Shown piece by piece: positions 1 through 64,000 of a DNA stretch of 64,000 bases; positions within the stretch are counted from its first letter, which is position 1, and each line of letters begins with the position of its first letter. The translations under genes were made by a program, and so were the position numbers. The stretch lies in assembly GCA_022797295.1 (NCBI GenBank), contig JAAWKH010000008.1, positions 1 to 64,000 of the forward strand. Reading direction: 5' to 3'. This DNA comes from Peptococcaceae bacterium (GTDB lineage Bacteria > Bacillota > Dehalobacteriia > UBA4068 > UBA4997). Under the pieces are notes generated by a model, which had not been told where the DNA came from, did not search any database, and saw only the letters and a program-made list of their open reading frames with translations.

Positions 1-52
1 AACTAATCCCTGAGGGCGCAGCCCGAATGGGATAGGATATGGCACCAACAGG

Positions 53-126
53 TAATGAGAAAGTAGTAATTGTTAGCGATTGCCTAGCCTGAGCGTAGCA
101 ATTAATGAGAAAGTAGTAATTATTAG
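53..126. repeat. Two-copy direct repeat, 50-bp period
   Basis: A 24-bp unit beginning TAATGAGAAAGTAGTAATT occurs at 53-76 and 103-126 with one mismatch, so the copies are 50 bp apart. Each copy is preceded by a related CTGAG...GYAGC stretch (about 12-26 and 89-99). The second copy ends just before the holA start. Function unknown; it may be the end of a longer repeat tract to the left of the window. Confidence 0.6.
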
Positions 127-136
127 GTATATTTTT

Positions 137-1168
137 ATGATTAATATTCAAGACGTAAGGCCGGTATATTTATTTTACGGCTCTGAGCGTTTTTTACTGC
201 AAGCTGCTTTGCAGGAGCTGATTGCGGCGGTGGCGCCGGGGGATAACCCGTTTAATCTGACGCGCCTGAATGGGGAAAGCGCCAGCATGGCCGAGATTTT
301 GACCCACGCCAACACCCTGCCTTTTTTCACTGAGCGCAAGCTGGTGATTGTGGATAATTGTCCGCAGGGTTGGTTTGCTAACCGAAAAAAAGCGGTGGAG
401 AGCGACGCGGAAGCGGCGGAAACAGCGGCCGAACCGGATTTGGCTTCTTTGTTGGCCTATTTGCAAAACCCGGCAGAAAGCACAGTGTTGGTTTTTTTGG
501 CTGGCGAGAGCATTAACAAGGCCAAAAAGTTGAGCAAGGCGGCGGCCAAATGCGGCGTGGTGCAGGAGTTTGCCCAGCTTAAAGGCAACAATGCTATGCT
601 GTGGTTGGATAATTTGCTGAGCCAAAAGGGCTGCGCTATGGAGCCGGCTGCCAAACAACAGCTGTTGCTTTACTGTGATTATGATTGCACGCTGATTAAT
701 AACGAGTTGGAAAAGCTGAGCGTTTACACTGCCGGGCAGCCGAAAATCAGCCGGGCGGATGTTGACGCGGTGGTGAGCAGCAACGCCACAGCCAGCATTT
801 TTAATTTGATAGATTATGTGGCAACTGGGAATTTAAGCCAATCCCTGCGGGCTTTGGAACAGGTGACGCTTAGCGAGGCGCCGGAGAGTGTGCTGCCTCG
901 TTTGGCCGACCACTTTCAAACGCTTTACATAGTGAGAGAAATGCAGCAACAAGGCTACACGGTTAAGGAGATTATGTCGGCCAGTGGCAAGGGCCACCCT
1001 TTTGTGATTGAAAAGGCGGGCCGCCAGGCGGTTAAATATACTGAGCGTAAGCTGCAAAAGGCTTTGGAAACGTTGCTGATGGCGGACCGTAAGTTTAAAA
1101 GCGGTGTTAGCGATATTATGGATGCTATTGAAACGGCTATTATTCAGATTTGTTTGCTGAGCCGCTGA
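137..1168 (+). CDS. holA: DNA polymerase III delta subunit
   Basis: HolA is the clamp-loader subunit that opens the beta sliding clamp within the cytoplasmic replisome. The protein has the usual family length (343 aa) and opening, PVYLFYGSERFLL, followed by the delta pattern of an AAA+-like fold without a working ATPase site. The central LPFFTERKLVIVDN and the C-terminal helical collar region fit the family. The start chosen is the ATG at 137, because residues encoded upstream fall in the repeat and do not match the family; an AGG lies about 10 nt before it. It appears monocistronic, with DUF1847 39 bp downstream. Confidence 0.9.
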   Translation: MINIQDVRPVYLFYGSERFLLQAALQELIAAVAPGDNPFNLTRLNGESASMAEILTHANTLPFFTERKLVIVDNCPQGWFANRKKAVESDAEAAETAAEPDLASLLAYLQNPAESTVLVFLAGESINKAKKLSKAAAKCGVVQEFAQLKGNNAMLWLDNLLSQKGCAMEPAAKQQLLLYCDYDCTLINNELEKLSVYTAGQPKISRADVDAVVSSNATASIFNLIDYVATGNLSQSLRALEQVTLSEAPESVLPRLADHFQTLYIVREMQQQGYTVKEIMSASGKGHPFVIEKAGRQAVKYTERKLQKALETLLMADRKFKSGVSDIMDAIETAIIQICLLSR

Positions 1169-1206
1169 GCTTAGCTACAATATTTTTTTAATAAGGAGAG
1201 GATTTT

Positions 1207-1875
1207 ATGTATACATGTGCTCATTGTGCCATAAAGGCCTGCTACAACAATACCAAGGACAAAATGCCGCAAAATTGCCCAATGCGCACGCCGGGGCTTT
1301 ATATCGGCGTGCCGGAAACATACCACGAAGAAGAAAATCTGCGCATTTTCCAGGAATCTGCGCAGATTGAACATGATGGCTATTGCCAGTGGAATCGGGT
1401 TTATGAAACCATTGAATTTATCAAACGGATGGATTATAAGCTGGTTGGTATTGCTTTTTGCGTGGGGTTGCAGCGGGAGGCGGCGGCCTTTGATCGTTTG
1501 TTGCGGGAGCACGGCATTAAAACCTGTTCGCTGATTTGCAAAAACGGTGGTTTTGATAAAAACGAGTTTGGCATTTCCGATGACAACAAGCTGAAAGGCT
1601 GCGGATATGAGGCGGCTTGTAATCCGGTTGGCCAGGCTAAATTGCTGGCGGCTGCCGGCACGGATTTTAATGTAGTTATTGGTCTGTGCGTAGGACACGA
1701 CACGCTGTTTTTCAAATATACCGAAACACCTTTCACCGTGCTGGTGGTGAAAGACCGCGTTTTGGGGCATAATCCTTGTGTGGCATTGTATGGCGCAGAG
1801 GGCTATTTTAAGGGTGAGGGTTACTTCCGCAAAAAATTTGGCCTGCCGTTGCCAACAGAAAAGACTGATAAATAA
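1207..1875 (+). CDS. DUF1847 family metal-binding protein
   Basis: A 222-aa cytoplasmic protein resembling the DUF1847 family of anaerobes, whose function is unknown. The N-terminus carries a Cys-rich cluster (CAHCAIKAC, then NCP at about residue 24), suggesting metal or Fe-S binding. Further cysteines recur at intervals (FCVG, CSLICK, GCGYEAACNP, LCVGHD). The NPVGQA and GLCVGHDTLF motifs are typical of the family. An AGGAGAG site precedes the ATG. The gene ends 10 bp from the convergent ybaK-like gene. Confidence 0.75.
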   Translation: MYTCAHCAIKACYNNTKDKMPQNCPMRTPGLYIGVPETYHEEENLRIFQESAQIEHDGYCQWNRVYETIEFIKRMDYKLVGIAFCVGLQREAAAFDRLLREHGIKTCSLICKNGGFDKNEFGISDDNKLKGCGYEAACNPVGQAKLLAAAGTDFNVVIGLCVGHDTLFFKYTETPFTVLVVKDRVLGHNPCVALYGAEGYFKGEGYFRKKFGLPLPTEKTDK

Positions 1876-1884
1876 GTTGAGCGG

Positions 1885-2370
1885 CTAAATCGTCAGTTGG
1901 GCGAATTTGGCCTCGCAAATTTTGGCCAGGTCCTGGGGCGCAAGGGTTATTTGTAGCCCCAGTTTGCCTGCACTTACTGTTAAGCTGGTCAAGTCTTGCG
2001 CGCTGGCGTCGATAACAGTTGTAAAGTGTTTTTTCATACCAATAGGTGAGCAACCGCCTTTTACGTAGCCAGTGGTGGCGGTGATTTCCTTGGACGGCAG
2101 CATTGCGATGGATTTTTCTCCCACACTAGCGGCGGCCTTTTTTAAGTCAAGCTCAGCGGCCACAGGGATAACAAAAACATAATTAGTGCGGCTGGCGGCT
2201 ACTGTCACCAGTGTTTTGAAACACTCCTCCGGTTGCTTGCCAACGGCTTTGGCCACGCTGAGCCCGTCCATAAAGCTATCGCTGGGGTAGGCTGTATATT
2301 CATAACTGATGTGTTGCTGGTCAAGCGTGCGCATTGCATTTGTTTTGGCAACTTTTACTGTTTTAGACAT
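1885..2370 (-). CDS. ybaK: Aminoacyl-tRNA deacylase, YbaK/EbsC family
   Basis: Members of this family hydrolyse mischarged Cys-tRNA(Pro) in trans, as ProX/YbaK editing enzymes. The 161-aa protein shows family features: TNAMRTLDQQHISYEY at the N-terminus, VAKAVGKQPEECFKTLV, a conserved Lys in KKAAASVGEKS, and the GYVKGGCSPIGMKK motif. The start is the ATG at 2370 with GAGGTG just upstream; a longer reading frame to 2508 would lack family similarity. It is transcribed divergently from rlmD and convergently with the DUF1847 gene. Confidence 0.88.
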   Translation of the reverse strand: MSKTVKVAKTNAMRTLDQQHISYEYTAYPSDSFMDGLSVAKAVGKQPEECFKTLVTVAASRTNYVFVIPVAAELDLKKAAASVGEKSIAMLPSKEITATTGYVKGGCSPIGMKKHFTTVIDASAQDLTSLTVSAGKLGLQITLAPQDLAKICEAKFAQLTI

Positions 2371-2443
2371 TTTTACACCTCTTGTTGGGATTAAATTAAT
2401 TTGAACAACAACTATTATAATATTTTTTTGGAGATTGTCAATA

Positions 2444-3790
2444 TTGTTATCAAATATAAATGAAAAGAATTTGCCGACGGCGGGTTTGCATCCAGGTGAT
2501 ATTATCATGCTGGAAATTGACGGCTACACTCACGATGGCCAGGGAGTGGGCAGGATGAATGGGGCTGTGGTTTTTGTGCGGGGCGCGTTGCAGGGCGAGC
2601 TGGTGCAGGCGGAAATTAAACGCGAGCGCCGAGGCGTGTTTTATGCGGATTTGCTGGCGGTGTTGCAAGCTAGCGGGCAGCGACAGGAGCCGGACTGCCC
2701 GGTTTACGCTAGCTGCGGCGGTTGTCATTTGCAGCATATGAGCTATGCTGAGGAGCTAAATTTCAAACAGCAGCAGGTGCAGGCGGCTTTGCAGCGTTTA
2801 GCTGGTTTGCAGGTGGAGTGCCGGCCGCCCCTACCGGCGGAGCAGATTTATCATTATCGCAACAAGGGTGTTTTTCACGTCAGCCGGCAGGAGAGTAGGT
2901 TGCAGCTGGGTTTTTGGGATGAGGCTTCGCACCAACCGGCCGGGGCGGCCTGCCAGCTGCTTTTTCCGCTACCCTTAAACGAGCTGGTGGCGCATTTGCA
3001 ACAGACAGGTTTGCCGCTTTGTGTCAGCGATGTTTTGTTGCGTTTCAGTTTTGCTGAAGAAAAAATTATGCTGTTTTTGCGCATCCAGCCTGGCAGCAGC
3101 AAAAAGGCTTTGGCTGAAGCCAGCCTTTGTTTGCAGCAAATTAGTCGGAATTTTGCTAATCTGGCGGTTTGGGGCTTGCAAACTGATACGGGCTGGCAAA
3201 CTTTGTCTGCGGAAAAATATTTAACGGATACTTTGTCTGATGTGCGTTATCAGATTGCGCCTGAGGCTTTTTTTCAAGTGAACAATGTACAAACATTGCG
3301 CCTTTTACAGATGATTGAGCAGGCCTTGCCGCCGGACACGGAGCAACTTTTGGACGCTTACTGTGGCATTGGTACATTGGGCTTGGCTTTGGCTAAACAT
3401 TTGCCTGGTCTGCGGCGTTTGCTTGGCATTGAACTAAACCGGGGCGCGGTTGCTAGCGCCAGGCAAAATGCCAGGTTGAATGATTTGGTGCAAGCGGAGT
3501 TTTGGCTTGGCAAGGCGGAACAGGAATTTGCCAAAGTTTTGCGGCAAGGTTTTGTTCCTGACGCAGTGATTGTGGATCCGCCACGTCGCGGTTGTCATCA
3601 GCAGTTGTTAAATGGGCTTTTGCAGCTTGCGCCACGGCAGCTGATTTATGTTTCGTGTAATCCGGCCACTTTGGCCAGGGATTTGCGCTTGCTTTGCGCG
3701 GAAAAATATGCCGTGCAGCTGGTGCAGCCGGTGGATATGTTTCCTAGAACGCATCACGTGGAAACGGTAGTTTTACTTTCCAAGGGATAA
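2444..3790 (+). CDS. rlmD: 23S rRNA (uracil-C5)-methyltransferase, RlmD/RumA family
   Basis: A SAM-dependent enzyme that methylates a uracil C5 in 23S rRNA; which uridine cannot be told from sequence. It has an N-terminal TRAM domain (GDIIMLEIDGYTHDGQGVGR), a 4Fe-4S cysteine set (CPVYASCGGCHLQH), a SAM-binding motif (DAYCGIGTLGLAL) and a catalytic-Cys loop (VSCNPATLARDL) near DPPRRGC. The start is uncertain: TTG 2444 lies 10 nt after GGAG, TTG 2435 is too close to it, and ATG 2507 would remove part of the TRAM strand. Transcription probably ends at the hairpin near 3866. Confidence 0.88.
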   Translation: MLSNINEKNLPTAGLHPGDIIMLEIDGYTHDGQGVGRMNGAVVFVRGALQGELVQAEIKRERRGVFYADLLAVLQASGQRQEPDCPVYASCGGCHLQHMSYAEELNFKQQQVQAALQRLAGLQVECRPPLPAEQIYHYRNKGVFHVSRQESRLQLGFWDEASHQPAGAACQLLFPLPLNELVAHLQQTGLPLCVSDVLLRFSFAEEKIMLFLRIQPGSSKKALAEASLCLQQISRNFANLAVWGLQTDTGWQTLSAEKYLTDTLSDVRYQIAPEAFFQVNNVQTLRLLQMIEQALPPDTEQLLDAYCGIGTLGLALAKHLPGLRRLLGIELNRGAVASARQNARLNDLVQAEFWLGKAEQEFAKVLRQGFVPDAVIVDPPRRGCHQQLLNGLLQLAPRQLIYVSCNPATLARDLRLLCAEKYAVQLVQPVDMFPRTHHVETVVLLSKG

Positions 3791-3865
3791 ATCAACTCGA
3801 AAAAGTGCGAGTGTAGACATATATTACGGCTAGTGAGAATGTATAATCATAATGGATAATGGCAT

Positions 3866-3910
3866 AACCGTCGTGTATGGTTCAACACTATATGCGACGG
3901 TTTGTTTGTA
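3866..3910 (+). terminator. Rho-independent terminator
   Basis: AACCGTCG (3866-3873) pairs with CGACGGTT (3895-3902), extended inward by several A-T and G-T pairs. The run TTTGTTTGT follows. It would end the rlmD transcript before the LytTR operon. Confidence 0.65.
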
Positions 3911-3949
3911 TTATAATAATGAAATAAGAAATTTTGATGTAAAAAAGGT

Positions 3950-3977
3950 TTGACACTGTCCAGTTACGGTGTTAAAT
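3950..3977 (+). promoter_or_regulatory. Promoter of the LytTR/GHKL operon
   Basis: TTGACA (3950-3955), a 16-bp spacer and TTAAAT (3972-3977). The -35 matches the sigma-A consensus perfectly and the -10 is weak. The LytTR-like repeats start inside the spacer, so regulator binding would either compete with or position RNA polymerase. Confidence 0.55.
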
Positions 3978-3989
3978 CGTCCAGTTGCG
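3958..3989 (+). promoter_or_regulatory. Paired LytTR-type operator
   Basis: GTCCAGTTACG (3958-3968) and GTCCAGTTGCG (3979-3989) are near-identical direct repeats with their GTT cores 21 bp apart, two helical turns. This matches the known layout of AgrA/LytTR sites, which are 9-bp GTT-containing repeats on one DNA face. The repeat is seen directly; binding by the adjacent regulator is inferred. Confidence 0.6.
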
Positions 3990-4047
3990 TTAATCAACTT
4001 TACTACCGCATTTATTTGTACGAATAAATAAATAGAGGAATATCAAA

Positions 4048-4773
4048 ATGATAAAAATAGCGATTTGTGATGACGAGGCCAATATTCGCAATTATCTTGC
4101 GTCATTAATTCGGGCGCAGCCCTGTAACTGTGAAGTTGTGGAGTATGCTTCCGCCATAGACTGTCTGACAGATTGTCGGGAAATTGACCTGCTGTTTTTA
4201 GACATAGAGCTATCCCCTGACCGTCCGGATGGCATGGCTCTGGCGCGAAAGATTAGGGAGAGGACTTCGGGGGCTTTGCCGGTCATTATCTTTGTAACTG
4301 GCTATGAGAAATATGTGTTTGACGCTTTTGATGTAGGTGCGTTCCAATACCTGCTGAAGCCGGTGAGTGAGAAAAGGTTTGCCCAGGTCTTTGAGCGGGC
4401 GGTAAAGCAAATTTTGACCGAACGGGTAAACCCACAAAGGAGCCGGGTGCTGACGCTTCAAGCCGCCAACATTAACAAGACCGTACCTTTAGACGACATT
4501 TTTTACGTTGAAAGCAGCAATCACAAGGTTGTGCTGCATTTGCAGGACGGCGAATTTGCGTACTATGCCAAAATCCGGGATTTGGAGTTGGAACTGCAAG
4601 ACCAGTTTTTTCGTATCCATAAGGGGTATTTGGTCAACCTCTCCTATGTGGCCGGGTATAGCAAAACGGAAGTGATGTTGGTAAATGGAGAAAAGCTTTT
4701 GCTCTCCAAGTATAAGTACAAGGATTTTGTAAAGGCATATCTCCATTTTTTGCAGGCGGGGGCTGGCCTATGA
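4048..4773 (+). CDS. LytTR-family response regulator
   Basis: A 241-aa two-component regulator of the AgrA/LytR class. The N-terminal receiver domain (about 1-125) has the acidic pair D8-D9, the phospho-acceptor D52 in FLDIEL, and a conserved Lys in YLLKPV. The C-terminal LytTR DNA-binding domain (about 140-238) contains DDIFYVESSNHKVVLHL, FFRIHKGYLVNL and the terminal KYKYKDFVKAYLHF. The stop overlaps the kinase start by ATGA, so the two are translationally coupled. Autoregulation through the paired repeats at 3958-3989 is likely. No AgrB- or AgrD-like gene is nearby. Confidence 0.88.
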   Translation: MIKIAICDDEANIRNYLASLIRAQPCNCEVVEYASAIDCLTDCREIDLLFLDIELSPDRPDGMALARKIRERTSGALPVIIFVTGYEKYVFDAFDVGAFQYLLKPVSEKRFAQVFERAVKQILTERVNPQRSRVLTLQAANINKTVPLDDIFYVESSNHKVVLHLQDGEFAYYAKIRDLELELQDQFFRIHKGYLVNLSYVAGYSKTEVMLVNGEKLLLSKYKYKDFVKAYLHFLQAGAGL

Positions 4774-6134
4774 GCGAAGCAGTATTTCAGATTTTTAGCA
4801 ACGCCTTGTTTGGTGGGGCTGAACTAATCTATGCTATGCTGTTTGTTGCCTTTGTCAGGCCATTTTTGCCTGGCCGGGGTAGATGGATAAAGCTGGCAAG
4901 CGTTTTGGCCGTTTACCTCATTTTGAATAGCGTTTGTCCTTATGGCTCGTTCATCCTGATTTTAACACTGGTGATGCTGGCCGTGGCGAAATGCCTTGGT
5001 TTGCCCAAATCGCTTGTTTTTCTGCTGACGCTGCTTTATTTTAACGCCAGAATTTCTGGCGGTCTGTTGGTGCAAAGTCCGTATTTTATTATGGAACAAT
5101 TTTTTCCTCAAAGCAGCGCGATGCCGGAAAGATTTTTGTTTTATTCTTCTCTGCTGACAATGCTGCTTTTGCTGTCACACGTTGTCTTGCTGGCGGTCAT
5201 GCTTTATGCCATTCAGCAACGGCTGCGCAAACAGCGTCTGACGCTTCGGCGGCGCGAGCTGTGTTATATCAGTTTGATACCAACGGCGGGAATTTTGTTC
5301 GGTCAGCTGATTGCCCGGTTGTTATTCGAGGTCAAGGACGGAGTTCTGCTTCAGCTTTACGAACGACATCCAGCATTTTTGGCGGTAGTGCCGGCTCTGG
5401 CTCTGCTGTTTTATGCCGGGACTTATTTAACCATTGTATTTCAGCAGGGTATGGCGGCGCTGCAAGAGGAACAGTCCAGCCGTTATGTCGAACAGCAGCA
5501 GACGCAGGCAATTCGGGCGCGTATTCATGAGGCAGAACAGTTTTATGCCCACATTCGCGAGCTGAAACATGAAATGCGTGGGCATATGACCAACATTAAG
5601 AGTCTGGCGCGAAATGGTGAATACGACAGTTTGGTGGACTATATCGTTAAAATGGATGAGAACAAAAGCGACTTTGAACTGACGCTGCAAACGGGCAACC
5701 CGGTTACAGATGTGATTGTCAACGATATACGGCGGCGGAGCCTTGACTTGGGTATTCGTTTCCAGCTGGATTTTCATTATCCGGAGCTTGGAGCCTATGA
5801 CACCTTTGACATGGGAATTATCCTGCAAAATCTTTTGCAAAATGCCGTAGAGGCCTGCGAGAAAGTTAATGAGGGTGCGCGTTTTATTGAACTGAGCAGC
5901 AAAAGAAAGGGACGTTTCTTTCTGATAGAGGTCAAAAACTCTTTTTCGGGCGAGGTGGTATTCGGGCCGGACGGTTTGCCGGTTACCAGCAAAAAAGAGG
6001 ACGTTTTTCTGCATGGTATTGGGCTTGCCAATGTGCGCCGAGAAGCCGAAAAATATATGGGAGAATTGGAATTGAATATCCAACCACAGGAATTTGTAGT
6101 AACAGTTTTATTACAGGAAAGGAGTGTATTATGA
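4770..6134 (+). CDS. GHKL sensor histidine kinase, AgrC-like
   Basis: A 454-aa membrane kinase pairing with the preceding regulator. The first ~230 residues form about six hydrophobic segments, followed by a Glu/Gln-rich coiled coil (about 235-260). The phospho-acceptor is probably His267 in ELKHEMRGHM. The C-terminal GHKL ATPase has an N box (ILQNLLQNAVEAC) and a glycine box (GIGLANVRREAEKYMG). This layout is that of peptide-sensing kinases, but the ligand is unknown. Start ATG 4770 overlaps the regulator stop, and its own stop overlaps the next start, also by ATGA. Confidence 0.85.
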   Translation: MSEAVFQIFSNALFGGAELIYAMLFVAFVRPFLPGRGRWIKLASVLAVYLILNSVCPYGSFILILTLVMLAVAKCLGLPKSLVFLLTLLYFNARISGGLLVQSPYFIMEQFFPQSSAMPERFLFYSSLLTMLLLLSHVVLLAVMLYAIQQRLRKQRLTLRRRELCYISLIPTAGILFGQLIARLLFEVKDGVLLQLYERHPAFLAVVPALALLFYAGTYLTIVFQQGMAALQEEQSSRYVEQQQTQAIRARIHEAEQFYAHIRELKHEMRGHMTNIKSLARNGEYDSLVDYIVKMDENKSDFELTLQTGNPVTDVIVNDIRRRSLDLGIRFQLDFHYPELGAYDTFDMGIILQNLLQNAVEACEKVNEGARFIELSSKRKGRFFLIEVKNSFSGEVVFGPDGLPVTSKKEDVFLHGIGLANVRREAEKYMGELELNIQPQEFVVTVLLQERSVL

Positions 6135-6943
6135 ATACAGTTAAAGATTTACTATCTGGGCATTTCAAAAATTCTTATGGCGTGGAGGGCATGGATATTA
6201 CAGGGCGGAGCGATTGGAAGCGGATTGTTCCGGTTTCGGATGAAATGAAAAATCACGTTTTGGCCGATGTTAAAAAAGCCTTTTATAAATATGGCGGTAT
6301 GTCCGGTGGCAATAAGTCCGAAGAAGATGCTTATTATGATAAAATCCATAACTACATTAAGTCGGTTAATCAGCAGGAGCGTTCTGCAGTTGGTTGGACG
6401 CTGAGTCAACTGCATTTGGATCTGACAAATGCAGTGAACAGCGCGGTCAAGGAAAAAATGCCCAGCTGGACGCCTGGCCAGAGTATTCCCTCTGAGGTGC
6501 TGGATGAGATTTTTGCCAGCGAACGGATTACATCAATTATGTCGGGCCAATCTGGCGCCGCAGAAAATGCTGCTCTGCGCACGGACAGAGTAGAAATTTC
6601 TGAGGAAGGACGTTTGGCTGCCCAGCAGACACAAAATGAAAATGATGAAGAGGTATCGGAAAAACAGGGCGGCAATGTTGCTGTTAATGTGGGCAAGCGT
6701 GCCCGGCAAATTGCGGCGGCAGCCTCCAAGGAGCAGGTTCAGCAGGTGTTGGCTTTGTTGCAAAATGATATGTCGGAGTGTAAGGCTGGCTTGGAGCAGG
6801 GTATGTGCGATGAAGCGGAAATTGCCAAAGTAGAGGCACTGCTGAATCAGGCCAACTCTCGCTTGAGCCAGGTTCCTAATGCAGCAGATTTGGAAAATCC
6901 GCAGGATGCTTTGAATGCGTTTGCGATGGCGTCGCTGATGTAA
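6131..6943 (+). CDS. Uncharacterised protein of the LytTR/GHKL operon (1)
   Basis: A 270-aa protein with no signal peptide or membrane segment. Residues ~1-130 look like a folded domain with GMDITGRSDWKRIVPVSD and a Trp/His-containing GWTLSQLHLDL; this weakly recalls a domain of unknown function in gut Firmicutes (possibly DUF3879), an unverified memory. Residues ~150-190 are acidic, polar and probably disordered. The C-terminal ~80 residues are helical, with two Cys (ECKAGLEQGMC). The ATG overlaps the kinase stop (ATGA) after a good AGGAAAGGAG site, so it is co-translated with the signalling pair. It could be an output protein or an accessory of signalling; function unknown. Confidence 0.7.
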   Translation: MNTVKDLLSGHFKNSYGVEGMDITGRSDWKRIVPVSDEMKNHVLADVKKAFYKYGGMSGGNKSEEDAYYDKIHNYIKSVNQQERSAVGWTLSQLHLDLTNAVNSAVKEKMPSWTPGQSIPSEVLDEIFASERITSIMSGQSGAAENAALRTDRVEISEEGRLAAQQTQNENDEEVSEKQGGNVAVNVGKRARQIAAAASKEQVQQVLALLQNDMSECKAGLEQGMCDEAEIAKVEALLNQANSRLSQVPNAADLENPQDALNAFAMASLM

Positions 6944-6959
6944 AAAGGAAGGTTAAAAA

Positions 6960-7712
6960 ATGGCTAATATTATTCAACCAATATTTGGCACGCAAACATA
7001 TAATGTTACTTCAAAGGCCAGTGAAACCAAACAGACTGGAACACGGGTCAATAGTTTTCTTGATATGGCGCTGTTGGCTACCGAACGTGGTAAAACGGAG
7101 AGTTTAGAAGCAACGGCGGCTCCTTCCTTGGAAACTATGCTTAAAGCCAAATATCCCAATATTCACTATCATGTCTTCGATGCCAGCAGCGGTTATTGGA
7201 GTACGCGGAATGACTATCCCCATTATCTGTTGTATCAAGATGGTGACAAAGCAAAGGAAACGCTGGAAAATTGGCAGCCCACAGGAGCCAACCCGTTCTA
7301 TGGTTCTATTGACGGCAGGTTTACAGCTCCTAAGGAGATTCACGCCCTGAGTAGCGTTCCACCTGGCAGCAAAGCCGTAGTTATTCATCCAAAGGTGCAG
7401 GAGCGTATGGAGCAAGACCCGGCCTATGCCCAGGAAATATTTGCAAAGATTGACGCGTGGTTTGCCATTGATGTGGCTCGGAACGAGGCTATTATGCCCG
7501 GAAGTACACTTGGTATGTCACAGGCTGTTGCTATTGGGGAGGACGGGAATATCTGTAATGCCTGTTCCTCCAGTGCAGGTGGTGATATTACTTACTCCAA
7601 GAGCGGCTCGTATAGTCAAGAAAGTTGGTGGGATTTGCGTATGGCTCGCCATGCAGAGTTTATGAGGTTGGCACTGGAGAAACAAATCCAATCGGCGAGA
7701 ATAAAACAATAA
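6960..7712 (+). CDS. Uncharacterised protein of the LytTR/GHKL operon (2)
   Basis: A 250-aa protein without a signal peptide or membrane helix. A Thr/Ser-rich N-terminal ~45 residues precede a compact region rich in aromatics (YHVFDASSGYWSTRNDYPHY). The second half contains KAVVIHPKVQERMEQDPAYAQ, AWFAIDVARNEA, a Cys pair in ICNACSSSAGG and a Trp-rich ESWWDLRMARHAEF. These blocks look like a conserved family, possibly near the poorly known DUF6033 group, but I cannot confirm it. It begins 17 bp after the previous gene with an AAGGAAGG site. The operon ends at the 7793 terminator. Confidence 0.68.
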   Translation: MANIIQPIFGTQTYNVTSKASETKQTGTRVNSFLDMALLATERGKTESLEATAAPSLETMLKAKYPNIHYHVFDASSGYWSTRNDYPHYLLYQDGDKAKETLENWQPTGANPFYGSIDGRFTAPKEIHALSSVPPGSKAVVIHPKVQERMEQDPAYAQEIFAKIDAWFAIDVARNEAIMPGSTLGMSQAVAIGEDGNICNACSSSAGGDITYSKSGSYSQESWWDLRMARHAEFMRLALEKQIQSARIKQ

Positions 7713-7792
7713 ATGTTATTTTAAAAGTGTTTTGAGCCATTCTCCCAAAAACGTACAAAAAAGCAGATGAAAAAACGGAATAAAAATAAAGC

Positions 7793-7834
7793 AAGGTAGA
7801 TACAGGGTGGTTTTACCTGTCTCTACCTTTATTT
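7793..7834 (+). terminator. Rho-independent terminator of the LytTR operon
   Basis: AAGGTAGATACAGG (7793-7806) pairs with CCTGTCTCTACCTT (7816-7829) across a GTGGTTTTA loop with one mismatch. The run TTTATTTT follows. It closes the four-gene signalling operon. Confidence 0.8.
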
Positions 7835-7940
7835 TACCATTACACTGCAACGGGGGATATTTATTTATACTTTGGGGGCGAAGTTAGGGCAATAGATATG
7901 TGCAGATATGCCTTTGCGGTGTTGAAGATTTTGTTTAGGG

Positions 7941-7950
7941 AAGTGTTCAC
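7941..7950 (-). repeat. Partial copy of terminator-associated repeat
   Basis: GTGAACACTT on the minus strand, three bases after the T-run of the preceding terminator. The same decamer opens the two 37-bp repeats at 21710 and 32727. The terminator loop here also contains AGCGATTG, another block of those repeats. Confidence 0.5.
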
Positions 7951-7952
7951 AT

Positions 7953-7986
7953 AAAAAGGGAACTCATCGCAATCGCTATGAGTTCC
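7953..7986 (-). terminator. Rho-independent terminator of the HD-domain gene
   Basis: Read on the minus strand, GGAACTCAT and ATGAGTTCC form a perfect 9-bp stem (7978-7986 with 7959-7967), followed by CTTTTTAT. It lies just beyond the stop of the 8001-8573 gene. Confidence 0.8.
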
Positions 7987-8000
7987 TAATATTATTAAAC

Positions 8001-8573
8001 CTAAAGATTGCCTTTCAGACCAACGGCTTCAGCACGTTCCTGTAAACCGGCGATAGTTTCTCGGATAACCTCATCCAGCTCCAGGCCTAGCAGCTCGCAG
8101 CCTTTGCGGATAACATCGCGGTTAACGCCGGCGGCAAAAGCTTTATCCTTAAACTTCTTTTTTACGGATTTCACTTCCAAATCCAGCACGCTTTTAGAGG
8201 GGCGCATTAGGCAGGTGGCGTTAATCAGTCCGCAAAGCTCATCCACGGTGTAAAGGGTTTTTTCCAGCTTGCTTTGTGGCTCAACATCAGTGCAAAGGCC
8301 CCAGCCGTGGCAGTTCATTGCCCGTATGTAAAGCTCGTCCAGGCCGCGCTCGCGCATAATTTCCTCTGATTTTTGGCAGTGTTGCTCCGGGAATTTTTCA
8401 TAGTCCAGGTCATGCAGCAGGCCGGCTACGCCCCAAATCTCCTCGTCCTCACCGTTTAAGCGGCCAAAATGGGCCATCACAGCTTCCACGGCCAAAGCGT
8501 GGTGCTGTAAGGCTTCGGTTTGGGTGTATTCAGTCAGCAGATTCCAGGCGTCGCTGCGGGATAATTTGTTCAT
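8001..8573 (-). CDS. HD-domain phosphohydrolase-like protein
   Basis: A 190-aa soluble protein with an HD metal-dependent hydrolase domain. Visible metal ligands are His in QHHALAV, the HD doublet in GLLHDLDYEKF and a His in AMNCHGWG, with a later Asp in TVDELCGLI. Related small HD proteins are often called HDIG-type hydrolases; the substrate is unknown. The C-terminal helices (VIRKGCELLGLELDEVI) match the same family. The ATG has AGGAGG upstream, and a minus-strand terminator follows the stop. It is monocistronic. Confidence 0.82.
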   Translation of the reverse strand: MNKLSRSDAWNLLTEYTQTEALQHHALAVEAVMAHFGRLNGEDEEIWGVAGLLHDLDYEKFPEQHCQKSEEIMRERGLDELYIRAMNCHGWGLCTDVEPQSKLEKTLYTVDELCGLINATCLMRPSKSVLDLEVKSVKKKFKDKAFAAGVNRDVIRKGCELLGLELDEVIRETIAGLQERAEAVGLKGNL

Positions 8574-8649
8574 TTGTTAATCCTCCTGTGTAAATTAATT
8601 TGTTCATATTATATAATAATGAGCGATAATAAGCAACTGAAAAATCCGA

Positions 8650-8678
8650 TTGATTTTGTATTTAGTTTAAGTTATAAT
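8650..8678 (+). promoter_or_regulatory. Sigma-A promoter of the aldehyde dehydrogenase gene
   Basis: TTGATT (8650-8655), 17-bp spacer, TATAAT (8673-8678). The start codon lies about 48 bp downstream of the -10, with a CAGGGAG site between. Confidence 0.75.
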
Positions 8679-8725
8679 ATTATTAAGTTATAATAAACAA
8701 CAAATGAACACAGGGAGATGTTGCT

Positions 8726-10150
8726 ATGAATAAAGCGGAAATTGCAGAGGCGTTGCAGGCGCAAAAGGAATATTTTGCAGCTGGCTACACTACGAATTAT
8801 ATGAAAGGCAAAGCGTTTCGGAGCACTATGCTGGCCGATTTGCGGGACGCTTTGCAAAAATATGAGCCGCAACTGTTGCAGGCTTTGCAGCAGGATTTGG
8901 ATAAAGCGGAATATGAGGCTTATACCACGGAAATTATTCCGATACAACAGGAAATGGAATATGTTTTCAAAAAAGGCGGTTCCTGGCTTAAAGAAAAAAG
9001 CGTGCTGCCTAACAAACTGACGGCTCACGGCACGGCTAAGGTGCAATACCTGCCCAAAGGTTGTGTGTTGATTATGGCGCCTTGGAACTATCCGCTTCTG
9101 TTGACGATTATGCCGCTGATTTCGGCTATTTTAGCTGGTAATTGCTGCGTGATTAAACCATCGGAGAGTGCGCCAGCCACAGCGGCTGTGCTGGAGGAGA
9201 TGATTAGCAACACTTTTAAGCCGGAATATATTCGGGTGATTAATGGTGACGCCGAAACTGCTCGTGCTTTAACAGAGGCCCCCTTTGATCATATCTTTTT
9301 TACCGGCAGCCAGCAGGTGGGGCGGCAGGTTATGGCGGCCGCGGCCAAAAATATGGCCTCGGTGACGCTGGAGTTGGGCGGTAAATCGCCGTGCATTGTT
9401 ACGTCTTCGGCTAATATTTTCAAATCGGCTAAAAGTATTATCTGGGCCAAGCTGTTGAACTGTGGCCAAACTTGTGTGGCTCCTGATTATGTGTTGGTTA
9501 GTGAGGAGCAAAAGGATCCGTTTATATCCTCTCTGGTGTTTGCTATTAAGGAAATGTATGGTCAGGAGCCGTTACAATCGCCGGATTATGGGCGGATTGT
9601 TAATCGGCAGCATTTTGACCGTCTGTTGGCTTATATTGAGCCTTATCGTAACAAAGGCGGTTTGGTTTATGGCGGTCAGAGCGACGCTAGTCAGCTAAAA
9701 CTGGCTCCTACGATTTTAAGCGGCGTTAACCTTGACGACCCAGTTATGCAGGAGGAAATTTTTGGGCCTATTTTGCCCGTGCTCACGTATGATAAAATCA
9801 GCAATGCCATTCGCTTTATTAACAGCCGGCCTGAGCCGTTGGCTTGCTATATGTTTGATAATACAGATGAACTTACCAGACAGGTTTGCAGTAAGGTGCG
9901 CTGTGGCGGCATTTGCATTAATGATACTCTTACCCAAATGCTGCATCCTGGGCTGCCCTTTGGCGGTTTGGGAGCCAGCGGTTTTGGTCGCTATCACGGC
10001 GAGGCTGGTTTTGCAGAATTTTCTGTGCCGCAAGCTGTTTTCAAAAACCGAATGGGCGCAAATGCGTTGCGCTACGCGCCTTATACGGAAAGCAAGCTGC
10101 AAAAGCTTAAACAAACCTTTAAGCTGGGTATATTTGGTAAAAAATTTTAG
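8726..10150 (+). CDS. Aldehyde dehydrogenase, class 3-like
   Basis: An NAD(P)-dependent aldehyde dehydrogenase of 474 aa, similar in length and motifs to class 3/fatty-aldehyde enzymes. The nucleotide-binding region is APWNYPL...IKPSE; FTGSQQVGRQVM precedes the catalytic Glu in LELGGKSP, and the nucleophile Cys lies in NCGQTCVAPDY. The conserved EEIFGPILPV and LPFGGLGASGFGRYHG motifs complete the fold. Substrate is not predictable. It has its own promoter at 8650 and no terminator before the next gene's promoter. Confidence 0.9.
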   Translation: MNKAEIAEALQAQKEYFAAGYTTNYMKGKAFRSTMLADLRDALQKYEPQLLQALQQDLDKAEYEAYTTEIIPIQQEMEYVFKKGGSWLKEKSVLPNKLTAHGTAKVQYLPKGCVLIMAPWNYPLLLTIMPLISAILAGNCCVIKPSESAPATAAVLEEMISNTFKPEYIRVINGDAETARALTEAPFDHIFFTGSQQVGRQVMAAAAKNMASVTLELGGKSPCIVTSSANIFKSAKSIIWAKLLNCGQTCVAPDYVLVSEEQKDPFISSLVFAIKEMYGQEPLQSPDYGRIVNRQHFDRLLAYIEPYRNKGGLVYGGQSDASQLKLAPTILSGVNLDDPVMQEEIFGPILPVLTYDKISNAIRFINSRPEPLACYMFDNTDELTRQVCSKVRCGGICINDTLTQMLHPGLPFGGLGASGFGRYHGEAGFAEFSVPQAVFKNRMGANALRYAPYTESKLQKLKQTFKLGIFGKKF

Positions 10151-10168
10151 TTAAAAAGCTAGCGCCGC

Positions 10169-10198
10169 TTCAATATTTTGTCTGATTTAACATATAAT
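10169..10198 (+). promoter_or_regulatory. Candidate promoter of the CmpB-like gene
   Basis: TTCAAT (10169-10174), 18-bp spacer, TATAAT (10193-10198). It places transcription start near 10205, which argues against a TTG start at 10178. Confidence 0.45.
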
Positions 10199-10228
10199 AA
10201 ACCCAAAAACAAAGGGGTAATGGTTTTT

Positions 10229-10666
10229 ATGATGCACAAGGGGCGGCGTTGGAATTGGCAGATGTCGGACAATCTGGCTTTGGCGGCAGCGCCTGGTTTT
10301 GGTCAGGCCTTGCTGCTGCTGGCAGGTGCGCTGGGCTATGGATTGTTGGAAATTAGCTGGCGTGGTTGGACGCATTGGTCAATGCTGTTGGCTGGCGGCT
10401 TGTGCTTTTGCTGCATTAATTATCTGGATGTGCAACTGCCTGGCTGCGGCAATGGGCACAAGGCCTGGCTATGCTGTTTGGTGATAACCGCGCTGGAGCT
10501 TTGCTTTGGCTTGGTGTTTAACTGCTGGCTGGGCCTGGATATTTGGGATTACACCAGGCTGCCGGGCAACTTTTTGGGGCAAGTTTGTCTGCCATATGCC
10601 GCTTTGTGGTATTTGCTTTCACTGCTGCTTTTGCGGCTGGCTCGATGGCTGAGGCCGGCTTTGTGA
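10229..10666 (+). CDS. CmpB-like membrane protein (putative ABC transporter type IV family)
   Basis: A hydrophobic protein of about 145 aa with four predicted membrane helices. The motif YGLLEISWRGWTHWSMLLAGGLCF, with its EisWRG-hWSM core, and the later LELCFGLVFNCWLGLDIWDY and LPGNFLGQVCLPYAALW are hallmarks of the family named putative ABC-transporter type IV (CmpB-like), whose real function is unknown. The start is unsettled: ATG 10220 is only 2 nt past GGGG, so ATG 10229 is preferred. Neighbours give no functional clue. Confidence 0.7.
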   Translation: MMHKGRRWNWQMSDNLALAAAPGFGQALLLLAGALGYGLLEISWRGWTHWSMLLAGGLCFCCINYLDVQLPGCGNGHKAWLCCLVITALELCFGLVFNCWLGLDIWDYTRLPGNFLGQVCLPYAALWYLLSLLLLRLARWLRPAL

Positions 10667-10691
10667 AATAGATGAATGGAGTGGGTTGATT

Positions 10692-10958
10692 ATGAATATT
10701 CGTCCGGCTACATCAATTTGTCATAACTACAATGAAATTGCCGATATGTGCCGCAAAACGGCGGAGCCAATTTTTCTCACCCAAAATGGAGAGGGCGATT
10801 TGGTGGTTATGGATATTGAAACCTATAACAGACGTGAAAAAATGCTGAAGCTGAGGGAAGAACTGCTGGCTGTTGAGGAGGAAAAGCTGGCCGGTAGAGG
10901 CGGTTGCTCGCTGGATGAGCTGGATGCTTATCTTGATGAGGCGCTTTCAGAGGTTTAG
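10692..10958 (+). CDS. Phd/YefM-family antitoxin
   Basis: An 88-aa antitoxin-type protein. The N-terminal Phd/YefM DNA-binding fold is visible as RPATSICHNYNEIADMC, followed by EPIFLTQNGEGDLVVMDIETYN, the family core. The acidic helical C-terminus (LDELDAYLDEALSEV) is the usual toxin-binding part. It lies three bases before a RelE/ParE-like gene that is truncated, so it may be an orphaned antitoxin that could still repress its own promoter or neutralise a related toxin elsewhere. Confidence 0.85.
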   Translation: MNIRPATSICHNYNEIADMCRKTAEPIFLTQNGEGDLVVMDIETYNRREKMLKLREELLAVEEEKLAGRGGCSLDELDAYLDEALSEV

Positions 10959-10961
10959 TTT

Positions 10962-11207
10962 ATGGCTGAGATTAAGCATTATCAGGTGATTGTATCGAAC
11001 AAGGCTAAGAGGATGTTGGTTGCTCATATTCGTTTTTTGGCGCAGGTTAGTCCTAAGGCTGCGGCCGCAAAAAAGCAGGAGATAATGGCTGCTTTGGTAA
11101 AAAATATTTTCACGTATCAAGTAAAAAAGCTTGACACCGTTCGTTTTTTATTATATAATAAACGAGTTCGGTGTGAAGCTTTTCACTTTTTAAAGAGGTC
11201 TGTTTAA
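10962..11207 (+). pseudogene. Truncated RelE/ParE-family toxin
   Basis: The first ~46 residues (YQVIVSNKAKRMLVAHIRFLAQVSPKAAA) match the N-terminal helices of RelE/ParE-type toxins. After AALVKN the reading frame runs into unrelated sequence containing the ylxM promoter, and the toxin core strands that normally carry catalytic or gyrase-binding residues are absent. The frame stays open to 11207 by chance and its stop overlaps the ylxM start. The simplest reading is a deletion that fused the 5' half of a toxin gene to the ylxM upstream region; expressed, it would be inactive. Confidence 0.7.
11131..11159 (+). promoter_or_regulatory. Sigma-A promoter of the ylxM-ffh operon
   Basis: Perfect consensus TTGACA (11131-11136), 17-bp spacer, TATAAT (11154-11159). 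It sits inside the 3' part of the truncated toxin frame, 48 bp before the ylxM start. Confidence 0.88.
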
Positions 11208-11551
11208 TGGATAAGCTTGGTTACAAATTAATGCTGTTTGACGCTTATGGTGGCCTGCTTACGGATAAACAGCAGCAGGCTTTGGCCCTCACCTACAATG
11301 AGGATTACTCTTTGGGTGAGATTGCAGAATTGCTGGGTATCAGCCGGCAAGCAGTTTTTGACAACTTGCGCCGGGCGGAGGCCTTGCTGGAAAATTATGA
11401 AGCTAAGCTTGGGTTGATTGCCCGCAACGCTGCGGAGCAGCGTTTGTTAGGGGAGCTGGCTCAAGCGGAACAAAATGCCAGCTGGCAGCAGGTGGCGGCG
11501 GTTCGGCAACAGCTTTTGCAGTTGATTGCGCCGGATAAAGAGGAAAATTAG
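11207..11551 (+). CDS. ylxM: YlxM family SRP-associated DNA-binding protein
   Basis: A 114-aa YlxM/p13 family protein with a sigma-70 region-4-like helix-turn-helix: [41 protein letters not shown]. Relatives are co-transcribed with ffh and are thought to modulate the signal recognition particle; streptococcal YlxM binds SRP. The C-terminal part is a helical, Gln/Ala-rich tail. The ATG follows an AAAGAGG site. It lies 28 bp upstream of ffh, the standard arrangement. Confidence 0.9.
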
Positions 11552-11579
11552 CTAAAAGAGGCGAAAGGAGGGCTGCACA

Positions 11580-12998
11580 GTGGCAGTGTTTAGCAGCCTG
11601 GCTGATAAATTACAGGAAACTTTTAAGAAGCTGACCGGCAAGGGCAAGCTGACCGAGGCGGATATTAATGAAGCGATGCGCACGGTGCGGATGGCCCTGC
11701 TGGAAGCTGACGTAAGCTACAAGGTGGTTAAGGATTTTGTAGCCACCGTTAAGGAGCGGGCCCTGGGCGCGGATATTTTAGGCAGCCTGACCCCTGGCCA
11801 ACAGGTTATCAAAATTGTGCAGGAGGAGCTCACCGCGTTGATGGGCTCGGAGCAGGTTAGGGTTAATATGCAGAACAAGCCGCCCACGATTGTGATGATG
11901 GCTGGTTTGCAGGGCAGTGGTAAAACCACTTCCGCCGCTAAAATTGCCCTTTTGTTCAAAAAGCAGCACAAGCGGCCGCTGCTGGTGGCCGGCGATATTT
12001 ATCGGCCGGCGGCTATCAAGCAGTTGCAGGTGTTGGGCGAGCAAACGGAAATACCGGTTTTTGCATTGGGCGACAAGGTTAGCCCTGTGGAGATTGCCCG
12101 GCAGGGCGTGGAGCATGCCAAGGCCAACAATAACGATTTGGTGCTGATTGATACAGCCGGCCGTTTGCATATTGACGAAGCCCTGATGCAGGAGCTGAAA
12201 GACATCAAGGCCACGGTGCAGCCGCACGAGATTTTGCTGGTGGTTGACGCTATGGCCGGCCAGGACGCTGTGAAAGTGGCGGAAACCTTTAATGCGGAGT
12301 TGGAAATTGACGGTCTGGTTTTGACCAAAATGGACGGCGATACGCGCGGCGGCGCGGCGCTTTCGGCCAAAGCGGTGACTGGCAAGCCGATTAAATTTGT
12401 CGGTATGGGTGAAAAGCTGGACGCAATGGAGCCTTTCTATCCAGACCGGATGGCCTCGCGCATTTTGGGTATGGGCGATGTTTTGACCTTGATTGAAAAG
12501 GTACAGGCTGAGGTTGATGACCAAAAGGCGCAGGAATTGGAAGAAAAAATGCGCAATGCCAGTTACACTCTGGACGATTTTTTGGATCAGATGGCTCAGT
12601 TGCGCAAGATGGGCGGCATGAAAGATATGCTGGCTTTGATTCCGGGCATTGGCAAGCAGCTGAAGGATTTGGAAATTGACGAGCGGGAAATCGGCAAGGT
12701 GGAGGCCATTGTGCTTTCTATGACGTCGGCGGAGCGGCAAAATCCATCAATCATCAATGCCTCGCGCAAGCAGCGGATAGCAAAGGGCAGCGGCGTGCAG
12801 GTGCAGCAGGTGAACCGGCTGTTGAAGCAGTTTGAGGACACCAAAAAGATGATGAAAAAGCTGACTGAAAACGGCATGTTGAAGCAGGAGCGTGTGCATA
12901 AGCCTCGCAACAAAAAGGGTAAAGGCAAAAAGGGCGGCGGTGGTAAGCAAAACCGCAACAGTATGGCGGGGATGTTCTCCAAGCTGATGGGCCGCTGA
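11580..12998 (+). CDS. ffh: Signal recognition particle protein Ffh
   Basis: Ffh is the SRP GTPase that binds signal sequences and 4.5S RNA and delivers ribosomes to FtsY at the membrane. The 472-aa protein has the N domain, G domain with GLQGSGKTT (P-loop), DIYRPAA, DTAGRLH and TKMDGDTRGGAAL, and a methionine-rich M domain (GGMKDMLALIPG, MTSAERQNPSIINASRKQRIAKGSG). The C-terminus is a Lys/Gly-rich stretch. The GTG start follows AAAGGAGG. The partner ftsY is at 29.8 kb in the same window. Confidence 0.97.
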   Translation: MAVFSSLADKLQETFKKLTGKGKLTEADINEAMRTVRMALLEADVSYKVVKDFVATVKERALGADILGSLTPGQQVIKIVQEELTALMGSEQVRVNMQNKPPTIVMMAGLQGSGKTTSAAKIALLFKKQHKRPLLVAGDIYRPAAIKQLQVLGEQTEIPVFALGDKVSPVEIARQGVEHAKANNNDLVLIDTAGRLHIDEALMQELKDIKATVQPHEILLVVDAMAGQDAVKVAETFNAELEIDGLVLTKMDGDTRGGAALSAKAVTGKPIKFVGMGEKLDAMEPFYPDRMASRILGMGDVLTLIEKVQAEVDDQKAQELEEKMRNASYTLDDFLDQMAQLRKMGGMKDMLALIPGIGKQLKDLEIDEREIGKVEAIVLSMTSAERQNPSIINASRKQRIAKGSGVQVQQVNRLLKQFEDTKKMMKKLTENGMLKQERVHKPRNKKGKGKKGGGGKQNRNSMAGMFSKLMGR

Positions 12999-13062
12999 TT
13001 GATTAAGTTTATTAGTTTAATAATTATATAAATAGATTAGCTGATATTGGAGGTGAAAGATT

Positions 13063-13320
13063 ATGGCAACAAAAATTCGTCTGCGCCGTATGGGCGCCAA
13101 AAAAGCGCCGTTCTATCGTGTGGTGGTGGCTGATTCCCGCAGCCCGCGTGATGGTCGTTTTATTGAGGAAATTGGCTACTACAATCCGATTTCGGAGCCT
13201 GCTGAAATTAAAATTAATGAGGAAAAGGTTCTGAAATGGCTGCAAACTGGCGCTGAGCCCTCAGAAACAGTTAAGCAGCTGTTGAAAACAACTGGTATCT
13301 GGGCCAAACGCAGCAAATAG
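13063..13320 (+). CDS. rpsP: 30S ribosomal protein S16
   Basis: An 85-aa S16 with the family signature [19 protein letters not shown] and [23 protein letters not shown]16 binds 16S rRNA early in 30S assembly. The start ATG follows TGGAGGTGA. It is the third gene of the ffh-trmD operon, with the KH gene 22 bp on. Confidence 0.97.
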
Positions 13321-13342
13321 TCTGGCGGAAGGAAGATGACTT

Positions 13343-13576
13343 ATGATGAAGGAATTGGTTGAACACATGGCAAAATCACTGGTAACTCAGCCTGAGGCCA
13401 TTGAGGTTGTGGAGCAGATCTTGGATGACCGAACTGTCAATCTGGAGCTGCACACCGCCAAGGATGATATGGGCAAGGTTATCGGTAAACAGGGGCGTAT
13501 TGCCAAAGCTATGCGTATCGTGTTAAAAGCGGCAGCCAGCACCGAAGGCAAAAAGGCCAATTTGGATATTGTTTAG
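13343..13576 (+). CDS. khpA: KH-domain RNA-binding protein KhpA
   Basis: A 77-aa protein consisting of one KH domain. The RNA-binding loop GKVIGKQGRIAKAMRIVLKAA matches the GxxG signature of KhpA (YlqC). KhpA forms dimers with KhpB and affects cell-length control and RNA stability in other Firmicutes. Position between rpsP and rimM is canonical. Either of two adjacent ATG codons (13343 or 13346) could be used. Confidence 0.93.
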   Translation: MMKELVEHMAKSLVTQPEAIEVVEQILDDRTVNLELHTAKDDMGKVIGKQGRIAKAMRIVLKAAASTEGKKANLDIV

Positions 13577-13659
13577 CTTTTTAAGCTTGAGGTTACTTTA
13601 TTGTTACAGGGGGAGGCTGCTTGCGGTCTCCCCTGTGCTTATTAATATTAGGAGAATTT

Positions 13660-14202
13660 ATGATTGCAAAACAGCAATATTCACCGGACGATATGATTAT
13701 TGTGGGTGAAATCACCGGTGCGCACGGTATTAAAGGGCAGGTTAAGGCGGAATGTCTGACGGATTTTCCAGAGGTGCGTTTTGCGCCTGGCGCGGAGCTT
13801 TATGTGGAAAAACTGCGCCAAAACCGCAAGGTGCTGGCGGCTAGTGTTCACAAGGGTTTATACCTGCTAACCTTGGCTGGTGTTGAGGATCGCGACGCTG
13901 CTCAGGCTTTGCTGCATACGTATCTGCGGGTGCCTATGGATAGTCTGCCGCCGTTGCCGGAAGGGGAATATTACCACTTTCAGCTGATTGGCTTGCAGGT
14001 TTTTGAGGGCGAGCGTTATCTGGGCCAGCTGACGGAGATTATGGAAACTGGCGCTAACGACGTGTATATCATCAAAAATGCGGAGCCGGAGCCTGGCTTG
14101 CCGGCGGAAATTTTGTTGCCTGCTTTGCAAAGTTGTATAAAGCAGGTGGATTTGGCGGCCGGCCGTATGCAGGTGCAAATTCCGGCTGGTCTGTTGGATT
14201 GA
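13660..14202 (+). CDS. rimM: Ribosome maturation factor RimM
   Basis: RimM helps assemble the 30S head by binding S19. The 180-aa protein shows IIVGEITGAHGIKGQVKAECLTDFP at its N-terminus and a PRC-barrel C-terminal domain (YYHFQLIGLQVFEGERYLGQLTEI, ANDVYIIK, ILLPAL...IKQVDLAAGRMQV). The ATG at 13660 with AGGAGA upstream is preferred to an in-frame start at 13621. The trmD start is 8 bp downstream. Confidence 0.94.
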   Translation: MIAKQQYSPDDMIIVGEITGAHGIKGQVKAECLTDFPEVRFAPGAELYVEKLRQNRKVLAASVHKGLYLLTLAGVEDRDAAQALLHTYLRVPMDSLPPLPEGEYYHFQLIGLQVFEGERYLGQLTEIMETGANDVYIIKNAEPEPGLPAEILLPALQSCIKQVDLAAGRMQVQIPAGLLD

Positions 14203-14210
14203 GGTTGAAG

Positions 14211-15533
14211 ATGCGTATTGATATTTTAACGCTTTTTCCAGAGATGTTCACCCCATTACAGCATAGTATTGTGGGTAGAGCCGTAAAAAATGAACTTTTA
14301 CAGTTGAATATCAAAAATATTCGGGATTACACTGGCCCTAAGCACGGTTTGACGGATGATAAGCTTTACGGCGGCGGAGCTGGTATGGTGATGAAGCCGG
14401 AGCCTTTGTTTGAAGCAGTGGCGGATTTGCGCCGCAGCCCCAAGGCCAGGGTGATTATCACCAGCCCGGCCGGCCGCCTGTTTGACCAGCAGGCTGCGCA
14501 GGAGCTAAGCCAGGCCGAACAGCTGATTTTCATTTGCGGTCATTACGAGGGTATTGACCAGCGGGTGGAGGACGCGCTGGCCACGGATGTTTTTTCCATT
14601 GGCGATTTTGTGTTGACGGGTGGCGAGCTGCCGGCTATGGTGATGGCCGATTCAGTTGTTCGTCTGCTGCCCGGAGCCTTGGGGCATGATGAATCCAGCC
14701 AGGAGGAAAGCTTCGGCGAGGATATGAAGGGGTTGCTGGAATATCCGCAATATACGCGGCCGCCGGTGTTTGACGGCCGGGAGGTGCCGCCGGTGCTTTT
14801 GGGCGGCAACCACGAGGAAATCAGCCGCTGGCGCAGAGAGCAAAGCCTGCGGCGCACTTGGGAGCGGCGGCCGGAGCTGTTGCGGGAGGCGGCTTTGACG
14901 CAGTCTGATTTGCAGCTGTTGGCGGATTGTCAGGCGGAGCGTCGGGGGCGCGGCCAGGTTTGGCTGGCTTTGGTGCATTATCCGGTTTATAACAAAAAGC
15001 ACGAGGTGATTAACACCTCAATTACCAATTTAGATATTCACGATATTGCCAGAGCCTGCGCTACCTTTGGTTTGGCCGGTTACTTTTTGGTGCAGCCGGC
15101 AGCCGGGCAGCAGGAGCTGATTGGCAGCTTGCTGAAGCATTGGCAATATGGTTTTGGTGCGCGCTACAACCCGGACCGACATGAGGCTTTGAGTAAAATT
15201 AGCCTTTGCGCCAGCCTGGCCGAGGCGCAGGCTGCTATTGAGCAGCAGACGGGGCAAAAGCCACAGCTGGTGGCCACTTCGGCGCGGCCGACTCCTGGCA
15301 TGCAGGGATATGCGGAAATGCGCCGACAAATTGCCGAGGCGGATGAGCCGTATCTGTTGGTTTTCGGCACTGGTTGGGGGCTTACGGATGAGCTGCTGGC
15401 GGAGGCGGATTGGGTTCTGCGGCCGGTTTACGGCGTTGACGATTACAATCACCTTTCCGTGCGCAGTGCGGTTTCGATTATTTTGGACAGATTGTTTGGC
15501 GAGGCTAGAGAAAGCAAAGCAAGCCGGGATTGA
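14211..15533 (+). CDS. trmD: TrmD fused to a second SPOUT-type RNA methyltransferase domain
   Basis: A 440-aa protein, well above the usual ~240 aa for TrmD. Residues 1 to ~247 are tRNA (guanine37-N1)-methyltransferase with MRIDILTLFPEMF, HGLTDDKLYGGGAGMVM, CGHYEGIDQRVED, SIGDFVLTGGELPAM and PQYTRPP. From about residue 250 (VWLALVHYPVYNKKHEVINTS) a second domain begins. It has DIARACATFGLAGYFLV, FGTGWGLTDE and VDDYNHLSVRSAVSIILDRL, resembling the family called SAM-dependent RNA methyltransferase (PF09936). That domain is often a separate gene next to trmD in other Firmicutes. Its RNA target is unknown. Confidence 0.88.
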   Translation: MRIDILTLFPEMFTPLQHSIVGRAVKNELLQLNIKNIRDYTGPKHGLTDDKLYGGGAGMVMKPEPLFEAVADLRRSPKARVIITSPAGRLFDQQAAQELSQAEQLIFICGHYEGIDQRVEDALATDVFSIGDFVLTGGELPAMVMADSVVRLLPGALGHDESSQEESFGEDMKGLLEYPQYTRPPVFDGREVPPVLLGGNHEEISRWRREQSLRRTWERRPELLREAALTQSDLQLLADCQAERRGRGQVWLALVHYPVYNKKHEVINTSITNLDIHDIARACATFGLAGYFLVQPAAGQQELIGSLLKHWQYGFGARYNPDRHEALSKISLCASLAEAQAAIEQQTGQKPQLVATSARPTPGMQGYAEMRRQIAEADEPYLLVFGTGWGLTDELLAEADWVLRPVYGVDDYNHLSVRSAVSIILDRLFGEARESKASRD

Positions 15534-15550
15534 AAGCCCGACTTGCTTTG
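15515..15550. terminator. Convergent terminator between trmD and the LysM gene
   Basis: CAAAGCAAGCCGGG (15515-15528) pairs with CCCGACTTGCTTTG (15537-15550), 13 of 14 positions. The hairpin overlaps the trmD stop codon. There is no long T-run in either direction, so efficiency is uncertain. Confidence 0.6.
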
Positions 15551-15573
15551 GGTATTGGTGTTGCCGGCATTGT

Positions 15574-16113
15574 TTAATTAAGCCGGGAGCCGCAGGTGGG
15601 GCAAAAGCGGCCGCCGCAATCGCCGGTGAAGCTGTGGATGTTGTGGCTGGCGTGGGCCCGCGGCACAAAGATTTTGTCGCCAGGATAAATCATATCCGGG
15701 TTTTGAATGTGCGGATTAACTTTTAAGAGCTCCTGAATGCTGATGTTGAAGCATTTGGCCAGCTGATAAATGTTATCGTTTTTACGCACCACGTAAATCA
15801 GCGGCCGGGGCAGGTTGGCCAGCTCAGTGCAGAACTCGGTCCGCTGCTCCTCCGTCATATCGTTTACGCCAACTTCCGGTTGGGCCGGGATGGTTGGCTG
15901 ATTGGGCTGGCTGGGCGTGTTGTTTGGCGAATCGTTTGGTTCGCTGGGCTCAGCGGTTTGGCAGCCCTCCGGCAGAAAAATTTTTTCGCCCAGGCTGATG
16001 TTGTTTGGGTTGGTGATTTGCGGGTTGGCGGCCAAAAGTTCCGCCAGGCTACAGCCGTGGGTCTGGGCAATGCTCCACAGGCTTTCGCCTTTTGCGATTA
16101 TGTGGTAATTCAT
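15574..16113 (-). CDS. Double-LysM protein with Cys-rich tail
   Basis: A 179-aa protein with LysM domains at residues ~2-48 (YHIIAKGESLWSIAQTHGCSLAELL) and ~105-152 (YVVRKNDNIYQLAKCFNISIQELLKVNP). They are joined by a Pro/Ser/Asn-rich linker. LysM domains bind peptidoglycan or chitin-like glycans. No signal peptide is visible, which is typical of SafA-type spore proteins and of some cytoplasmic LysM proteins. The last 20 residues contain a GDCGGRFCPTCGS motif that could bind a metal. AGGAGG precedes the ATG. Role unknown. Confidence 0.82.
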   Translation of the reverse strand: MNYHIIAKGESLWSIAQTHGCSLAELLAANPQITNPNNISLGEKIFLPEGCQTAEPSEPNDSPNNTPSQPNQPTIPAQPEVGVNDMTEEQRTEFCTELANLPRPLIYVVRKNDNIYQLAKCFNISIQELLKVNPHIQNPDMIYPGDKIFVPRAHASHNIHSFTGDCGGRFCPTCGSRLN

Positions 16114-16249
16114 GCTGTTCCTCCTTGTTTTGCCTGCTTGATATATATTAGTTTATAGCAGAGCCCTTGGATTTGTTACTTGTCTGCTTGAAAAAGTGGG
16201 TTGCTTTGGCAAAAAGTTTCTACAAAAGTTTGCGACTTGCTATTTAAAT

Positions 16250-16278
16250 TTGCCGGAAAACATGATATTATATAGAAT
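16250..16278 (+). promoter_or_regulatory. Promoter of the ylbF-perR pair
   Basis: TTGCCG (16250-16255), 17-bp spacer, TAGAAT (16273-16278). The ylbF start lies 69 bp beyond the -10; the leader includes an AAGAGG ribosome site. Confidence 0.6.
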
Positions 16279-16346
16279 AAAGGTTCTGTTGGCAAGCAAC
16301 CAGCAGGGCCGCAGGAATAAAAAAGCTTTTTAAGAGGTTTGCTGTG

Positions 16347-16784
16347 ATGAATTTGGAAAAGCACGCTAAAATTTTTCAAACGGCCAGTTTGTTGGCCGAA
16401 CTGCTGCGCACCTGCCCGGAATATACACATTATATCAACGCCAGGGAGCGCTTGTTTCAGGACCCGGTTAATAAGCGTATTTTTATGGAACTGCGCCAAA
16501 AGCAGCTTGCTTTGGCAGATGAGCCAAGACTGGCGGAGGCCAGGGAGTTTGACCCCAAGCAAAAGTTTGTGGATGATTTGCTGATGTCGGTGGCGCTTAA
16601 CCCGGTGGTTAATGATTTTTTGAATGCAGAATATAACTTTGGACGGATTATTGAACATATTGGCGAGATTTTTGAGCCGATTCTTCCTTACGACGATTTG
16701 GAGGACGAGGATGTCAACGAGTTGCTGGGTTGGCTGGAAACTGGCGATAAGCAAGCCCCCAATGAATCTACTTATCTGAATTGA
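16347..16784 (+). CDS. YlbF family regulator
   Basis: A 145-aa all-helical protein of the YlbF/YmcA family (Com_YlbF). The pattern TASLLAELLRTCPEY, LFQDPVNKRIFMELRQKQLAL and the repeated hydrophobic helix VVNDFLNAEYNFGRIIEHIGEIFE fit. In Bacillus, YlbF with YmcA and YaaT forms an Fe-S complex that promotes RNase Y-dependent RNA processing and development; RNase Y is encoded at 32.9 kb here. The acidic C-terminal tail is unusual. The ATG at 16347 follows AAGAGG; a GTG one codon upstream is possible. Confidence 0.75.
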   Translation: MNLEKHAKIFQTASLLAELLRTCPEYTHYINARERLFQDPVNKRIFMELRQKQLALADEPRLAEAREFDPKQKFVDDLLMSVALNPVVNDFLNAEYNFGRIIEHIGEIFEPILPYDDLEDEDVNELLGWLETGDKQAPNESTYLN

Positions 16785-16804
16785 ACAGCGAGGAGTGCAG
16801 CTTT

Positions 16805-17206
16805 GTGTTAAATGAAAAAACTGCTGGCCGCCGGATGACCAGGCAGCGTCAGGCGATTATGGAAATGTTGGCTAAAACGGACGAGCACCCTACTGCGGAG
16901 ATGGTCTACGAGGCTGTGCGCAAGCAACTGCCGGAGATTAGTCTGGGCACGGTTTATCGCAATTTGCAGCTTTTGGTGGAGGAGGGCCTGGCCCGGGAGA
17001 TTGACCGAGGCCGGGGAAGCTCGCGCTTTGATGGCAAGCTGGAGCAGCACAGCCATTTCTTTTGCCAGGCCTGCGGGCGAGTTTTTGACCTGCCGGCTTG
17101 TCAGGTTGATTTGCCGCCGGATTTGCCGGGTCAAATGCTGTGGCAGCGCACCGACTTTTTCGGTCTTTGTCAGGATTGCCTGCCGCCGGAGGCTGATAAA
17201 AACTGA
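16805..17206 (+). CDS. perR: Fur-family repressor, PerR-like
   Basis: A 133-aa metalloregulator. The winged-helix part has RMTRQRQAIMEML, HPTAEMVYEAV and ISLGTVYRNLQLLVEEGL. The regulatory-metal region SSRFDGKLEQHSHFFC carries the Asp and His pattern of PerR, which senses peroxide by iron-catalysed His oxidation. Two CxxC pairs (CQAC, CQDC) form the structural zinc site. Assignment as PerR rather than Fur or Zur is inference. The GTG at 16805 lies 9 nt after AGGAG; a TTG at 16781 overlapping the ylbF stop is an alternative. Confidence 0.8.
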   Translation: MLNEKTAGRRMTRQRQAIMEMLAKTDEHPTAEMVYEAVRKQLPEISLGTVYRNLQLLVEEGLAREIDRGRGSSRFDGKLEQHSHFFCQACGRVFDLPACQVDLPPDLPGQMLWQRTDFFGLCQDCLPPEADKN

Positions 17207-17302
17207 AAGCTGCAATAATAAAAAGCTTTAACAGGGCAATAATAATTAAAAAAGCTTAATCTAAAATAAAGTTTTAAATGCTTATAATGGAGGAAAAAAT
17301 TA

Positions 17303-18466
17303 ATGTCAATTATGGGTATGCGGGAATGGTTCCGCAAAAATAGAGCGTCGATGTTGGTGGTTTTTGTTTTACTGCTGGTTGGCCTGTTGATTTCCTATGG
17401 CCGTTTTGGCAGCAGCCCCACCTACACCGCGGCTGATTATGAAAAAATGCTGACAGATGCGCGCGAGGCTTATGCGGCTGACCCGGAATCACCGGAAAAT
17501 GTTTTTTATATGTATCAGGTGTTGAACAGCTATGCAGTGTTTTTGAACGAAAGCCATCAGGAACCGGAGCAGGCCAAGGCGATGAGCAATGAGGCCATCA
17601 CTTATTACGATATGTATTATGGTATGCTGGCCGACGAGGCTAAGGACACCTATCAGGCTAGCCCCAATTACGCTAACGCTTCGGTGGTTGCCAATTATCT
17701 TAGCCAGCGAGTGCAAGCTCAAAGCTTATCGGAGAGTATGGACCCGGCGGCTATGCAAGCTGAGGTAAACAACTGGATGGTGATAGCGTTGGGGCATCGC
17801 TTGGATGAGGTGAATGCGGAGCTGGCAAACACTCCCAATGATTCCGCTTTGCTGGCTGATTTGGCTGACGCTACCAGCGCTTTGGCTTACTATAAGCATG
17901 AGCAGGACAACACATTTGACCAAAACCCGGCTTACCAAGAGTCTTTGGCGCTTTATCAGCAGGCTATTGCCAACAAACCGGCTGATATTGACCTGACCAA
18001 TCTGGCAGGCTACTACAGCAGCGCGGCGGCTTGTGCTTACGAATTGAAAGATTATGCTCAGGCGCAGCAGCTTTACTTGCAGGCGGTTGAGGTTTGCGGC
18101 GGCGCTTTGGAGCCGGCGGCTTTGGCAGAGCTTTACACCAACGCTGCGGTTTGCGCCAATGCTCAGGATGACAAAGCTGCGGCTGAGGGCTTCTATCAGC
18201 AGGCTGTGGCGGCGGCTCCTGGCGATTACAATGCGAATATGAACTATGCTTCATTCCTGCTGAACGCGGCTAGATATGACGAGGCTATTGCTGTGTTCAC
18301 CGCTTATCGGGATACCTTTGACAAGAATAGCGAAGAATATCAGACTGCTCAGGAAAATTTGGACTATATCCAGTCCATTAAGGATATGATGGAAAGCCCA
18401 GAGCCTGAAAATGATGGCGAGGGCGAGACGGCCAATAACGAGGGGCAGCCTGAAGCTACAAATTAA
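17303..18466 (+). CDS. Membrane-anchored TPR-repeat protein
   Basis: A 387-aa protein with one N-terminal membrane helix (about residues 16-34, MLVVFVLLLVGLLISYG) preceded by a positive stretch, so the rest is probably outside the membrane. Residues ~200-360 hold several tetratricopeptide-like units (ALYQQAIANKPADIDLTNLAGYY, AQQLYLQAVEV, AAEGFYQQAVAAAPGDYNANMNYASFL), which usually mediate protein-protein contacts. The C-terminus is acidic and polar. AGGAGG-like sequence precedes the ATG. No partner is evident from the neighbours. Confidence 0.75.
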   Translation: MSIMGMREWFRKNRASMLVVFVLLLVGLLISYGRFGSSPTYTAADYEKMLTDAREAYAADPESPENVFYMYQVLNSYAVFLNESHQEPEQAKAMSNEAITYYDMYYGMLADEAKDTYQASPNYANASVVANYLSQRVQAQSLSESMDPAAMQAEVNNWMVIALGHRLDEVNAELANTPNDSALLADLADATSALAYYKHEQDNTFDQNPAYQESLALYQQAIANKPADIDLTNLAGYYSSAAACAYELKDYAQAQQLYLQAVEVCGGALEPAALAELYTNAAVCANAQDDKAAAEGFYQQAVAAAPGDYNANMNYASFLLNAARYDEAIAVFTAYRDTFDKNSEEYQTAQENLDYIQSIKDMMESPEPENDGEGETANNEGQPEATN

Positions 18467-18512
18467 GCTTTACAATAAAACTGAATAAAAAAACAAGAAA
18501 GAGGTGGCTTCT

Positions 18513-19748
18513 ATGTTACAAGGCAATGCAGTGATTGCCCAATCCGGCGGGCCGACTGCGGTTATCAACAGCAGCGTTTGCGGGGCGGTGCAGACCTGGC
18601 TGGCGGCGGAAAATCGCCCTGGCACTATTTACGCGGCGATTTCTGGCATTAAGGGTTTTTTTGACGAGGAACTGTTGGATTTGGCCGAACAGCCGGCCGA
18701 GGTTATCGCCGGCCTGCGTTGGACGCCAGGCGCTGGTTTGTTCTCCTGCCGCTACAAGGTTAGCGAGGAGGAATATCCCCGGTTAGTGGAAATTTGCAAG
18801 AAATATAACATCCGTTATTTCTTCTATAACGGCGGCAACGATTCAATGGACACCTGCAACAAGATGAGCCTGGCTGCGGAAAAGCTGGGCTATGAAATGC
18901 GGGTAATTGGTATTCCCAAAACGGTAGATAACGATTTGCCAATTACTGACCATTGCCCCGGTTTTGCCAGCGCCGCTAAATATTTGGCGGCCACGGTGAT
19001 GGAAACCGGCATTGATTTGGCGTCGGTTGCCACCAAAAATAAGGTTTGTATTATTGAAGCTATGGGGCGCAACGCCGGTTGGCTGACGGCGGCCGCCGCT
19101 TTGGCTAAACGTACGCCGGACGAAGCCCCGCATTTGATTTATCTGCCGGAGGTGCCATTTGATACGGAGCAGTTTTTGAAAGACGTGCAGGCGGTTTACG
19201 ACCGCTTGGGTTACTGCTTTGTGGTGGCTAGCGAGGGTATTATGGATAAAGACGGCAATTATATTGCCGCAGACGGCCGGGTGGACGCTTTTGGTCACGC
19301 TCAGCTTTCCGGCGCGGGCGAAACCCTGAAAAATCTGGTGGAGGAGCGTTTGGGCCTGAAAGCTCGCTGCAACACGTTGGGTACCGCTCAGCGTAGCGCT
19401 ATGCACTTTGCTTCCAAAACTGATTCCGACGAAGCCTATGCCACGGGCGTTAAGGCGGTGGAGCTGGCTTTGGCTGGCCAAACCGGCCTGATGGTGACGT
19501 TGGATCGGGCTCCTGGCGAGGAATATAAATGCACCCTGGGGGCGGCTCCTTTGGGTGAAGTGGCTAATGTGGAGAAAAAGGTGCCGCGTGAATGGGTGAA
19601 CGCCGAGGGTAATTATGTTACAGAGGAGTTCATCAAATACTGCCGCCCGTTGATTGAGGGCGAGGTTCCCGTGCCAATGCGCGGCGGCCTGCCAGATTAT
19701 GTGGCTTTGAATATGCAGCTTGGCCGCGTTGACCAAGGCCAGAAATAA
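18513..19748 (+). CDS. pfp: Pyrophosphate-dependent 6-phosphofructokinase
   Basis: This enzyme phosphorylates fructose 6-phosphate in glycolysis. The 411-aa protein has AQSGGPTAVINSS, GGNDSMDT and PKTVDND. Where ATP-dependent enzymes have GGDGS and PGTIDND, Asp and Lys occupy the discriminating positions here, the known marks of pyrophosphate users. The active-site region EAMGRNAGWL follows. PPi use makes the step reversible and saves ATP, common in anaerobes. The ATG at 18513 follows AGAGGTGG. A strong terminator lies 70 bp after the stop. Confidence 0.85.
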   Translation: MLQGNAVIAQSGGPTAVINSSVCGAVQTWLAAENRPGTIYAAISGIKGFFDEELLDLAEQPAEVIAGLRWTPGAGLFSCRYKVSEEEYPRLVEICKKYNIRYFFYNGGNDSMDTCNKMSLAAEKLGYEMRVIGIPKTVDNDLPITDHCPGFASAAKYLAATVMETGIDLASVATKNKVCIIEAMGRNAGWLTAAAALAKRTPDEAPHLIYLPEVPFDTEQFLKDVQAVYDRLGYCFVVASEGIMDKDGNYIAADGRVDAFGHAQLSGAGETLKNLVEERLGLKARCNTLGTAQRSAMHFASKTDSDEAYATGVKAVELALAGQTGLMVTLDRAPGEEYKCTLGAAPLGEVANVEKKVPREWVNAEGNYVTEEFIKYCRPLIEGEVPVPMRGGLPDYVALNMQLGRVDQGQK

Positions 19749-19819
19749 AGCAGTCTTTAAGCTGAACATAAAATAAATCCCTTTCAGTTAAAAATTTAGA
19801 GGGCTTTATATGAAACAAG

Positions 19820-19866
19820 TTAAGTCGGCGTTCTGTTTGGAAAACGCCGACTTAATTTTCCTTTTG
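19820..19866 (+). terminator. Rho-independent terminator of the phosphofructokinase gene
   Basis: TTAAGTCGGCGTT (19820-19832) pairs perfectly with AACGCCGACTTAA (19843-19855), followed by TTTTCCTTTT. An open frame running through it (from 19810) is therefore not the true dipeptidase start. Confidence 0.88.
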
Positions 19867-19893
19867 AAGCATAGATTTTACAGAGGTGATTTT

Positions 19894-20832
19894 ATGCTGA
19901 AATTTGCTGACGCACATTGTGATACGATTACCAAGCTGCGGCCGCAGCAGTTGGCGTTGGGCTGCGATACGACGTTGGCTCATTTGGATTTGCCGCGCTT
20001 GCAGGAGGGAACGCAGCTGCAATTTATGGCCTTTTTTTTGCAGCAAGCAGCTCCGACGGAGGCCTGGCGGCTGTTACGAAAGCATTGGCGAAGCTTGCGG
20101 CAGGCGGTTGCTTTGAACGGCGGTGTGGAGATTTTAACTGATTTGCGGCAGGCCGGTTGTTTTCAGCAAACTGAGCGCCCGCAGCTGTTGCTGGCGGTTG
20201 AGGGCCTGGATTTGTTGGCGGAAAATGGGGAGGCTGGCGCGGAGGAATTGTTTCAGTTGGGTTTCCGTAGCCTGGGGTTGTTTTGGAACAATGATAATTG
20301 GCTGGGTTGTGGGGCGGCGGCTCAAGGCGTGGCGGATACTGGGCTGACTTTGGCTGGTCAGGATTTTGTTCGTTATGCTGAAGAGCGTGGTTTTTTGTTG
20401 GATTGGGCTCACGCTTCAGCCGGCAGTTTTTGGCACGGTGCAGCAATTTGTCACAAGCCTCTGTTTGTTAGCCATGCCTGTTGCGCGGAGCTGTGTTTGC
20501 ACCGGCGTAATCTGACGGATGAGCAGTTGCGAGCCTTGGGGGAGAGCGGCGGCTGGTTGGGCGTTGCGCTGGCCCCGGCTTTTTTGCGGCCGGACGGCCG
20601 GGCGGAGCTGGCCGACGTGGTGCGGCATATTCAGCATGCCGTGAAGCTGGCCGGGGAGGAAGCTGTGGGGTTGGGTTCTGATTTTGATGGATTGGATGAG
20701 TTGCCGCTGGGCCTTGAGGGAGTGCAGAGCTGGCCGTGTTTGGCGGAGGCTTTGGTTGCCGCCGGCCTGCCGGAAGCATTGGTGGCTAAAATTATGGGAG
20801 AGAATTTGCTGCGCTTTTTGCGGGAATATTAG
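19894..20832 (+). CDS. Membrane dipeptidase-like protein, M19 family
   Basis: A 312-aa zinc-dependent dipeptidase of the M19 (renal dipeptidase) family. The HxD ligands are in DAHCDT, the bridging Glu in LLAVEGLDLL, and later ligands in LDWAHAS and VSHACC. LGSDFDGLDELPLGLEG near the C-terminus is a family signature. The start is the ATG at 19894 with AGAGGTGA; the region upstream is the pfp terminator. Substrate is probably a dipeptide or D-amino-acid dipeptide. No export signal is visible, so it is likely cytoplasmic. Confidence 0.85.
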   Translation: MLKFADAHCDTITKLRPQQLALGCDTTLAHLDLPRLQEGTQLQFMAFFLQQAAPTEAWRLLRKHWRSLRQAVALNGGVEILTDLRQAGCFQQTERPQLLLAVEGLDLLAENGEAGAEELFQLGFRSLGLFWNNDNWLGCGAAAQGVADTGLTLAGQDFVRYAEERGFLLDWAHASAGSFWHGAAICHKPLFVSHACCAELCLHRRNLTDEQLRALGESGGWLGVALAPAFLRPDGRAELADVVRHIQHAVKLAGEEAVGLGSDFDGLDELPLGLEGVQSWPCLAEALVAAGLPEALVAKIMGENLLRFLREY

Positions 20833-20876
20833 GAAAGCGTGCACGCAAAAAAATAACCAAATTCGGATATTTAATC

Positions 20877-20905
20877 TTGACAAGCGTAAGTAAACGTTGT
20901 ATAAT
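20877..20905 (+). promoter_or_regulatory. Sigma-A promoter of yceD-rpmF
   Basis: Perfect TTGACA (20877-20882), 17-bp spacer, TATAAT (20900-20905). The yceD ATG is only 8 bp past the -10, so transcription should start at or within a couple of bases of the start codon. Confidence 0.85.
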
Positions 20906-20912
20906 ATCATTT

Positions 20913-21452
20913 ATGTTGATAAATGTTACAAAAGTAAAAAGCACCGCGCAAAGCTCGGAGCGGTTGAATCTGGCCGAGGTGGTTGACGCCGCTGCTTACG
21001 GCTACCCGGAGTTGGCCCTGCAAGGGCCGGTGCAGTTTGTGGGCCAGGTGGAGAACGCCGCTCCTTTTTTGGAGCTGCACGGCCAAGTCACCGGCTGCCT
21101 GCGTTTAACCTGCGCCCGCTGTCTGGCTCAATTTGAGCTGACCCTGCAAGCGGAAATTGCCGAGGCTTACACCAACAAGCCGGAGGCGATGTCGGAAGAT
21201 GACGAATATGCGGTTAGCTTTTTTGAGGGTGATGAAATTGATATTGCCCCAGCTCTTTTGCAAGCCTTGCTGTTGGAGCTGCCTATGCAGCCTCTTTGCC
21301 GGCCGGATTGCAAGGGCCTTTGCCCGGATTGTGGCGCTGATTTAAATCAGCAGCCTTGCACTTGTAACCACCAGGATATTGACATACGTTTTAGCAAGTT
21401 GCAAGCCCTTTTGCAGGAAATGCAGGGCCAGCAGCCGGAAAAGGAGGTGTAA
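20913..21452 (+). CDS. yceD: YceD family protein (DUF177)
   Basis: A 179-aa protein of the YceD/DUF177 family, usually encoded just upstream of rpmF and linked to 23S rRNA accumulation in plants and bacteria. Family features are LTCARCLAQFELTL and the C-terminal CRPDCKGLCPDCGADLN with CNH, likely zinc-binding. The ATG at 20913 has no Shine-Dalgarno site and coincides with the expected transcription start, so the message may be leaderless. rpmF starts 6 bp after the stop, preceded by AAGGAGG. Confidence 0.88.
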   Translation: MLINVTKVKSTAQSSERLNLAEVVDAAAYGYPELALQGPVQFVGQVENAAPFLELHGQVTGCLRLTCARCLAQFELTLQAEIAEAYTNKPEAMSEDDEYAVSFFEGDEIDIAPALLQALLLELPMQPLCRPDCKGLCPDCGADLNQQPCTCNHQDIDIRFSKLQALLQEMQGQQPEKEV

Positions 21453-21457
21453 AACCA

Positions 21458-21658
21458 ATGGGTGTACCTAAGAATAAAACTTCCAAAGCCAACCGCCGCA
21501 TGAACCGCGCCGGTCGCTATGCTGATTTTACAGCCACCGCAGTTTCCCTGTGCCCACAGTGCCACGCTTTCAAGCTGCCACATCACGCTTGCCCGCAGTG
21601 CGGCTATTACAAAGGCCGTCCGGTGAAAACTGTTAAAGCTGAGAAAGTGGAAGAATAA
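21458..21658 (+). CDS. rpmF: 50S ribosomal protein L32
   Basis: A 66-aa L32 with the N-terminus MGVPKNKTSKANRRMNRA and a zinc-ribbon made of CPQC (32-35) and CPQC (45-48). This is the zinc-binding form rather than the Cys-less paralogue. It is co-transcribed with yceD and followed at once by a terminator. Confidence 0.97.
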   Translation: MGVPKNKTSKANRRMNRAGRYADFTATAVSLCPQCHAFKLPHHACPQCGYYKGRPVKTVKAEKVEE

Positions 21659-21680
21659 AATTTTGAACAGCTCAAACATC

Positions 21681-21707
21681 CCCTCAACCTGTGGTTGAGG
21701 GTTTTTT
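21681..21707 (+). terminator. Rho-independent terminator of yceD-rpmF
   Basis: CCCTCAACC (21681-21689) and GGTTGAGGG (21693-21701) form a perfect 9-bp stem with a TGT loop, followed by six T. Confidence 0.93.
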
Positions 21708-21709
21708 GT

Positions 21710-21746
21710 GTGAACACTTAGCGATTGTCAAGTCCACTTTAGTGGA
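21710..21746 (+). repeat. Terminator-associated dispersed repeat, copy A
   Basis: A 37-bp element starting GTGAACACTTAGCGATTG, two bases after the T-run of the rpmF terminator. It ends in TCCACTTTAGTGGA, a short perfect inverted repeat. It matches copy B at 32727-32763 with three mismatches. Confidence 0.75.
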
Positions 21747-21898
21747 AATCTTAAAACTGCCGTTTTTTGACGAAAAAAAATTGCCGGATTAAGTGCATAA
21801 CTGATTGCAAGGCGTTGTAATGTGGAAAAAATTGTGGTAAAATAATTTAGATAAGGATTGTTTATTAATTGCACGAAGTTGCTTACACGGAGGTTAAA

Positions 21899-22876
21899 AT
21901 GCTCAACTCATTTTTGGAAAAGCATAGATATACCCTGCTAGGGGCCGTTTTGATTGTACTGATTTTGGCTTTCTTCTGTTTTGTGGATGTGCCTTACACG
22001 ATTTATGGTGTTTCAGTTGATTCTCAGATGGCCGAGCCGGATGTTTTGCCGGTGCCGGAATATCAAGCCGGCAGCGACCACGGCGCGGTGGTTTTGATGT
22101 ATCATCATTTGGTGACGGACGCGGAGATGGCCAGTGGTAAATATGCAGATAATAATGCGATTATTTCCGTGAGCCAGTTTGCGGAGGAAATGCGCTATTT
22201 GGCGGAAAATGGTTATCACACCTTCAAAATGTCGGAAGTGGCTTCCATATTATATAATTCGCTTTCTTTTCCTGAAAAATCCGTGATAATCACCTTTGAT
22301 GACGGCTATGCCAGCAATTATACGCTTGCTTATCCAATCTTGCAGGATTATAATTTAAAGGCGACTATTGCTGTGGTGGTGCTGTCCTCTATGGTTGCTT
22401 CAGACGACGGCGGCCTGACGTCTCAGAATATTCCGCACCTGAGTTTTGACCAGATGCGGGAAATGCAGCAATCTGGCCTGGTGGAAATTGGTAGCCATAG
22501 CTACGACGGACACGGAATGATTAAATCCAGCCAAAGTGGCGATTTGGGGCGTTTTTTCATTGACCGTAAATATCTGACTGACGAGGGACGCCGGGAAACC
22601 GACGCGGAATATCGGGACAGAATTAATCAGGATTTGCGTTTGTCTAAATATGTTCTGGAATCAGAGCTCAACACAGTGGTTAATTATTTTGCTTATCCTT
22701 ATGGCGTGACTAATGGCGGCAGTTACGACGCTTTGGCCAGAAATGGCTTTTTGGTGGCGGTGACCACCGCCAAAGGCACGATAAACAGCCGTAGCGACGC
22801 TTTGAAGTTGAATCGGCGCAATGTGGACCAGGGTATTAGTCTGACTGAGTTTGCTCGATTGCTGGAAGTAAAATAG
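21899..22876 (+). CDS. Membrane-anchored polysaccharide deacetylase (NodB domain)
   Basis: A 325-aa carbohydrate esterase-4 protein. A single N-terminal membrane helix (about residues 11-30) is followed by an exported NodB homology domain: VVLMYHHLV, ITFDDGYASNYTLAYPIL with the catalytic Asp and metal Asp, and GSHSYDGH with His ligands. The C-terminal FAYPYG and LNRRNVDQG fit the family. Substrate is probably peptidoglycan or another N-acetylated glycan. The ATG at 21899 with GGAGG is chosen over a TTG at 21869. A second NodB protein lies at 49.6 kb. Confidence 0.85.
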   Translation: MLNSFLEKHRYTLLGAVLIVLILAFFCFVDVPYTIYGVSVDSQMAEPDVLPVPEYQAGSDHGAVVLMYHHLVTDAEMASGKYADNNAIISVSQFAEEMRYLAENGYHTFKMSEVASILYNSLSFPEKSVIITFDDGYASNYTLAYPILQDYNLKATIAVVVLSSMVASDDGGLTSQNIPHLSFDQMREMQQSGLVEIGSHSYDGHGMIKSSQSGDLGRFFIDRKYLTDEGRRETDAEYRDRINQDLRLSKYVLESELNTVVNYFAYPYGVTNGGSYDALARNGFLVAVTTAKGTINSRSDALKLNRRNVDQGISLTEFARLLEVK

Positions 22877-22914
22877 ATTTTTGGTTAGGTATTTTTATTT
22901 TTGGAGGCGGAATT

Positions 22915-23907
22915 TTGAGCGTGAGAATTGCTATTGACGCTATGGGCGGCGATTTGGCCCCTAAGGCTTTGGTGGAGGGGGCTATTAAGGCGGCCACCGC
23001 TGACCAGGAAGTTCAGATTATTTTGGTAGGGCAGCCTGATAAGCTGCCTCAGGAACAGGCTTTGCCAGCCAACGTGACGGTTGAAGAGGCTGCTACAGTG
23101 ATGGCGATGGATGAATCGGTGGAGAATTTGCGTAAAAAACGCGATAGCTCCATTTGGGTGGCTACTAAAATGGTGAAAGAGGGTCGGGCTGACGCGGTGA
23201 TTTCCGCTGGCAGCACCGGCGCTCAGATGGCCTCCGCCTTGCTGCTTTTGGGCCGGATTCCCGGCATTACTAGGCCGGGAATCTGCACGATTTTTCCATC
23301 CTTAAAAGGCGGTTCTATCCTGCTGGATATTGGCGCCAATTTGGAGCTGGATGTTGAGCAGTATCTGCAATTTGCGGTGCTGGGTCAGGTTGCGGCGCAG
23401 GCTTTGTTGCAGGTGGAAAATCCAACTATTGCTTTGCTGAACAATGGTACCGAAGAACATAAGGGTACAGATAAGCTGGTGGAGGCGCATCAGTTGTTGA
23501 AAAAATCCGGCCTTAATTTTGTTGGCAATTTTGAGGCGCGGGATTTGATGTCTGGCAATGTGGATGTGATTGTGACGGATGGTTTCACTGGTAATGCGGT
23601 GCTGAAAACCTCCGAGGGTTTGGCCAAAACGTTTGTCGGGGTGCTGAAGCAGGAGCTTTCGGCCACGCCGGTGCGGCGGTTTGGGGCGGCTTTGGTGATG
23701 CCGGGGCTGAAAAAATTGAAGCAGATGTTGGATTATAAAAAGGTTGGCGGCGCGCCTTTGCTGGGCGTGGGTGGTTTGAGCGTGGTTTGCCACGGCAGCT
23801 CTGATGCTGTGACGATTGAGGCTGCGGTGAAGCAAACGGTGAATTTGCATAAAAGTGATTTTATTCCAGCTATGAAGGAACGAGCGGCCAGTTTTTTTGT
23901 CAAATAA
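22915..23907 (+). CDS. plsX: Phosphate acyltransferase PlsX
   Basis: PlsX converts acyl-ACP to acyl-phosphate, the donor for PlsY in phospholipid synthesis; it is peripheral to the membrane. The 330-aa protein shows IAIDAMGGDLAPKALVEGA, ADAVISAGSTGAQMASALLLLGRI, RPGICTIFP, LLDIGANLELD and the C-terminal GGAPLLGVGGLSVVCHGSSDA. The TTG start follows GGAGGCGG. The acyl carrier gene acpP is 40 bp downstream, but fabH, fabD, fabG and fabF, which often sit here, are absent from this locus. Confidence 0.96.
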   Translation: MSVRIAIDAMGGDLAPKALVEGAIKAATADQEVQIILVGQPDKLPQEQALPANVTVEEAATVMAMDESVENLRKKRDSSIWVATKMVKEGRADAVISAGSTGAQMASALLLLGRIPGITRPGICTIFPSLKGGSILLDIGANLELDVEQYLQFAVLGQVAAQALLQVENPTIALLNNGTEEHKGTDKLVEAHQLLKKSGLNFVGNFEARDLMSGNVDVIVTDGFTGNAVLKTSEGLAKTFVGVLKQELSATPVRRFGAALVMPGLKKLKQMLDYKKVGGAPLLGVGGLSVVCHGSSDAVTIEAAVKQTVNLHKSDFIPAMKERAASFFVK

Positions 23908-23946
23908 TAAAGCGAAAGTAGATTGATTTAACGGGAGGTTGGCTAG

Positions 23947-24174
23947 ATGAATACGATTGAAACCTTACAGCAAGCGATTAAAAAGGAATTGGGCCGTGAT
24001 TTGGGCACATTGACCAAGGATACCAGCTTTGAGGAGCTAGCTTTAGATTCCTTGGATGTGGTGCAGATGGTTATGGCTATTGAAGAAGCTTTTGATATTG
24101 AAATTGATGATGATGATGTGGAAAATCTGAAAACGGTTGGGCAACTTTTGGATTATATTGAGGCCAGAAAATAA
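23947..24174 (+). CDS. acpP: Acyl carrier protein
   Basis: A 75-aa acidic carrier. The phosphopantetheine attachment Ser is in LALDSLDVVQMVMAIEEAFDIEI, preceded by FEEL. It carries growing chains in fatty acid synthesis and supplies PlsX encoded just upstream. GGGAGG precedes the ATG. Confidence 0.97.
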   Translation: MNTIETLQQAIKKELGRDLGTLTKDTSFEELALDSLDVVQMVMAIEEAFDIEIDDDDVENLKTVGQLLDYIEARK

Positions 24175-24252
24175 ATTGCTGGCAAGAGGGAAATACTATT
24201 TAAAAGTTAAAGCAGTTTAAGAAATATTTTGTATTAAAATTGGAGATTTGTT

Positions 24253-24990
24253 TTGAATACTGTTGATGTAAACAAAAGCAGAAGAGAACGCCTTGGTGAA
24301 TTGGCGGAAAAATTGAACTGGCAGGGGGATATGCAGCTGTTACAGCAGGCGTTGACGCATCCCACTTACTTTGAGGGGCAAAAATCGCCGGGTGATGAGG
24401 ATAACCAGCGGTTGGAATTTTTGGGAGATTCCATTTTGGGCTTTGTGGTGGCGCGGGAGCTTTTCAAGCGCAATCCGGCCGCCGATGAGGGCTATCTGAG
24501 CAAAACGCGGGCGGCTCTGGTTTGCGAGGGTTCCTTGGCGGATTTGGCGCGTGAATTGGGGCTTGGCGACTATATTATTATGGGCAAAGGCAGCTTGAAA
24601 AACGGAGAACAAAATCGCAATTCTATTTTGGCGGACGCCTTTGAAGCCGTGGTTGGCGCGATGTATCTGGCGCAGGGGCAGGAAAAGGTGGAGGCCTTTT
24701 TGCTGGCTCGCTTTACCACGGAGCTGGAGGAAAAAGTGGGCGATCGCTATGAGGATTACAAGGGCCTAATGCAAATGCTGGTGCAGACGCTCTCGGAGCG
24801 GCATATCACTTACCAGCTGCTTTCTGCGGTTGGCCCCTCGCACCAGCGCACTTTTACGGTGGCTTTGGTGTACTGTGGGGAAACGCTGGCTTCTGCTTCC
24901 GGCCCCAGCAAAAAGGAGGCCGAGCAAAAAGCGGCTCGGCTGGCCTGGCAGCGCAAGGATGAATGGGTGGCCCGGCTGGCTAATGGTTAA
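24253..24990 (+). CDS. rnc: Ribonuclease III
   Basis: RNase III cleaves double-stranded RNA in rRNA maturation and mRNA turnover. The 245-aa protein has the catalytic signature NQRLEFLGDSILGFVVA, the second acidic cluster ILADAFEAVVGAMYLA, and a C-terminal double-stranded-RNA-binding domain (about 170-240, DYKGLMQMLVQTLSE and GPSKKEAEQKAARLAW). The start is TTG at 24253 with GGAG upstream. It belongs to the acpP-rnc-smc-ftsY order typical of Firmicutes. Confidence 0.96.
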   Translation: MNTVDVNKSRRERLGELAEKLNWQGDMQLLQQALTHPTYFEGQKSPGDEDNQRLEFLGDSILGFVVARELFKRNPAADEGYLSKTRAALVCEGSLADLARELGLGDYIIMGKGSLKNGEQNRNSILADAFEAVVGAMYLAQGQEKVEAFLLARFTTELEEKVGDRYEDYKGLMQMLVQTLSERHITYQLLSAVGPSHQRTFTVALVYCGETLASASGPSKKEAEQKAARLAWQRKDEWVARLANG

Positions 24991-25036
24991 GCCGAAACGG
25001 AAGATAGCAAAAATAATTTGATAAGAGGGGTGGAAT

Positions 25037-26113
25037 ATGGCGCAGGCAAAAAAGCATATTCTACCTTTTTTTATTCCTCATTTGGGTTGCCCGCAGCAGT
25101 GTATTTTCTGTGACCAGCATAAAATTGCCGGGCAGGCGGCTCCCACAGCGGAGACGGTTTGGCAGGCTATTTTGGCATTGCCGGCGGCGCAGCGTCAGGA
25201 TTATGAGCTGGCTTTTTACGGCGGCAGCTTTACGGCATTGCCGGTGGAACGGCAAGAATATTATCTGGAGCCGGTGCGTCAGGCATTGACGGCCGGCCTT
25301 TTGGGCGCTGCTCGCATTTCCACCCGGCCGGATTGTTTGGACGAGGTGGTTTTGGCTCGGCTACGTCACTTTGGCGTGGGCACGGTGGAGCTTGGCGTGC
25401 AATCTATGGATGATGAAGTGCTGAGGCGGGCCAGGCGCGGTCACACTGCGCAGCAGTCCTTGGCGGCGGTGCGTCGGTTGCAGCGGGCTGGTTTTGTGGT
25501 TGGCGTGCAGCTGATGCCGGGTCTGCCGGGGGAAACGCTGGCTTCTGCCTGGGCTGGAGCACAGCGGGTTTTGGCGGAGCAGCCGCAGCTTTTGCGCATT
25601 TACCCCACTGTGGTGTTGCAAGGCACGGCTTTGGGGCGGCTTTGGCAGCAGGGAGAATACCAACCTTTGAGCTTGGAGCAGGCGGCCCAAATTACGCTGG
25701 CCATTAAGCTGCTGGCGGAGGAACAGGGGACGGCTGTTATTCGGATGGGATTGCAGCCTAGCCCCGATTTGGCGGCGGCTGTGCTGGCCGGGCCTTATCA
25801 TCCAGCTTTTGGCGAGATGGTGCAAGGGTTGTTTTGGCGTTTTCGGGTGCTGGCGGCTTTGCGCGAAATGCCCCAGGCGGCTGTTTTGCTGGTTGGGCGA
25901 CGGCATTTTTCCGCTGTGGTGGGGCAAAAGCGGCAAAATTGGCCGTATTATGCGGAAATTGCGCCTCGGTTGCGTTTGCGGGAGTTGCCGCCGGAGCGCG
26001 CGCTACCGGAGGATACCTTGCTTTTACAGGCTGGCGAGGCCGAATTTTGCCAGACGGAGGCGGATTTTCGGCAAGCCTGGCGGCGGCTGTGTAACTTGCC
26101 TTTTCTGGGCTGA
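25037..26113 (+). CDS. Radical SAM protein, Elp3-like
   Basis: A 358-aa radical SAM enzyme. The 4Fe-4S ligands are in CPQQCIFCDQ, followed by AFYGGSFTALP, STRPDCLDEVVL, TVELGVQSMDDEVLRRARRGH and VQLMPGLPGET. These match the Elp3-like group of radical SAM proteins found between rnc and smc in several anaerobes, whose substrate is not established. It lacks the acetyltransferase domain of true Elp3. The C-terminal ~120 residues are family-specific. The ATG follows AGAGGGGTGG. Confidence 0.82.
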   Translation: MAQAKKHILPFFIPHLGCPQQCIFCDQHKIAGQAAPTAETVWQAILALPAAQRQDYELAFYGGSFTALPVERQEYYLEPVRQALTAGLLGAARISTRPDCLDEVVLARLRHFGVGTVELGVQSMDDEVLRRARRGHTAQQSLAAVRRLQRAGFVVGVQLMPGLPGETLASAWAGAQRVLAEQPQLLRIYPTVVLQGTALGRLWQQGEYQPLSLEQAAQITLAIKLLAEEQGTAVIRMGLQPSPDLAAAVLAGPYHPAFGEMVQGLFWRFRVLAALREMPQAAVLLVGRRHFSAVVGQKRQNWPYYAEIAPRLRLRELPPERALPEDTLLLQAGEAEFCQTEADFRQAWRRLCNLPFLG

Positions 26114-26124
26114 TATGATATAAT
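26096..26124 (+). promoter_or_regulatory. Promoter of smc-ftsY
   Basis: TTGCCT (26096-26101), 17-bp spacer, TATAAT (26119-26124). The -35 lies in the end of the radical SAM gene; the smc start is about 50 bp downstream. Confidence 0.65.
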
Positions 26125-26176
26125 ATAATAATTAAATATTATAAGTAAAAACACAAATTCTTATGGAGTTTAATGA

Positions 26177-29100
26177 ATGTACTTAAAAAGTATTGAATTA
26201 GCTGGTTTTAAATCCTTTACCGATCGCACGATTATTAAGTTGGAGGATGGGATTTCCTGTATTGTGGGGCCTAACGGCAGCGGCAAATCCAATATTGCCG
26301 ACGCGGTGCGCTGGGTGTTGGGCGAGCAAAGCGCGCGGATTTTGCGCGGGCACAAGATGGAGGATGTTATCTTTGCCGGCTCCGACAAGCGCAAGCCTTT
26401 GGGTATGGCGGAGGTTATTCTGCATATTGACAATTCCGACGGTTCCCTGCCGGTGGAGTTCTCTGAGGTGGACGTTTGCCGCCGCGCTTATCGTGACGGT
26501 GATTCGGAATATTTGCTAAACGGCCGCCAGTGCCGGTTGAGCGATATTCGGGAAATGTTTATGGATAGCGGTATCAGCAACAACTCGCTGGCGTTGATTG
26601 GTCAGGGGCGTATTCAGGAGGTTGTAAATATGAAGCCGGAGGAGCGTCGTCTGCTTTTGGAGGACGCCGCCGGCATTGTTAAATATCGCACGCGAAAGCA
26701 AACCGCCCAGCGCAAATTGGCGGACACCGAGCAGAATTTGACTCGTATTTGGGATATTATCAGCGAGCTTTCAGCCCGCCTGGCCCCGTTGGCTGAGCAA
26801 AGCAGCCGGGCGGAAACTTTTTTGCAGCTGAAAACCAGCGCCGACCAGCAGGAGATTAATTTGCTTTTGCAGGAGATGTTGGAAAATCGCCAGCTTTTAC
26901 GACAGAACAGCCAAGCCTTGCAGGAGAAGCGGGACAAGGCTGCGGTGGTGGAAACTGGCCGTTTGGAGGCGGAGGCGGCGCTGGCGGAGGCGCGTTTGAA
27001 TTATGACCGAGCTGAGGAGCAGATTGCGATGGCCCGGCAGCAGCTTTTTGATTTGAAAACCGGCCGGGAGCAGGCCGAAGCGCAGGCGGCCTTGTGGCAG
27101 GAAAAGGCGGCTGCGGCGGAGGCGAACATCAGCCGCTTGCAGGCGGAGCTGAGCAGCCTTTTGCAGCAGGACAGCGGCTTTGTGGCTGAGGTGGAGCGTT
27201 TGCAGCAGCGGCAAACGGCGGCTGGGCAGGAGCTTCAGGCGGCCGAAGCGGAAATTGGCGAGCGTGAGGCGGCTTTTGCGGCCAAACGTGAAGCGGTGGC
27301 TGACTTGCAGGCAGAGCAGGAGATAGCTCAGCAGGATATTTTGGCGAACACGGAGCAGTTGGCTAACCTAAATAATGAGTTAACCTTTTTGCAAAAAACT
27401 CTGGCGGAGGCGGAGCAAGGCCTGACGGCGGCTGACCAGAATATGGCGGCTTTGCGTCAGGAGGAGCAGGCTGGCGCGGCCAAGGCGGAGGTTATGCAGC
27501 AGGAATTGGCTGCTTTGCAACAGCGGCGAGAGGCCAACAAAACGGCTTTGCAAGAGCTGGCCGGGCGGCTTAATCGGCAGGAAGCGGAGCTGGTGCAGGC
27601 TAACGAGGCCAACGTATCGGTTCGGATGCAGTTAAACAGCGAGGAATCTCGCTTGAAGATATTGTCGGAAATGGCGGAGAACAAGAGCGGCTTTTATCCT
27701 GGTGTGCGCTCGATTTTGCGGGCTAAGGAGCAAGGGAAGTTGCCGACGGACGGCGTTTTGGGCGTGCTGCTGGATTTAATAGAGTCCGACGTGCGCTACA
27801 GCCAGGCTTTGGAAGCGGCGGTGGGCGCTGGCCTGCAAAATCTGGTGGTGCGCGACGACCAGGCAGCCCGCGCCTGTGTGGCTTATCTGAAACAGGAAAA
27901 ACTGGGCCGGGCCACCTTTTTGCCGTTAGCCTCATTGCGTTGGCGGCCCAACGGGGAGATTGAGCAGGCTTTGGGGCGGCCGGGGGTTATCGGCCGTTGC
28001 TCGCAGGTTATCAACTGTGCGGAGCCGGTGCGCCCGGCGGTGGAATTTCTGTTTGCTAATACGTTGCTGGTGGAAAATTTGGATGTGGCCACTCAGGTGG
28101 CCAGGCAGCACCGGCAGCAGTTCAAAATTGTCACCTTGGCCGGGGATATAATTTCCCCCGGCGGTTCAATTACCGGCGGCAGCCGGCAAAAGAACAGCGG
28201 CGATCTTTTGCAGAAGAAAAATCAGTTGGCCCAACTTCAGCATAGCGTGCAAAAGCTGCGGCAGCAGGGCGAAGCCGGGCGGCAGCGTTTGGTTGAGCTG
28301 GAGCAGCAGCGGGCTGACCTGGACGCTGAGCGGGCGGAGTTGGCCGCGGCTGACCGGGAGCTGGAGCTGCAATATTTGGGTAAGGTTAAGGATATAACAC
28401 ATCTGCGGGACAATTTGGCGGACAAGCAGGAGCAGTTGGCTCAAATGGAGCGCGACCAGGCGGCGGCGCAACAGGAGCAGGCGCGTCTGCAACGGCGGCG
28501 GCAGGAGTTGGCGGCTGATTTGGCCGATTGGGACGCGGGCAGCCAGCGGGCCAATGAGCAGTTGGAGCAGCTGCGCCAACGCTGGCAGGTGGAAAACGAA
28601 GAGCTGGAGGTGCAACGGCAAGCTTTGGAGCAAAGCCGTTTGCAGGCCTTGGAAAAGCGACAGGCTTATCAAAGCCTGGATAATGAGGTGCAACGTCTGA
28701 CGGCGGAAAAGGGCAGCTTGTTTGAGCAAAAGGAGCAAAAGGAACAGGCGGCGGCTCAATATCAGCAGCAGCTGGCGGAGCAGCGGCAGGCTTGGCAGGA
28801 TAAACTAGCCGAGGCGCAAAGCTTGGCTGGACAAATTGCTGAAGCCGAGGAACAGCTGGCCCAGGCGACTGATAAAAACGGTCTTTTGAAGCAGCAGATT
28901 GAGGCTGGGGAGCGGCAGACAGCGGCTTTGAGCCGGGACGGCGGCGTTTTGCAGCAGGAAATTCATCAGCTGGAGGTTAAGGAGGCGCGTTTGCAAACGG
29001 AGGACGCAGCCGGCGTGCAAAAGCTGGCCGAGGGATTTGAGCTGACCTTTGAGCAGGCTTTGCCGCAGCTGGATGAAAGCATGAGCCGGCCTCAGCTGGT

Positions 29101-29755
29101 GCAAAATCTGAAGCTGTTGAAAAAGCAGCTGGCGGCTTTGGGTAATGTTAATTTGGATGCGATTGAGGAATATCGCCAGGTGCGGGAGCGGTATGAATTT
29201 TTGTCTGCGCAACGGGAGGATTTGCTGGAGGCGCATAACTCCTTGCTTAACGTAATCAAGGAGATGGAGGAGATTATGACCCAGCGTTTCCGCGCCACCT
29301 TTGAGCAGGTTAACCTGAACTTTGGCCAAACGTTTGTGCAGCTTTTCGGCGGCGGTTCGGCGGCCTTGTTTTTGACGGAGCCGGACGATTTGCTGACCAG
29401 CGGCGTGGATTTGCTGGTGCAGCCGCCGGGCAAAAAGCTGATAAATTATAATTTGCTTTCCGGCGGGGAAAAATCGTTGATTGGCGTGGCTTTGGTGCTG
29501 GCGATTTTTCAGGTGAAGCCCAGCCCTTTCTGTATTCTGGACGAGGTGGACGCTGCTTTGGACGAGGCCAATGTGGACCGTTTTGCGGAATATATCAAAA
29601 TGTTTAAGTTGAAAACCCAGTTTATTGTGGTGACGCACCGGCAGGGCACTATGGAGGCGGCCGACCGGCTTTGGGGCGTTACGATGGAAAAGGATGGGGT
29701 TTCTAAAATGGTTTCCGTGCGGCTGACGGATGATTTGCAACAATATGTTTCCTAA
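26177..29755 (+). CDS. smc: Chromosome segregation protein SMC
   Basis: SMC is the ATPase of the condensin complex that folds and segregates the chromosome with ScpA and ScpB. The 1192-aa protein has an N-terminal Walker A (GPNGSGKSN), a long coiled coil (about 170-500), a hinge (about 510-660, GVLGVLLDLIESDVRYSQALEAAVG to GGSITGGS), a second coiled coil and a C-terminal head with the signature LLSGGEKSLIGVAL and Walker B FCILDEVDAALDEANV. Coils are Gln/Ala/Glu-rich. GGAG lies 9 nt before the ATG. ftsY follows 39 bp on. Confidence 0.97.
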   Translation: MYLKSIELAGFKSFTDRTIIKLEDGISCIVGPNGSGKSNIADAVRWVLGEQSARILRGHKMEDVIFAGSDKRKPLGMAEVILHIDNSDGSLPVEFSEVDVCRRAYRDGDSEYLLNGRQCRLSDIREMFMDSGISNNSLALIGQGRIQEVVNMKPEERRLLLEDAAGIVKYRTRKQTAQRKLADTEQNLTRIWDIISELSARLAPLAEQSSRAETFLQLKTSADQQEINLLLQEMLENRQLLRQNSQALQEKRDKAAVVETGRLEAEAALAEARLNYDRAEEQIAMARQQLFDLKTGREQAEAQAALWQEKAAAAEANISRLQAELSSLLQQDSGFVAEVERLQQRQTAAGQELQAAEAEIGEREAAFAAKREAVADLQAEQEIAQQDILANTEQLANLNNELTFLQKTLAEAEQGLTAADQNMAALRQEEQAGAAKAEVMQQELAALQQRREANKTALQELAGRLNRQEAELVQANEANVSVRMQLNSEESRLKILSEMAENKSGFYPGVRSILRAKEQGKLPTDGVLGVLLDLIESDVRYSQALEAAVGAGLQNLVVRDDQAARACVAYLKQEKLGRATFLPLASLRWRPNGEIEQALGRPGVIGRCSQVINCAEPVRPAVEFLFANTLLVENLDVATQVARQHRQQFKIVTLAGDIISPGGSITGGSRQKNSGDLLQKKNQLAQLQHSVQKLRQQGEAGRQRLVELEQQRADLDAERAELAAADRELELQYLGKVKDITHLRDNLADKQEQLAQMERDQAAAQQEQARLQRRRQELAADLADWDAGSQRANEQLEQLRQRWQVENEELEVQRQALEQSRLQALEKRQAYQSLDNEVQRLTAEKGSLFEQKEQKEQAAAQYQQQLAEQRQAWQDKLAEAQSLAGQIAEAEEQLAQATDKNGLLKQQIEAGERQTAALSRDGGVLQQEIHQLEVKEARLQTEDAAGVQKLAEGFELTFEQALPQLDESMSRPQLVQNLKLLKKQLAALGNVNLDAIEEYRQVRERYEFLSAQREDLLEAHNSLLNVIKEMEEIMTQRFRATFEQVNLNFGQTFVQLFGGGSAALFLTEPDDLLTSGVDLLVQPPGKKLINYNLLSGGEKSLIGVALVLAIFQVKPSPFCILDEVDAALDEANVDRFAEYIKMFKLKTQFIVVTHRQGTMEAADRLWGVTMEKDGVSKMVSVRLTDDLQQYVS

Positions 29756-29794
29756 TTAATTTAATTTGGAGTTTTAAAATAGGAGGTTTGGCTG

Positions 29795-30766
29795 ATGGGT
29801 TTTTTTGAGAAGCTAAAACAAGGCCTGAGCAAAACGCGGGATGATTTTAACAACAAGCTTTCCCAGGTGTTTTCAATGGGGCGCAAAATCGACGAGGAGT
29901 TTTACGAGGAGTTGGAGGAAACTCTTATTCAGGCGGACGTGGGCGTGCAAACAGCGGTGGAGCTTTGCGAACGGCTGCGCGAGCTTGAGAAAAAACAGCA
30001 TATCCGAGAGGCGGAACCCCTGCGCGGCGCTTTGCAGGAGGAGATTGTGAAAATCATCAAGGGCTCTGCCGAGGGTGAAAATAAAAACCGTTTTCTGCTG
30101 AAGGGCGGCCGATTAAATATCATTTTGGTGGTGGGCGTGAACGGAGCCGGCAAAACCACCACTATTGGCAAAATGGCCGCTTACTATCACAGCATTGGCC
30201 ACAAGGTGCTGCTGGCTGCGGCGGATACTTTCCGGGCGGCCGCTATTGAGCAGCTTTGCATGTGGGGCGAGCGGGCCGGGGTGGACGTTATCCGCCAAAG
30301 CAGCGGTTCTGACCCTGGGGCGGTGGTTTTCGACGCTTGCAAAGCGGCGGCTTCCCGTGGCACTAACATTTTGATTGTGGATACTGCCGGCCGTTTGCAG
30401 AATAAAACTAATTTAATGGAAGAGTTGCGCAAGATTAATCGGATTATTGAGCGAGAGGCTCCGCAAGCTAATGTGGAGGTTCTGCTGGTGTTGGATTCTG
30501 GCACCGGCCAAAACGCTATCAGCCAAGCCAAGCTTTTTGGCGAGGTTGTCCCGCTTTCCGGTATTATTTTAACCAAGCTGGACGGCACGGCTAAAGGCGG
30601 CGTGGTGATTGGCATTGCTAATGAGCTGAACTTGCCGGTGAAGATGATTGGCGTGGGCGAGGGCATTGACGATCTGCGCGAGTTTGTGGCGGCGGATTTT
30701 GCCGCGGCCCTGTTTGCTGGCGATAACGAGGAAGCGCATAATTATGATACGATACAGGAGGAATAA
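29795..30766 (+). CDS. ftsY: SRP receptor FtsY
   Basis: FtsY is the membrane-associated GTPase that receives the SRP (Ffh, 11.6 kb). The 323-aa protein is the short form, starting directly at the N domain without the acidic A domain of enteric FtsY. G-domain motifs are GVNGAGKTTTIGK, ADTFRAAAIEQL, DTAGRLQNK and TKLDGTAKGGVV, and the C-terminus has GVGEGIDDLREF. TAGGAGG precedes the ATG. The phosphorylase gene starts 3 bp after the stop. Confidence 0.96.
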   Translation: MGFFEKLKQGLSKTRDDFNNKLSQVFSMGRKIDEEFYEELEETLIQADVGVQTAVELCERLRELEKKQHIREAEPLRGALQEEIVKIIKGSAEGENKNRFLLKGGRLNIILVVGVNGAGKTTTIGKMAAYYHSIGHKVLLAAADTFRAAAIEQLCMWGERAGVDVIRQSSGSDPGAVVFDACKAAASRGTNILIVDTAGRLQNKTNLMEELRKINRIIEREAPQANVEVLLVLDSGTGQNAISQAKLFGEVVPLSGIILTKLDGTAKGGVVIGIANELNLPVKMIGVGEGIDDLREFVAADFAAALFAGDNEEAHNYDTIQEE

Positions 30767-30769
30767 AAA

Positions 30770-31516
30770 ATGTTGGCATTGATTGCCGGAACCGGCTTTT
30801 ACGATTGGGAAGCTTTGCAAAATCAGCAGGAAAAACACGTGCAAACGCCTTACGGCGAGGCGGTGCTGTTTGTGGGCGAGGTGGCGACGCCGGACGGCTC
30901 CAAGCCGTTGGTTTTTTTGCCGCGCCATGCTCGTAGCCACAGTATTCCGCCGCATTTAATCAATTATCGGGCCAACATTTGGGCTTTGCATAGCTTGGGT
31001 GTGCAAAAGATTGTGGCCGTCAATGCGGTTGGCTCGCTGCTGCGGGAGGTGCCGCCGGGCAGCATTGTGCTGGTTGATGATTTTTTGGATTTCACCTATG
31101 GCCGGGAGCACACCTTTTTTGAGGGCGGCGAAGCCGGCGTGCGCCACACGGATATGACGGATTGCTACGCCAAAGACTGGCAGCGGCAGATTAAGGCGGC
31201 GGCGGAGCGGGCCGGCGTGCCGATTGTGGAGGATGGCGTTTATGTTTGTGTGCAGGGGCCGCGCTTTGAATCGCGGGCGGAAATTCGCGCTTTTGCCAGA
31301 TTGGGCGGCACCATATCCGGTATGACCGGAGTGCCGGAGGTGACGTTGGCCAATGAATTGGGTCTGCAATATGGCTCTTTGGCGATGGTGACCAACTTTG
31401 CCTGCGGTCTGGCGGAAAAGGTGACGCACGAGGAAGTGACGGAGCTGATGGGCGCCAATGCGGAACGTTTGGCTAAAATTCTGCTTCAACTGGTTTACGC
31501 CTATCAGGAGTGCTAA
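30770..31516 (+). CDS. Methylthio-nucleoside phosphorylase (MTAP/MTIP family)
   Basis: A 248-aa purine nucleoside phosphorylase-II family protein. The phosphate-binding start is IAGTGFYDW, with LPRHARSHSIPPHLINYRANIWAL, QGPRFESRAEIRAF and the substrate Met in ISGMTGVPEV. Near the C-terminus, where adenosine-type MTAPs have a TDYD motif, this protein has MVTNFACGL. An Asn at that position is typical of 6-oxopurine enzymes, so methylthioinosine, guanosine or inosine is a likelier substrate than methylthioadenosine. It is translationally close to ftsY, with AGGAGG overlapping the ftsY end. Confidence 0.8.
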   Translation: MLALIAGTGFYDWEALQNQQEKHVQTPYGEAVLFVGEVATPDGSKPLVFLPRHARSHSIPPHLINYRANIWALHSLGVQKIVAVNAVGSLLREVPPGSIVLVDDFLDFTYGREHTFFEGGEAGVRHTDMTDCYAKDWQRQIKAAAERAGVPIVEDGVYVCVQGPRFESRAEIRAFARLGGTISGMTGVPEVTLANELGLQYGSLAMVTNFACGLAEKVTHEEVTELMGANAERLAKILLQLVYAYQEC

Positions 31517-31568
31517 AACCTGACCACTCTGCATATACTTAAACATCTTAAATGAAGTGGGTGAGCAT

Positions 31569-32087
31569 ATGGCAGAGAATATCGTTTTGGTGGGCATGAT
31601 GGGTGTGGGTAAAACCGCCGTTGGCCGTCTGCTGGCCGAGGAGTTGGCCTTTGATTTTGTGGATTTGGACGCGGAGCTGGAGCAGGTGACAGGCCTGAAG
31701 CTACCGGAAATATATCGAAAATACGGGCAAATTCGTTTTTATTCAGAGGATAAGCTGCTGCTGGGCAAGCAGCTGGGCAAAAGCAGCCAGGTGTTTGCTG
31801 CGGACGGCGCGCTGCCGCCTCAGGCGGAGCACCTGCGGCTTTGGCGGCAGATGGGCTGTGTGGTTTGGTTGCAGGCGGAGGCGGAAACGGTTTTTCGGCG
31901 GATGCGCCGCAAAAAGAATCGTCTGTTTTTGCCTAAGCAGGCCTCGGTGGAAACTGTGCAACAAATGATGGCGGAGCGAGAACCGCTTTACGCTGAGACG
32001 GCTGATTTTGCTGTTAATGTGGATAAGTGGGCGCTGGAGCAGGTGGCGGCTAAGATTTTGGCCTTTTACCGCCGGCGCTCCTGTTGA
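31569..32087 (+). CDS. Shikimate kinase-like protein with a degenerate substrate motif
   Basis: A 172-aa P-loop kinase resembling AroK. The Walker A is GMMGVGKTAVG and the Asp pair lies in FVDLDAELE. The FRxxE region appears as IRFYSED, and the normally invariant GGG shikimate-binding motif is replaced by AADGALPP. The lid region is RLFLPKQASVETVQQMMAEREPLY. With these changes it may be a non-canonical kinase or inactive; a true aroK would then be elsewhere. The ATG at 31569 is preferred; a GTG at 31557 is possible. Confidence 0.65.
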   Translation: MAENIVLVGMMGVGKTAVGRLLAEELAFDFVDLDAELEQVTGLKLPEIYRKYGQIRFYSEDKLLLGKQLGKSSQVFAADGALPPQAEHLRLWRQMGCVVWLQAEAETVFRRMRRKKNRLFLPKQASVETVQQMMAEREPLYAETADFAVNVDKWALEQVAAKILAFYRRRSC

Positions 32088-32250
32088 GAGATTGTGCGGC
32101 GATTAAGTTCCGCAGGCTGCGGGCGGCTTGCAGACTTAAAGCGGCCAGCGCTGCGGCGGCAATGGCCAGGGCGGTTGTGCAAAGCAGCAAAGCGCCCAGC
32201 ATTGCTGCGGCCAACCAGCAGGCCAGAAAAAAGTATAATATTACCAACAA
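32050..32250 (-). CDS. Possible small membrane protein
   Basis: A 66-codon frame whose first ~45 residues are strongly hydrophobic (LVILYFFLACWLAAAMLGALLL) with a basic tail, suggesting one long or two short membrane helices. A GGAGG lies 9 nt before the TTG start, which supports expression. It overlaps the 3' end of the shikimate-kinase-like gene by 38 bp on the opposite strand. No family is recognised, and it could still be a chance frame. Confidence 0.35.
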   Translation of the reverse strand: MLVILYFFLACWLAAAMLGALLLCTTALAIAAAALAALSLQAARSLRNLIAAQSLNRSAGGKRPKS

Positions 32251-32363
32251 AGTAAAAAACCTCCAAATAGTGCCTGGAAAGGGACTTCTGCTGCATTTTA
32301 TGCAATATTTGGCTACCTTGCTTATATTTTAATAAAACTTTATACTTTCTTTTGCCCAAAAGC

Positions 32364-32392
32364 TTGACAAGTCGCCTTATAAAATATAGAAT
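32364..32392 (+). promoter_or_regulatory. Upstream promoter in the rny leader region
   Basis: TTGACA (32364-32369), 17-bp spacer, TAGAAT (32387-32392). It would read into the orphan RNA unit and possibly rny. The ~100 bp after it are very AT-rich with no open frame. Confidence 0.6.
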
Positions 32393-32494
32393 AATATATA
32401 GTTATAAAAGTTTTACAAAAATACATTAAAATTTTTATGGCTTTTAGAATAAATTTTTTTCATTTTTGCACCGTCGGGCTTGAAATAAAAAAAC

Positions 32495-32523
32495 TTGACA
32501 CAGATATTCTGATTTTATATATT
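32495..32523 (+). promoter_or_regulatory. Promoter of the orphan RNA unit
   Basis: TTGACA (32495-32500), 17-bp spacer, TATATT (32518-32523). Transcription is expected to begin near 32530. Confidence 0.7.
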
Positions 32524-32529
32524 GACTGA

Positions 32530-32724
32530 GGAAGCTGGAGTGGATTGAGGCTGCCGAGTGGCAACCGGAGGTTTTTTTGCTGAAAACAGTTGGCTAAAGG
32601 TTTATTATTAGAATATGGCAAGATTGTGGGGGCTTTGGGCCGCCATGCTGTGATGTGCGGAAAATGAAAGCTGTGAATTTATTCTGATTGCCCGTCGCCT
32701 TGTGCGGCAGGGCTATTATTTTTT
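32530..32724 (+). ncRNA. Candidate non-coding RNA of about 195 nt, unassigned
   Basis: This stretch is bounded by a near-consensus promoter and a rho-independent terminator and has no open frame with a ribosome site. A short hairpin lies at 32549-32566 (GGCTGCC with GGCAACC), followed by GGAGG and seven T. G-rich sequence (GTGGGGGCTTTGGGCCGCC) is at ~32627-32645. I checked by eye for 6S, 4.5S, tmRNA, RNase P, T-box and common riboswitch signatures and found none. It could be a trans-acting RNA or a leader of rny. Confidence 0.5.
32690..32724 (+). terminator. Rho-independent terminator of the orphan RNA
   Basis: GCCCGTCGC (32690-32698) pairs with GCGGCAGGGC (32704-32713) with one bulged A and a CTTGT loop, followed by TATTATTTTTT. 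Confidence 0.78.
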
Positions 32725-32726
32725 AC

Positions 32727-32763
32727 GTGAACACTTAGCGATTGACAAGTTTACTTTAGTGGA
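32727..32763 (+). repeat. Terminator-associated dispersed repeat, copy B
   Basis: A 37-bp element differing from copy A (21710-21746) at three positions. It begins two bases after the T-run of the orphan RNA terminator. Its terminal inverted repeat is less perfect than in copy A (TTTACTTTAGTGGA). Confidence 0.75.
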
Positions 32764-32870
32764 CGCTGACAGAGCTTAGTGTGAACCATTTCAACCAGTC
32801 GCGTTTTTTATGGCTGGCGGCTGCTTGATTGAAAAAGAGAAATAAAAAATAAAAAAAAGGAGGTGAAAGA

Positions 32871-34430
32871 ATGCCGCAATTTTCAATCTTAAATCTGATT
32901 GTTAACGCTCTTTTTTTGGTGATAGGCCTGGCTTTGGGCTATTTTGTTGGCGCTGCTTTTTACCGCAAAATTGTGGAGGCCAAGCTGGGCGCAGCCAAAG
33001 GGACGATTGATAAAATGCTGGATGATGCGGCCAAGGAGGCGGAGTCTCAGAAGAAAGAGGCTTTGCTGGAAGCCAAGGATGAAATTTTTAAGCTGCGTAG
33101 CAAGGCTGAGGATGAGGCGAAAGCCCGCCGTAATGAGCTGAACCAGCTGGAACAGCGTCTGCTGCAAAAGGAGGACGCTTTGGACAAAAAGCTGGAGGGT
33201 ATTGAGCGCAAGGAAGCTCATTTGCAAAAGAAAAATGGCGAGCTGGATGTGCTGCGGGAGAAGATTACCAATCTGGAGCAGGAGCAACTGGCGGAGTTGG
33301 AGCGTATTTCCGGGCTGACCTCAGAGCAGGCCAAGGAAAAGCTGCTGAACGATGTTAATAAAGAAGTTCAGGTGGATATGGCTACAATGATTAGGGAGAT
33401 GGAGGCCGAGGCTAAGGACGAGGCTGAAACCCGTGCCAGAGAGGTTATTACGGAGGCTATTCAGCGCGTGGCTGCCGACCACGCTGTGGAAAGCACAGTT
33501 TCCGTGGTGGCTCTGCCAAATGAGGAAATGAAAGGCCGAATTATTGGCCGTGAGGGCCGTAACATTCGGGCTTTGGAAAACCTAACCGGTATTGATTTGA
33601 TTATTGACGATACGCCGGAGGCGGTTATTCTTTCCGGCTTTGACCCAATTCGCCGTGAAATTGCCCGCCTTGCTTTGGGCAAGCTGATTTTAGATGGGCG
33701 TATTCACCCGGCTCGCATTGAGGAAATGGTGGAGAAGGCCAAAAAAGAGGTTGAGCAGAAAATTCGCCAGGAGGGCGAACAAGCTGTGCTGGAAACCAAT
33801 GTGCGCGGCTTGCATATTGAGCTGGTGAAGCTGCTGGGGCGGCTGCATTATCGTACCAGCTACGGCCAGAATGTGTTGAAACACTCTATTGAAGTTTCAC
33901 ATTTGGCTGGGGTGATGGCCGCTGAACTGGGGGCTGATGTTACCCTGGCTAAACGTGCCGGTTTGTTGCATGATATTGGCAAGGCCTTGGATCATGAGAT
34001 GGAGGGCCCGCACGTGGAAATTGGTGCGGATATTGCTAAAAAATATCACGAGAGCAAGCAGGTGGTGCACGGCATTTTGGCGCACCACGGCGATGTTGAG
34101 GTGGAATCAGTGGAGGCGGCGTTGGTGCAGGCTGCCGATGCGATTTCCGCAGCCCGGCCGGGCGCGCGCCGCGACACTTTGGAATCCTATATCAAGCGGA
34201 TGGAGAAGTTGGAAGCCATTGCCAATGATTTTGAGGGCGTGGAAACTGCCTATGCCATTCAGGCCGGGCGCGAACTGCGGATTATCCTGAAGCCGGAGAA
34301 GGTGGCGGAGGCTCGTGCTGAAATTATGGTGCGGGAGATTGTGAAACGCATTGAGGCGGAGCTGGATTATCCAGGCCAAATCAAGGTTGTACTTATCCGT
34401 GAAACCCGTGTGACGGATTACGCTAAATAA
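32871..34430 (+). CDS. rny: Ribonuclease Y
   Basis: RNase Y is the membrane-bound endonuclease that starts mRNA decay in many Firmicutes. The 519-aa protein has an N-terminal membrane helix (about 7-28), a long Lys/Glu-rich coiled coil (about 35-200), a KH domain ([26 protein letters not shown]) and an HD domain with catalytic HD in [23 protein letters not shown]. The C-terminal domain ends in [29 protein letters not shown] precedes the ATG. A terminator follows. Confidence 0.97.
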
Positions 34431-34453
34431 GCTTTTGGCAAACTGAAAATATG

Positions 34454-34495
34454 AAAGCCGCTTCTGCTTGTGTTACATAGCAGAGCGGCTTTTAC
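34454..34495 (+). terminator. Rho-independent terminator of rny
   Basis: AAAGCCGCTTCTGCT (34454-34468) pairs with AGCAGAGCGGCTTTT (34479-34493) with one mismatch and a 10-nt loop. Only a short T-run follows. Confidence 0.78.
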
Positions 34496-34516
34496 TATAG
34501 AGAGATGAGGTTGAAA

Positions 34517-35134
34517 ATGCTTTATTTTTTACAGGGTTTAACCGTTGGCTTGGCGTATTCCGCGCCGATTGGTATGCAAAATCTGTTTATCATTAATTCC
34601 GCTTTGAACAGCCGTCGCCGCCGGGCTTTTTTGACGGCTTTGATTGTGGCCTTTTTTGACATTGTGCTGTCGTTGGCTTGCTTTTTCGGTGTGGGTGCGG
34701 TTATGCAGCGTTTTGTTTGGCTGCAAATGCTGATTTTGCTGGCTGGCGGCCTGGTGGTGTTGGTTATCGGCCTGCGGCTGTTGCGGGCCAAGCCGGCGGA
34801 GTTGAAGCTGGCAGGTGGTGCGCCCAGCCTGCGCCAAACGGCGGCCGCTGCTTGCGCTGTTACTTGGTTTAATCCGCAGGCGTTGATTGACGGTTCTATG
34901 ATGTTGGGAGCTTTTCACGCTAGCTTGCTGCCGGGGCAGGTGCTGCCTTTTATCGCCGGGGTTGAGCTGGCTAGCTGCCTATGGTTTGCCGGGCTGACCT
35001 TTTTGGTTTCCCATTTGCGCAGCAAATTTAACGCCGGTTTATTGCGGGCAGTGAATGTTATCTGTGGTTTGGTGATAATTTTCTATGCTGGTAAGCTGCT
35101 GTGGGATTTTGGCCGCCTGCTGTCCGGGAGTTGA
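34517..35134 (+). CDS. LysE/ArgO family amino-acid exporter
   Basis: A 205-aa membrane protein with about six helices. The N-terminal FLQGLTVGLAYSAPIGMQNLFIINSAL and the later AVTWFNPQALIDG are signatures of the LysE/ArgO exporters of basic amino acids. Its position beside carAB, which feeds arginine and pyrimidine synthesis, is compatible with arginine or lysine export but does not prove it. ATG 34517 follows GAGG by 7 nt; the ATG at 34505 is an alternative. Confidence 0.85.
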   Translation: MLYFLQGLTVGLAYSAPIGMQNLFIINSALNSRRRRAFLTALIVAFFDIVLSLACFFGVGAVMQRFVWLQMLILLAGGLVVLVIGLRLLRAKPAELKLAGGAPSLRQTAAAACAVTWFNPQALIDGSMMLGAFHASLLPGQVLPFIAGVELASCLWFAGLTFLVSHLRSKFNAGLLRAVNVICGLVIIFYAGKLLWDFGRLLSGS

Positions 35135-35147
35135 GAGTAAAAATTGA

Positions 35148-35177
35148 TTGACAGAAAATGCTTAGTTATGGTATAAA
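35148..35177 (+). promoter_or_regulatory. carA upstream promoter (copy 1 of a duplication)
   Basis: TTGACA (35148-35153), 18-bp spacer, TATAAA (35172-35177). The segment from 35140 shares 24 identical bases with the second copy at 35253. A hairpin (AGCC-GCCC with GGGC-GGCT, about 35195-35217) lies between the copies and would be in this transcript's leader. Confidence 0.7.
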
Positions 35178-35260
35178 GTGAAAACACATTGAAGCCAAGC
35201 CCAAAGGGCGCGGGCTGAAATGATGTTGAACTAATGCCACAGTGCAATTTGTAAAATTGA

Positions 35261-35290
35261 TTGACAGAAAATGCTTGTCTGTGGTATAAT
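35261..35290 (+). promoter_or_regulatory. carA proximal promoter (copy 2 of a duplication)
   Basis: TTGACA (35261-35266), 18-bp spacer, TATAAT (35285-35290), with the same flanks as copy 1, 113 bp upstream. The carA GTG is 54 bp from this -10. Confidence 0.78.
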
Positions 35291-35343
35291 TAATCAATTT
35301 GGAGAAGTTTTTTAAGTCGAATTGATGACAGGAGTGAGTTTTT

Positions 35344-36444
35344 GTGGAGCTGTATCTTATTTTGGAAAACGGCCGTGTTTTTAAGGGACAATCCTTTGGC
35401 TGGCAAGGCGAGGTTTGCGGCGAGTTGGTTTTCACCACGGCAATGGTGGGGTATCTGGAAACTTTGACCGACCCCAGTTTTTACGGACAAATGGTTATTC
35501 AAACCTTTCCGTTGATCGGCAACTATGGAGTTATTCCGGCTGATTTTGAAAGTGCGAAGCCACACCTGAGCGCTTATATTGTGCGTGAGTGGTGTCAGGA
35601 ACCTTCTAATTTCCGCGGCGAGAGCAATCTTAACAGCTTTTTAGAGGAAAATCATATTGTGGGACTGTGCGGTATAGATACCCGCGCTTTAACCAGAATT
35701 ATTCGTGAATATGGTGTGATGAATGCCAAAATCACCAGCAATCCAGCCGTGACGCCGGAGGTTCTGGCGGAAATCAAGGCGTATAGCTTGAAAAATCCTG
35801 TAAGCGCTGTGAGCAGACGTGATAAAGCGTCGCAGGGCAGCGGCCGGCGTGTTGTGCTTTGGGATTTTGGCGCGAAGAATAGTATCACTCAGAATTTGTT
35901 AAAGCATGGCTGTGAGGTTATCAATATGCCGGCAGATAGCACGGCGGAACAAATTCTGGCTCAGCAGCCGCAGGGCGTTATGCTTTCCAACGGCCCTGGG
36001 GACCCGGCCGATAATATGTCGATTGTGGCGGAGCTGCAAAAGCTTTTGGCTGCTAAAATACCAACTTTTGGTATTTGTATGGGGCATCAGCTGTTGGCCT
36101 TGGCTGTTGGCGCTAAAACAGGCAAGCTGCATTACGGCCACCGTGGCGCTAACCAACCGATTAAGGATTTGCAGACCGGTCAGGTTTTCGTTTCCTGCCA
36201 AAATCACGGCTATGAGGTTTTGATTGACAGCCTGCCGGATTGTGCGCAACTGCGTTATATTAATGCGAACGACGGCTCCTGTGAGGGTATTGATTATCTG
36301 GACAAGCCTGCATTTTCGGTGCAGTTCCACCCGGAGGCGGCGGCCGGCCCGCTAGATACAGGCTTTTTGTTTGATAGATTTGTAGAAATGATTGACGCCA
36401 ATTTGGCTTGCAATAAAGATGCTGATAAAGCGGCGCAGAATTAG
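35344..36444 (+). CDS. carA: Carbamoyl-phosphate synthase small (glutaminase) subunit
   Basis: CarA releases ammonia from glutamine for carbamoyl phosphate made by CarB, feeding pyrimidines and arginine. The 366-aa protein has the N-terminal CarA domain (LENGRVFKGQSFGWQGEVCGELVFTTAMVGYLE, GIDTRALTRIIRE) and a class I glutaminase domain with nucleophile Cys in FGICMGHQLLALA and His-Glu in FSVQFHPEAAAGPLDT. The GTG start follows AGGAGTG. carB begins 15 bp downstream. Confidence 0.96.
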   Translation: MELYLILENGRVFKGQSFGWQGEVCGELVFTTAMVGYLETLTDPSFYGQMVIQTFPLIGNYGVIPADFESAKPHLSAYIVREWCQEPSNFRGESNLNSFLEENHIVGLCGIDTRALTRIIREYGVMNAKITSNPAVTPEVLAEIKAYSLKNPVSAVSRRDKASQGSGRRVVLWDFGAKNSITQNLLKHGCEVINMPADSTAEQILAQQPQGVMLSNGPGDPADNMSIVAELQKLLAAKIPTFGICMGHQLLALAVGAKTGKLHYGHRGANQPIKDLQTGQVFVSCQNHGYEVLIDSLPDCAQLRYINANDGSCEGIDYLDKPAFSVQFHPEAAAGPLDTGFLFDRFVEMIDANLACNKDADKAAQN

Positions 36445-36459
36445 GGGAGGTAAAAATAA

Positions 36460-39400
36460 ATGCCATTAAATCCGGGAATAAAAAAGGTTTTAGTGATTGG
36501 CTCCGGCCCGATTGTGATTGGGCAGGCGGCCGAATTTGATTACGCCGGCACGCAGGCCTGCCGGGCGCTTAAAGAGGACGGCCTGGAGGTGGTGTTGGTA
36601 AACTCCAACCCGGCTACAATTATGACGGACAGCGCCATGGCGGACAAAATTTATATTGAACCGTTGACTTTGCCTGTGCTAAGACGGATTATTAAAAAGG
36701 AGAAGCCGGATAGTATTCTTTCCACCTTGGGCGGGCAGACCGGCCTCACTCTTTCTATGCAGCTGGCTAAGGAGGGCTTTTTGGCGGCCAACAATGTGCG
36801 GTTGCTGGGCGCGCGGCCGGAAACTATTGAGCGGGCGGAGGACCGCCAGCTTTTTAAGGAAACTATGCTGAAAATTGGCCAGCCGTGTATCCCCTCGGAT
36901 ATTGTAACCACGGTGGAGGACGCTGTGGTGCTGGCGGAAAAGCTGCAATATCCCGTTATCGTGCGGCCGGCCTTTACGCTGGGCGGCAGCGGCGGCGGTA
37001 TCGTCAACAATGAGGCGGAGCTGCGCGAGATTGCCGACAATGGCCTGCGCCTATCGCCCATCAACCAGATTTTGCTGGAGAAATCAGTGGCCGGCTGGAA
37101 AGAAATCGAATTTGAGGTTATGCGCGATAGCAAGGGCAACAATATCACCATTTGCTCAATGGAGAATTTTGACCCGGTTGGCGTACACACCGGCGATAGT
37201 ATTGTAATCGCTCCGGCTGTTACTCTTTCCGATAAGGAATATCAAATGCTGCGCACAGCCGCGCTGGATATTATCAATGAGCTGCAAGTGGAGGGCGGTT
37301 GCAACTGTCAGTTTGCCTTAAACCCCAACAGTTTTGAGTATGCCGTGATTGAGGTAAATCCGCGTGTTTCCCGCTCCTCGGCCCTGGCCTCCAAGGCCAC
37401 GGGCTATCCGATTGCTAAGGTGGCCACCAAAATTGCCATTGGCTACACTTTGGATGAGATTAAAAACGCGGTGACGGGCAAAACGGCCGCGGCCTTTGAG
37501 CCGGCCATTGATTATGTGGTGGTGAAGTTCCCCAAGTGGCCATTTGATAAGTTTGTTTACGCCAAGCGCGATTTGGGCACTCAGATGAAAGCCACCGGCG
37601 AGGTGATGGCTATTGGCCTGAACTTTGAGCAGGCCTTGATGAAAGCGGTGCGTGGGGCGGAAATTGGCTTGAGCGATTTGAATGCTCACCGCCAACTGGA
37701 GATGAGCGACGAGGAAATTCGTCAGGCTTTGCACCAATGCACGGATGAGCGGCTTTTCGTCATTTATCAAGCGATTAAGCGCGGCGTTGATTTGAAAGAG
37801 ATTTACGATATTACTAAAATTGACCTGTGGTTTTTGCATAAGCTGGCTAAAATTGCTGCTATGGAGGCCAGCCTGCGCGGCGGTTACGACCAGGAGAAAT
37901 ATCTGGCGGCCAAGCGGATGGGCTTCCCCGACAAGGTGATTGCTCAGCTTTCCGGCCAACCGGTGACTGAGCCGGCGCGGGCTGTTTACAAGATGGTGGA
38001 CACCTGCGCGGCGGAATTTGCGGCGGAAACTCCCTATTTTTACTCTACCTACGATGAGGAAAACGAGGCGGCGGAATTTTTGGCGGAGCGCGCCAATCCC
38101 AAGCCGACGATTATGGTTTTGGGCTCCGGCCCCATTCGTATCGGCCAGGGCATTGAGTTTGACTATGCCTCTGTGCATTGCGTGTGGGCTTTGCAGCAAA
38201 AGGGTTTTGAGGTGGCGATCGTCAACAACAACCCGGAAACTGTTTCCACCGATTTTGACACGGCCGACCGCTTGTATTTTGAGCCGCTCACCGAGGAGGA
38301 TGTGAGCAATATTATTGCTACGGAAAAGCCTTATGGTGTTGTGGTGGCTTTTGGCGGCCAAACGGCTATTAAGCTGACCAACTTTTTGGACAAGCAGGGC
38401 GTGCGCATTTTGGGTACCTCGGCGGATAGTATTGACCGTGCGGAAGATCGCGGCCGCTTTGATGAATTGCTGACCAAGTTGAATATTATGCGTCCGCAGG
38501 GTGAAACGGTTAAAACCACCGAGGAGGCTTTGGCGGCAGCCGAGCATATCGGATACCCGGTTTTGATGCGTCCCTCTTACGTTTTGGGCGGCCAAAATAT
38601 GATTATCGCCTTTAATGAGGCGGATATTAAGGAATATATGGCAATTATCCTGGAACAGAATGTGGATAATCTGGTGCTTATTGATAAATATTTGCAGGGT
38701 GTGGAGCTGGAAATTGACGCTATTTGCGACGGCGATGACATCCTAATTCCTGGTATTATGGAGCATGTGGAGCGTACCGGCGTACACTCCGGCGACTCGA
38801 TTGCCGTTTATCCCTCTTTCAATATCAACGACGATATGGTGGAGGTGATTATTGAAACCACTCGTAAGCTGGCGGTGGAGCTGGAAACTCACGGCCTGGT
38901 AAATATTCAATACCTGATTAAGGACGACCAGCTTTACGTGATTGAGGTTAATCCGCGCTCATCTCGCACTATTCCGTATTTGAGCAAGGTGACGGGCGTG
39001 CCGATGGTGGATTTGGCCACGCGGGCTTTGCTGGGTGAAAAGCTGGCCGATATGGGATATGGCACGGGGCTTTATCCCACGCCGGTTTACTGTGCGGTTA
39101 AGGTGCCGATTTTCTCCTTTGAAAAGCTGCTGAACGTAGACAATCAGCTGGGGCCGGAGATGAAGAGCACCGGCGAGGTTTTGGGCATTGGCTCCAACTT
39201 TGAGGAGGCTATTTACAAAGGCCTGGTGGCGGCCGGTTACAATCTGAACCAAAAGGGCGGCCTGTTTGTGACGGTGAACGACCGCGACAAGGCGGAGATT
39301 GTGCATGTGGTGAAAAAATTTGCCGATATGGGCTTTGAGATTTACGCCACGGCCGGCACTCAAAAGGTTTTGAAGCAAGCGGGCATTGAATCTAATTTTG

Positions 39401-40497
39401 TGGAGAAAATCCACGAGGGCGAGGACAATGCCGTGAAGCTGATGGAGGAGGGCAAGCTGAATTATCTCATCTCCACTTCAGCCAAGGGGCGCAACCCCCA
39501 AAAGGATAGTGTGATTACCCGGCGCAAGGCGGTGGAGCGGGGAATTCCCTGTCTGACATCTATCGACACGGCTAACGTGCTGGCAGACAGCTTGTGCAGT
39601 CTTTATACGCAGGATAGCATTGAGCTGGTGGATATTAACAATCTGCGGCGAGAGCTGCAAACCTTGCCGTTTACTAAAATGCAGAGCTGCGGCAACGATT
39701 ATATTTACTTCAACTGCCTGGAGCAGCAGCTGGATAACCCTGCCGGTTTGGCAGTGCGCCTGTGCCGGCGAAACCGGGGCGTTGGCGGCGACGGCGTGGT
39801 GATGATTTGCCCTTCTGATAAGGCTGATGTTTACGTTAAGGTTTACAATGTGGACGGTAGCAACGGCGGCATTGGCGGCAACGCCATCCGTTGCGTGGGC
39901 AAGTATCTTTACGATAATCAGATTGTTCACAAGGATGAAATGAGTATTGAAACCGATTACGGCATTAAGCAGCTGAAGCTGATTAAACGCAACGGTAAGG
40001 TTTGGGGCGCTTCGGTTCTGATGGGCAAGCCGCAACTGGTGCCGTCGGCTTTGCCAATGCTGGCGGAGGGTCAGGATTTCATCAACCGGCCGATTGAGGT
40101 GTTGGGCCAGACCTACAACGCTACTTGCCTTTCGGTGGGTAATCCGCATATGGTTATTTTCACAGACGATTTGGCGGGCGTGCAGCTGGACAAAATCGGC
40201 TCCGCCTTTGAGCATCACGAATGGTTCCCGGAGCGGGTGAATGTGGAGTTTGTGAAGGTGTTCAGCGAGGATATTTTGTATATGCAGGTTTGGGAGCGCG
40301 GCAACGGCTACACCAACGCCTGCGGCACCGGCTCATGCGCGGCGGTGGTGGCGGCGGTGTTAAACGGCCTGTGCGCTAAGGGCCGCGACATCACAGTGAA
40401 GCAGCCTGGCGGTGATTTAATCATCAGCTTTGACGGCGAAAATATTCGTATGACCGGCAGCGCGGAGAAGCTTTTTGACGGCGTGGTTGAAATCTAA
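36460..40497 (+). CDS. carB: CarB-DapF fusion: carbamoyl-phosphate synthase large subunit with a diaminopimelate epimerase domain
   Basis: An uninterrupted 1345-codon frame. Residues 1 to ~1063 are a complete CarB: GSGPIVIGQAAEFDYAGTQACRALKE opens the first ATP-grasp half, GSGPIRIGQGIEFDYASVH the second (~residue 556), and an MGS-like domain follows (FADMGFEIYATAGTQKVLKQAGI). Residues ~1068-1345 are DapF, which interconverts LL- and meso-diaminopimelate: FTKMQSCGNDYIYFN, RNRGVGGDGVVMICPSDKAD, ERGNGYTNACGTGSCAA. The second catalytic Cys (C1288) is present. The first, expected in a CGNxxRC motif, is Gly1139 in GGNAIRCVGKYLYD. The epimerase may be inactive or altered. AGGGGAGG precedes the ATG. 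Confidence 0.92.
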   Translation: MPLNPGIKKVLVIGSGPIVIGQAAEFDYAGTQACRALKEDGLEVVLVNSNPATIMTDSAMADKIYIEPLTLPVLRRIIKKEKPDSILSTLGGQTGLTLSMQLAKEGFLAANNVRLLGARPETIERAEDRQLFKETMLKIGQPCIPSDIVTTVEDAVVLAEKLQYPVIVRPAFTLGGSGGGIVNNEAELREIADNGLRLSPINQILLEKSVAGWKEIEFEVMRDSKGNNITICSMENFDPVGVHTGDSIVIAPAVTLSDKEYQMLRTAALDIINELQVEGGCNCQFALNPNSFEYAVIEVNPRVSRSSALASKATGYPIAKVATKIAIGYTLDEIKNAVTGKTAAAFEPAIDYVVVKFPKWPFDKFVYAKRDLGTQMKATGEVMAIGLNFEQALMKAVRGAEIGLSDLNAHRQLEMSDEEIRQALHQCTDERLFVIYQAIKRGVDLKEIYDITKIDLWFLHKLAKIAAMEASLRGGYDQEKYLAAKRMGFPDKVIAQLSGQPVTEPARAVYKMVDTCAAEFAAETPYFYSTYDEENEAAEFLAERANPKPTIMVLGSGPIRIGQGIEFDYASVHCVWALQQKGFEVAIVNNNPETVSTDFDTADRLYFEPLTEEDVSNIIATEKPYGVVVAFGGQTAIKLTNFLDKQGVRILGTSADSIDRAEDRGRFDELLTKLNIMRPQGETVKTTEEALAAAEHIGYPVLMRPSYVLGGQNMIIAFNEADIKEYMAIILEQNVDNLVLIDKYLQGVELEIDAICDGDDILIPGIMEHVERTGVHSGDSIAVYPSFNINDDMVEVIIETTRKLAVELETHGLVNIQYLIKDDQLYVIEVNPRSSRTIPYLSKVTGVPMVDLATRALLGEKLADMGYGTGLYPTPVYCAVKVPIFSFEKLLNVDNQLGPEMKSTGEVLGIGSNFEEAIYKGLVAAGYNLNQKGGLFVTVNDRDKAEIVHVVKKFADMGFEIYATAGTQKVLKQAGIESNFVEKIHEGEDNAVKLMEEGKLNYLISTSAKGRNPQKDSVITRRKAVERGIPCLTSIDTANVLADSLCSLYTQDSIELVDINNLRRELQTLPFTKMQSCGNDYIYFNCLEQQLDNPAGLAVRLCRRNRGVGGDGVVMICPSDKADVYVKVYNVDGSNGGIGGNAIRCVGKYLYDNQIVHKDEMSIETDYGIKQLKLIKRNGKVWGASVLMGKPQLVPSALPMLAEGQDFINRPIEVLGQTYNATCLSVGNPHMVIFTDDLAGVQLDKIGSAFEHHEWFPERVNVEFVKVFSEDILYMQVWERGNGYTNACGTGSCAAVVAAVLNGLCAKGRDITVKQPGGDLIISFDGENIRMTGSAEKLFDGVVEI

Positions 40498-40613
40498 CTT
40501 GAAATATGAAGCGACATTTTGCCAGAATTTTGTTAGCAGAACCTTAACAGAAAAAACAGGCTTAATGTGTAATATTATATAGATGAAAATTTTTATAAGG
40601 GGAAATGAATATT

Positions 40614-41099
40614 ATGGGCAAGGCAGCGGAAATTGATTTGCAGCCTTTGGAACCGGTGCTGGCGGAATATGCGGCCAAACCGGGTTCATTGATTACGATT
40701 TTGCAGCACACACAAGATATTTACGGTTATCTGCCCCAGCCGGCGCTGGCTAAAATCAGCGAGGCTGTGGGCGTGGCCCCGGCCAAGGTGTTGGGGGTGG
40801 CCTCCTTTTACACCCAATTCCGGTTGCAGCCGGTGGGGCGTTATCTGATTATGCTGTGCCAGGGCACGGCCTGCCACGTGAACGGGGCGGAGAGTATTTC
40901 CGCTATTATCAGTGAGGAGCTGGGCATTGCCGACGGCCAAACCACGGCGGACGGTTTGTTTACATTGAAGCACGTGGCTTGTTTGGGTTGCTGTTCATTG
41001 GCGCCGGCGATGATGATTAACGGCGAGGTTTACGGCAATTTGACGGCTGATTCAGTGCGCGGTGTGCTGAAAGAGCTGCGGGCAAAGGAGGCGGAATAA
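40614..41099 (+). CDS. NuoE-like 2Fe-2S subunit of a bifurcating oxidoreductase
   Basis: A 161-aa thioredoxin-like ferredoxin of the NuoE/HydC family. Its 2Fe-2S ligands are in MLCQGTACHVNGA and HVACLGCCSLAP. The helical N-terminal region (ILQHTQDIYGYLPQPALAKISEAVGV, VASFYTQFRLQPVG) is typical. It passes electrons to or from the FMN subunit encoded next, whose ATG overlaps its stop. The ATG at 40614 is 11 nt after GGGG; ATG 40605 is too close to it. Confidence 0.9.
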   Translation: MGKAAEIDLQPLEPVLAEYAAKPGSLITILQHTQDIYGYLPQPALAKISEAVGVAPAKVLGVASFYTQFRLQPVGRYLIMLCQGTACHVNGAESISAIISEELGIADGQTTADGLFTLKHVACLGCCSLAPAMMINGEVYGNLTADSVRGVLKELRAKEAE

Positions 41100-42859
41100 T
41101 GGCAATCAGAGTGAAAATTGGCTTGGGCAGCTGTGGTATGGCCGCCGGAGCCAGGCAGACGCAGCAAGCTTTGGATGAGGCTTTGGCGGCGGGCGGCTCA
41201 AAAATTCGCAGCGAGCGCACCGGTTGTATTGGTTTGTGCTTTGCGGAACCGCTGGTGGAGGTTTGCGATGAAGCGGCCGGCCAAAGCTGGCTTTATGGCC
41301 GGGTGGACGCGGCGGCCGCAGCCCGGATTGCCGAGGGGCATATTTTGGGCGGCCAGGTGCAGGAAGATTTGTTGCTTTCTGGGGATGAGCTGCATTTTCT
41401 GCACAGCCAAACCCGCATTGCCCTGCGCAACTGCGGTGTAATCGACCCGGAAAATATCGAGGACTACATAGAGCGCGGCGGCTATCAAGCGTTGCGCCAG
41501 GCGGTTTGCGAGATGACCCCGGAGAGCGTTATCGATACGGTGAAAATCTCCGGCCTGCGCGGCCGGGGCGGCGCGGGCTTTCCCACCTGGTTTAAGTGGG
41601 ATGCCTGCCGTAAGGCTGAGGGTGAACTGAAATATGTGATTTGCAACGCGGACGAGGGCGACCCCGGCGCGTTTATGGACCGCAGCGTGCTGGAGAGCGA
41701 CCCGCACAGCGTGTTGGAGGGTATGGCCATCGCCGCCCGCGCCATCGGCAGCAGCCAGGGCGTGATTTACGTGCGTGCGGAATATCCCCTGAGTATTCAC
41801 CGGTTGGAGTTGGCTATGCAGGCGGCGCGAGAAAAAGGTTTTTTGGGTAAAAATATCTTTGGCAGCGGTTGGGATTTTGATATTTACATCAAGGCCGGCG
41901 CGGGGGCGTTCGTTTGCGGCGAGGAAACGGCTTTGCTGGCCTCTTTGGAGGGCGAGCGGGGTATGCCGCGTTTGAAGCCGCCTTTCCCGGCCCAAAAGGG
42001 CTTTTGGCAGCGGCCTAGCAATATTAACAATGTGGAAACTTTCGCCAACGTGGCCTGGATTATTCGCAATGGCGGCGAGGCCTATGCCGCTATGGGCACG
42101 GAAACCAGCAAGGGCACCAAGGTGTTTGCTTTGGCTGGCAAAATTAAGCGTGGCGGCCTGGTTGAGGTGCCGATGGGCATTACCCTGCGCGAGGTTATTT
42201 TTGACATCGGCGGCGGTATCAAGGACGGTGGCAATTTTAAGGCGGTGCAGATGGGCGGCCCCTCCGGCGGCTGTATTCCGGCCTCTCTGCTGGATACGCC
42301 GGTGGATTACGAGAGCATTAGCCAGACCGGTGCGATTATGGGCAGCGGCGGCATGATTATTATGGACGAAGCCACTTGTATGGTGGATATGGCTCGCTTT
42401 TTTCTGGATTTTACGCAAAAGGAAAGCTGCGGCAAATGTGTGCATTGTCGTATTGGCACCAAACGTATGTTGGAGATTTTGGAGCGGATCTGCCGCGGCG
42501 AGGGCCAGCCCGGCGATGTGGAGCTTTTGCAGGATTTGGGCAAGCAAATTCAGGCCGGTTCTCTTTGCGGCCTGGGCGCTTCTGCGCCAAACCCGGCGCT
42601 GAGCACCATCCGCTACTTTGCGGAGGAATATCGGGCCCATATTGAGGAACACAAATGCCCCAGCCACAGCTGCCGGCCCCTGCTGGAATATCACATCAAG
42701 CCGGAAAAATGCAAGGGTTGTTCGCTTTGCGCGCGCAAATGCCCGGCTGGCGCGATCAGCGGCGAGCTGCGGGAAGTTTTTGTAATTGATATGACCAAGT
42801 GTATTAAATGTGGCAACTGTGCCGCCGTCTGCCGCTTTGGGGCGGTTGAGGCGCTGTGA
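41099..42859 (+). CDS. NuoF-like flavoprotein subunit of a bifurcating oxidoreductase
   Basis: A 586-aa NAD(H)-binding FMN subunit. Residues ~1-85 are a thioredoxin-like ferredoxin domain in which one ligand Cys is missing (SCGMAAGA, TGCIGLC). The NuoF core has GRGGAGFPTWFKW, ICNADEGDPGAFMDRSVLE, GAGAFVCGEETALLASLEG, an SLBB region, and a 4Fe-4S motif ESCGKCVHCRIGTKRML. The C-terminus adds two 4Fe-4S ferredoxin clusters (CKGCSLCARKCPAG, CIKCGNCAAVCRFG). This architecture is shared by HydB of bifurcating hydrogenases and StnB of Sporomusa-type transhydrogenase. No hydrogenase H-cluster gene is present, favouring the latter. Confidence 0.9.
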   Translation: MAIRVKIGLGSCGMAAGARQTQQALDEALAAGGSKIRSERTGCIGLCFAEPLVEVCDEAAGQSWLYGRVDAAAAARIAEGHILGGQVQEDLLLSGDELHFLHSQTRIALRNCGVIDPENIEDYIERGGYQALRQAVCEMTPESVIDTVKISGLRGRGGAGFPTWFKWDACRKAEGELKYVICNADEGDPGAFMDRSVLESDPHSVLEGMAIAARAIGSSQGVIYVRAEYPLSIHRLELAMQAAREKGFLGKNIFGSGWDFDIYIKAGAGAFVCGEETALLASLEGERGMPRLKPPFPAQKGFWQRPSNINNVETFANVAWIIRNGGEAYAAMGTETSKGTKVFALAGKIKRGGLVEVPMGITLREVIFDIGGGIKDGGNFKAVQMGGPSGGCIPASLLDTPVDYESISQTGAIMGSGGMIIMDEATCMVDMARFFLDFTQKESCGKCVHCRIGTKRMLEILERICRGEGQPGDVELLQDLGKQIQAGSLCGLGASAPNPALSTIRYFAEEYRAHIEEHKCPSHSCRPLLEYHIKPEKCKGCSLCARKCPAGAISGELREVFVIDMTKCIKCGNCAAVCRFGAVEAL

Positions 42860-42877
42860 TTAAGGAGGCTTTAAATA

Positions 42878-45800
42878 ATGTCCGAAATTAAATTGACTAT
42901 TGACGGCAGAGAACTAACGGCCTCTGCTGGCGAAACGATTTTGGCTGTGGCCCGTCGGGCCGGGATTGAAATTCCTACCCTTTGCCATGACGACAGCCTG
43001 AAGCCTTACGGCGCTTGCGGCATGTGCGTGGTGGCGATGGAGGGCAGCCCGCGGCTGTTCCGCGCCTGCGCCACGGAGGCGGCCGAGGGACAGGTGATTT
43101 ACACCAACACGGAGGCGGTGCGCTCTGCCCGCAAAACGGCTTTGGAGCTGTTGCTTTCCAACCACAAGGGCGATTGCAAGGCTCCTTGTCAGCTGGCTTG
43201 CCCGGCGGGCAGTGATTGCCAGGGCTACGTTGGGTTGATTGCCAACAATCGCTTTGCCGAGGCCTTGCAGTTGATTAAGGAGAGTTATCCGATTCCGGCT
43301 TCTCTGGGGCGGGTTTGTCCGCACCCTTGCGAAGAGGCTTGCCGTCGGGCTAAGGTGGAGCAGCCTATCAATTTGGCGCGCTTAAAGCAGTTTGCCGCCG
43401 ATGTGGATTTGAATGCGGCGGAGCCTTATCTGCCGCAAAAGGAGGCGGCCACCGGCAAACGGGTGGCTGTGGTGGGCGGCGGCCCGGCTGGTTTGACGTT
43501 GGCTTATTTTATGGCTCTCAAGGGTCATCAGCCCGTAATTTTTGAAATGATGCCGCAGGCTGGCGGTATGCTGCGCTATGGCATACCGGAATATCGCCTG
43601 CCGAAAAATATTTTGGATCTGGAAATTGCCCTGATTGAAAAGCTTGGTGTGGAAATTCGCACTAAATGTATGCTGGGGCGCGATGTGCAGTTTGCCGATT
43701 TGCAGCGGGATTTTGACGCGGTTTATCTGGCTAACGGTGCGTGGCGCAGCGCCGGTTTGCGTTGCGAGGGCGAGGACCTGCCCGGCGTGGTTGGCGGCAT
43801 TGACTTTTTGGGCAATGTGGCTATGGGCAATTTGACTAAGCTGGGCGGCCGGGTGGCCGTTGTTGGCGGCGGCAACACTGCAATGGACGCTTGCCGCACG
43901 GCGGTGCGCTTGGGCGCCAGCAAGGTTTATATTTTGTACCGCCGGACGGAGGCGGAAATGCCGGCTGAGGATGTGGAAATCCGCGAGGCTATGGAGGAGG
44001 GCGTGCAGTTTAAGTTTTTGGTGGCCCCCACCAGAGTTATTGGCGAGAACGGCCGGGCGGCGGCCATTGAGCTGCAACAGATGGAGCTGGGCGAGCCGGA
44101 CGAGAGCGGCCGGCGTAAGCCGGTGCCGGTGGAGGGTGGCATTGAAACTCTGCCGGTTGATTTGGTGATTGCGGCCATTGGCCAAAAGGTGGTGCCGCTG
44201 GCTTTGGGCGAGGGAAATGAAAACGCCCTGCAATACACGCCTTGGCAGACGATTGCCGCTGATGAGCACACTTTTGCCACTTCCATTCCCGGCGTGTTTG
44301 CCGGCGGCGACGCGATTAACGACGGCCCCGGCATTGCGGTGGAGGCGGTGGCCCACGCCAAACAGGCGGCTAAGGTTATCGACCATTATCTGCGGACTGG
44401 TGAAGTTTCTGCCGCTATTAATGAAGCGAAATATCTGCACAAAAACGGCGAGCCGGAGGCGGAATTTTTTGCCCAGAAGCAGCGCGTGCAGCGTGTTTCC
44501 ATTAGTTATTTACACCCCGATTATCGCCGGAGCAATTTTGCCGAGGTGGCCAAGGGATACGACCAGATGGAAGCGATGTACGAGGCCAGCCGTTGCCTGG
44601 AGTGTGGCTGCGGCGATGTGTTCGAGTGCCGTTTGCTGCATTATGCGCAGGAATATCAGGCAGAGCCGCAAAAATATGCGGGCGAGATTAATCTGACTCC
44701 TAAGGACGCCAGCCATCCCTTTATTGTGCGGGATATGAGCAAGTGTATTTTGTGCGGTAACTGCGTGCGGGCTTGCGAGGAAGTGGCCGGTGTTGGCGCG
44801 CTGGGCCTGGACGGCCGCGGTTTTCCCACTGTGGTGGTGGCGGATTTTGGTCTGCCGCTGGGCGATAGCAGCTGCAAGGGCTGCGGCCAGTGCGTGGCGG
44901 TTTGCCCAACCGGCGCGTTGCAGGAGCGGCAGCCTTGGGAAAAACCGGTGCCGCTGGAGTGCGAGGCTCAGCCAAGCGTTTGCAATTTCTGTGGCAACGG
45001 CTGCAATTTGCAAATTCAGCATAAGGGGGATTATGTGGCTAAAGTGGAGCCGGCCGAGGGCGGCCGTTTGTGCCAGACGGGGCGGTTTGGCTATCCGCAT
45101 GCTATGACTTCCACCGGGCGGCCCACGCCGGGCATTGATTTTGGCGAGGGTATGACGGAGAGCACCCACGCGCACGCTTTGAAAGCGGCGGCAGCGGCTA
45201 TTAATTCCCTGCGGGAAACCGACGGCACCGATACCATCGGCGTTGTGGTTGGCGACCAGCTGACCAGCGAGGAGTTGTTCCTGTTAAAATTTATGGCGGA
45301 TGAGATTATTGGCACGCCCTATCTTTACGCGCCCAATGCGCAGTCTGGCGGTTTGGGCAATATCTGGGGTTTTGACGCTTCCACGGCCACGGTGGCTGAT
45401 GTGGAGGCGGCGGATTTGCTGTTGGCTGTTGGTGATGAGCTGGCGGAAAGCTATCCTATTTTAGGCTCCAAACTGCAAAAGGGCGCCAAGGCAGGGCAAA
45501 AGCTGCTGCTGGTGGCGGATAACCCCGGCGTTTTGGGCCAGGCTGCGGCTCGGGTTTTTGCGCCGGAGGGCAAGGCTGCCCTGCTGGCGGCGGCTTCGGT
45601 GCTGATGGCTGGCAAAAAGGCTGACGGGCTGGATGGCGTTGATAAAATTGCTTATGAAAAAATAAACTATAATAATAATGCTGATAAGGAGCTGGTGGAA
45701 CAGCTTTTGGCGGCCAAAAAACCGGTGATTTTGCTGGATAGGAGCCGCCTGACCAGCGAGGCTGCGCAGTGTGTGGCGGCGTTGGCTCAAAATGGCGGTC

Positions 45801-46393
45801 TGCCGGTGTTGCAGCTGGTGGCCCGCGCTAACAGCCAGACGGTGCGGGCGCTGGGCATTGAACGTGATATGAAGCAGCTTTACGCGGATATTGCCGCGGG
45901 CAAGCTGAAAGGTCTGCTGCTGTTTGGGGTGGATATTCCGGCGGAGCAGGCGGAGAATATGGAATTTGTGCTGGAGGCGGATTCCACCTATGGCCGGGCT
46001 TATCCCTATGCCTCGGTGTTGGTGCCGCTGGCTGGTTTTGGCGCGGTTACCGGCAGCTATGTCAACTTTGAGGGCAGGCTGCAAAAGGTTGAGGCCGCAG
46101 TGCAGCCTGCCTGGAAGCAGGAAAACTGGCAGCTTTTGGCAGAGTTGATTAACAACTTGAACTCTCGCTATAAGTTTACTGATTTGCAGCAAATTCGCGA
46201 CGGTTTGGCGGCGGTTGTGCCAGAATTTGCCGCGGCTTTGCAGCAGAACGCTGTTTTTGTGAGCGCAGACGGCCAGCTACCCCAAACCCCAGACGGCGTG
46301 GTTTTGCTGCACGGACGGGAAACTGCGGCCTTTGCCAAGGAATATGAGCAGGCCAGCACTTCAATGAAAAATTGGTCTAAAATGAAGCATTAG
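42878..46393 (+). CDS. NuoG-GltD fusion subunit, Sporomusa-type Nfn (Stn)-like
   Basis: An 1171-aa multi-cofactor protein. In order: 2Fe-2S ferredoxin (1-80, GACGMC); a GltD/NfnB-like module (about 105-530) with a Cys-rich start (CKAPCQLACPAGSDC), FAD site VVGGGPAGLTLAYF and NADP(H) site VVGGGNTAMDACRTA; two ferredoxin-type 4Fe-4S motifs (623 CILCGNCVRAC, 667 CKGCGQC); a 4Fe-4S motif of molybdopterin enzymes (702 CNFCGNGC); and a NuoG/FdhF-like domain to the end. With the NuoE and NuoF subunits this matches the three-subunit Stn transhydrogenase, which links NADH, NADPH and ferredoxin by electron bifurcation. Whether a molybdopterin is bound is unknown; NuoG homologues lack it. Confidence 0.87.
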   Translation: MSEIKLTIDGRELTASAGETILAVARRAGIEIPTLCHDDSLKPYGACGMCVVAMEGSPRLFRACATEAAEGQVIYTNTEAVRSARKTALELLLSNHKGDCKAPCQLACPAGSDCQGYVGLIANNRFAEALQLIKESYPIPASLGRVCPHPCEEACRRAKVEQPINLARLKQFAADVDLNAAEPYLPQKEAATGKRVAVVGGGPAGLTLAYFMALKGHQPVIFEMMPQAGGMLRYGIPEYRLPKNILDLEIALIEKLGVEIRTKCMLGRDVQFADLQRDFDAVYLANGAWRSAGLRCEGEDLPGVVGGIDFLGNVAMGNLTKLGGRVAVVGGGNTAMDACRTAVRLGASKVYILYRRTEAEMPAEDVEIREAMEEGVQFKFLVAPTRVIGENGRAAAIELQQMELGEPDESGRRKPVPVEGGIETLPVDLVIAAIGQKVVPLALGEGNENALQYTPWQTIAADEHTFATSIPGVFAGGDAINDGPGIAVEAVAHAKQAAKVIDHYLRTGEVSAAINEAKYLHKNGEPEAEFFAQKQRVQRVSISYLHPDYRRSNFAEVAKGYDQMEAMYEASRCLECGCGDVFECRLLHYAQEYQAEPQKYAGEINLTPKDASHPFIVRDMSKCILCGNCVRACEEVAGVGALGLDGRGFPTVVVADFGLPLGDSSCKGCGQCVAVCPTGALQERQPWEKPVPLECEAQPSVCNFCGNGCNLQIQHKGDYVAKVEPAEGGRLCQTGRFGYPHAMTSTGRPTPGIDFGEGMTESTHAHALKAAAAAINSLRETDGTDTIGVVVGDQLTSEELFLLKFMADEIIGTPYLYAPNAQSGGLGNIWGFDASTATVADVEAADLLLAVGDELAESYPILGSKLQKGAKAGQKLLLVADNPGVLGQAAARVFAPEGKAALLAAASVLMAGKKADGLDGVDKIAYEKINYNNNADKELVEQLLAAKKPVILLDRSRLTSEAAQCVAALAQNGGLPVLQLVARANSQTVRALGIERDMKQLYADIAAGKLKGLLLFGVDIPAEQAENMEFVLEADSTYGRAYPYASVLVPLAGFGAVTGSYVNFEGRLQKVEAAVQPAWKQENWQLLAELINNLNSRYKFTDLQQIRDGLAAVVPEFAAALQQNAVFVSADGQLPQTPDGVVLLHGRETAAFAKEYEQASTSMKNWSKMKH

Positions 46394-46407
46394 GCCGGAG
46401 ATATAAT

Positions 46408-47331
46408 ATGAAAGATAATTTTGACGTTGCCGCCTATGTTGCAGCGCGGCAGCAGATGATTAACGAGGCTTTGGCGGCGGAGCTGGACAAAGCGGCGCAA
46501 GCCGCGCCGCCCGGCGAGGGCACGGAGCGACTGTTGGCGGCTATGCGTTATAGCTTGCTGGCCGGCGGTAAAAGACTGCGTCCGCTGCTGCTTTTAGCGA
46601 CGGTGGAGAGCATTGGCGAAAAGCGGGAGGATGAGTTGGCGGGCTATCTGCCTTTTGCTTGCGGCCTGGAAATGCTGCATACCTATTCTCTAATTCACGA
46701 CGACCTGCCGGCAATGGACGACGACGATTTGCGCCGGGGGCGGCCCAGCTGCCACAAGGCTTTTGACGAGGCCACGGCCATTTTGGCCGGGGACGCATTG
46801 CTGACGCATTGTTTCTTCTGCCTGCTGAGTACGCCTGGCTCCTCTGCGGTGCAGGTTTTGCAGGCGGCGCAGTATTTTGCCTGGAAAGCCGGCTTGGGCG
46901 GTATGGTGAGCGGCCAGGCTTTGGATTTGGCGGCGGAGGGGCAGCCTTTGGAATTGCCAGAGTTGCGGAAAATCCACGCCAACAAAACCGGGGCCTTGCT
47001 TGAGGCGGCGGTGGTTTGCGGCGGGCGGCTGGTTGGCAGCAGCGGTCCGCAGCAGCTGGCCTTGCAGGGATTTGGCCGCCAGTTTGGCATTGCCTTTCAA
47101 ATTGCCGATGACATTTTGGATGTGGTGGGTGATGAAAGCAAGCTGGGCAAGCCGGTTGGCAGCGATGCGGAAAACGACAAGGTCACCTACGTTTCCCTGC
47201 TGGGAATGGACGGGGCCAAGCAGGCCGCGGTCGAGGCTATGGCGGCGGCCCAAAATGCCTTGCTGCTGCTGGGCGAGCAAGGCTGGCTGCTGGCGGCCCT
47301 GGCGGATTACTTCTGCCAGCGGGATAATTAA
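46408..47331 (+). CDS. ispA: Polyprenyl (geranyl/farnesyl) diphosphate synthase
   Basis: A 307-aa head-to-tail prenyltransferase that builds C15 (or C10/C20) isoprenoid diphosphate from IPP and DMAPP. The first Asp-rich motif is IHDDLPAMDDDDLRRGRPSCHK with the insertion typical of bacterial FPP synthases, and the second is FQIADDILDVVGDES. LLAGGKRLRPLL and HANKTGALLEAAV also fit. Start ATG 46408 is 14 bp after the redox cluster with CCGGAG upstream. Ends 15 bp before the tautomerase gene. Confidence 0.93.
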   Translation: MKDNFDVAAYVAARQQMINEALAAELDKAAQAAPPGEGTERLLAAMRYSLLAGGKRLRPLLLLATVESIGEKREDELAGYLPFACGLEMLHTYSLIHDDLPAMDDDDLRRGRPSCHKAFDEATAILAGDALLTHCFFCLLSTPGSSAVQVLQAAQYFAWKAGLGGMVSGQALDLAAEGQPLELPELRKIHANKTGALLEAAVVCGGRLVGSSGPQQLALQGFGRQFGIAFQIADDILDVVGDESKLGKPVGSDAENDKVTYVSLLGMDGAKQAAVEAMAAAQNALLLLGEQGWLLAALADYFCQRDN

Positions 47332-47346
47332 AAAGGAGGCAATATA

Positions 47347-47694
47347 ATGCCGTATATTAGAATGGCTACGTCACAAACTTTGACGGCGGCCCAAAAGGAT
47401 GAATTTAAGGCTGGCCTGGCGGAGATTATCGGGCTGATACCGGGCAAAACGGAGGCGGCTTTGATGCTGGAGGTTGACGACGGGCTGACGATGTACTTCA
47501 AGGGCGAAAAGCGCGGCCTGGCCTATCTGGACGCAAAATTTTCCGGCGATACGGAATTTGAGCATAAAAAGAATTTTACCGAAGCCGCCTGCCGGCTGGC
47601 CGGGCAGGTCTGCGGCCTGCCCCAGGACGCGGTCTATCTGACTTACAGCGTGTTCAACGAGTGGGGCACCGGCGGCACTTTGAAAGCGCGTTAA
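47347..47694 (+). CDS. Tautomerase-superfamily (MIF-like) protein
   Basis: A 115-aa protein with Pro directly after the initiator Met (MPYIRMAT), the catalytic N-terminal proline of the tautomerase superfamily. The length and the ending VYLTYSVFNEWGTGG resemble macrophage-migration-inhibitory-factor-like members rather than the 60-aa 4-oxalocrotonate type. Substrate unknown. AAAGGAGG precedes the ATG; probably co-transcribed with ispA. Confidence 0.78.
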   Translation: MPYIRMATSQTLTAAQKDEFKAGLAEIIGLIPGKTEAALMLEVDDGLTMYFKGEKRGLAYLDAKFSGDTEFEHKKNFTEAACRLAGQVCGLPQDAVYLTYSVFNEWGTGGTLKAR

Positions 47695-47700
47695 TTATAT

Positions 47701-47889
47701 ATGAAGAAATACGAATATAAAAAACTGAAGGCTGGCACCCTTTTGGGGGCGGAATTGAAAGAACATCGCCAGATTATTGACGATTATGCCGCTAAGGGCT
47801 ATCGCTTTGTTGCGTGTATTCCTACCTGCATTAATAATAACGGCGTGGCTTTTGAGTTTGATTTGGTATTTGAATTGGACTGCGATTAA
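47701..47889 (+). CDS. DUF4177 family small protein
   Basis: A 62-aa protein matching the short DUF4177 pattern: KYEYKKLKAGT at the start, then the helix HRQIIDDYAAKGYRFVACIPT and a C-terminal strand FEFDLVFELDCD. Function unknown. It starts 6 bp after the tautomerase stop with no clear Shine-Dalgarno site, so translation is probably coupled. Confidence 0.72.
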   Translation: MKKYEYKKLKAGTLLGAELKEHRQIIDDYAAKGYRFVACIPTCINNNGVAFEFDLVFELDCD

Positions 47890-47937
47890 TTTTATTAATT
47901 GCCCGAAAAATAATTTGCAGGGAATGGGGCGAGGCAA

Positions 47938-49491
47938 ATGCTGGCGATAATTAATAGCTGCTCACTGTTGGGGGCGGACGCTTATATGGTGCGGGTGGAG
48001 GTTGACGTTTCCAAGGGTATGCCGGCCTTTGATATTGTGGGCCTGCCGGACGCCGCGGTACGAGAAAGCCGGGAGCGGGTGCGCACTGCTATCCGCAACA
48101 GCGGATTGGAATTTCCTTTTGAGCGCATTACCGTCAACCTGGCTCCGGCGGATGTGAAAAAGGAGGGCGCAAATTTTGACCTGGCGATTGCCGTTGGCGT
48201 GCTGGTGGCCACTGGTCAGCTGACTGCTCCAGAGCAGGAGGCGCGTTTGGCGAAAACCGCTTTTTTGGGCGAGCTTTCACTGGACGGCAGCCTGCGCCGG
48301 GTGAACGGAGTTTTGCCAATGTCCCGCATATTGCCGGAAAACGGCGTTGCCAATTTGGTGTTGCCGCAGCCAAATGCGGCGGAGGGAGCTTTGTTGGGCC
48401 AAACCGAAGTTTGGGGCTTGCAAAGTCTGCGTCAGTTTGTTGATTGGTGGCAGGGGCGGGAGCCTTTGCAACCCACGGTGGTGGATGTGGAAGCGCTTTT
48501 TCGCCAGGCCACGCTTAAGCAGGCAGGATTGGATATGGCCGACGTTAAGGGGCAACAGCTGGTGAAGCGGGCGATGGAGATTGCTGCGGCTGGCCGGCAT
48601 AACCTGCTGATGGTTGGCGCGCCGGGCTCTGGCAAAACGATGCTGGCTCGTCGGCTGCCTACCATTTTGCCGGATTTAACCCTGCCGGAGAGCTTGGAGA
48701 TTACCCGAATTTACAGCATTTGTGGTCTGCTGCCGGAAGGTAGCCCACTGATTGTGGAGCGCCCTTTTCGGGCGCCGCACCACACTGCCTCGGCTCAAAG
48801 TGTGATTGGCGGCGGTCGGCTGCCGCGCCCTGGCGAGGTTAGTTTGGCCCACAATGGCGTGCTGTTTTTGGACGAGTTGCCGGAGTTTGGCCGGGCGGTG
48901 CGGGAAAGCCTGCGCCAACCGTTGGAGGATAAAATTGTGACGGTGTCTCGTGTGCAGGGGCGGATGGATTATGACGCGTCTTTTCAGCTGGTGGCGGCGA
49001 TGAATCCTTGCCCGTGTGGTTTTTTGGGAGATTCCACTAAGCCTTGCACTTGCACGCCGCACCAGGTTGGGCGGTATCTAGGGCGGGTTTCCGGCCCGCT
49101 GTTAGACCGAATTGATTTGCAGGTGAATGTGCAGCGGGTTGAGTTTGCGGATTTGAATGACAAAAACCGGCCGGAAAGTTCCGCGGAGATTAAAGCGCGG
49201 GTGATGGCTGCTAGGCAAATTCAGCTGCGACGTTTTGCGGCGGAAAAGATTTTTGCCAATGCGGATATGAATCGGGCTCAGTTGGAAAAATTTTGCGTGA
49301 TGCAGCCGGACGCTGAGGCGCTGTTGGCGCAGGCCTTTGCCCAGCTGAATTTAAGCGCCCGCGCGCATGACCGTTTGCTGAAAGTGGCCCGCACTATTGC
49401 CGATTTGGCCGGAGCGGAGCTGATTGAGGCGGCGCATATTGCGGAGGCGGTGCAATATCGCGGCTTGGAAAAATTTTCGGAATATAAATAG
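47938..49491 (+). CDS. comM: ComM/YifB family Mg-chelatase-like AAA+ ATPase
   Basis: A 517-aa AAA+ protein. In other bacteria ComM is a hexameric helicase that promotes branch migration of DNA taken up by transformation. The N-terminal Lon-like domain has VDVSKGMPAFDIVGLPDAAVRESRERV; the ATPase has MVGAPGSGKTMLARRLP and LAHNGVLFLDELPEF; the Zn-like Cys set is NPCPCGFLGDSTKPCTC. The C-terminal helical Mg-chelatase domain is complete. DprA, the other transformation factor here, is at 54.6 kb. The ATG at 47938 follows GGGGCGAGG. Confidence 0.92.
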   Translation: MLAIINSCSLLGADAYMVRVEVDVSKGMPAFDIVGLPDAAVRESRERVRTAIRNSGLEFPFERITVNLAPADVKKEGANFDLAIAVGVLVATGQLTAPEQEARLAKTAFLGELSLDGSLRRVNGVLPMSRILPENGVANLVLPQPNAAEGALLGQTEVWGLQSLRQFVDWWQGREPLQPTVVDVEALFRQATLKQAGLDMADVKGQQLVKRAMEIAAAGRHNLLMVGAPGSGKTMLARRLPTILPDLTLPESLEITRIYSICGLLPEGSPLIVERPFRAPHHTASAQSVIGGGRLPRPGEVSLAHNGVLFLDELPEFGRAVRESLRQPLEDKIVTVSRVQGRMDYDASFQLVAAMNPCPCGFLGDSTKPCTCTPHQVGRYLGRVSGPLLDRIDLQVNVQRVEFADLNDKNRPESSAEIKARVMAARQIQLRRFAAEKIFANADMNRAQLEKFCVMQPDAEALLAQAFAQLNLSARAHDRLLKVARTIADLAGAELIEAAHIAEAVQYRGLEKFSEYK

Positions 49492-49585
49492 AAAATTGGC
49501 ATATTGGTATAGAGAGGCGATTTGCTTTACGGATAGTTGAACGTTAGTTGTTGCGTTGTGTTTTGGGGAATAAGAGGGATGCTGA

Positions 49586-50614
49586 ATGTATAGAGGACGG
49601 ATGCATGGCAGGTACAAAATAACGGCGGCTGGTTTTATGCTGCTGGCTTTGGCAGCGGCTGTGGCTTGGCTGTTTGGTTATTGTAATAGTGCGCAGTTGC
49701 AGGCTTGGCTGGCGGGTTTGCAGGATGGGGCAGAAGCACCAGGCCCGGCTCAGGTTCAGCTGGGCAAAAACTCTTTGCCGCCGGATTTGCGCCGGATGGC
49801 TTGGGAGGTTTACGACAACACTTATATTGTTCGCCCACATTTAGATAAGGATTATCAGGTGAGTAGCGGGCGTTATGATTTGTTTGTGCGGGGCGGCAGC
49901 CAACAGGCTGTGGCTATGCAAACTGACGCGGCCAGGGTTTATGTGCAAGGAGCAGCCTTGCAGGAGTATTCTTTGGCTTGTCTTTCTCGTGGTTCGGTAT
50001 TTTCCAATCGTTCAGCCGGCAAAATGGTGGCGTTAACGTTTGATGACGGGCCGTTTGCTTCCAAAACGCCGAAAATTCTGGAAATTTTGCAGCAAAATGA
50101 TTGCCGGGCAACGTTTTTTAGCTTGGGAAAATATGTCAGCAATCATCCAGAGTTGGCTCAGCAGGTTTTGGCGGCAGGTTGTGAGTTGGGCAGCCACTCT
50201 TGGTTTCACAGCAAGCAAACCAGCTTGTCTGCCGAGGAGCGGGAGGCGGATTTTGCCAGAGTGGCCAAAGCCTTTGAAGAAGCCACTGGCAGCGCGCCTT
50301 ATCTTTTTCGGGCTCCTTATGGGGCGATTGACGATGCGGTTAAGGCGGATTTGGCCGAACAAAATATGATTTCCGTTCTATGGTCGTTGGATACGGAGGA
50401 TTGGCGCGCGCCCTCGGCTGAGGCGGTATACAAATCGGTTATGGATGTGGTGCGCGATGGGGATATTATTTTGATGCATGAAAATGCGGAGTACACCGTG
50501 GAGGTTCTGCCGCGAATTTTGGCGGCCTTGAAGGAACAGGGCTATCAGGTGGTGACGGTGAGCGAGCTGATTTACGCCGGCAGTGATATAAAAGCAGCTG
50601 CGGAGGGCAATTAA
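49586..50614 (+). CDS. Exported polysaccharide deacetylase (NodB domain)
   Basis: A 342-aa carbohydrate esterase-4 protein with an N-terminal membrane anchor or signal (about residues 13-30). It then has an N-terminal domain of ~100 residues and a NodB domain: VALTFDDGPFASKTPKILEIL with the catalytic Asp-Asp, GSHSWFHSKQTSLS with two His ligands, RAPYGAI, and DGDIILMHE. These motifs match peptidoglycan GlcNAc deacetylases. AGAGGG lies 7 nt before the ATG. It is followed by a terminator. The 21.9-kb NodB protein has a different motif set and is a distant paralogue. Confidence 0.87.
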   Translation: MYRGRMHGRYKITAAGFMLLALAAAVAWLFGYCNSAQLQAWLAGLQDGAEAPGPAQVQLGKNSLPPDLRRMAWEVYDNTYIVRPHLDKDYQVSSGRYDLFVRGGSQQAVAMQTDAARVYVQGAALQEYSLACLSRGSVFSNRSAGKMVALTFDDGPFASKTPKILEILQQNDCRATFFSLGKYVSNHPELAQQVLAAGCELGSHSWFHSKQTSLSAEEREADFARVAKAFEEATGSAPYLFRAPYGAIDDAVKADLAEQNMISVLWSLDTEDWRAPSAEAVYKSVMDVVRDGDIILMHENAEYTVEVLPRILAALKEQGYQVVTVSELIYAGSDIKAAAEGN

Positions 50615-50637
50615 GCGGTGTTATTTGTCGAATAGGG

Positions 50638-50680
50638 GGCTTCTGTCGAACAAAAACCGGGTCGACAGAGGCTTTTTTTT
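50638..50680 (+). terminator. Rho-independent terminator
   Basis: GGCTTCTGTCGA (50638-50649) pairs with TCGACAGAGGC (50662-50672) with a G-T wobble, followed by eight T. It ends the deacetylase transcript. Confidence 0.88.
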
Positions 50681-50700
50681 GGGTTTGGGATAATTTGAGG

Positions 50701-50729
50701 TTGCAATGCTGGCAAAGTTTGTATATAAT
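50701..50729 (+). promoter_or_regulatory. Promoter of the hydrolase-murF-ddl operon
   Basis: TTGCAA (50701-50706), 17-bp spacer, TATAAT (50724-50729), directly after the preceding terminator. The first start codon is 55 bp further. Confidence 0.7.
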
Positions 50730-50783
50730 AGTATAGATTTAACTGCAAAATTCATATAAGTAGAAAGTGAGCAGGCTGAAAAG

Positions 50784-51581
50784 ATGAGCACAGTTGGCAA
50801 ATATATTTATGCGGCGGAGGGCCGGGAGCAGCCGCTTTATTATCTGGAGGGTGGCAGCGGCTGGCCGGTTTTGCTGCTGCACGGCTGGGGTTGCTCCAGC
50901 GAGACAATGCAGCCGGTGTTTCGGCATTTGGAGGCGGATTTTCACGTTTACAATTTTGACCTGCCCGGCTTTGGTCTTAGCCCTGAGCCGCCAGCCGCCT
51001 GGGACACTGCGGCTTACGCGGCCTTGTTGGCGGAGTTCATCCAAAAAAATTGTGCGCAGCCGCCGGTGCTGGTGGCCCATTCCTTTGGCGGACGGCTGAG
51101 CCTGCGCCTGGCGGCTCAGGGAGTGCCGCACAAGATGATATTAACCGGTTGTGCGGGGTTAAAAGCCCACCGTGGCCTGGATTACTACGCCAAGGTTTAC
51201 AGCTACAAGGCGGCCAAAAAGCTGTTGTCGTTGCCGGGCCTGCGCGGTCAGCGGGAGGAGCTTTTGAATAAAGCCAAGGCTAAAAGTGGTTCGGCTGATT
51301 ATCGTCAGGCCTCGGAGGTTATGCGGGCGGTGTTTGTGAAAACGGTGAATGAGGACCAAACGCCCAACCTGTCGCAGGTGCAAGCGCCCACCATTCTTTT
51401 TTGGGGCGGGCAGGATACCGCCACGCCTCTTTCCGATGGACGGCTGATGGAGGCTAAAATGCGGGACGCCGCCCTGATTGTGAAGCCGGACGGCAGCCAT
51501 TTTGCCTTTTTGGAGTTTCTGCCGGAGTTTTTGGCGATTATTGACAGTTTCCTGAAGCCGGAAAAGGCGGCGGGCTGCTGA
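50784..51581 (+). CDS. Alpha/beta-hydrolase
   Basis: A 265-aa alpha/beta-hydrolase. The oxyanion motif is LLLHGWGCSSETMQP, the nucleophile Ser is in VAHSFGGRLSLRL, the acid is probably Asp in FWGGQDTATPL and the His in DGSHFAFLE. No signal peptide. Substrate cannot be predicted. It leads an operon with MurF and Ddl (31 bp to murF), an arrangement seen in several Firmicutes, which hints at a cell-wall-related role but does not prove one. Confidence 0.8.
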   Translation: MSTVGKYIYAAEGREQPLYYLEGGSGWPVLLLHGWGCSSETMQPVFRHLEADFHVYNFDLPGFGLSPEPPAAWDTAAYAALLAEFIQKNCAQPPVLVAHSFGGRLSLRLAAQGVPHKMILTGCAGLKAHRGLDYYAKVYSYKAAKKLLSLPGLRGQREELLNKAKAKSGSADYRQASEVMRAVFVKTVNEDQTPNLSQVQAPTILFWGGQDTATPLSDGRLMEAKMRDAALIVKPDGSHFAFLEFLPEFLAIIDSFLKPEKAAGC

Positions 51582-51612
51582 ATAAAGTGTGTAATGAGGA
51601 GGATAAGCCTCA

Positions 51613-53271
51613 ATGGATTTTTTAGCAAATTTATTTTCACTGAACAATTATGAGCTGATTTTTATTGGTTCGCTTTTAAGCTGGCTGCTGTGGCTGGTTT
51701 ACGCCGCCCGCCGGTTGGCCTATTATCTGCAAATGGCCCAGCAGACCAGCTATCGCCCGGAGCGATATTGGCGTTGGCTGCGGCCAAAACTGGCCGGCGA
51801 GTTTTTCTGGGGGGATTCGGTGGCGGTTCTGCTGCTGATTCCCGCCCTCTTGATAGCGACCGGACATTTTTTTATGCCAACAAAGGATTGGCAGGTTTGG
51901 CTGCTGATTGCTCTGCCGCCGCTGGCGGCCCTGCTGCCGCTTTTGCTGTGGCGGCGGCCGCAGGTGAAAAAGCCTCTGGTTTGGACGGCGCGGGCCAAGC
52001 GGCTTTACGCCACGGCTCTGCTGCTGTGGGCGTTGCTGCTGGCGGTGCAGCCCCTCTGCTGCTGGCGGGTGGATGTGGAGTGCTACTGGGTGCCTTTTTC
52101 CGCTGTGCTTTCCGGCTTTTTGCCGCTGGCAATGCAGCTGGCCGTGGCTCTGCGCCAGCCCTTTGAGGAGGCGCGCAATCGCCGCTTTGTGCAGGAGGCT
52201 GCCAAAATTATTGCCGATTCGCCAAACCTGTTGCGCATTGGCATAACCGGCAGCTATGGTAAAACCAGCAGCAAAATGTTGTTGGGCCGGGTGCTGGCGG
52301 AAAGTAAATATACGCTGGTGACGCCGGACAGCTACAACACGCCGTTGGGTGTTACTCTGACTATTCGTCAGCAGTTAAAGCCCATTCATCAGGTTTTTGT
52401 GGCGGAGATGGGGGCCCGGCAAAAGGGTGATATTAAGGAACTGTGCGATTTGGTGCAGCCGGAAATTGGTATTGTTACCGCCGTTGGCCCGCAGCATTTG
52501 GAAACCTTTGGCAGTCTGGAAAACGTGGCCGCCACTAAGTTTGAGCTGATTGACAGCCTGCCGCCTTACGGGCTGGCGGTTTTGAATATAGATGACCCGA
52601 TTATTGCCGAGCGGGCTAAAAGCTTGCAGGTTGCTTGCCGAACTTACGCTTTGGAGCAGCCGGGGGCGGATTATACAGCCACGGACGTTAGTTTTTCTCC
52701 ACAGGGTATGCGTTTTGTGTTGCATACGGCGGAGGGTGGCAGTCAGCCAATTCATACCAAATTGCTGGGCCGGCATAATATTTACAATATTCTGGCGGCG
52801 GCAGCCGTGGGCGAGTATCTGGGCCTTGGGCTGGCGGAGATTGCCCGGGCGGTGGCGCAAACGCCGCCGGTGGAGCATCGTTTGGTGTTGAAAGCGGCCG
52901 GCGGCTTCACGATTATTGACGACGCTTTTAATTCCAATCCGCAGGGCAGCAAGGCGGCAGTGGATGTGCTGGCCGCGATGCCTGGCGGCCGTAAGATGAT
53001 TATTACGCCTGGTATGGTGGAGCTTGGTAGCGAGCAGGAGCGTTTGAACCGTGAGTTTGCCGCTTATTGTGCGGAAAAGTTGGATTATGTGCTGATTGTG
53101 GGGCAAAAGCAGAGCGGGCCGCTGTTGGCAGGCCTGCGCGAGGCTGGTCTTTCGCCGGAGCGTTGGCGGGTGGCGGCTGATTTGGCCGAGGCCAGCGCCT
53201 TTATGCGCGGTTGGGTGCAGCCAGGCGATTATGTTTTGTTTGAGAACGATTTGCCGGATAGTTATTTATAA
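51613..53271 (+). CDS. murF: MurF-type Mur ligase with N-terminal membrane domain
   Basis: A 552-aa Mur ligase, predicted to add D-Ala-D-Ala to UDP-MurNAc-tripeptide. Unlike soluble MurF of ~450 aa, it starts with about 180 residues containing roughly four membrane helices (for example IGSLLSWLLWLVYAARRL). The ligase core follows: ITGSYGKTSSKM (ATP loop), VAEMGARQKGDIKELC, GPQHLETFGS, LLGRHNIYNILAAAA and DDAFNSNPQGSKAAVDVL. The next gene encodes the D-Ala-D-Ala ligase that makes its substrate, 30 bp away. AGGAGGATAAG precedes the ATG. Confidence 0.85.
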   Translation: MDFLANLFSLNNYELIFIGSLLSWLLWLVYAARRLAYYLQMAQQTSYRPERYWRWLRPKLAGEFFWGDSVAVLLLIPALLIATGHFFMPTKDWQVWLLIALPPLAALLPLLLWRRPQVKKPLVWTARAKRLYATALLLWALLLAVQPLCCWRVDVECYWVPFSAVLSGFLPLAMQLAVALRQPFEEARNRRFVQEAAKIIADSPNLLRIGITGSYGKTSSKMLLGRVLAESKYTLVTPDSYNTPLGVTLTIRQQLKPIHQVFVAEMGARQKGDIKELCDLVQPEIGIVTAVGPQHLETFGSLENVAATKFELIDSLPPYGLAVLNIDDPIIAERAKSLQVACRTYALEQPGADYTATDVSFSPQGMRFVLHTAEGGSQPIHTKLLGRHNIYNILAAAAVGEYLGLGLAEIARAVAQTPPVEHRLVLKAAGGFTIIDDAFNSNPQGSKAAVDVLAAMPGGRKMIITPGMVELGSEQERLNREFAAYCAEKLDYVLIVGQKQSGPLLAGLREAGLSPERWRVAADLAEASAFMRGWVQPGDYVLFENDLPDSYL

Positions 53272-53301
53272 AAAGGAAAGACTACGGAAGGAGCGGATAC
53301 A

Positions 53302-54582
53302 ATGCAGAAAATCCGTTTGGGTGTGTTTTTTGGCGGCCCCTCGGTGGAGCATGAGATTGCGGTAATCTCGGCCGCGCAAGCAATGGCGGCGGCCGACCCA
53401 GCCAAATATGAGCTGGTGCCGGTTTACATCAGCAAGGACGGACTGTGGTACACCGGGCCACAGCTTTTGGATATGAAAAATTACGCTGATTTGCCCAAAT
53501 TGCTGAGCCAGTGCCAGCAGGTGCATATGCTGGCCGACCGAGGAGCGCACAAGCTGGTGGCCAAGGGGCGTGGGCTTTTTGCTAAAACGCAGGAGCTGCC
53601 ATTGGATGTGGTGTTGCCGGTTATGCATGGCGCGCACGGCGAGGATGGCTGTTTGCAAGGCTTTTTGGAGCTGCTGAATATTCCTTATGCCGGGCCTGGC
53701 GTTCTGGCGGCGGCTGTGGGAATGGATAAAATTATGATGAAAAACGTGTTGGCGGCTAATCAGTTGCCGGTGCTGCCCGGCCTTTGGTTTACGGCGGACG
53801 AATGGTTTGCCGAGCGTGAGGCCAAACTGCAACAGGTGGAGGAGCAGTTGGGCTGGCCGGTTATTGTGAAGCCGGCTAATTTGGGCAGCAGCGTTGGTAT
53901 CAGCCGGGCGGATAACCCGGAGGAGCTGGCGGCTGCTTTGGACGAGGCGGCCAACTTCAGCGGACGTTTGCTGTTGGAGCCTTGTCTGACGGATTATCGG
54001 GAGATTAATTGCTCTGTGTTGGGCTATGGGCCAAAAATTCGGGCTAGCGTGTGTGAGGAGCCGCTGACCAGCAATGATTTTTTGACTTATCAGGATAAAT
54101 ATTTAGGTGGCTCCGGTGGAGCTAAAGGCGGCAAAATGGGCGCAAAGAGCGGCGTTAAGGCTGGGGTTGGCCCTAAAGCCGGTTCTCAAACCGGTGCTGG
54201 GATGAGCAGCGCGCAACGCCGGGTGCCGGCTGATTTGCCGTCGGAGCAGGCGGCGGAAATTCAAAGCTTGGCCAGCCGGGCTTTTACTGCGCTGGACGGC
54301 TGCGGCGTGGCCCGTGTGGATCTGCTTTTGGATAAAACCAGCGGCCACAGCTATATTAATGAGGTGAACACAATTCCTGGTTCGCTTTCCTTTTATTTGT
54401 GGCAGGCCAGCGGGCTTGATTTTACCGCCCTGATTGACGAGCTGGTGGAATCCGCCCTGTGGCGGCAGCGTAGTAAGGCCAAACTGACTTACTCTTATGA
54501 TACGAATATTTTGGCCGGTCTGGCCGCAAGCGCTAATGGGCCAGTGGGAACCAAAGCCGGCGCCAAGAGCGGCCTGAAATAA
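53302..54582 (+). CDS. ddl: D-alanine-D-alanine ligase with low-complexity insertion and tail
   Basis: An ATP-grasp ligase that joins two D-Ala residues for peptidoglycan. Core motifs: GVFFGGPSVEHEIAVISA, VLPVMHGAHGEDGCLQGFLELL, PGVLAAAVGMDK, VKPANLGSSVGISRA, ARVDLLLD and YINEVNTIPG. At 426 aa it is about 60-70 residues longer than most. A Gly/Lys/Ala-rich stretch (about residues 269-303, GAKSGVKAGVGPKAG) interrupts the loop after TYQDKYLGG, and the C-terminus ends in a similar GTKAGAKSGLK. Such loops occur near the active-site lid; effect unknown. It directly follows murF. Confidence 0.9.
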   Translation: MQKIRLGVFFGGPSVEHEIAVISAAQAMAAADPAKYELVPVYISKDGLWYTGPQLLDMKNYADLPKLLSQCQQVHMLADRGAHKLVAKGRGLFAKTQELPLDVVLPVMHGAHGEDGCLQGFLELLNIPYAGPGVLAAAVGMDKIMMKNVLAANQLPVLPGLWFTADEWFAEREAKLQQVEEQLGWPVIVKPANLGSSVGISRADNPEELAAALDEAANFSGRLLLEPCLTDYREINCSVLGYGPKIRASVCEEPLTSNDFLTYQDKYLGGSGGAKGGKMGAKSGVKAGVGPKAGSQTGAGMSSAQRRVPADLPSEQAAEIQSLASRAFTALDGCGVARVDLLLDKTSGHSYINEVNTIPGSLSFYLWQASGLDFTALIDELVESALWRQRSKAKLTYSYDTNILAGLAASANGPVGTKAGAKSGLK

Positions 54583-54603
54583 AACCAAAGGAGGCGATGT
54601 GGT

Positions 54604-55731
54604 TTGGGCATTGCGCATTTGCTGGCTTTACACAGTCTGCCGGAAATTGGTAATGTGCGGCTGACTGCCTTGCTGGATTACTTTGGTGACGCTGAGGCGG
54701 CCTGGCAAAATCCGCAGGAGTGGGCGCAGGCTTTGCCACGGCAATTTTCCAAGGCGGCTTTGGCTCAGCTGCGGCAGGATATGCAAAAGCTGGAGCCCTG
54801 GGAGGTTTATGAACGTTTTTTGCTGACGGGCGCTAAGTTGGTGACGCTGCCGGAGCCGCATTATCCGCAACAGCTGGCTCAGATTGACGACCCACCTTAT
54901 CTGTTGTTTTATAAAGGGCAGTTGCCCCAGCCGTTGGATTTGGCTATTGCTATTATTGGCTCTCGTCGGGCGACTTCCTATGGCCGGGAGGCTGCGGGCT
55001 TTTTGGCCGGAGGTTTGGCGCAGGCGGGCGTTTGGGTGATTGCTGGCCTGGCCAGAGGCATTGACACCGCGGCTCATCAAGCAGCCCTGCAAGCTGGTGG
55101 CAAAACCCTTGGCGTGCTGGGTTGTGGTATTGATGTGATTTATCCGCGGGAGAACCGCCTGCTTTTTCAGCAGATGGCGGAAAAGGGTTGTATTCTCACA
55201 GAGTATCCGTTGGGTATGCAGCCGTTGGCCAAAAATTTTCCTATTCGTAACCGGATAATCAGCGGCCTGAGCCAGGGCGTGATTGTGGTGGAGGCCGGGC
55301 TGAAAAGCGGCACGCAAATTACGGTGGATTACGCCTTAAACCAAGGCCGCAGTATTTATGCGGTTCCGGGCAGTATTTTCAGCCCGTTTAGCCAAGGCAC
55401 GTTTAGTTTGTTGAAAAATGTTGGCGTAAAGCCGGTGGCCACGCCGGAGGATGTGCTGGATGATTTGCGGCCGGTTCATCGCCAGCCGCCGCCCAGCGTG
55501 CAGCCGCAGCTGTTTGGCGGGCAGCCGGAAGCGCCGCCGCCCGGTTTGGATGAGCTGGAGCAGCGGATTTGGCAGGCGTTGGCTGGAGAAAAACGTCATT
55601 TTAATGATTTGGCGGCTGAGTTGGCCGTAAGCGCCAGCGAACTTAGCGCCAAGCTGACGATGTGTGAATTAAAGGGTCTGGTGAAAAGGGCGGACGGGCA
55701 ATATTTCAGCCGCCGGACAACTGGGCTTTAA
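54604..55731 (+). CDS. dprA: DNA-processing protein DprA
   Basis: DprA loads RecA onto incoming single-stranded DNA in natural transformation. The 375-aa protein has an N-terminal SAM-like part, a Rossmann fold with IIGSRRATSYGREAAGFLAGGLAQ, GLARGIDTAAHQAAL, GVLGCGIDVIYPREN and RNRIISGLSQGVIVVEA, then a C-terminal winged-helix domain (about 315-375). The start is TTG at 54604 after AGGAGG. Its ddl neighbour is 21 bp upstream and topA follows, a frequent dprA-topA order. Confidence 0.93.
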   Translation: MGIAHLLALHSLPEIGNVRLTALLDYFGDAEAAWQNPQEWAQALPRQFSKAALAQLRQDMQKLEPWEVYERFLLTGAKLVTLPEPHYPQQLAQIDDPPYLLFYKGQLPQPLDLAIAIIGSRRATSYGREAAGFLAGGLAQAGVWVIAGLARGIDTAAHQAALQAGGKTLGVLGCGIDVIYPRENRLLFQQMAEKGCILTEYPLGMQPLAKNFPIRNRIISGLSQGVIVVEAGLKSGTQITVDYALNQGRSIYAVPGSIFSPFSQGTFSLLKNVGVKPVATPEDVLDDLRPVHRQPPPSVQPQLFGGQPEAPPPGLDELEQRIWQALAGEKRHFNDLAAELAVSASELSAKLTMCELKGLVKRADGQYFSRRTTGL

Positions 55732-55775
55732 GATATAATTTAGTATAAAAATAATTTGAGGTGCAAATTTTTATT

Positions 55776-57938
55776 ATGGGAAAAACACTGATTGTTGTTG
55801 AATCACCAACCAAGGCCAAAACCATTGGCAAATATTTGGGCTCCAACTATGTGGTGCTTTCTTCAATGGGGCACGTGCGGGATTTGCCCAAAAGCACGCT
55901 GGGCGTGGATGTGGAAAATGAGTTTGAACCGCATTATATTACCATTCGCGGCAAGGGAGCGATTTTGAAAAGCTTGCGCACGGAGGCCAAACGGGCCGAC
56001 CGCGTGCTGCTGGCAAGCGACCCGGACCGTGAAGGGGAGATGATTGCCTATCATCTCAAGGGTTATCTGGACAATGTGGATGAAAAGTGCCGGGTGGAGT
56101 TTCATGAGATTACCAAGGAAACGGTAAAAAAGGCGGTGAAAACGCCGCGCGGGTTGGATATGGACCGTATTTACGCCCAGCAGGCCCGCCGGGTTTTGGA
56201 TCGTCTGGTGGGTTACAAGCTTTCGCCGCTGTTGTGGGCCAAGGTTAAAAAAGGCCTTTCCGCCGGACGTGTGCAATCGGTGGCGGTGCGAATGATTTGC
56301 GACCGCGAAGCGGAGATTAACGCCTTTGTGCCGGAGGAATACTGGACTTTGCATGCCACTTTGCAAACGGAAAGCGGCCTGATGGAAACACAGCTGGCCC
56401 GGATTGACGGCAAAACAGCCCAAGTGCACAATCAGCAGGAGATGGACGAAATTTTGGCGGCCATCAAGGGGCAGGCTTATCAGGTGGAAAAAATCAGCCA
56501 AAGGGAGCGCAAACGCAACCCAGTGGCTCCTTTTACCACCAGCAGCATGCAGCAGGAAGCTTATCGCAAGCACGGCTTGCTGACTAAAAAGACTATGCAG
56601 CTGGCCCAGCAGCTTTTTGAGGGTATCAGCATTGGCAAGCAGGGCGTGGTGGGTTTGATAACCTATATGCGTACCGATTCCACCCGCATTGCGCCAGATG
56701 TGCAAAAGCAGGCCCGCGAGTTCATTGCCGAGCAGTACGGGCCGGAATATATCCCGGCGGAGCCGCGCGTTTATCAGAGCAAAGGCAAAATTCAAGACGC
56801 GCACGAGGCCATTCGCCCCACTGACGTTACCCGGCGGCCGGCCGAGGTTCGGCAATATTTGACTCCGCAGCAGTTTAAGCTTTACAAGCTAATCTGGGAG
56901 CGTTTTGTGGCCAGCCAGATGTCATCGGCAGTTATCGACACCACCACGGTGGATTTGTTGAACGGCCGCTACACTTTCCGAGCCAGCGGTTCGGTAATTC
57001 GCTTTCCTGGTTTTATGCAGCTTTATATTGAGGGTCAGGACAATGAGGATGAAAAAGAGGATTTGGGTTTGTTGCCGGCTTTGCAGCAGGGCCAAAGCCT
57101 GCAAGCGGAAAAGCTAGACCCCAAACAGCATTTCACCGCGCCGCCGCCGCGCTACACGGAGGCTATGCTGGTGAAAACGCTGGAGGAAAAGGGCGTGGGC
57201 CGGCCCAGCACCTATGCGCCGATTGTGGATACCATCATCGGCCGCGGCTATGTGGTGCGCGAGGATAAGCATTTTTATTCCACGGAGCTTGGTATGGTGG
57301 TTGTAAATATGCTGAAAGAGGGCTTTCCAGATATTATTGATATTGATTTCACCGCTGGCCTGGAGGCGCATTTGGACGAGGTTGAGGAGGGCAAACGCAA
57401 CTGGCGACAAATTGTTGATGAGTTTTACAAACCCTTTGCCGAGGAATTGGCCAAAGCTGAGGAGGAGCTGGAAAAGGTGGATTTGGCTCCAGAATATAGC
57501 GGCGATGATTGTGAGCTTTGCGGCAAGCCAATGGTTTACAAGCTGGGGCGTTACGGCAAGTTTTTGGCCTGTTCCGGCTTCCCGGATTGCCGCAACACCA
57601 AAGCTATTGTGATTAGCGCTGGGGTGAAATGCTTGGCCTGCGGCGGGGAAATTATCCAGCGCAAAAGCCGGGGCGGCCGTGTGTTTTACGGTTGCAGCAA
57701 TTACCCGGAATGTAAATATGTTTCCTGGGAAAAGCCGATTGAGGAGGCTTGCCCGGAGTGTGGAGTTCAGCTGGCGGAGCGCAAACTGAACTCTGGCCAG
57801 GTTTTGCGGGTGTGCCCCAATGCGGAATGCCCCAGCAACGCCAACAAAAAGAAGCGCAAAAAGGCCAGCGCCGACGCTACTATGCAAAAAGCGGCTCAGC
57901 AGGCAGCCAAAAAGATTAAAAAGGAAACTGAGAATTAA
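55776..57938 (+). CDS. topA: DNA topoisomerase I
   Basis: A type IA topoisomerase that relaxes negative supercoils. The 720-aa protein has the TOPRIM domain (MGKTLIVVESPTKAKTIGKYLG, ASDPDREGEMIAYHL), the active-site Tyr in GLITYMRTDSTRI and three C-terminal zinc ribbons (CELCGKPMVYKLGRYGKFLACSGFPDC; CLACGGEI...CSNYPEC; CPECGVQL...CPNAEC), with a Lys-rich end. The start at ATG 55776 fits the family; GAGGTG is 12 nt upstream and a GTG at 55761 lies within it. trmFO begins 3 bp after the stop. Confidence 0.96.
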   Translation: MGKTLIVVESPTKAKTIGKYLGSNYVVLSSMGHVRDLPKSTLGVDVENEFEPHYITIRGKGAILKSLRTEAKRADRVLLASDPDREGEMIAYHLKGYLDNVDEKCRVEFHEITKETVKKAVKTPRGLDMDRIYAQQARRVLDRLVGYKLSPLLWAKVKKGLSAGRVQSVAVRMICDREAEINAFVPEEYWTLHATLQTESGLMETQLARIDGKTAQVHNQQEMDEILAAIKGQAYQVEKISQRERKRNPVAPFTTSSMQQEAYRKHGLLTKKTMQLAQQLFEGISIGKQGVVGLITYMRTDSTRIAPDVQKQAREFIAEQYGPEYIPAEPRVYQSKGKIQDAHEAIRPTDVTRRPAEVRQYLTPQQFKLYKLIWERFVASQMSSAVIDTTTVDLLNGRYTFRASGSVIRFPGFMQLYIEGQDNEDEKEDLGLLPALQQGQSLQAEKLDPKQHFTAPPPRYTEAMLVKTLEEKGVGRPSTYAPIVDTIIGRGYVVREDKHFYSTELGMVVVNMLKEGFPDIIDIDFTAGLEAHLDEVEEGKRNWRQIVDEFYKPFAEELAKAEEELEKVDLAPEYSGDDCELCGKPMVYKLGRYGKFLACSGFPDCRNTKAIVISAGVKCLACGGEIIQRKSRGGRVFYGCSNYPECKYVSWEKPIEEACPECGVQLAERKLNSGQVLRVCPNAECPSNANKKKRKKASADATMQKAAQQAAKKIKKETEN

Positions 57939-57941
57939 TAT

Positions 57942-59309
57942 ATGAAGAAAATTAAAATTATTGGCGCAGGCTTGGCCGGAGCAGAGGCCGCTTGGCAGGC
58001 CGCCGCAGCCGGTTGCCAGGTGGAGCTTTGGGAGATGCGCCCGGCCCGGCGTTCGCCTGCCCACAGCACGGATTATTTTGCGGAGCTGGTTTGCAGCAAT
58101 TCACTGAGGGCGGCTGGGTTGACCAACGCCGTTGGCTTGCTGAAAGAGGAAATGCGCCGCCAAAACTCGCTGATTATGGCCTGTGCCGATTTGTGTCGGG
58201 TGCCGGCTGGCGGCGCTTTGGCGGTGGACCGGGAAAGGTTTGGCCAAATGGTGACGGAGCGGATTTTGGCTCAGCCAAATATTACGCTGCATTACGCTGA
58301 GGTGCAAAGCCTGGACGATTTGCTGGACGGAGAAAGTTTGGTTATTGTGGCGGCCGGGCCTCTGCTGGACGGCGCTTTGGCCGAGGATTTGCGGCAGCGG
58401 TTGAGCGTGGACGAAACTGCGGGCGAGTATTTGCATTTTCATGATGCGGTGGCTCCGATTGTGGACGGCGGCACTATTGATATGAGCAAGGTTTATTGGG
58501 CTTCGCGCTATGGCAAGAACGGTGATTTTCAACCGGAAGATAAGCCCGACCACGCCGGCGATTATCTAAACTGCCCAATGGACAAGCAGCAATATTTGCA
58601 TTTTTACCAGGAGCTGCTGGCCGCAGAGCGCGTGCCTTTGCATAATTTTGAGCAGGAAAAGGATTTTGAGGGCTGTATGCCGATTGAGAGCATGGCCCGC
58701 CGGGGAGAGGATACCATTCGTTTTGGTCCGCTGAAGCCGGTTGGTTTGGGCAATCCTTATGCCGAGGGCCGGGAGCCCTATGCGGTGGTGCAGCTGCGGC
58801 AGGACAATGCCGCCGCCACAATGTTTAATCTGGTTGGCTTTCAGACACGCCTGACCTGGCCGGAACAAAAGCGGGTTTTTCGGCTGATACCAGGCTTGGA
58901 GCAAGCGGAATTTTTGCGCTTTGGCGTGATGCACCGCAACAGCTTTATTAACTCACCTCAGCTGCTAACGCCGGCCCTGTGCCTGAAAGCAGACCAACGC
59001 ATTTACTTTGCCGGCCAGATTACCGGCGTGGAGGGCTACGTGGAAAGCGCGGCCTGCGGGCTGGCGGCCGGGCGCAACGCGGCCAGGGCAGCCCAGGGCT
59101 TGCCGCCGCTTGCCTGGAGCAGACAGACGGCCTTGGGCGGGCTTTTGGGCTGGCTGCAAACGCCGAATGCCAACTTTCAGCCGATGAACGTAACCTTTGG
59201 TTTGATTGAGCCTTTGGGTTACAAGGTGCGCGGCAAACAGAACAAAAACCAGCGGATTGCGGAGCGGGCCTTGGCGGTTCTTGATGAAATGCTGTCCGCG
59301 GAAGAGTAA
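57942..59309 (+). CDS. trmFO: tRNA m5U54 methyltransferase TrmFO (folate/FAD-dependent)
   Basis: TrmFO methylates U54 of tRNA with methylene-tetrahydrofolate and FADH2. The 455-aa protein shows the FAD-binding GAGLAGAEAAWQAA, FAELVCSNSLRA, GALAVDREFG-type DRERFGQMVTERI, and FEGCMPIESMARRGEDTIRFGPLKPVGL with the conserved Cys region. FAGQITGVEGYVESAACGLAAGRNAA near the end fits. It is translationally close to topA. The next gene has its own promoter 12 bp after the stop. Confidence 0.95.
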   Translation: MKKIKIIGAGLAGAEAAWQAAAAGCQVELWEMRPARRSPAHSTDYFAELVCSNSLRAAGLTNAVGLLKEEMRRQNSLIMACADLCRVPAGGALAVDRERFGQMVTERILAQPNITLHYAEVQSLDDLLDGESLVIVAAGPLLDGALAEDLRQRLSVDETAGEYLHFHDAVAPIVDGGTIDMSKVYWASRYGKNGDFQPEDKPDHAGDYLNCPMDKQQYLHFYQELLAAERVPLHNFEQEKDFEGCMPIESMARRGEDTIRFGPLKPVGLGNPYAEGREPYAVVQLRQDNAAATMFNLVGFQTRLTWPEQKRVFRLIPGLEQAEFLRFGVMHRNSFINSPQLLTPALCLKADQRIYFAGQITGVEGYVESAACGLAAGRNAARAAQGLPPLAWSRQTALGGLLGWLQTPNANFQPMNVTFGLIEPLGYKVRGKQNKNQRIAERALAVLDEMLSAEE

Positions 59310-59320
59310 GGGAAATTTGG

Positions 59321-59349
59321 TTGAATTTACATTCTGTTTATAGTATAAT
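59321..59349 (+). promoter_or_regulatory. Promoter of hslVU
   Basis: TTGAAT (59321-59326), 17-bp spacer, TATAAT (59344-59349). No obvious CIRCE or other heat-shock operator is visible in the 75-bp leader. Confidence 0.75.
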
Positions 59350-59424
59350 AGTATAATAATATATTAGATATAAATAGATAGTGTGGTTATAAATATTGAA
59401 AACGATTAAAAGGAGGTTTTGTGG

Positions 59425-59961
59425 ATGGTGGAAATTAAAGGCACCACGATATGCGGCGTTAAACGAGACGGCAAAGTGGCCATTGCCGGCGACGGCCAGG
59501 TGACGATGGGCCAAAGCATTGTGATGAAAAACACGGCCCGCAAGGTGCGCCGCCTGTATAAAAACCAGGTGGTGGTTGGCTTTGCCGGGGCAGTGGCCGA
59601 CGCTTTTACGCTTTGCGATAAATTTGAGGGTTATCTGGAGGAGTACCACGGCAATTTGCAGCGGGCGGCGGTTTCGCTGGCCAAGGAATGGCGCACTGAT
59701 AAAATGCTGCGCAATCTGGAAGCTTTGATGGTGGTGGCTTCCGGGCAGGATATGCTGATTCTTTCCGGCAACGGCGAGGTGATTGAGCCGGACGACGGCA
59801 TTGCCGCCATTGGCTCCGGCGGCGCTTATGCGCTGGCTGCGGCCAGGGCCTTGTTGGCTAACACGGAGCTTTCCGCTAAGGAGATTGCTTACAAGGCTAT
59901 TGATATTGCGTCGGATATTTGCGTTTTCACTAATAAGAATATTATTACGGAAGAGGCTTAA
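59425..59961 (+). CDS. hslV: ATP-dependent protease subunit HslV
   Basis: The proteolytic core of the HslVU (ClpQY) complex. The 178-aa protein contains the catalytic Thr region [25 protein letters not shown] and [19 protein letters not shown]. In HslV the mature enzyme begins at the active-site Thr; here it is preceded by MVEIKG, so the short leader would be removed. ATG 59425 follows AGGAGG by 9 nt. hslU lies 16 bp downstream. Confidence 0.95.
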
Positions 59962-59977
59962 AAAAGGAGGCTATGTG

Positions 59978-61357
59978 ATGCAGGAATTAACGCCACGACA
60001 AATTGTGGCTGAACTGGACAAATATATTATCGGCCAGCTGGACGCCAAAAAAAGTGTGGCTGTGGCTTTGCGCAATCGCTATCGGCGCAAATGCCTGGGG
60101 GAAGCTATTCAGGATGAGATTATGCCCAAAAACATCATTATGATTGGCCCCACCGGCGTGGGCAAAACAGAAATTGCCCGGCGGCTGGCTCGTCTGGTGA
60201 GCGCGCCTTTCATCAAGGTGGAGGCCACCAAGTACACCGAAGTGGGCTATGTTGGCCGCGATGTTGAGGGGATTATCCGTGATTTGACGGAAACCGCCGT
60301 GCGGATGGTTAAGGCGGAGCAGCTGGAGCAGGTGCGCCCCAAGGGCGAGGCCGCGGCTGAGGAGCGGCTGGTTGAGCTGCTGGCTCCCACCAAGCGGGAG
60401 AAGAAGCCGAAAAACCCAATGGAAATGCTGTTTGGCGGCGGTGGCGATGACAAACCCACCGAGGAAGAGCGGCAGTTTATGGAGGATAACAAGGCCCGAC
60501 GCGAACAGGTGCGCCGTATGTTGGCCCTGGGCGAGATGGAGGATCACCTGGTGGAAATTGAGGTGGAGGAGCAGAATAGCTTTCCGGTTTCCGCTAGTAT
60601 GGAGGAAATGGGTCTGAATTTTCAGGATATGCTGGGCAGCTTTATGCCGAAAAAGACCTACAAACGTCAGGTGACGGTCAGCGAGGCTCGCAAAATTTTG
60701 GTGCAAGAGGAAAGCGCCAAGCTGGTGGATATGGACGATGTGAAAGCCAAAGCCATTGAGCGGGCGGAGCAAAGCGGCATTGTGTTCATTGATGAGATTG
60801 ACAAAATCACCGGCCGTGGCGGCAACAGCACTGCCGATGTGGCTCGCGACGGCGTGCAGCGGGATATTCTGCCTATTGTGGAGGGCAGCACAGTGATGAC
60901 CAAATATGGTCAGGTTAAAACCGACTACATTCTGTTTATTGCTGCCGGCGCTTTTTCGATGAGCAAACCTTCTGATTTGATACCGGAATTGCAGGGCCGC
61001 TTCCCCATTCGGGTGGAGTTGGAAAGTCTGACCGAGGAGGATTTTAAGCGTATTTTGCAGGAGCCGCAAAACTCTCTGGTTAAGCAATACGTGGCTTTGT
61101 TGCAGGCTGACGGCGTGGATGTTTGCTTCACAGAGGACGGCATTGAGGCGCTGGCCAAAATTTCCTATCAGGTGAACGCTAGCACGGAGAACATTGGCGC
61201 ACGCCGTCTGCACACCGTTTTGGAAAAGGTGCTGGAGGAGCTGCTGTTCATTGCACCGGACGCTTCGCTGGACAAGGTGATTATTGACCGGCCTTACGTT
61301 GAAAACAAGTTATCGGCTTTGGCGGATAATGAGGATATGAGCAGATTTATTCTATAA
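59978..61357 (+). CDS. hslU: HslU ATPase/unfoldase subunit
   Basis: The AAA+ partner of HslV. The 459-aa protein has [22 protein letters not shown], Walker [18 protein letters not shown], the [16 protein letters not shown] pore/arm region, an intermediate domain (about 120-230), Walker [12 protein letters not shown] and the C-terminal [20 protein letters not shown]. The ATG at 59978 after AAAGGAGG is the true start; longer frames read into hslV. A lipoprotein gene follows after 19 bp. Confidence 0.97.
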
Positions 61358-61376
61358 TTAAGGAGGACATACAATT

Positions 61377-62087
61377 ATGAAAAACTTGAAAAAAATAGTC
61401 GCTGTATTACTGGCTGTTATGCTGTTGGGCGCGCTGGCTGCCTGTGGCGGCGATACTAAAACAGACCAGCCAACCAGTGGCGGCGATAGCCAACAGGGTG
61501 GCAACCAGATTTTGGAAACCGGCCTGAAGCAGGTGGCAGAGCTGGAAATTGTCGCTGGGGCAGAGGAGCCGGCCACTTTGGAAATCAGCCAGCTGACTGA
61601 GGCGGCGGATAATGCTGTGCTGGCTGATTTTAATACGGACATTCAGGCAAAATTGACCGAATGGCAGCAAAGTTTGATGGAGGGTGAAACTCTGTTGGTG
61701 CGGGCCTGTGTTTTGGATACCGAAAATTATCTGAGCGTTTTGTTGACTAAAGAAGTAACTCCTAATTATGGTAGCGACGCTGAGGTTTACTATTACGTTT
61801 ACGACCGCATTGTTGATAACAAAATGGATGTGGAATATGCCAAAGCTTGGATGAGCCTGAGCGAGGACGCTCTTGCCGACGCTGTAAATGCTTATATGGA
61901 GGAGGGCCAGAAATGGGTTAGCTTCAATGCAGACGCTTTTTACGTTGACACTGACGGAAAGGCTGTGTTCCTGGTTTCCTGCAAGGTACGCCAGGAGGGC
62001 GCTGACGACTGGACTTACGTTTACGTGCTGAAAGACGGCAAGATTGTTGGCAATATTACCCAGTTGATGGGGCAAATTAAGCAGTAA
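61377..62087 (+). CDS. Putative lipoprotein of unknown function
   Basis: A 236-aa protein with a type II signal peptide: positive start MKNLKKI, hydrophobic core and lipobox LAAC (Cys23), then a Gly/Ser/Gln linker. The mature domain (about 75-236) has DAEVYYYVYDRIVDNKMD and DWTYVYVLKDGKIVGNITQ, suggesting a beta-rich fold that I do not recognise. Likely anchored on the outer face of the cytoplasmic membrane. AAGGAGGACA precedes the ATG and the gene appears to be the tail of the hslVU operon. Confidence 0.75.
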   Translation: MKNLKKIVAVLLAVMLLGALAACGGDTKTDQPTSGGDSQQGGNQILETGLKQVAELEIVAGAEEPATLEISQLTEAADNAVLADFNTDIQAKLTEWQQSLMEGETLLVRACVLDTENYLSVLLTKEVTPNYGSDAEVYYYVYDRIVDNKMDVEYAKAWMSLSEDALADAVNAYMEEGQKWVSFNADAFYVDTDGKAVFLVSCKVRQEGADDWTYVYVLKDGKIVGNITQLMGQIKQ

Positions 62088-62117
62088 TTTCTAAATTGCT
62101 GCAAAAAAGATAATAAA

Positions 62118-62168
62118 AAAGCCGCATTGTTTAGTATTTTGTGAAAAAAAAGCTTGCAGTGCGGCTTT
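62118..62168. terminator. Terminator after the lipoprotein gene
   Basis: AAAGCCGCATTG (62118-62129) pairs with CAGTGCGGCTTT (62157-62168) across a 27-nt AT-rich loop. The right arm is shared with the -35 of the rpsB promoter. Confidence 0.6.
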
Positions 62169-62182
62169 GATTATGTTACAAT
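62154..62182 (+). promoter_or_regulatory. Promoter of rpsB-tsf
   Basis: TTGCAG (62154-62159), 17-bp spacer, TACAAT (62177-62182). The -35 and spacer lie in the right arm of the preceding terminator hairpin. Confidence 0.6.
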
Positions 62183-62189
62183 ATAAAAC

Positions 62190-62297
62190 GTATGAAAAAA
62201 CACACGGCGGCGGATTGGCATTGCCAGTGTTCTTCCTGCTTGGGAGGATGCAGTGCTTTGGAGGCCCCGGAGGTGTAAACAAAAGGAGGAATTTAAA
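62190..62297 (+). promoter_or_regulatory. rpsB leader, possible S2 autoregulatory region
   Basis: About 108 nt of untranslated leader with several G/C-rich blocks and a small hairpin (TTCCTGCTTGGGAGGA, about 62233-62248), ending in AAAGGAGG before the rpsB ATG. Autoregulatory rpsB leaders are known in bacteria; I could not align this one to a described structure. Confidence 0.35.
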
Positions 62298-63053
62298 ATG
62301 GCAGTAATTTCTATGAAACAACTGCTGGAGGCCGGTGTTCATTTCGGCCACCAAACCCGGAGATGGAACCCCAAAATGGCGCGTTTTATCTTCACTGAAC
62401 GGAACGGTATCTACATTATTGACTTGCAAAAAACAGTACACAAGGTGGATGAGGCTTATAACTTTATGAAATCTGTGGCTGCCGAGGGCAAGGATATTTT
62501 GTTTGTGGGTACCAAAAAACAGGCTCAGGAGGCTATTAAGGACGAGGCTTTGCGTTGCGGTATGTTCTATGTGAACGAGCGTTGGCTGGGCGGTATGCTT
62601 ACCAACTTTAACACTATCCAAACCCGTATTCGTCGCCTGCGTGAGCTGGAAAAAATGGAAGAGGACGGCACCTTTGAGAAGCTGCCCAAAAAGGAAGTTG
62701 CTCAGCTGAACCACGAAAAGGAAAAGCTGGAACGTTTCCTGGGCGGCATTAAAGATATGAAGAAAAAGCCAGGCGCAATGTTCATTGTGGATCCTCGCAA
62801 GGAGCGTATTGCTGTGGCTGAGGCCAAACGCCTGCATATTCCGATTGTGGCGATTGTGGACACCAACTGCGACCCGGATGAGATTGATTATCCCATTCCT
62901 GGCAATGACGACGCTATCCGTGCTGTGCGTTTGCTGTGCGGCAAAATGGCTGACGCAGTGATTGAAGGCAACCAGGGCGTTTCTATGGCGGAGGCTCCGG
63001 CGGCTGCGCCTGAGGCCGAAGCTGCTGAGGCTCAGCCTGCGGTTGCGGAATAA
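62298..63053 (+). CDS. rpsB: 30S ribosomal protein S2
   Basis: A 251-aa S2 with the family opening [22 protein letters not shown] and [17 protein letters not shown], then [22 protein letters not shown] and [23 protein letters not shown]. The Ala/Glu-rich C-terminal tail is common in this protein. The ATG at 62298 follows AAAGGAGG. tsf lies 27 bp downstream, the universal rpsB-tsf pair. Confidence 0.97.
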
Positions 63054-63080
63054 AGACTTTACACTATAGGAGGAATAGGC

Positions 63081-63992
63081 ATGATTAGTGCAGCAATGGT
63101 TAAAGAACTGCGCGAAAGAACTGGCGCAGGTATGATGGATTGTAAAAAAGCGCTGACTGAAACCAATGGCGATATGGAAGCGGCTATTGATTTTCTGCGT
63201 GAAAAGGGCCTTTCCCAGGCTGCCAAAAAATCTGGCCGCGTTGCCGCTGAGGGCATTGTGGCTGTGGGCTTTTCGGCAGATGGCAAACAGGGCGCTATTA
63301 TTGAAGTAAACTCGGAAACTGACTTTGTGGCTAAAAATGAGGAGTTTGTTGGTATGGTAAACTCCTTTGTGCAGGTGGTTTTGGCTAATGATTACGCCAC
63401 CACTGACGAGCTGCTGGAGGGCAAGCTGGGCGATGGCACCGTGCGCGATGAGCTGACCGCCAAGATTGCCAAAATTGGCGAGAATATGACCCTGCGCCGC
63501 TTTGCTAAATTTGCTGAGCCTGGCACAATCTCTGCTGGTTATGTGCATGGCGATGGCAAGATTGGCGTGCTGGTGGAATTTGCCACTGAAGCAGCCGATG
63601 TGGACACTGTAAAATCTATGGGCCGTGATGTGGCTATGCAGGTGGCTTCTATGGATCCGCAGTTTGTTGATGAAAGCGACGTTGACCCGGCTTATCTGGA
63701 ACGCGAGAAGAAGATTTTAATTCAGCAGGCTTTGAACGAGGGCAAACCGCAGGAGATTGTGGAAAAAATGGTGGTTGGCCGCTTAAAGAAGGAGCTGAAG
63801 GAAACCTGCTTGCTGGAGCAGAAGTTTGTTAAAAACGGCGACATCAGTGTGGCAGAATATGTTAAGCAGATTGCTAAGGCTGTGGGTTCTGACGTGACTG
63901 TGAAGCGTTTTGTACGCTACAAGGTTGGCGATGGCATTGAAAAGCAGGTTGACGATTTGGCGGCTGAGGTTGCCAAAATGACCGCTCAATAA
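63081..63992 (+). CDS. tsf: Elongation factor Ts
   Basis: EF-Ts recycles EF-Tu-GDP. The 303-aa protein has the N-terminal UBA-like domain (AAMVKELRERTGAGMMDCKKAL, DMEAAIDFLREKGL), the core EVNSETDFVAKNEEF and a complete C-terminus. TAGGAGG precedes the ATG. The gene ends 8 bases before the window edge and is complete. Confidence 0.97.
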   Translation: MISAAMVKELRERTGAGMMDCKKALTETNGDMEAAIDFLREKGLSQAAKKSGRVAAEGIVAVGFSADGKQGAIIEVNSETDFVAKNEEFVGMVNSFVQVVLANDYATTDELLEGKLGDGTVRDELTAKIAKIGENMTLRRFAKFAEPGTISAGYVHGDGKIGVLVEFATEAADVDTVKSMGRDVAMQVASMDPQFVDESDVDPAYLEREKKILIQQALNEGKPQEIVEKMVVGRLKKELKETCLLEQKFVKNGDISVAEYVKQIAKAVGSDVTVKRFVRYKVGDGIEKQVDDLAAEVAKMTAQ

Positions 63993-64000
63993 GTTGCAAG

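Follow-up and report, generated by a model that had tools for sequence, protein, structure and literature searches.

What does a LytTR/GHKL sensor pair control when the genes that follow it encode two uncharacterised proteins? The question is raised by four ORFs at positions 4048–7712 of the window, the whole 64,000-nucleotide stretch of DNA analysed here. The first three are chained by two ATGA overlaps and the fourth follows after a gap of 16 bp (17 bp in the initial annotation). The features of the locus are listed below.

3866–3902, + strand: terminator-like hairpin ending the upstream RlmD-type methyltransferase transcript
3959–3989, + strand: predicted LytTR-type operator, direct repeat TCCAGTTACG-N11-TCCAGTTGCG with a 21-bp period, conserved in 38 of 39 loci
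3998–4039, + strand: promoter-proximal conserved region with CTTTAC (3998–4003), CGAATA (4021–4026) and the ribosome binding site AGAGGA (4034–4039)
4048–4773, + strand: LytTR response regulator, 241 aa, with receiver (Pfam PF00072, E = 6e-15) and LytTR DNA-binding (PF04397, E = 6e-20) domains
4770–6134, + strand: GHKL sensor kinase, 454 aa, with 6–7 hydrophobic N-terminal segments (hydropathy) and HATPase_c_5 (PF14501, E = 2e-21)
6131–6943, + strand: ORF3, 270 aa, with DUF3879 at residues ~15–128 (PF12995, E = 2e-12)
6960–7712, + strand: ORF4, 250 aa, a probable remote DUF6033 relative (alignment, AlphaFold2 and profile comparison)
7056–7058, + strand: codon of the invariant Phe33 of ORF4, within an SFLDMA motif
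about 7783–7835, + strand: downstream hairpin, likely a terminator (z = -3.7)

The initial annotation had described a four-gene operon with two ATGA overlaps between two terminators, and both the ORFs and the hairpins lie where this description requires. Its assignment of the first two genes also holds, as the domains of the regulator (Response_reg and LytTR) and of the kinase (HATPase_c_5) are intact and all score above the Pfam gathering cut-offs. Hydropathy and sequence revealed no signal peptide or membrane segment in ORF3 or ORF4, and the lack of any hydrophobic segment in either agrees with the earlier statement that proteins 3 and 4 have no membrane helices.

The first two genes recall AgrC/AgrA of Staphylococcus and Clostridium, in which a multi-pass membrane GHKL kinase likewise sits beside a LytTR response regulator. 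Agr differs in what accompanies the pair, because here the regulator and kinase are followed by one to three large soluble proteins of the DUF6033/DUF3879 type and by no AgrB/AgrD-like peptide system. We identified no AgrB in the operon of the window or among the genes on either side of it, and the sister operons consist of regulator, kinase and output genes only. The flanking gaps contain no convincing short ORF for AgrD, of which a very short one could escape detection. The absence of a processing protease and peptide gene, already pointed out in the initial annotation, is thus borne out for the operon, its neighbours and the gaps. Given that AgrB and AgrD are missing, we rejected an Agr system proper, and regard the module as an Agr-type switch in its working but not as an Agr system. 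A pheromone-like circuit could in principle operate without AgrB and AgrD if an exported output, or a fragment of it, were the ligand of the kinase and produced density-dependent positive feedback. Such a circuit would suit an AgrC/AgrA-like pair that appears to control its own operon, and one that has no separate signal gene, just one to three outputs after the kinase. We nevertheless judge it very unlikely, since no processing site or protease was found and the conservation of ORF4 is greatest in the folded core rather than in a short peptide.

Two further candidate identities were discarded. There was no meaningful PADLOC match to an anti-phage defence system, and no carriage of the locus by a phage, plasmid or virus was found. 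A literature search at the level of titles and abstracts returned no paper on an operon of this kind, with a LytTR/GHKL pair, output genes and a link to flagella, and none was found that describes such a pair together with such outputs.

ORF3 matches DUF3879 over residues ~15–128 with 47.6 bits against a cut-off of 27, so the earlier view that no domain could be assigned to this protein does not hold. The domain is followed by a disordered linker containing DRVEISEEG and then by a conserved C-terminal helical hairpin (residues ~187–245); the AlphaFold2 model has a pLDDT of 78. Short members of the DUF3879 family (145–165 aa) lack this hairpin, whereas it is common to ORF3 and other operon-borne proteins.

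ORF4 was modelled by AlphaFold2 as a disordered segment of 52 residues followed by an ordered alpha/beta core (residues ~55–200), which is also the most conserved part of the protein. Within the disordered tail, Phe33 is invariant (34 of 34 alignment rows) and Ile5 is near-invariant. The copy in the window is shortened: homologues have about 60 further residues at the C-terminus, as well as a variable insert, which it lacks, and no frameshifted remnant of the missing C-terminus was found. By itself ORF4 scores 14.8 bits against DUF6033 (PF19498), below the cut-off of 25, and nearly all of its close homologues likewise fall below the Pfam cut-off. In a profile–profile comparison, however, the core of the ORF4 homologues aligns with DUF6033 members with a probability of 90% (E = 1.9e-6), and genes in the middle of sister operons encode proteins that exceed the DUF6033 cut-off. 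We regard ORF4 as a probable remote relative of DUF6033 that is not assigned to the family. For this protein, the statement in the initial annotation that no domain could be firmly assigned agrees with the lack of any family above its cut-off. The structural searches that the annotation had recommended for both proteins returned no recognisable solved fold: fold recognition gave no significant match for ORF3 against the PDB, or for ORF4 against the PDB and viral models. Weak phmmer matches in the PDB to designed Kelch-like proteins and to a protelomerase were judged to be due to chance.

Is the association of these proteins with a sensor pair peculiar to this genome? An ORF4-based scan of species genomes yielded 66 loci, mostly from gut Oscillospiraceae and Lachnospiraceae. 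Upstream sequence was long enough to assess linkage in 49 of them; in 41 of these the kinase gene precedes the ORF4 homologue on the same strand, and eight ORF4 homologues are orphans. This is the recurrent linkage to LytTR/GHKL pairs that the initial annotation had proposed as a check. The plan is constant, with the regulator followed by the kinase and then by one to three output genes drawn from a DUF6033-like/DUF3879-like pool, the last of which is in most loci an ORF4 homologue of ~335 aa. A 4-nt overlap joins the regulator and kinase genes in 30 of 32 related loci, and the kinase gene and the next gene in 33 of 40. Because these start/stop overlaps are conserved across related loci, the layout of the operon is not due to chance. 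The genes that flank it differ from one locus to another.

The binding sites of LytTR regulators are direct repeats that immediately precede the promoter. In 38 of 39 loci a near-identical repeat, TCCAGTYRCG-N11-TCCAGTYRCG, is found ahead of the regulator gene, and it usually begins 89 bp from the start codon of that gene. It is perfect in 27 loci, and the real repeats score 17–20 of 20 compared with 16 for the best of 780 shuffles. The single locus without it is L058 (Clostridium sp. NALB_7811_6). The arrangement parallels that of Agr, where AgrA recognises a pair of direct repeats in front of agr P2/P3, ahead of its own transcript (PMC4227749). In 20 genomes searched, every strong copy of the site was located at an operon and no second strong site indicative of an external regulon was detected; the remaining matches with two mismatches were at the level of a reversed-pattern control. 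As all strong copies are at operons, self-regulation is very likely, and we consider the existence of an autoregulated module, as judged from these sequences, to be highly probable. In the mechanism that we propose, the GHKL kinase would sense a signal and phosphorylate the LytTR regulator, which would then bind the direct repeat at 3959–3989 and raise the expression of its own operon, with proteins 3 and 4 as the outputs. That the regulator would activate rather than repress the operon is suggested by the parallel with Agr. The recurrent linkage, the dedicated operator, and the absence of AgrB and of a convincing AgrD together make it very likely that the pair controls proteins 3 and 4 as its outputs. 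The suggestion that they are its partners or outputs had been made in the initial annotation, in which neither the operator nor an association with flagellated genomes was mentioned.

What the outputs do may be related to the kind of genome that carries the operon. FlhA was detected in 35 of 36 operon genomes, including that of the window, compared with 46 of 247 genomes in the order and 53 of 220 in the family (a background of 19–24%). Within the family sample, five of the six ORF4-positive genomes have FlhA. Fisher tests gave p = 3e-21 and 0.003, values that ignore shared ancestry. The window genome encodes FlhA, FlhB and flagellins, and in a tree its FlhA groups among those of Oscillospiraceae carriers. 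The only operon genome without FlhA, G002, is a MAG named Marvinbryantia in which binning contamination is suspected.

The kinase and FlhA trees conflict. Sequence identities for the G001/G003 pair are 46% for FlhA and 98% for the kinase, and those for G015/G010 are 53% and 83%. Thus, we infer that the operon moved between lineages, that the recipients were flagellated, and that its presence in several deep lineages is not due to inheritance only. The G001/G003 case could instead reflect MAG contamination, as the flanks of the two loci also agree. The self-regulated module itself, a conserved LytTR/GHKL pair with uncharacterised outputs, is well supported. We read its distribution as horizontal spread among gut Clostridia, most of them flagellated; the module would move between such hosts and be kept mainly there.

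At L058, the gene directly before the regulator encodes flagellin, and the run of output genes ends with a FliS gene (E = 3e-14); this run also includes a protein that looks FliD-like by eye only. No comparable flagellar structural neighbour was found at the other operon loci. A counter-example is provided by G068, which has a divergent regulator–kinase pair followed by ~12 proteins of the output type, the majority with a tail laid out as in ORF4, and in which we found no FlhA, FlhB or flagellin. Accordingly, the family is not restricted to flagellated genomes. In a comparison with flagellar promoters, the -10-like CGAATA of the window resembled the CGATA type, but the non-flagellated G068 has a CGATAT at the corresponding place, and the comparison did not establish a sigma-28 promoter for the operon.

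The flagellar association could be a by-product of an operon that circulates among related motile Oscillospiraceae of the mouse gut and has an unrelated function, for example in surface or competition proteins that use another export route. The loci do come mostly from gut MAGs and Oscillospiraceae, and G068 is in keeping with this possibility, but only ~24% of the same family is flagellated, horizontal transfer has carried the operon across deep lineages into flagellated recipients, and the L058 copy is flanked by flagellin and FliS. We regard a by-product as improbable, and lean towards the view that the operon is in some way functionally tied to the flagellum of its hosts.

The tail of ORF4 suggests what form the link might take. 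The gate recognition motif of flagellar export is said to have been described by Evans et al. in 2013 as F-x-x-x-hydrophobic. In early flagellar subunits, the extreme N-terminus is hydrophobic and the gate recognition motif follows ~26–30 residues later, no closer than 30 residues to the start of the protein (PMC8983047). ORF4 may resemble the early (rod/hook) substrates FlgD, FlgE and FliK in its disordered N-terminus, which begins with hydrophobic residues and carries a Phe motif ~30 residues in. Phe occurs at position 33 in 33% of the non-redundant genes downstream of the kinase; in unrelated neighbours no position exceeds ~6%. The motif is degenerate, and F-x-x-x-hydrophobic at positions 28–37 is also found in 19% of unrelated proteins; the match of the tail to the layout of an early export signal is suggestive only. 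In further contrast to the early substrates, no sequence homology to any flagellar structural protein was found, and relatives occur in G068, which lacks a flagellum.

According to our proposal, the outputs would most likely act in connection with the flagellum. At least protein 4 may be a flagellar type III export substrate that needs no chaperone and enters the gate by its disordered N-terminal tail, using the hydrophobic N-terminus and the Phe33 motif. An autoregulated module with flagellum-linked, possibly exported outputs is the best overall explanation that we can offer, and we hold it tentatively. The export of the outputs through the flagellum is a more doubtful hypothesis, given G068, the stand-alone DUF6033 genes that lie far from flagellar loci, and ORF3, which does not have a Phe33-type tail. 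The same observations fit outputs that stay in the cytoplasm, where the tail would dock them on a common partner (the kinase, the regulator, a chaperone, or a chemotaxis or flagellar switch component) and they would tune the sensor or motility. Proteins 3 and 4 have no signal peptide or membrane segment, as such a role would lead one to expect, and G068 has many tail-motif proteins but no flagellar export gate. Retention in the cytoplasm is nonetheless rather unlikely, since several paralogues with different C-terminal parts have the tail at the same position, as is typical of a delivery signal, and since the association with flagellar genomes is strong inside this clade. Similarly unlikely is a specific form of the export proposal, a mobile AgrA/AgrC-like switch for non-structural proteins that would be exported through the flagellum of gut Clostridia, one of which might itself act back on the kinase; such a module would serve flagellum-borne secretion or signalling. 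If the outputs do leave via the flagellum, abundant gut commensals would own a regulated and currently unrecognised secretion route.

Both protein families also occur outside the operon. In this respect the initial annotation is only partly upheld, as the linkage and output role stand while the lack of a domain in protein 3 does not, and neither family is confined to the module. A literature search found no paper naming DUF3879 or DUF6033; the operon links proteins of these types to a regulator and to a precisely defined operator, and gives them a location that can be tested. Many DUF6033 members are encoded by stand-alone genes. Stand-alone DUF6033 genes rarely adjoin flagellar genes, and DUF6033-like matches occur in G267 and G223, both without flagellin or FlhB. 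Among the Lachnospiraceae-type genomes that we examined, genes of the core DUF6033 subfamily mostly stand alone, and DUF6033 was detected in 131 of 396 sampled genomes of one gut Clostridia family (that of G034).

The operon copies at loci L005 and L007 encode kinases that are 98% identical, whereas the FlhA proteins of their genomes share only 46% identity. The same flanking genes surround the operon at both loci. This sharing of the operon together with its flanks reflects either a large transferred island or MAG contamination.

In Clostridium sp. NALB_7811_6, a run on one strand (locus L058, 231-11140) comprises, in this order, genes for flagellin, a LytTR regulator, a GHKL kinase, output-type proteins and FliS.

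A divergent regulator-kinase pair at locus L137 (contig C11 of genome G068; pair and array together 2940-13628) is followed downstream by an array of about 12 small proteins. Most of these have a common N-terminal layout, with a hydrophobic start and a Phe at about position 29-33. G068 lacks FlhA, FlhB and flagellin. One protein of the run is as follows:

12316-13071, 251-aa protein, contains the peptide GNVSIIGGADGPTSIFIAGK

This peptide matches OAD_beta, the beta subunit of Na+-transporting decarboxylase, over a short stretch (residues 38-60, E=4e-4).

The window's own genome encodes a second, short DUF3879-like protein of 145 aa (locus L003, contig C1, 1420-1857), whose gene lies 5′ of a pseudouridine-synthase-like gene with no LytTR/GHKL pair nearby. 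DUF3879 proteins of about 153 aa were identified at L082, L083 and L086, all in flagellated hosts, and at L082 and L086 a 245-aa protein, which has Phe near position 33, precedes the short one. In two flagellated genomes, G135 and G231, a stand-alone DUF6033 gene adjoins a lepA-like gene (loci L070 and L071), a conserved placement that is unrelated to the LytTR/GHKL operon.
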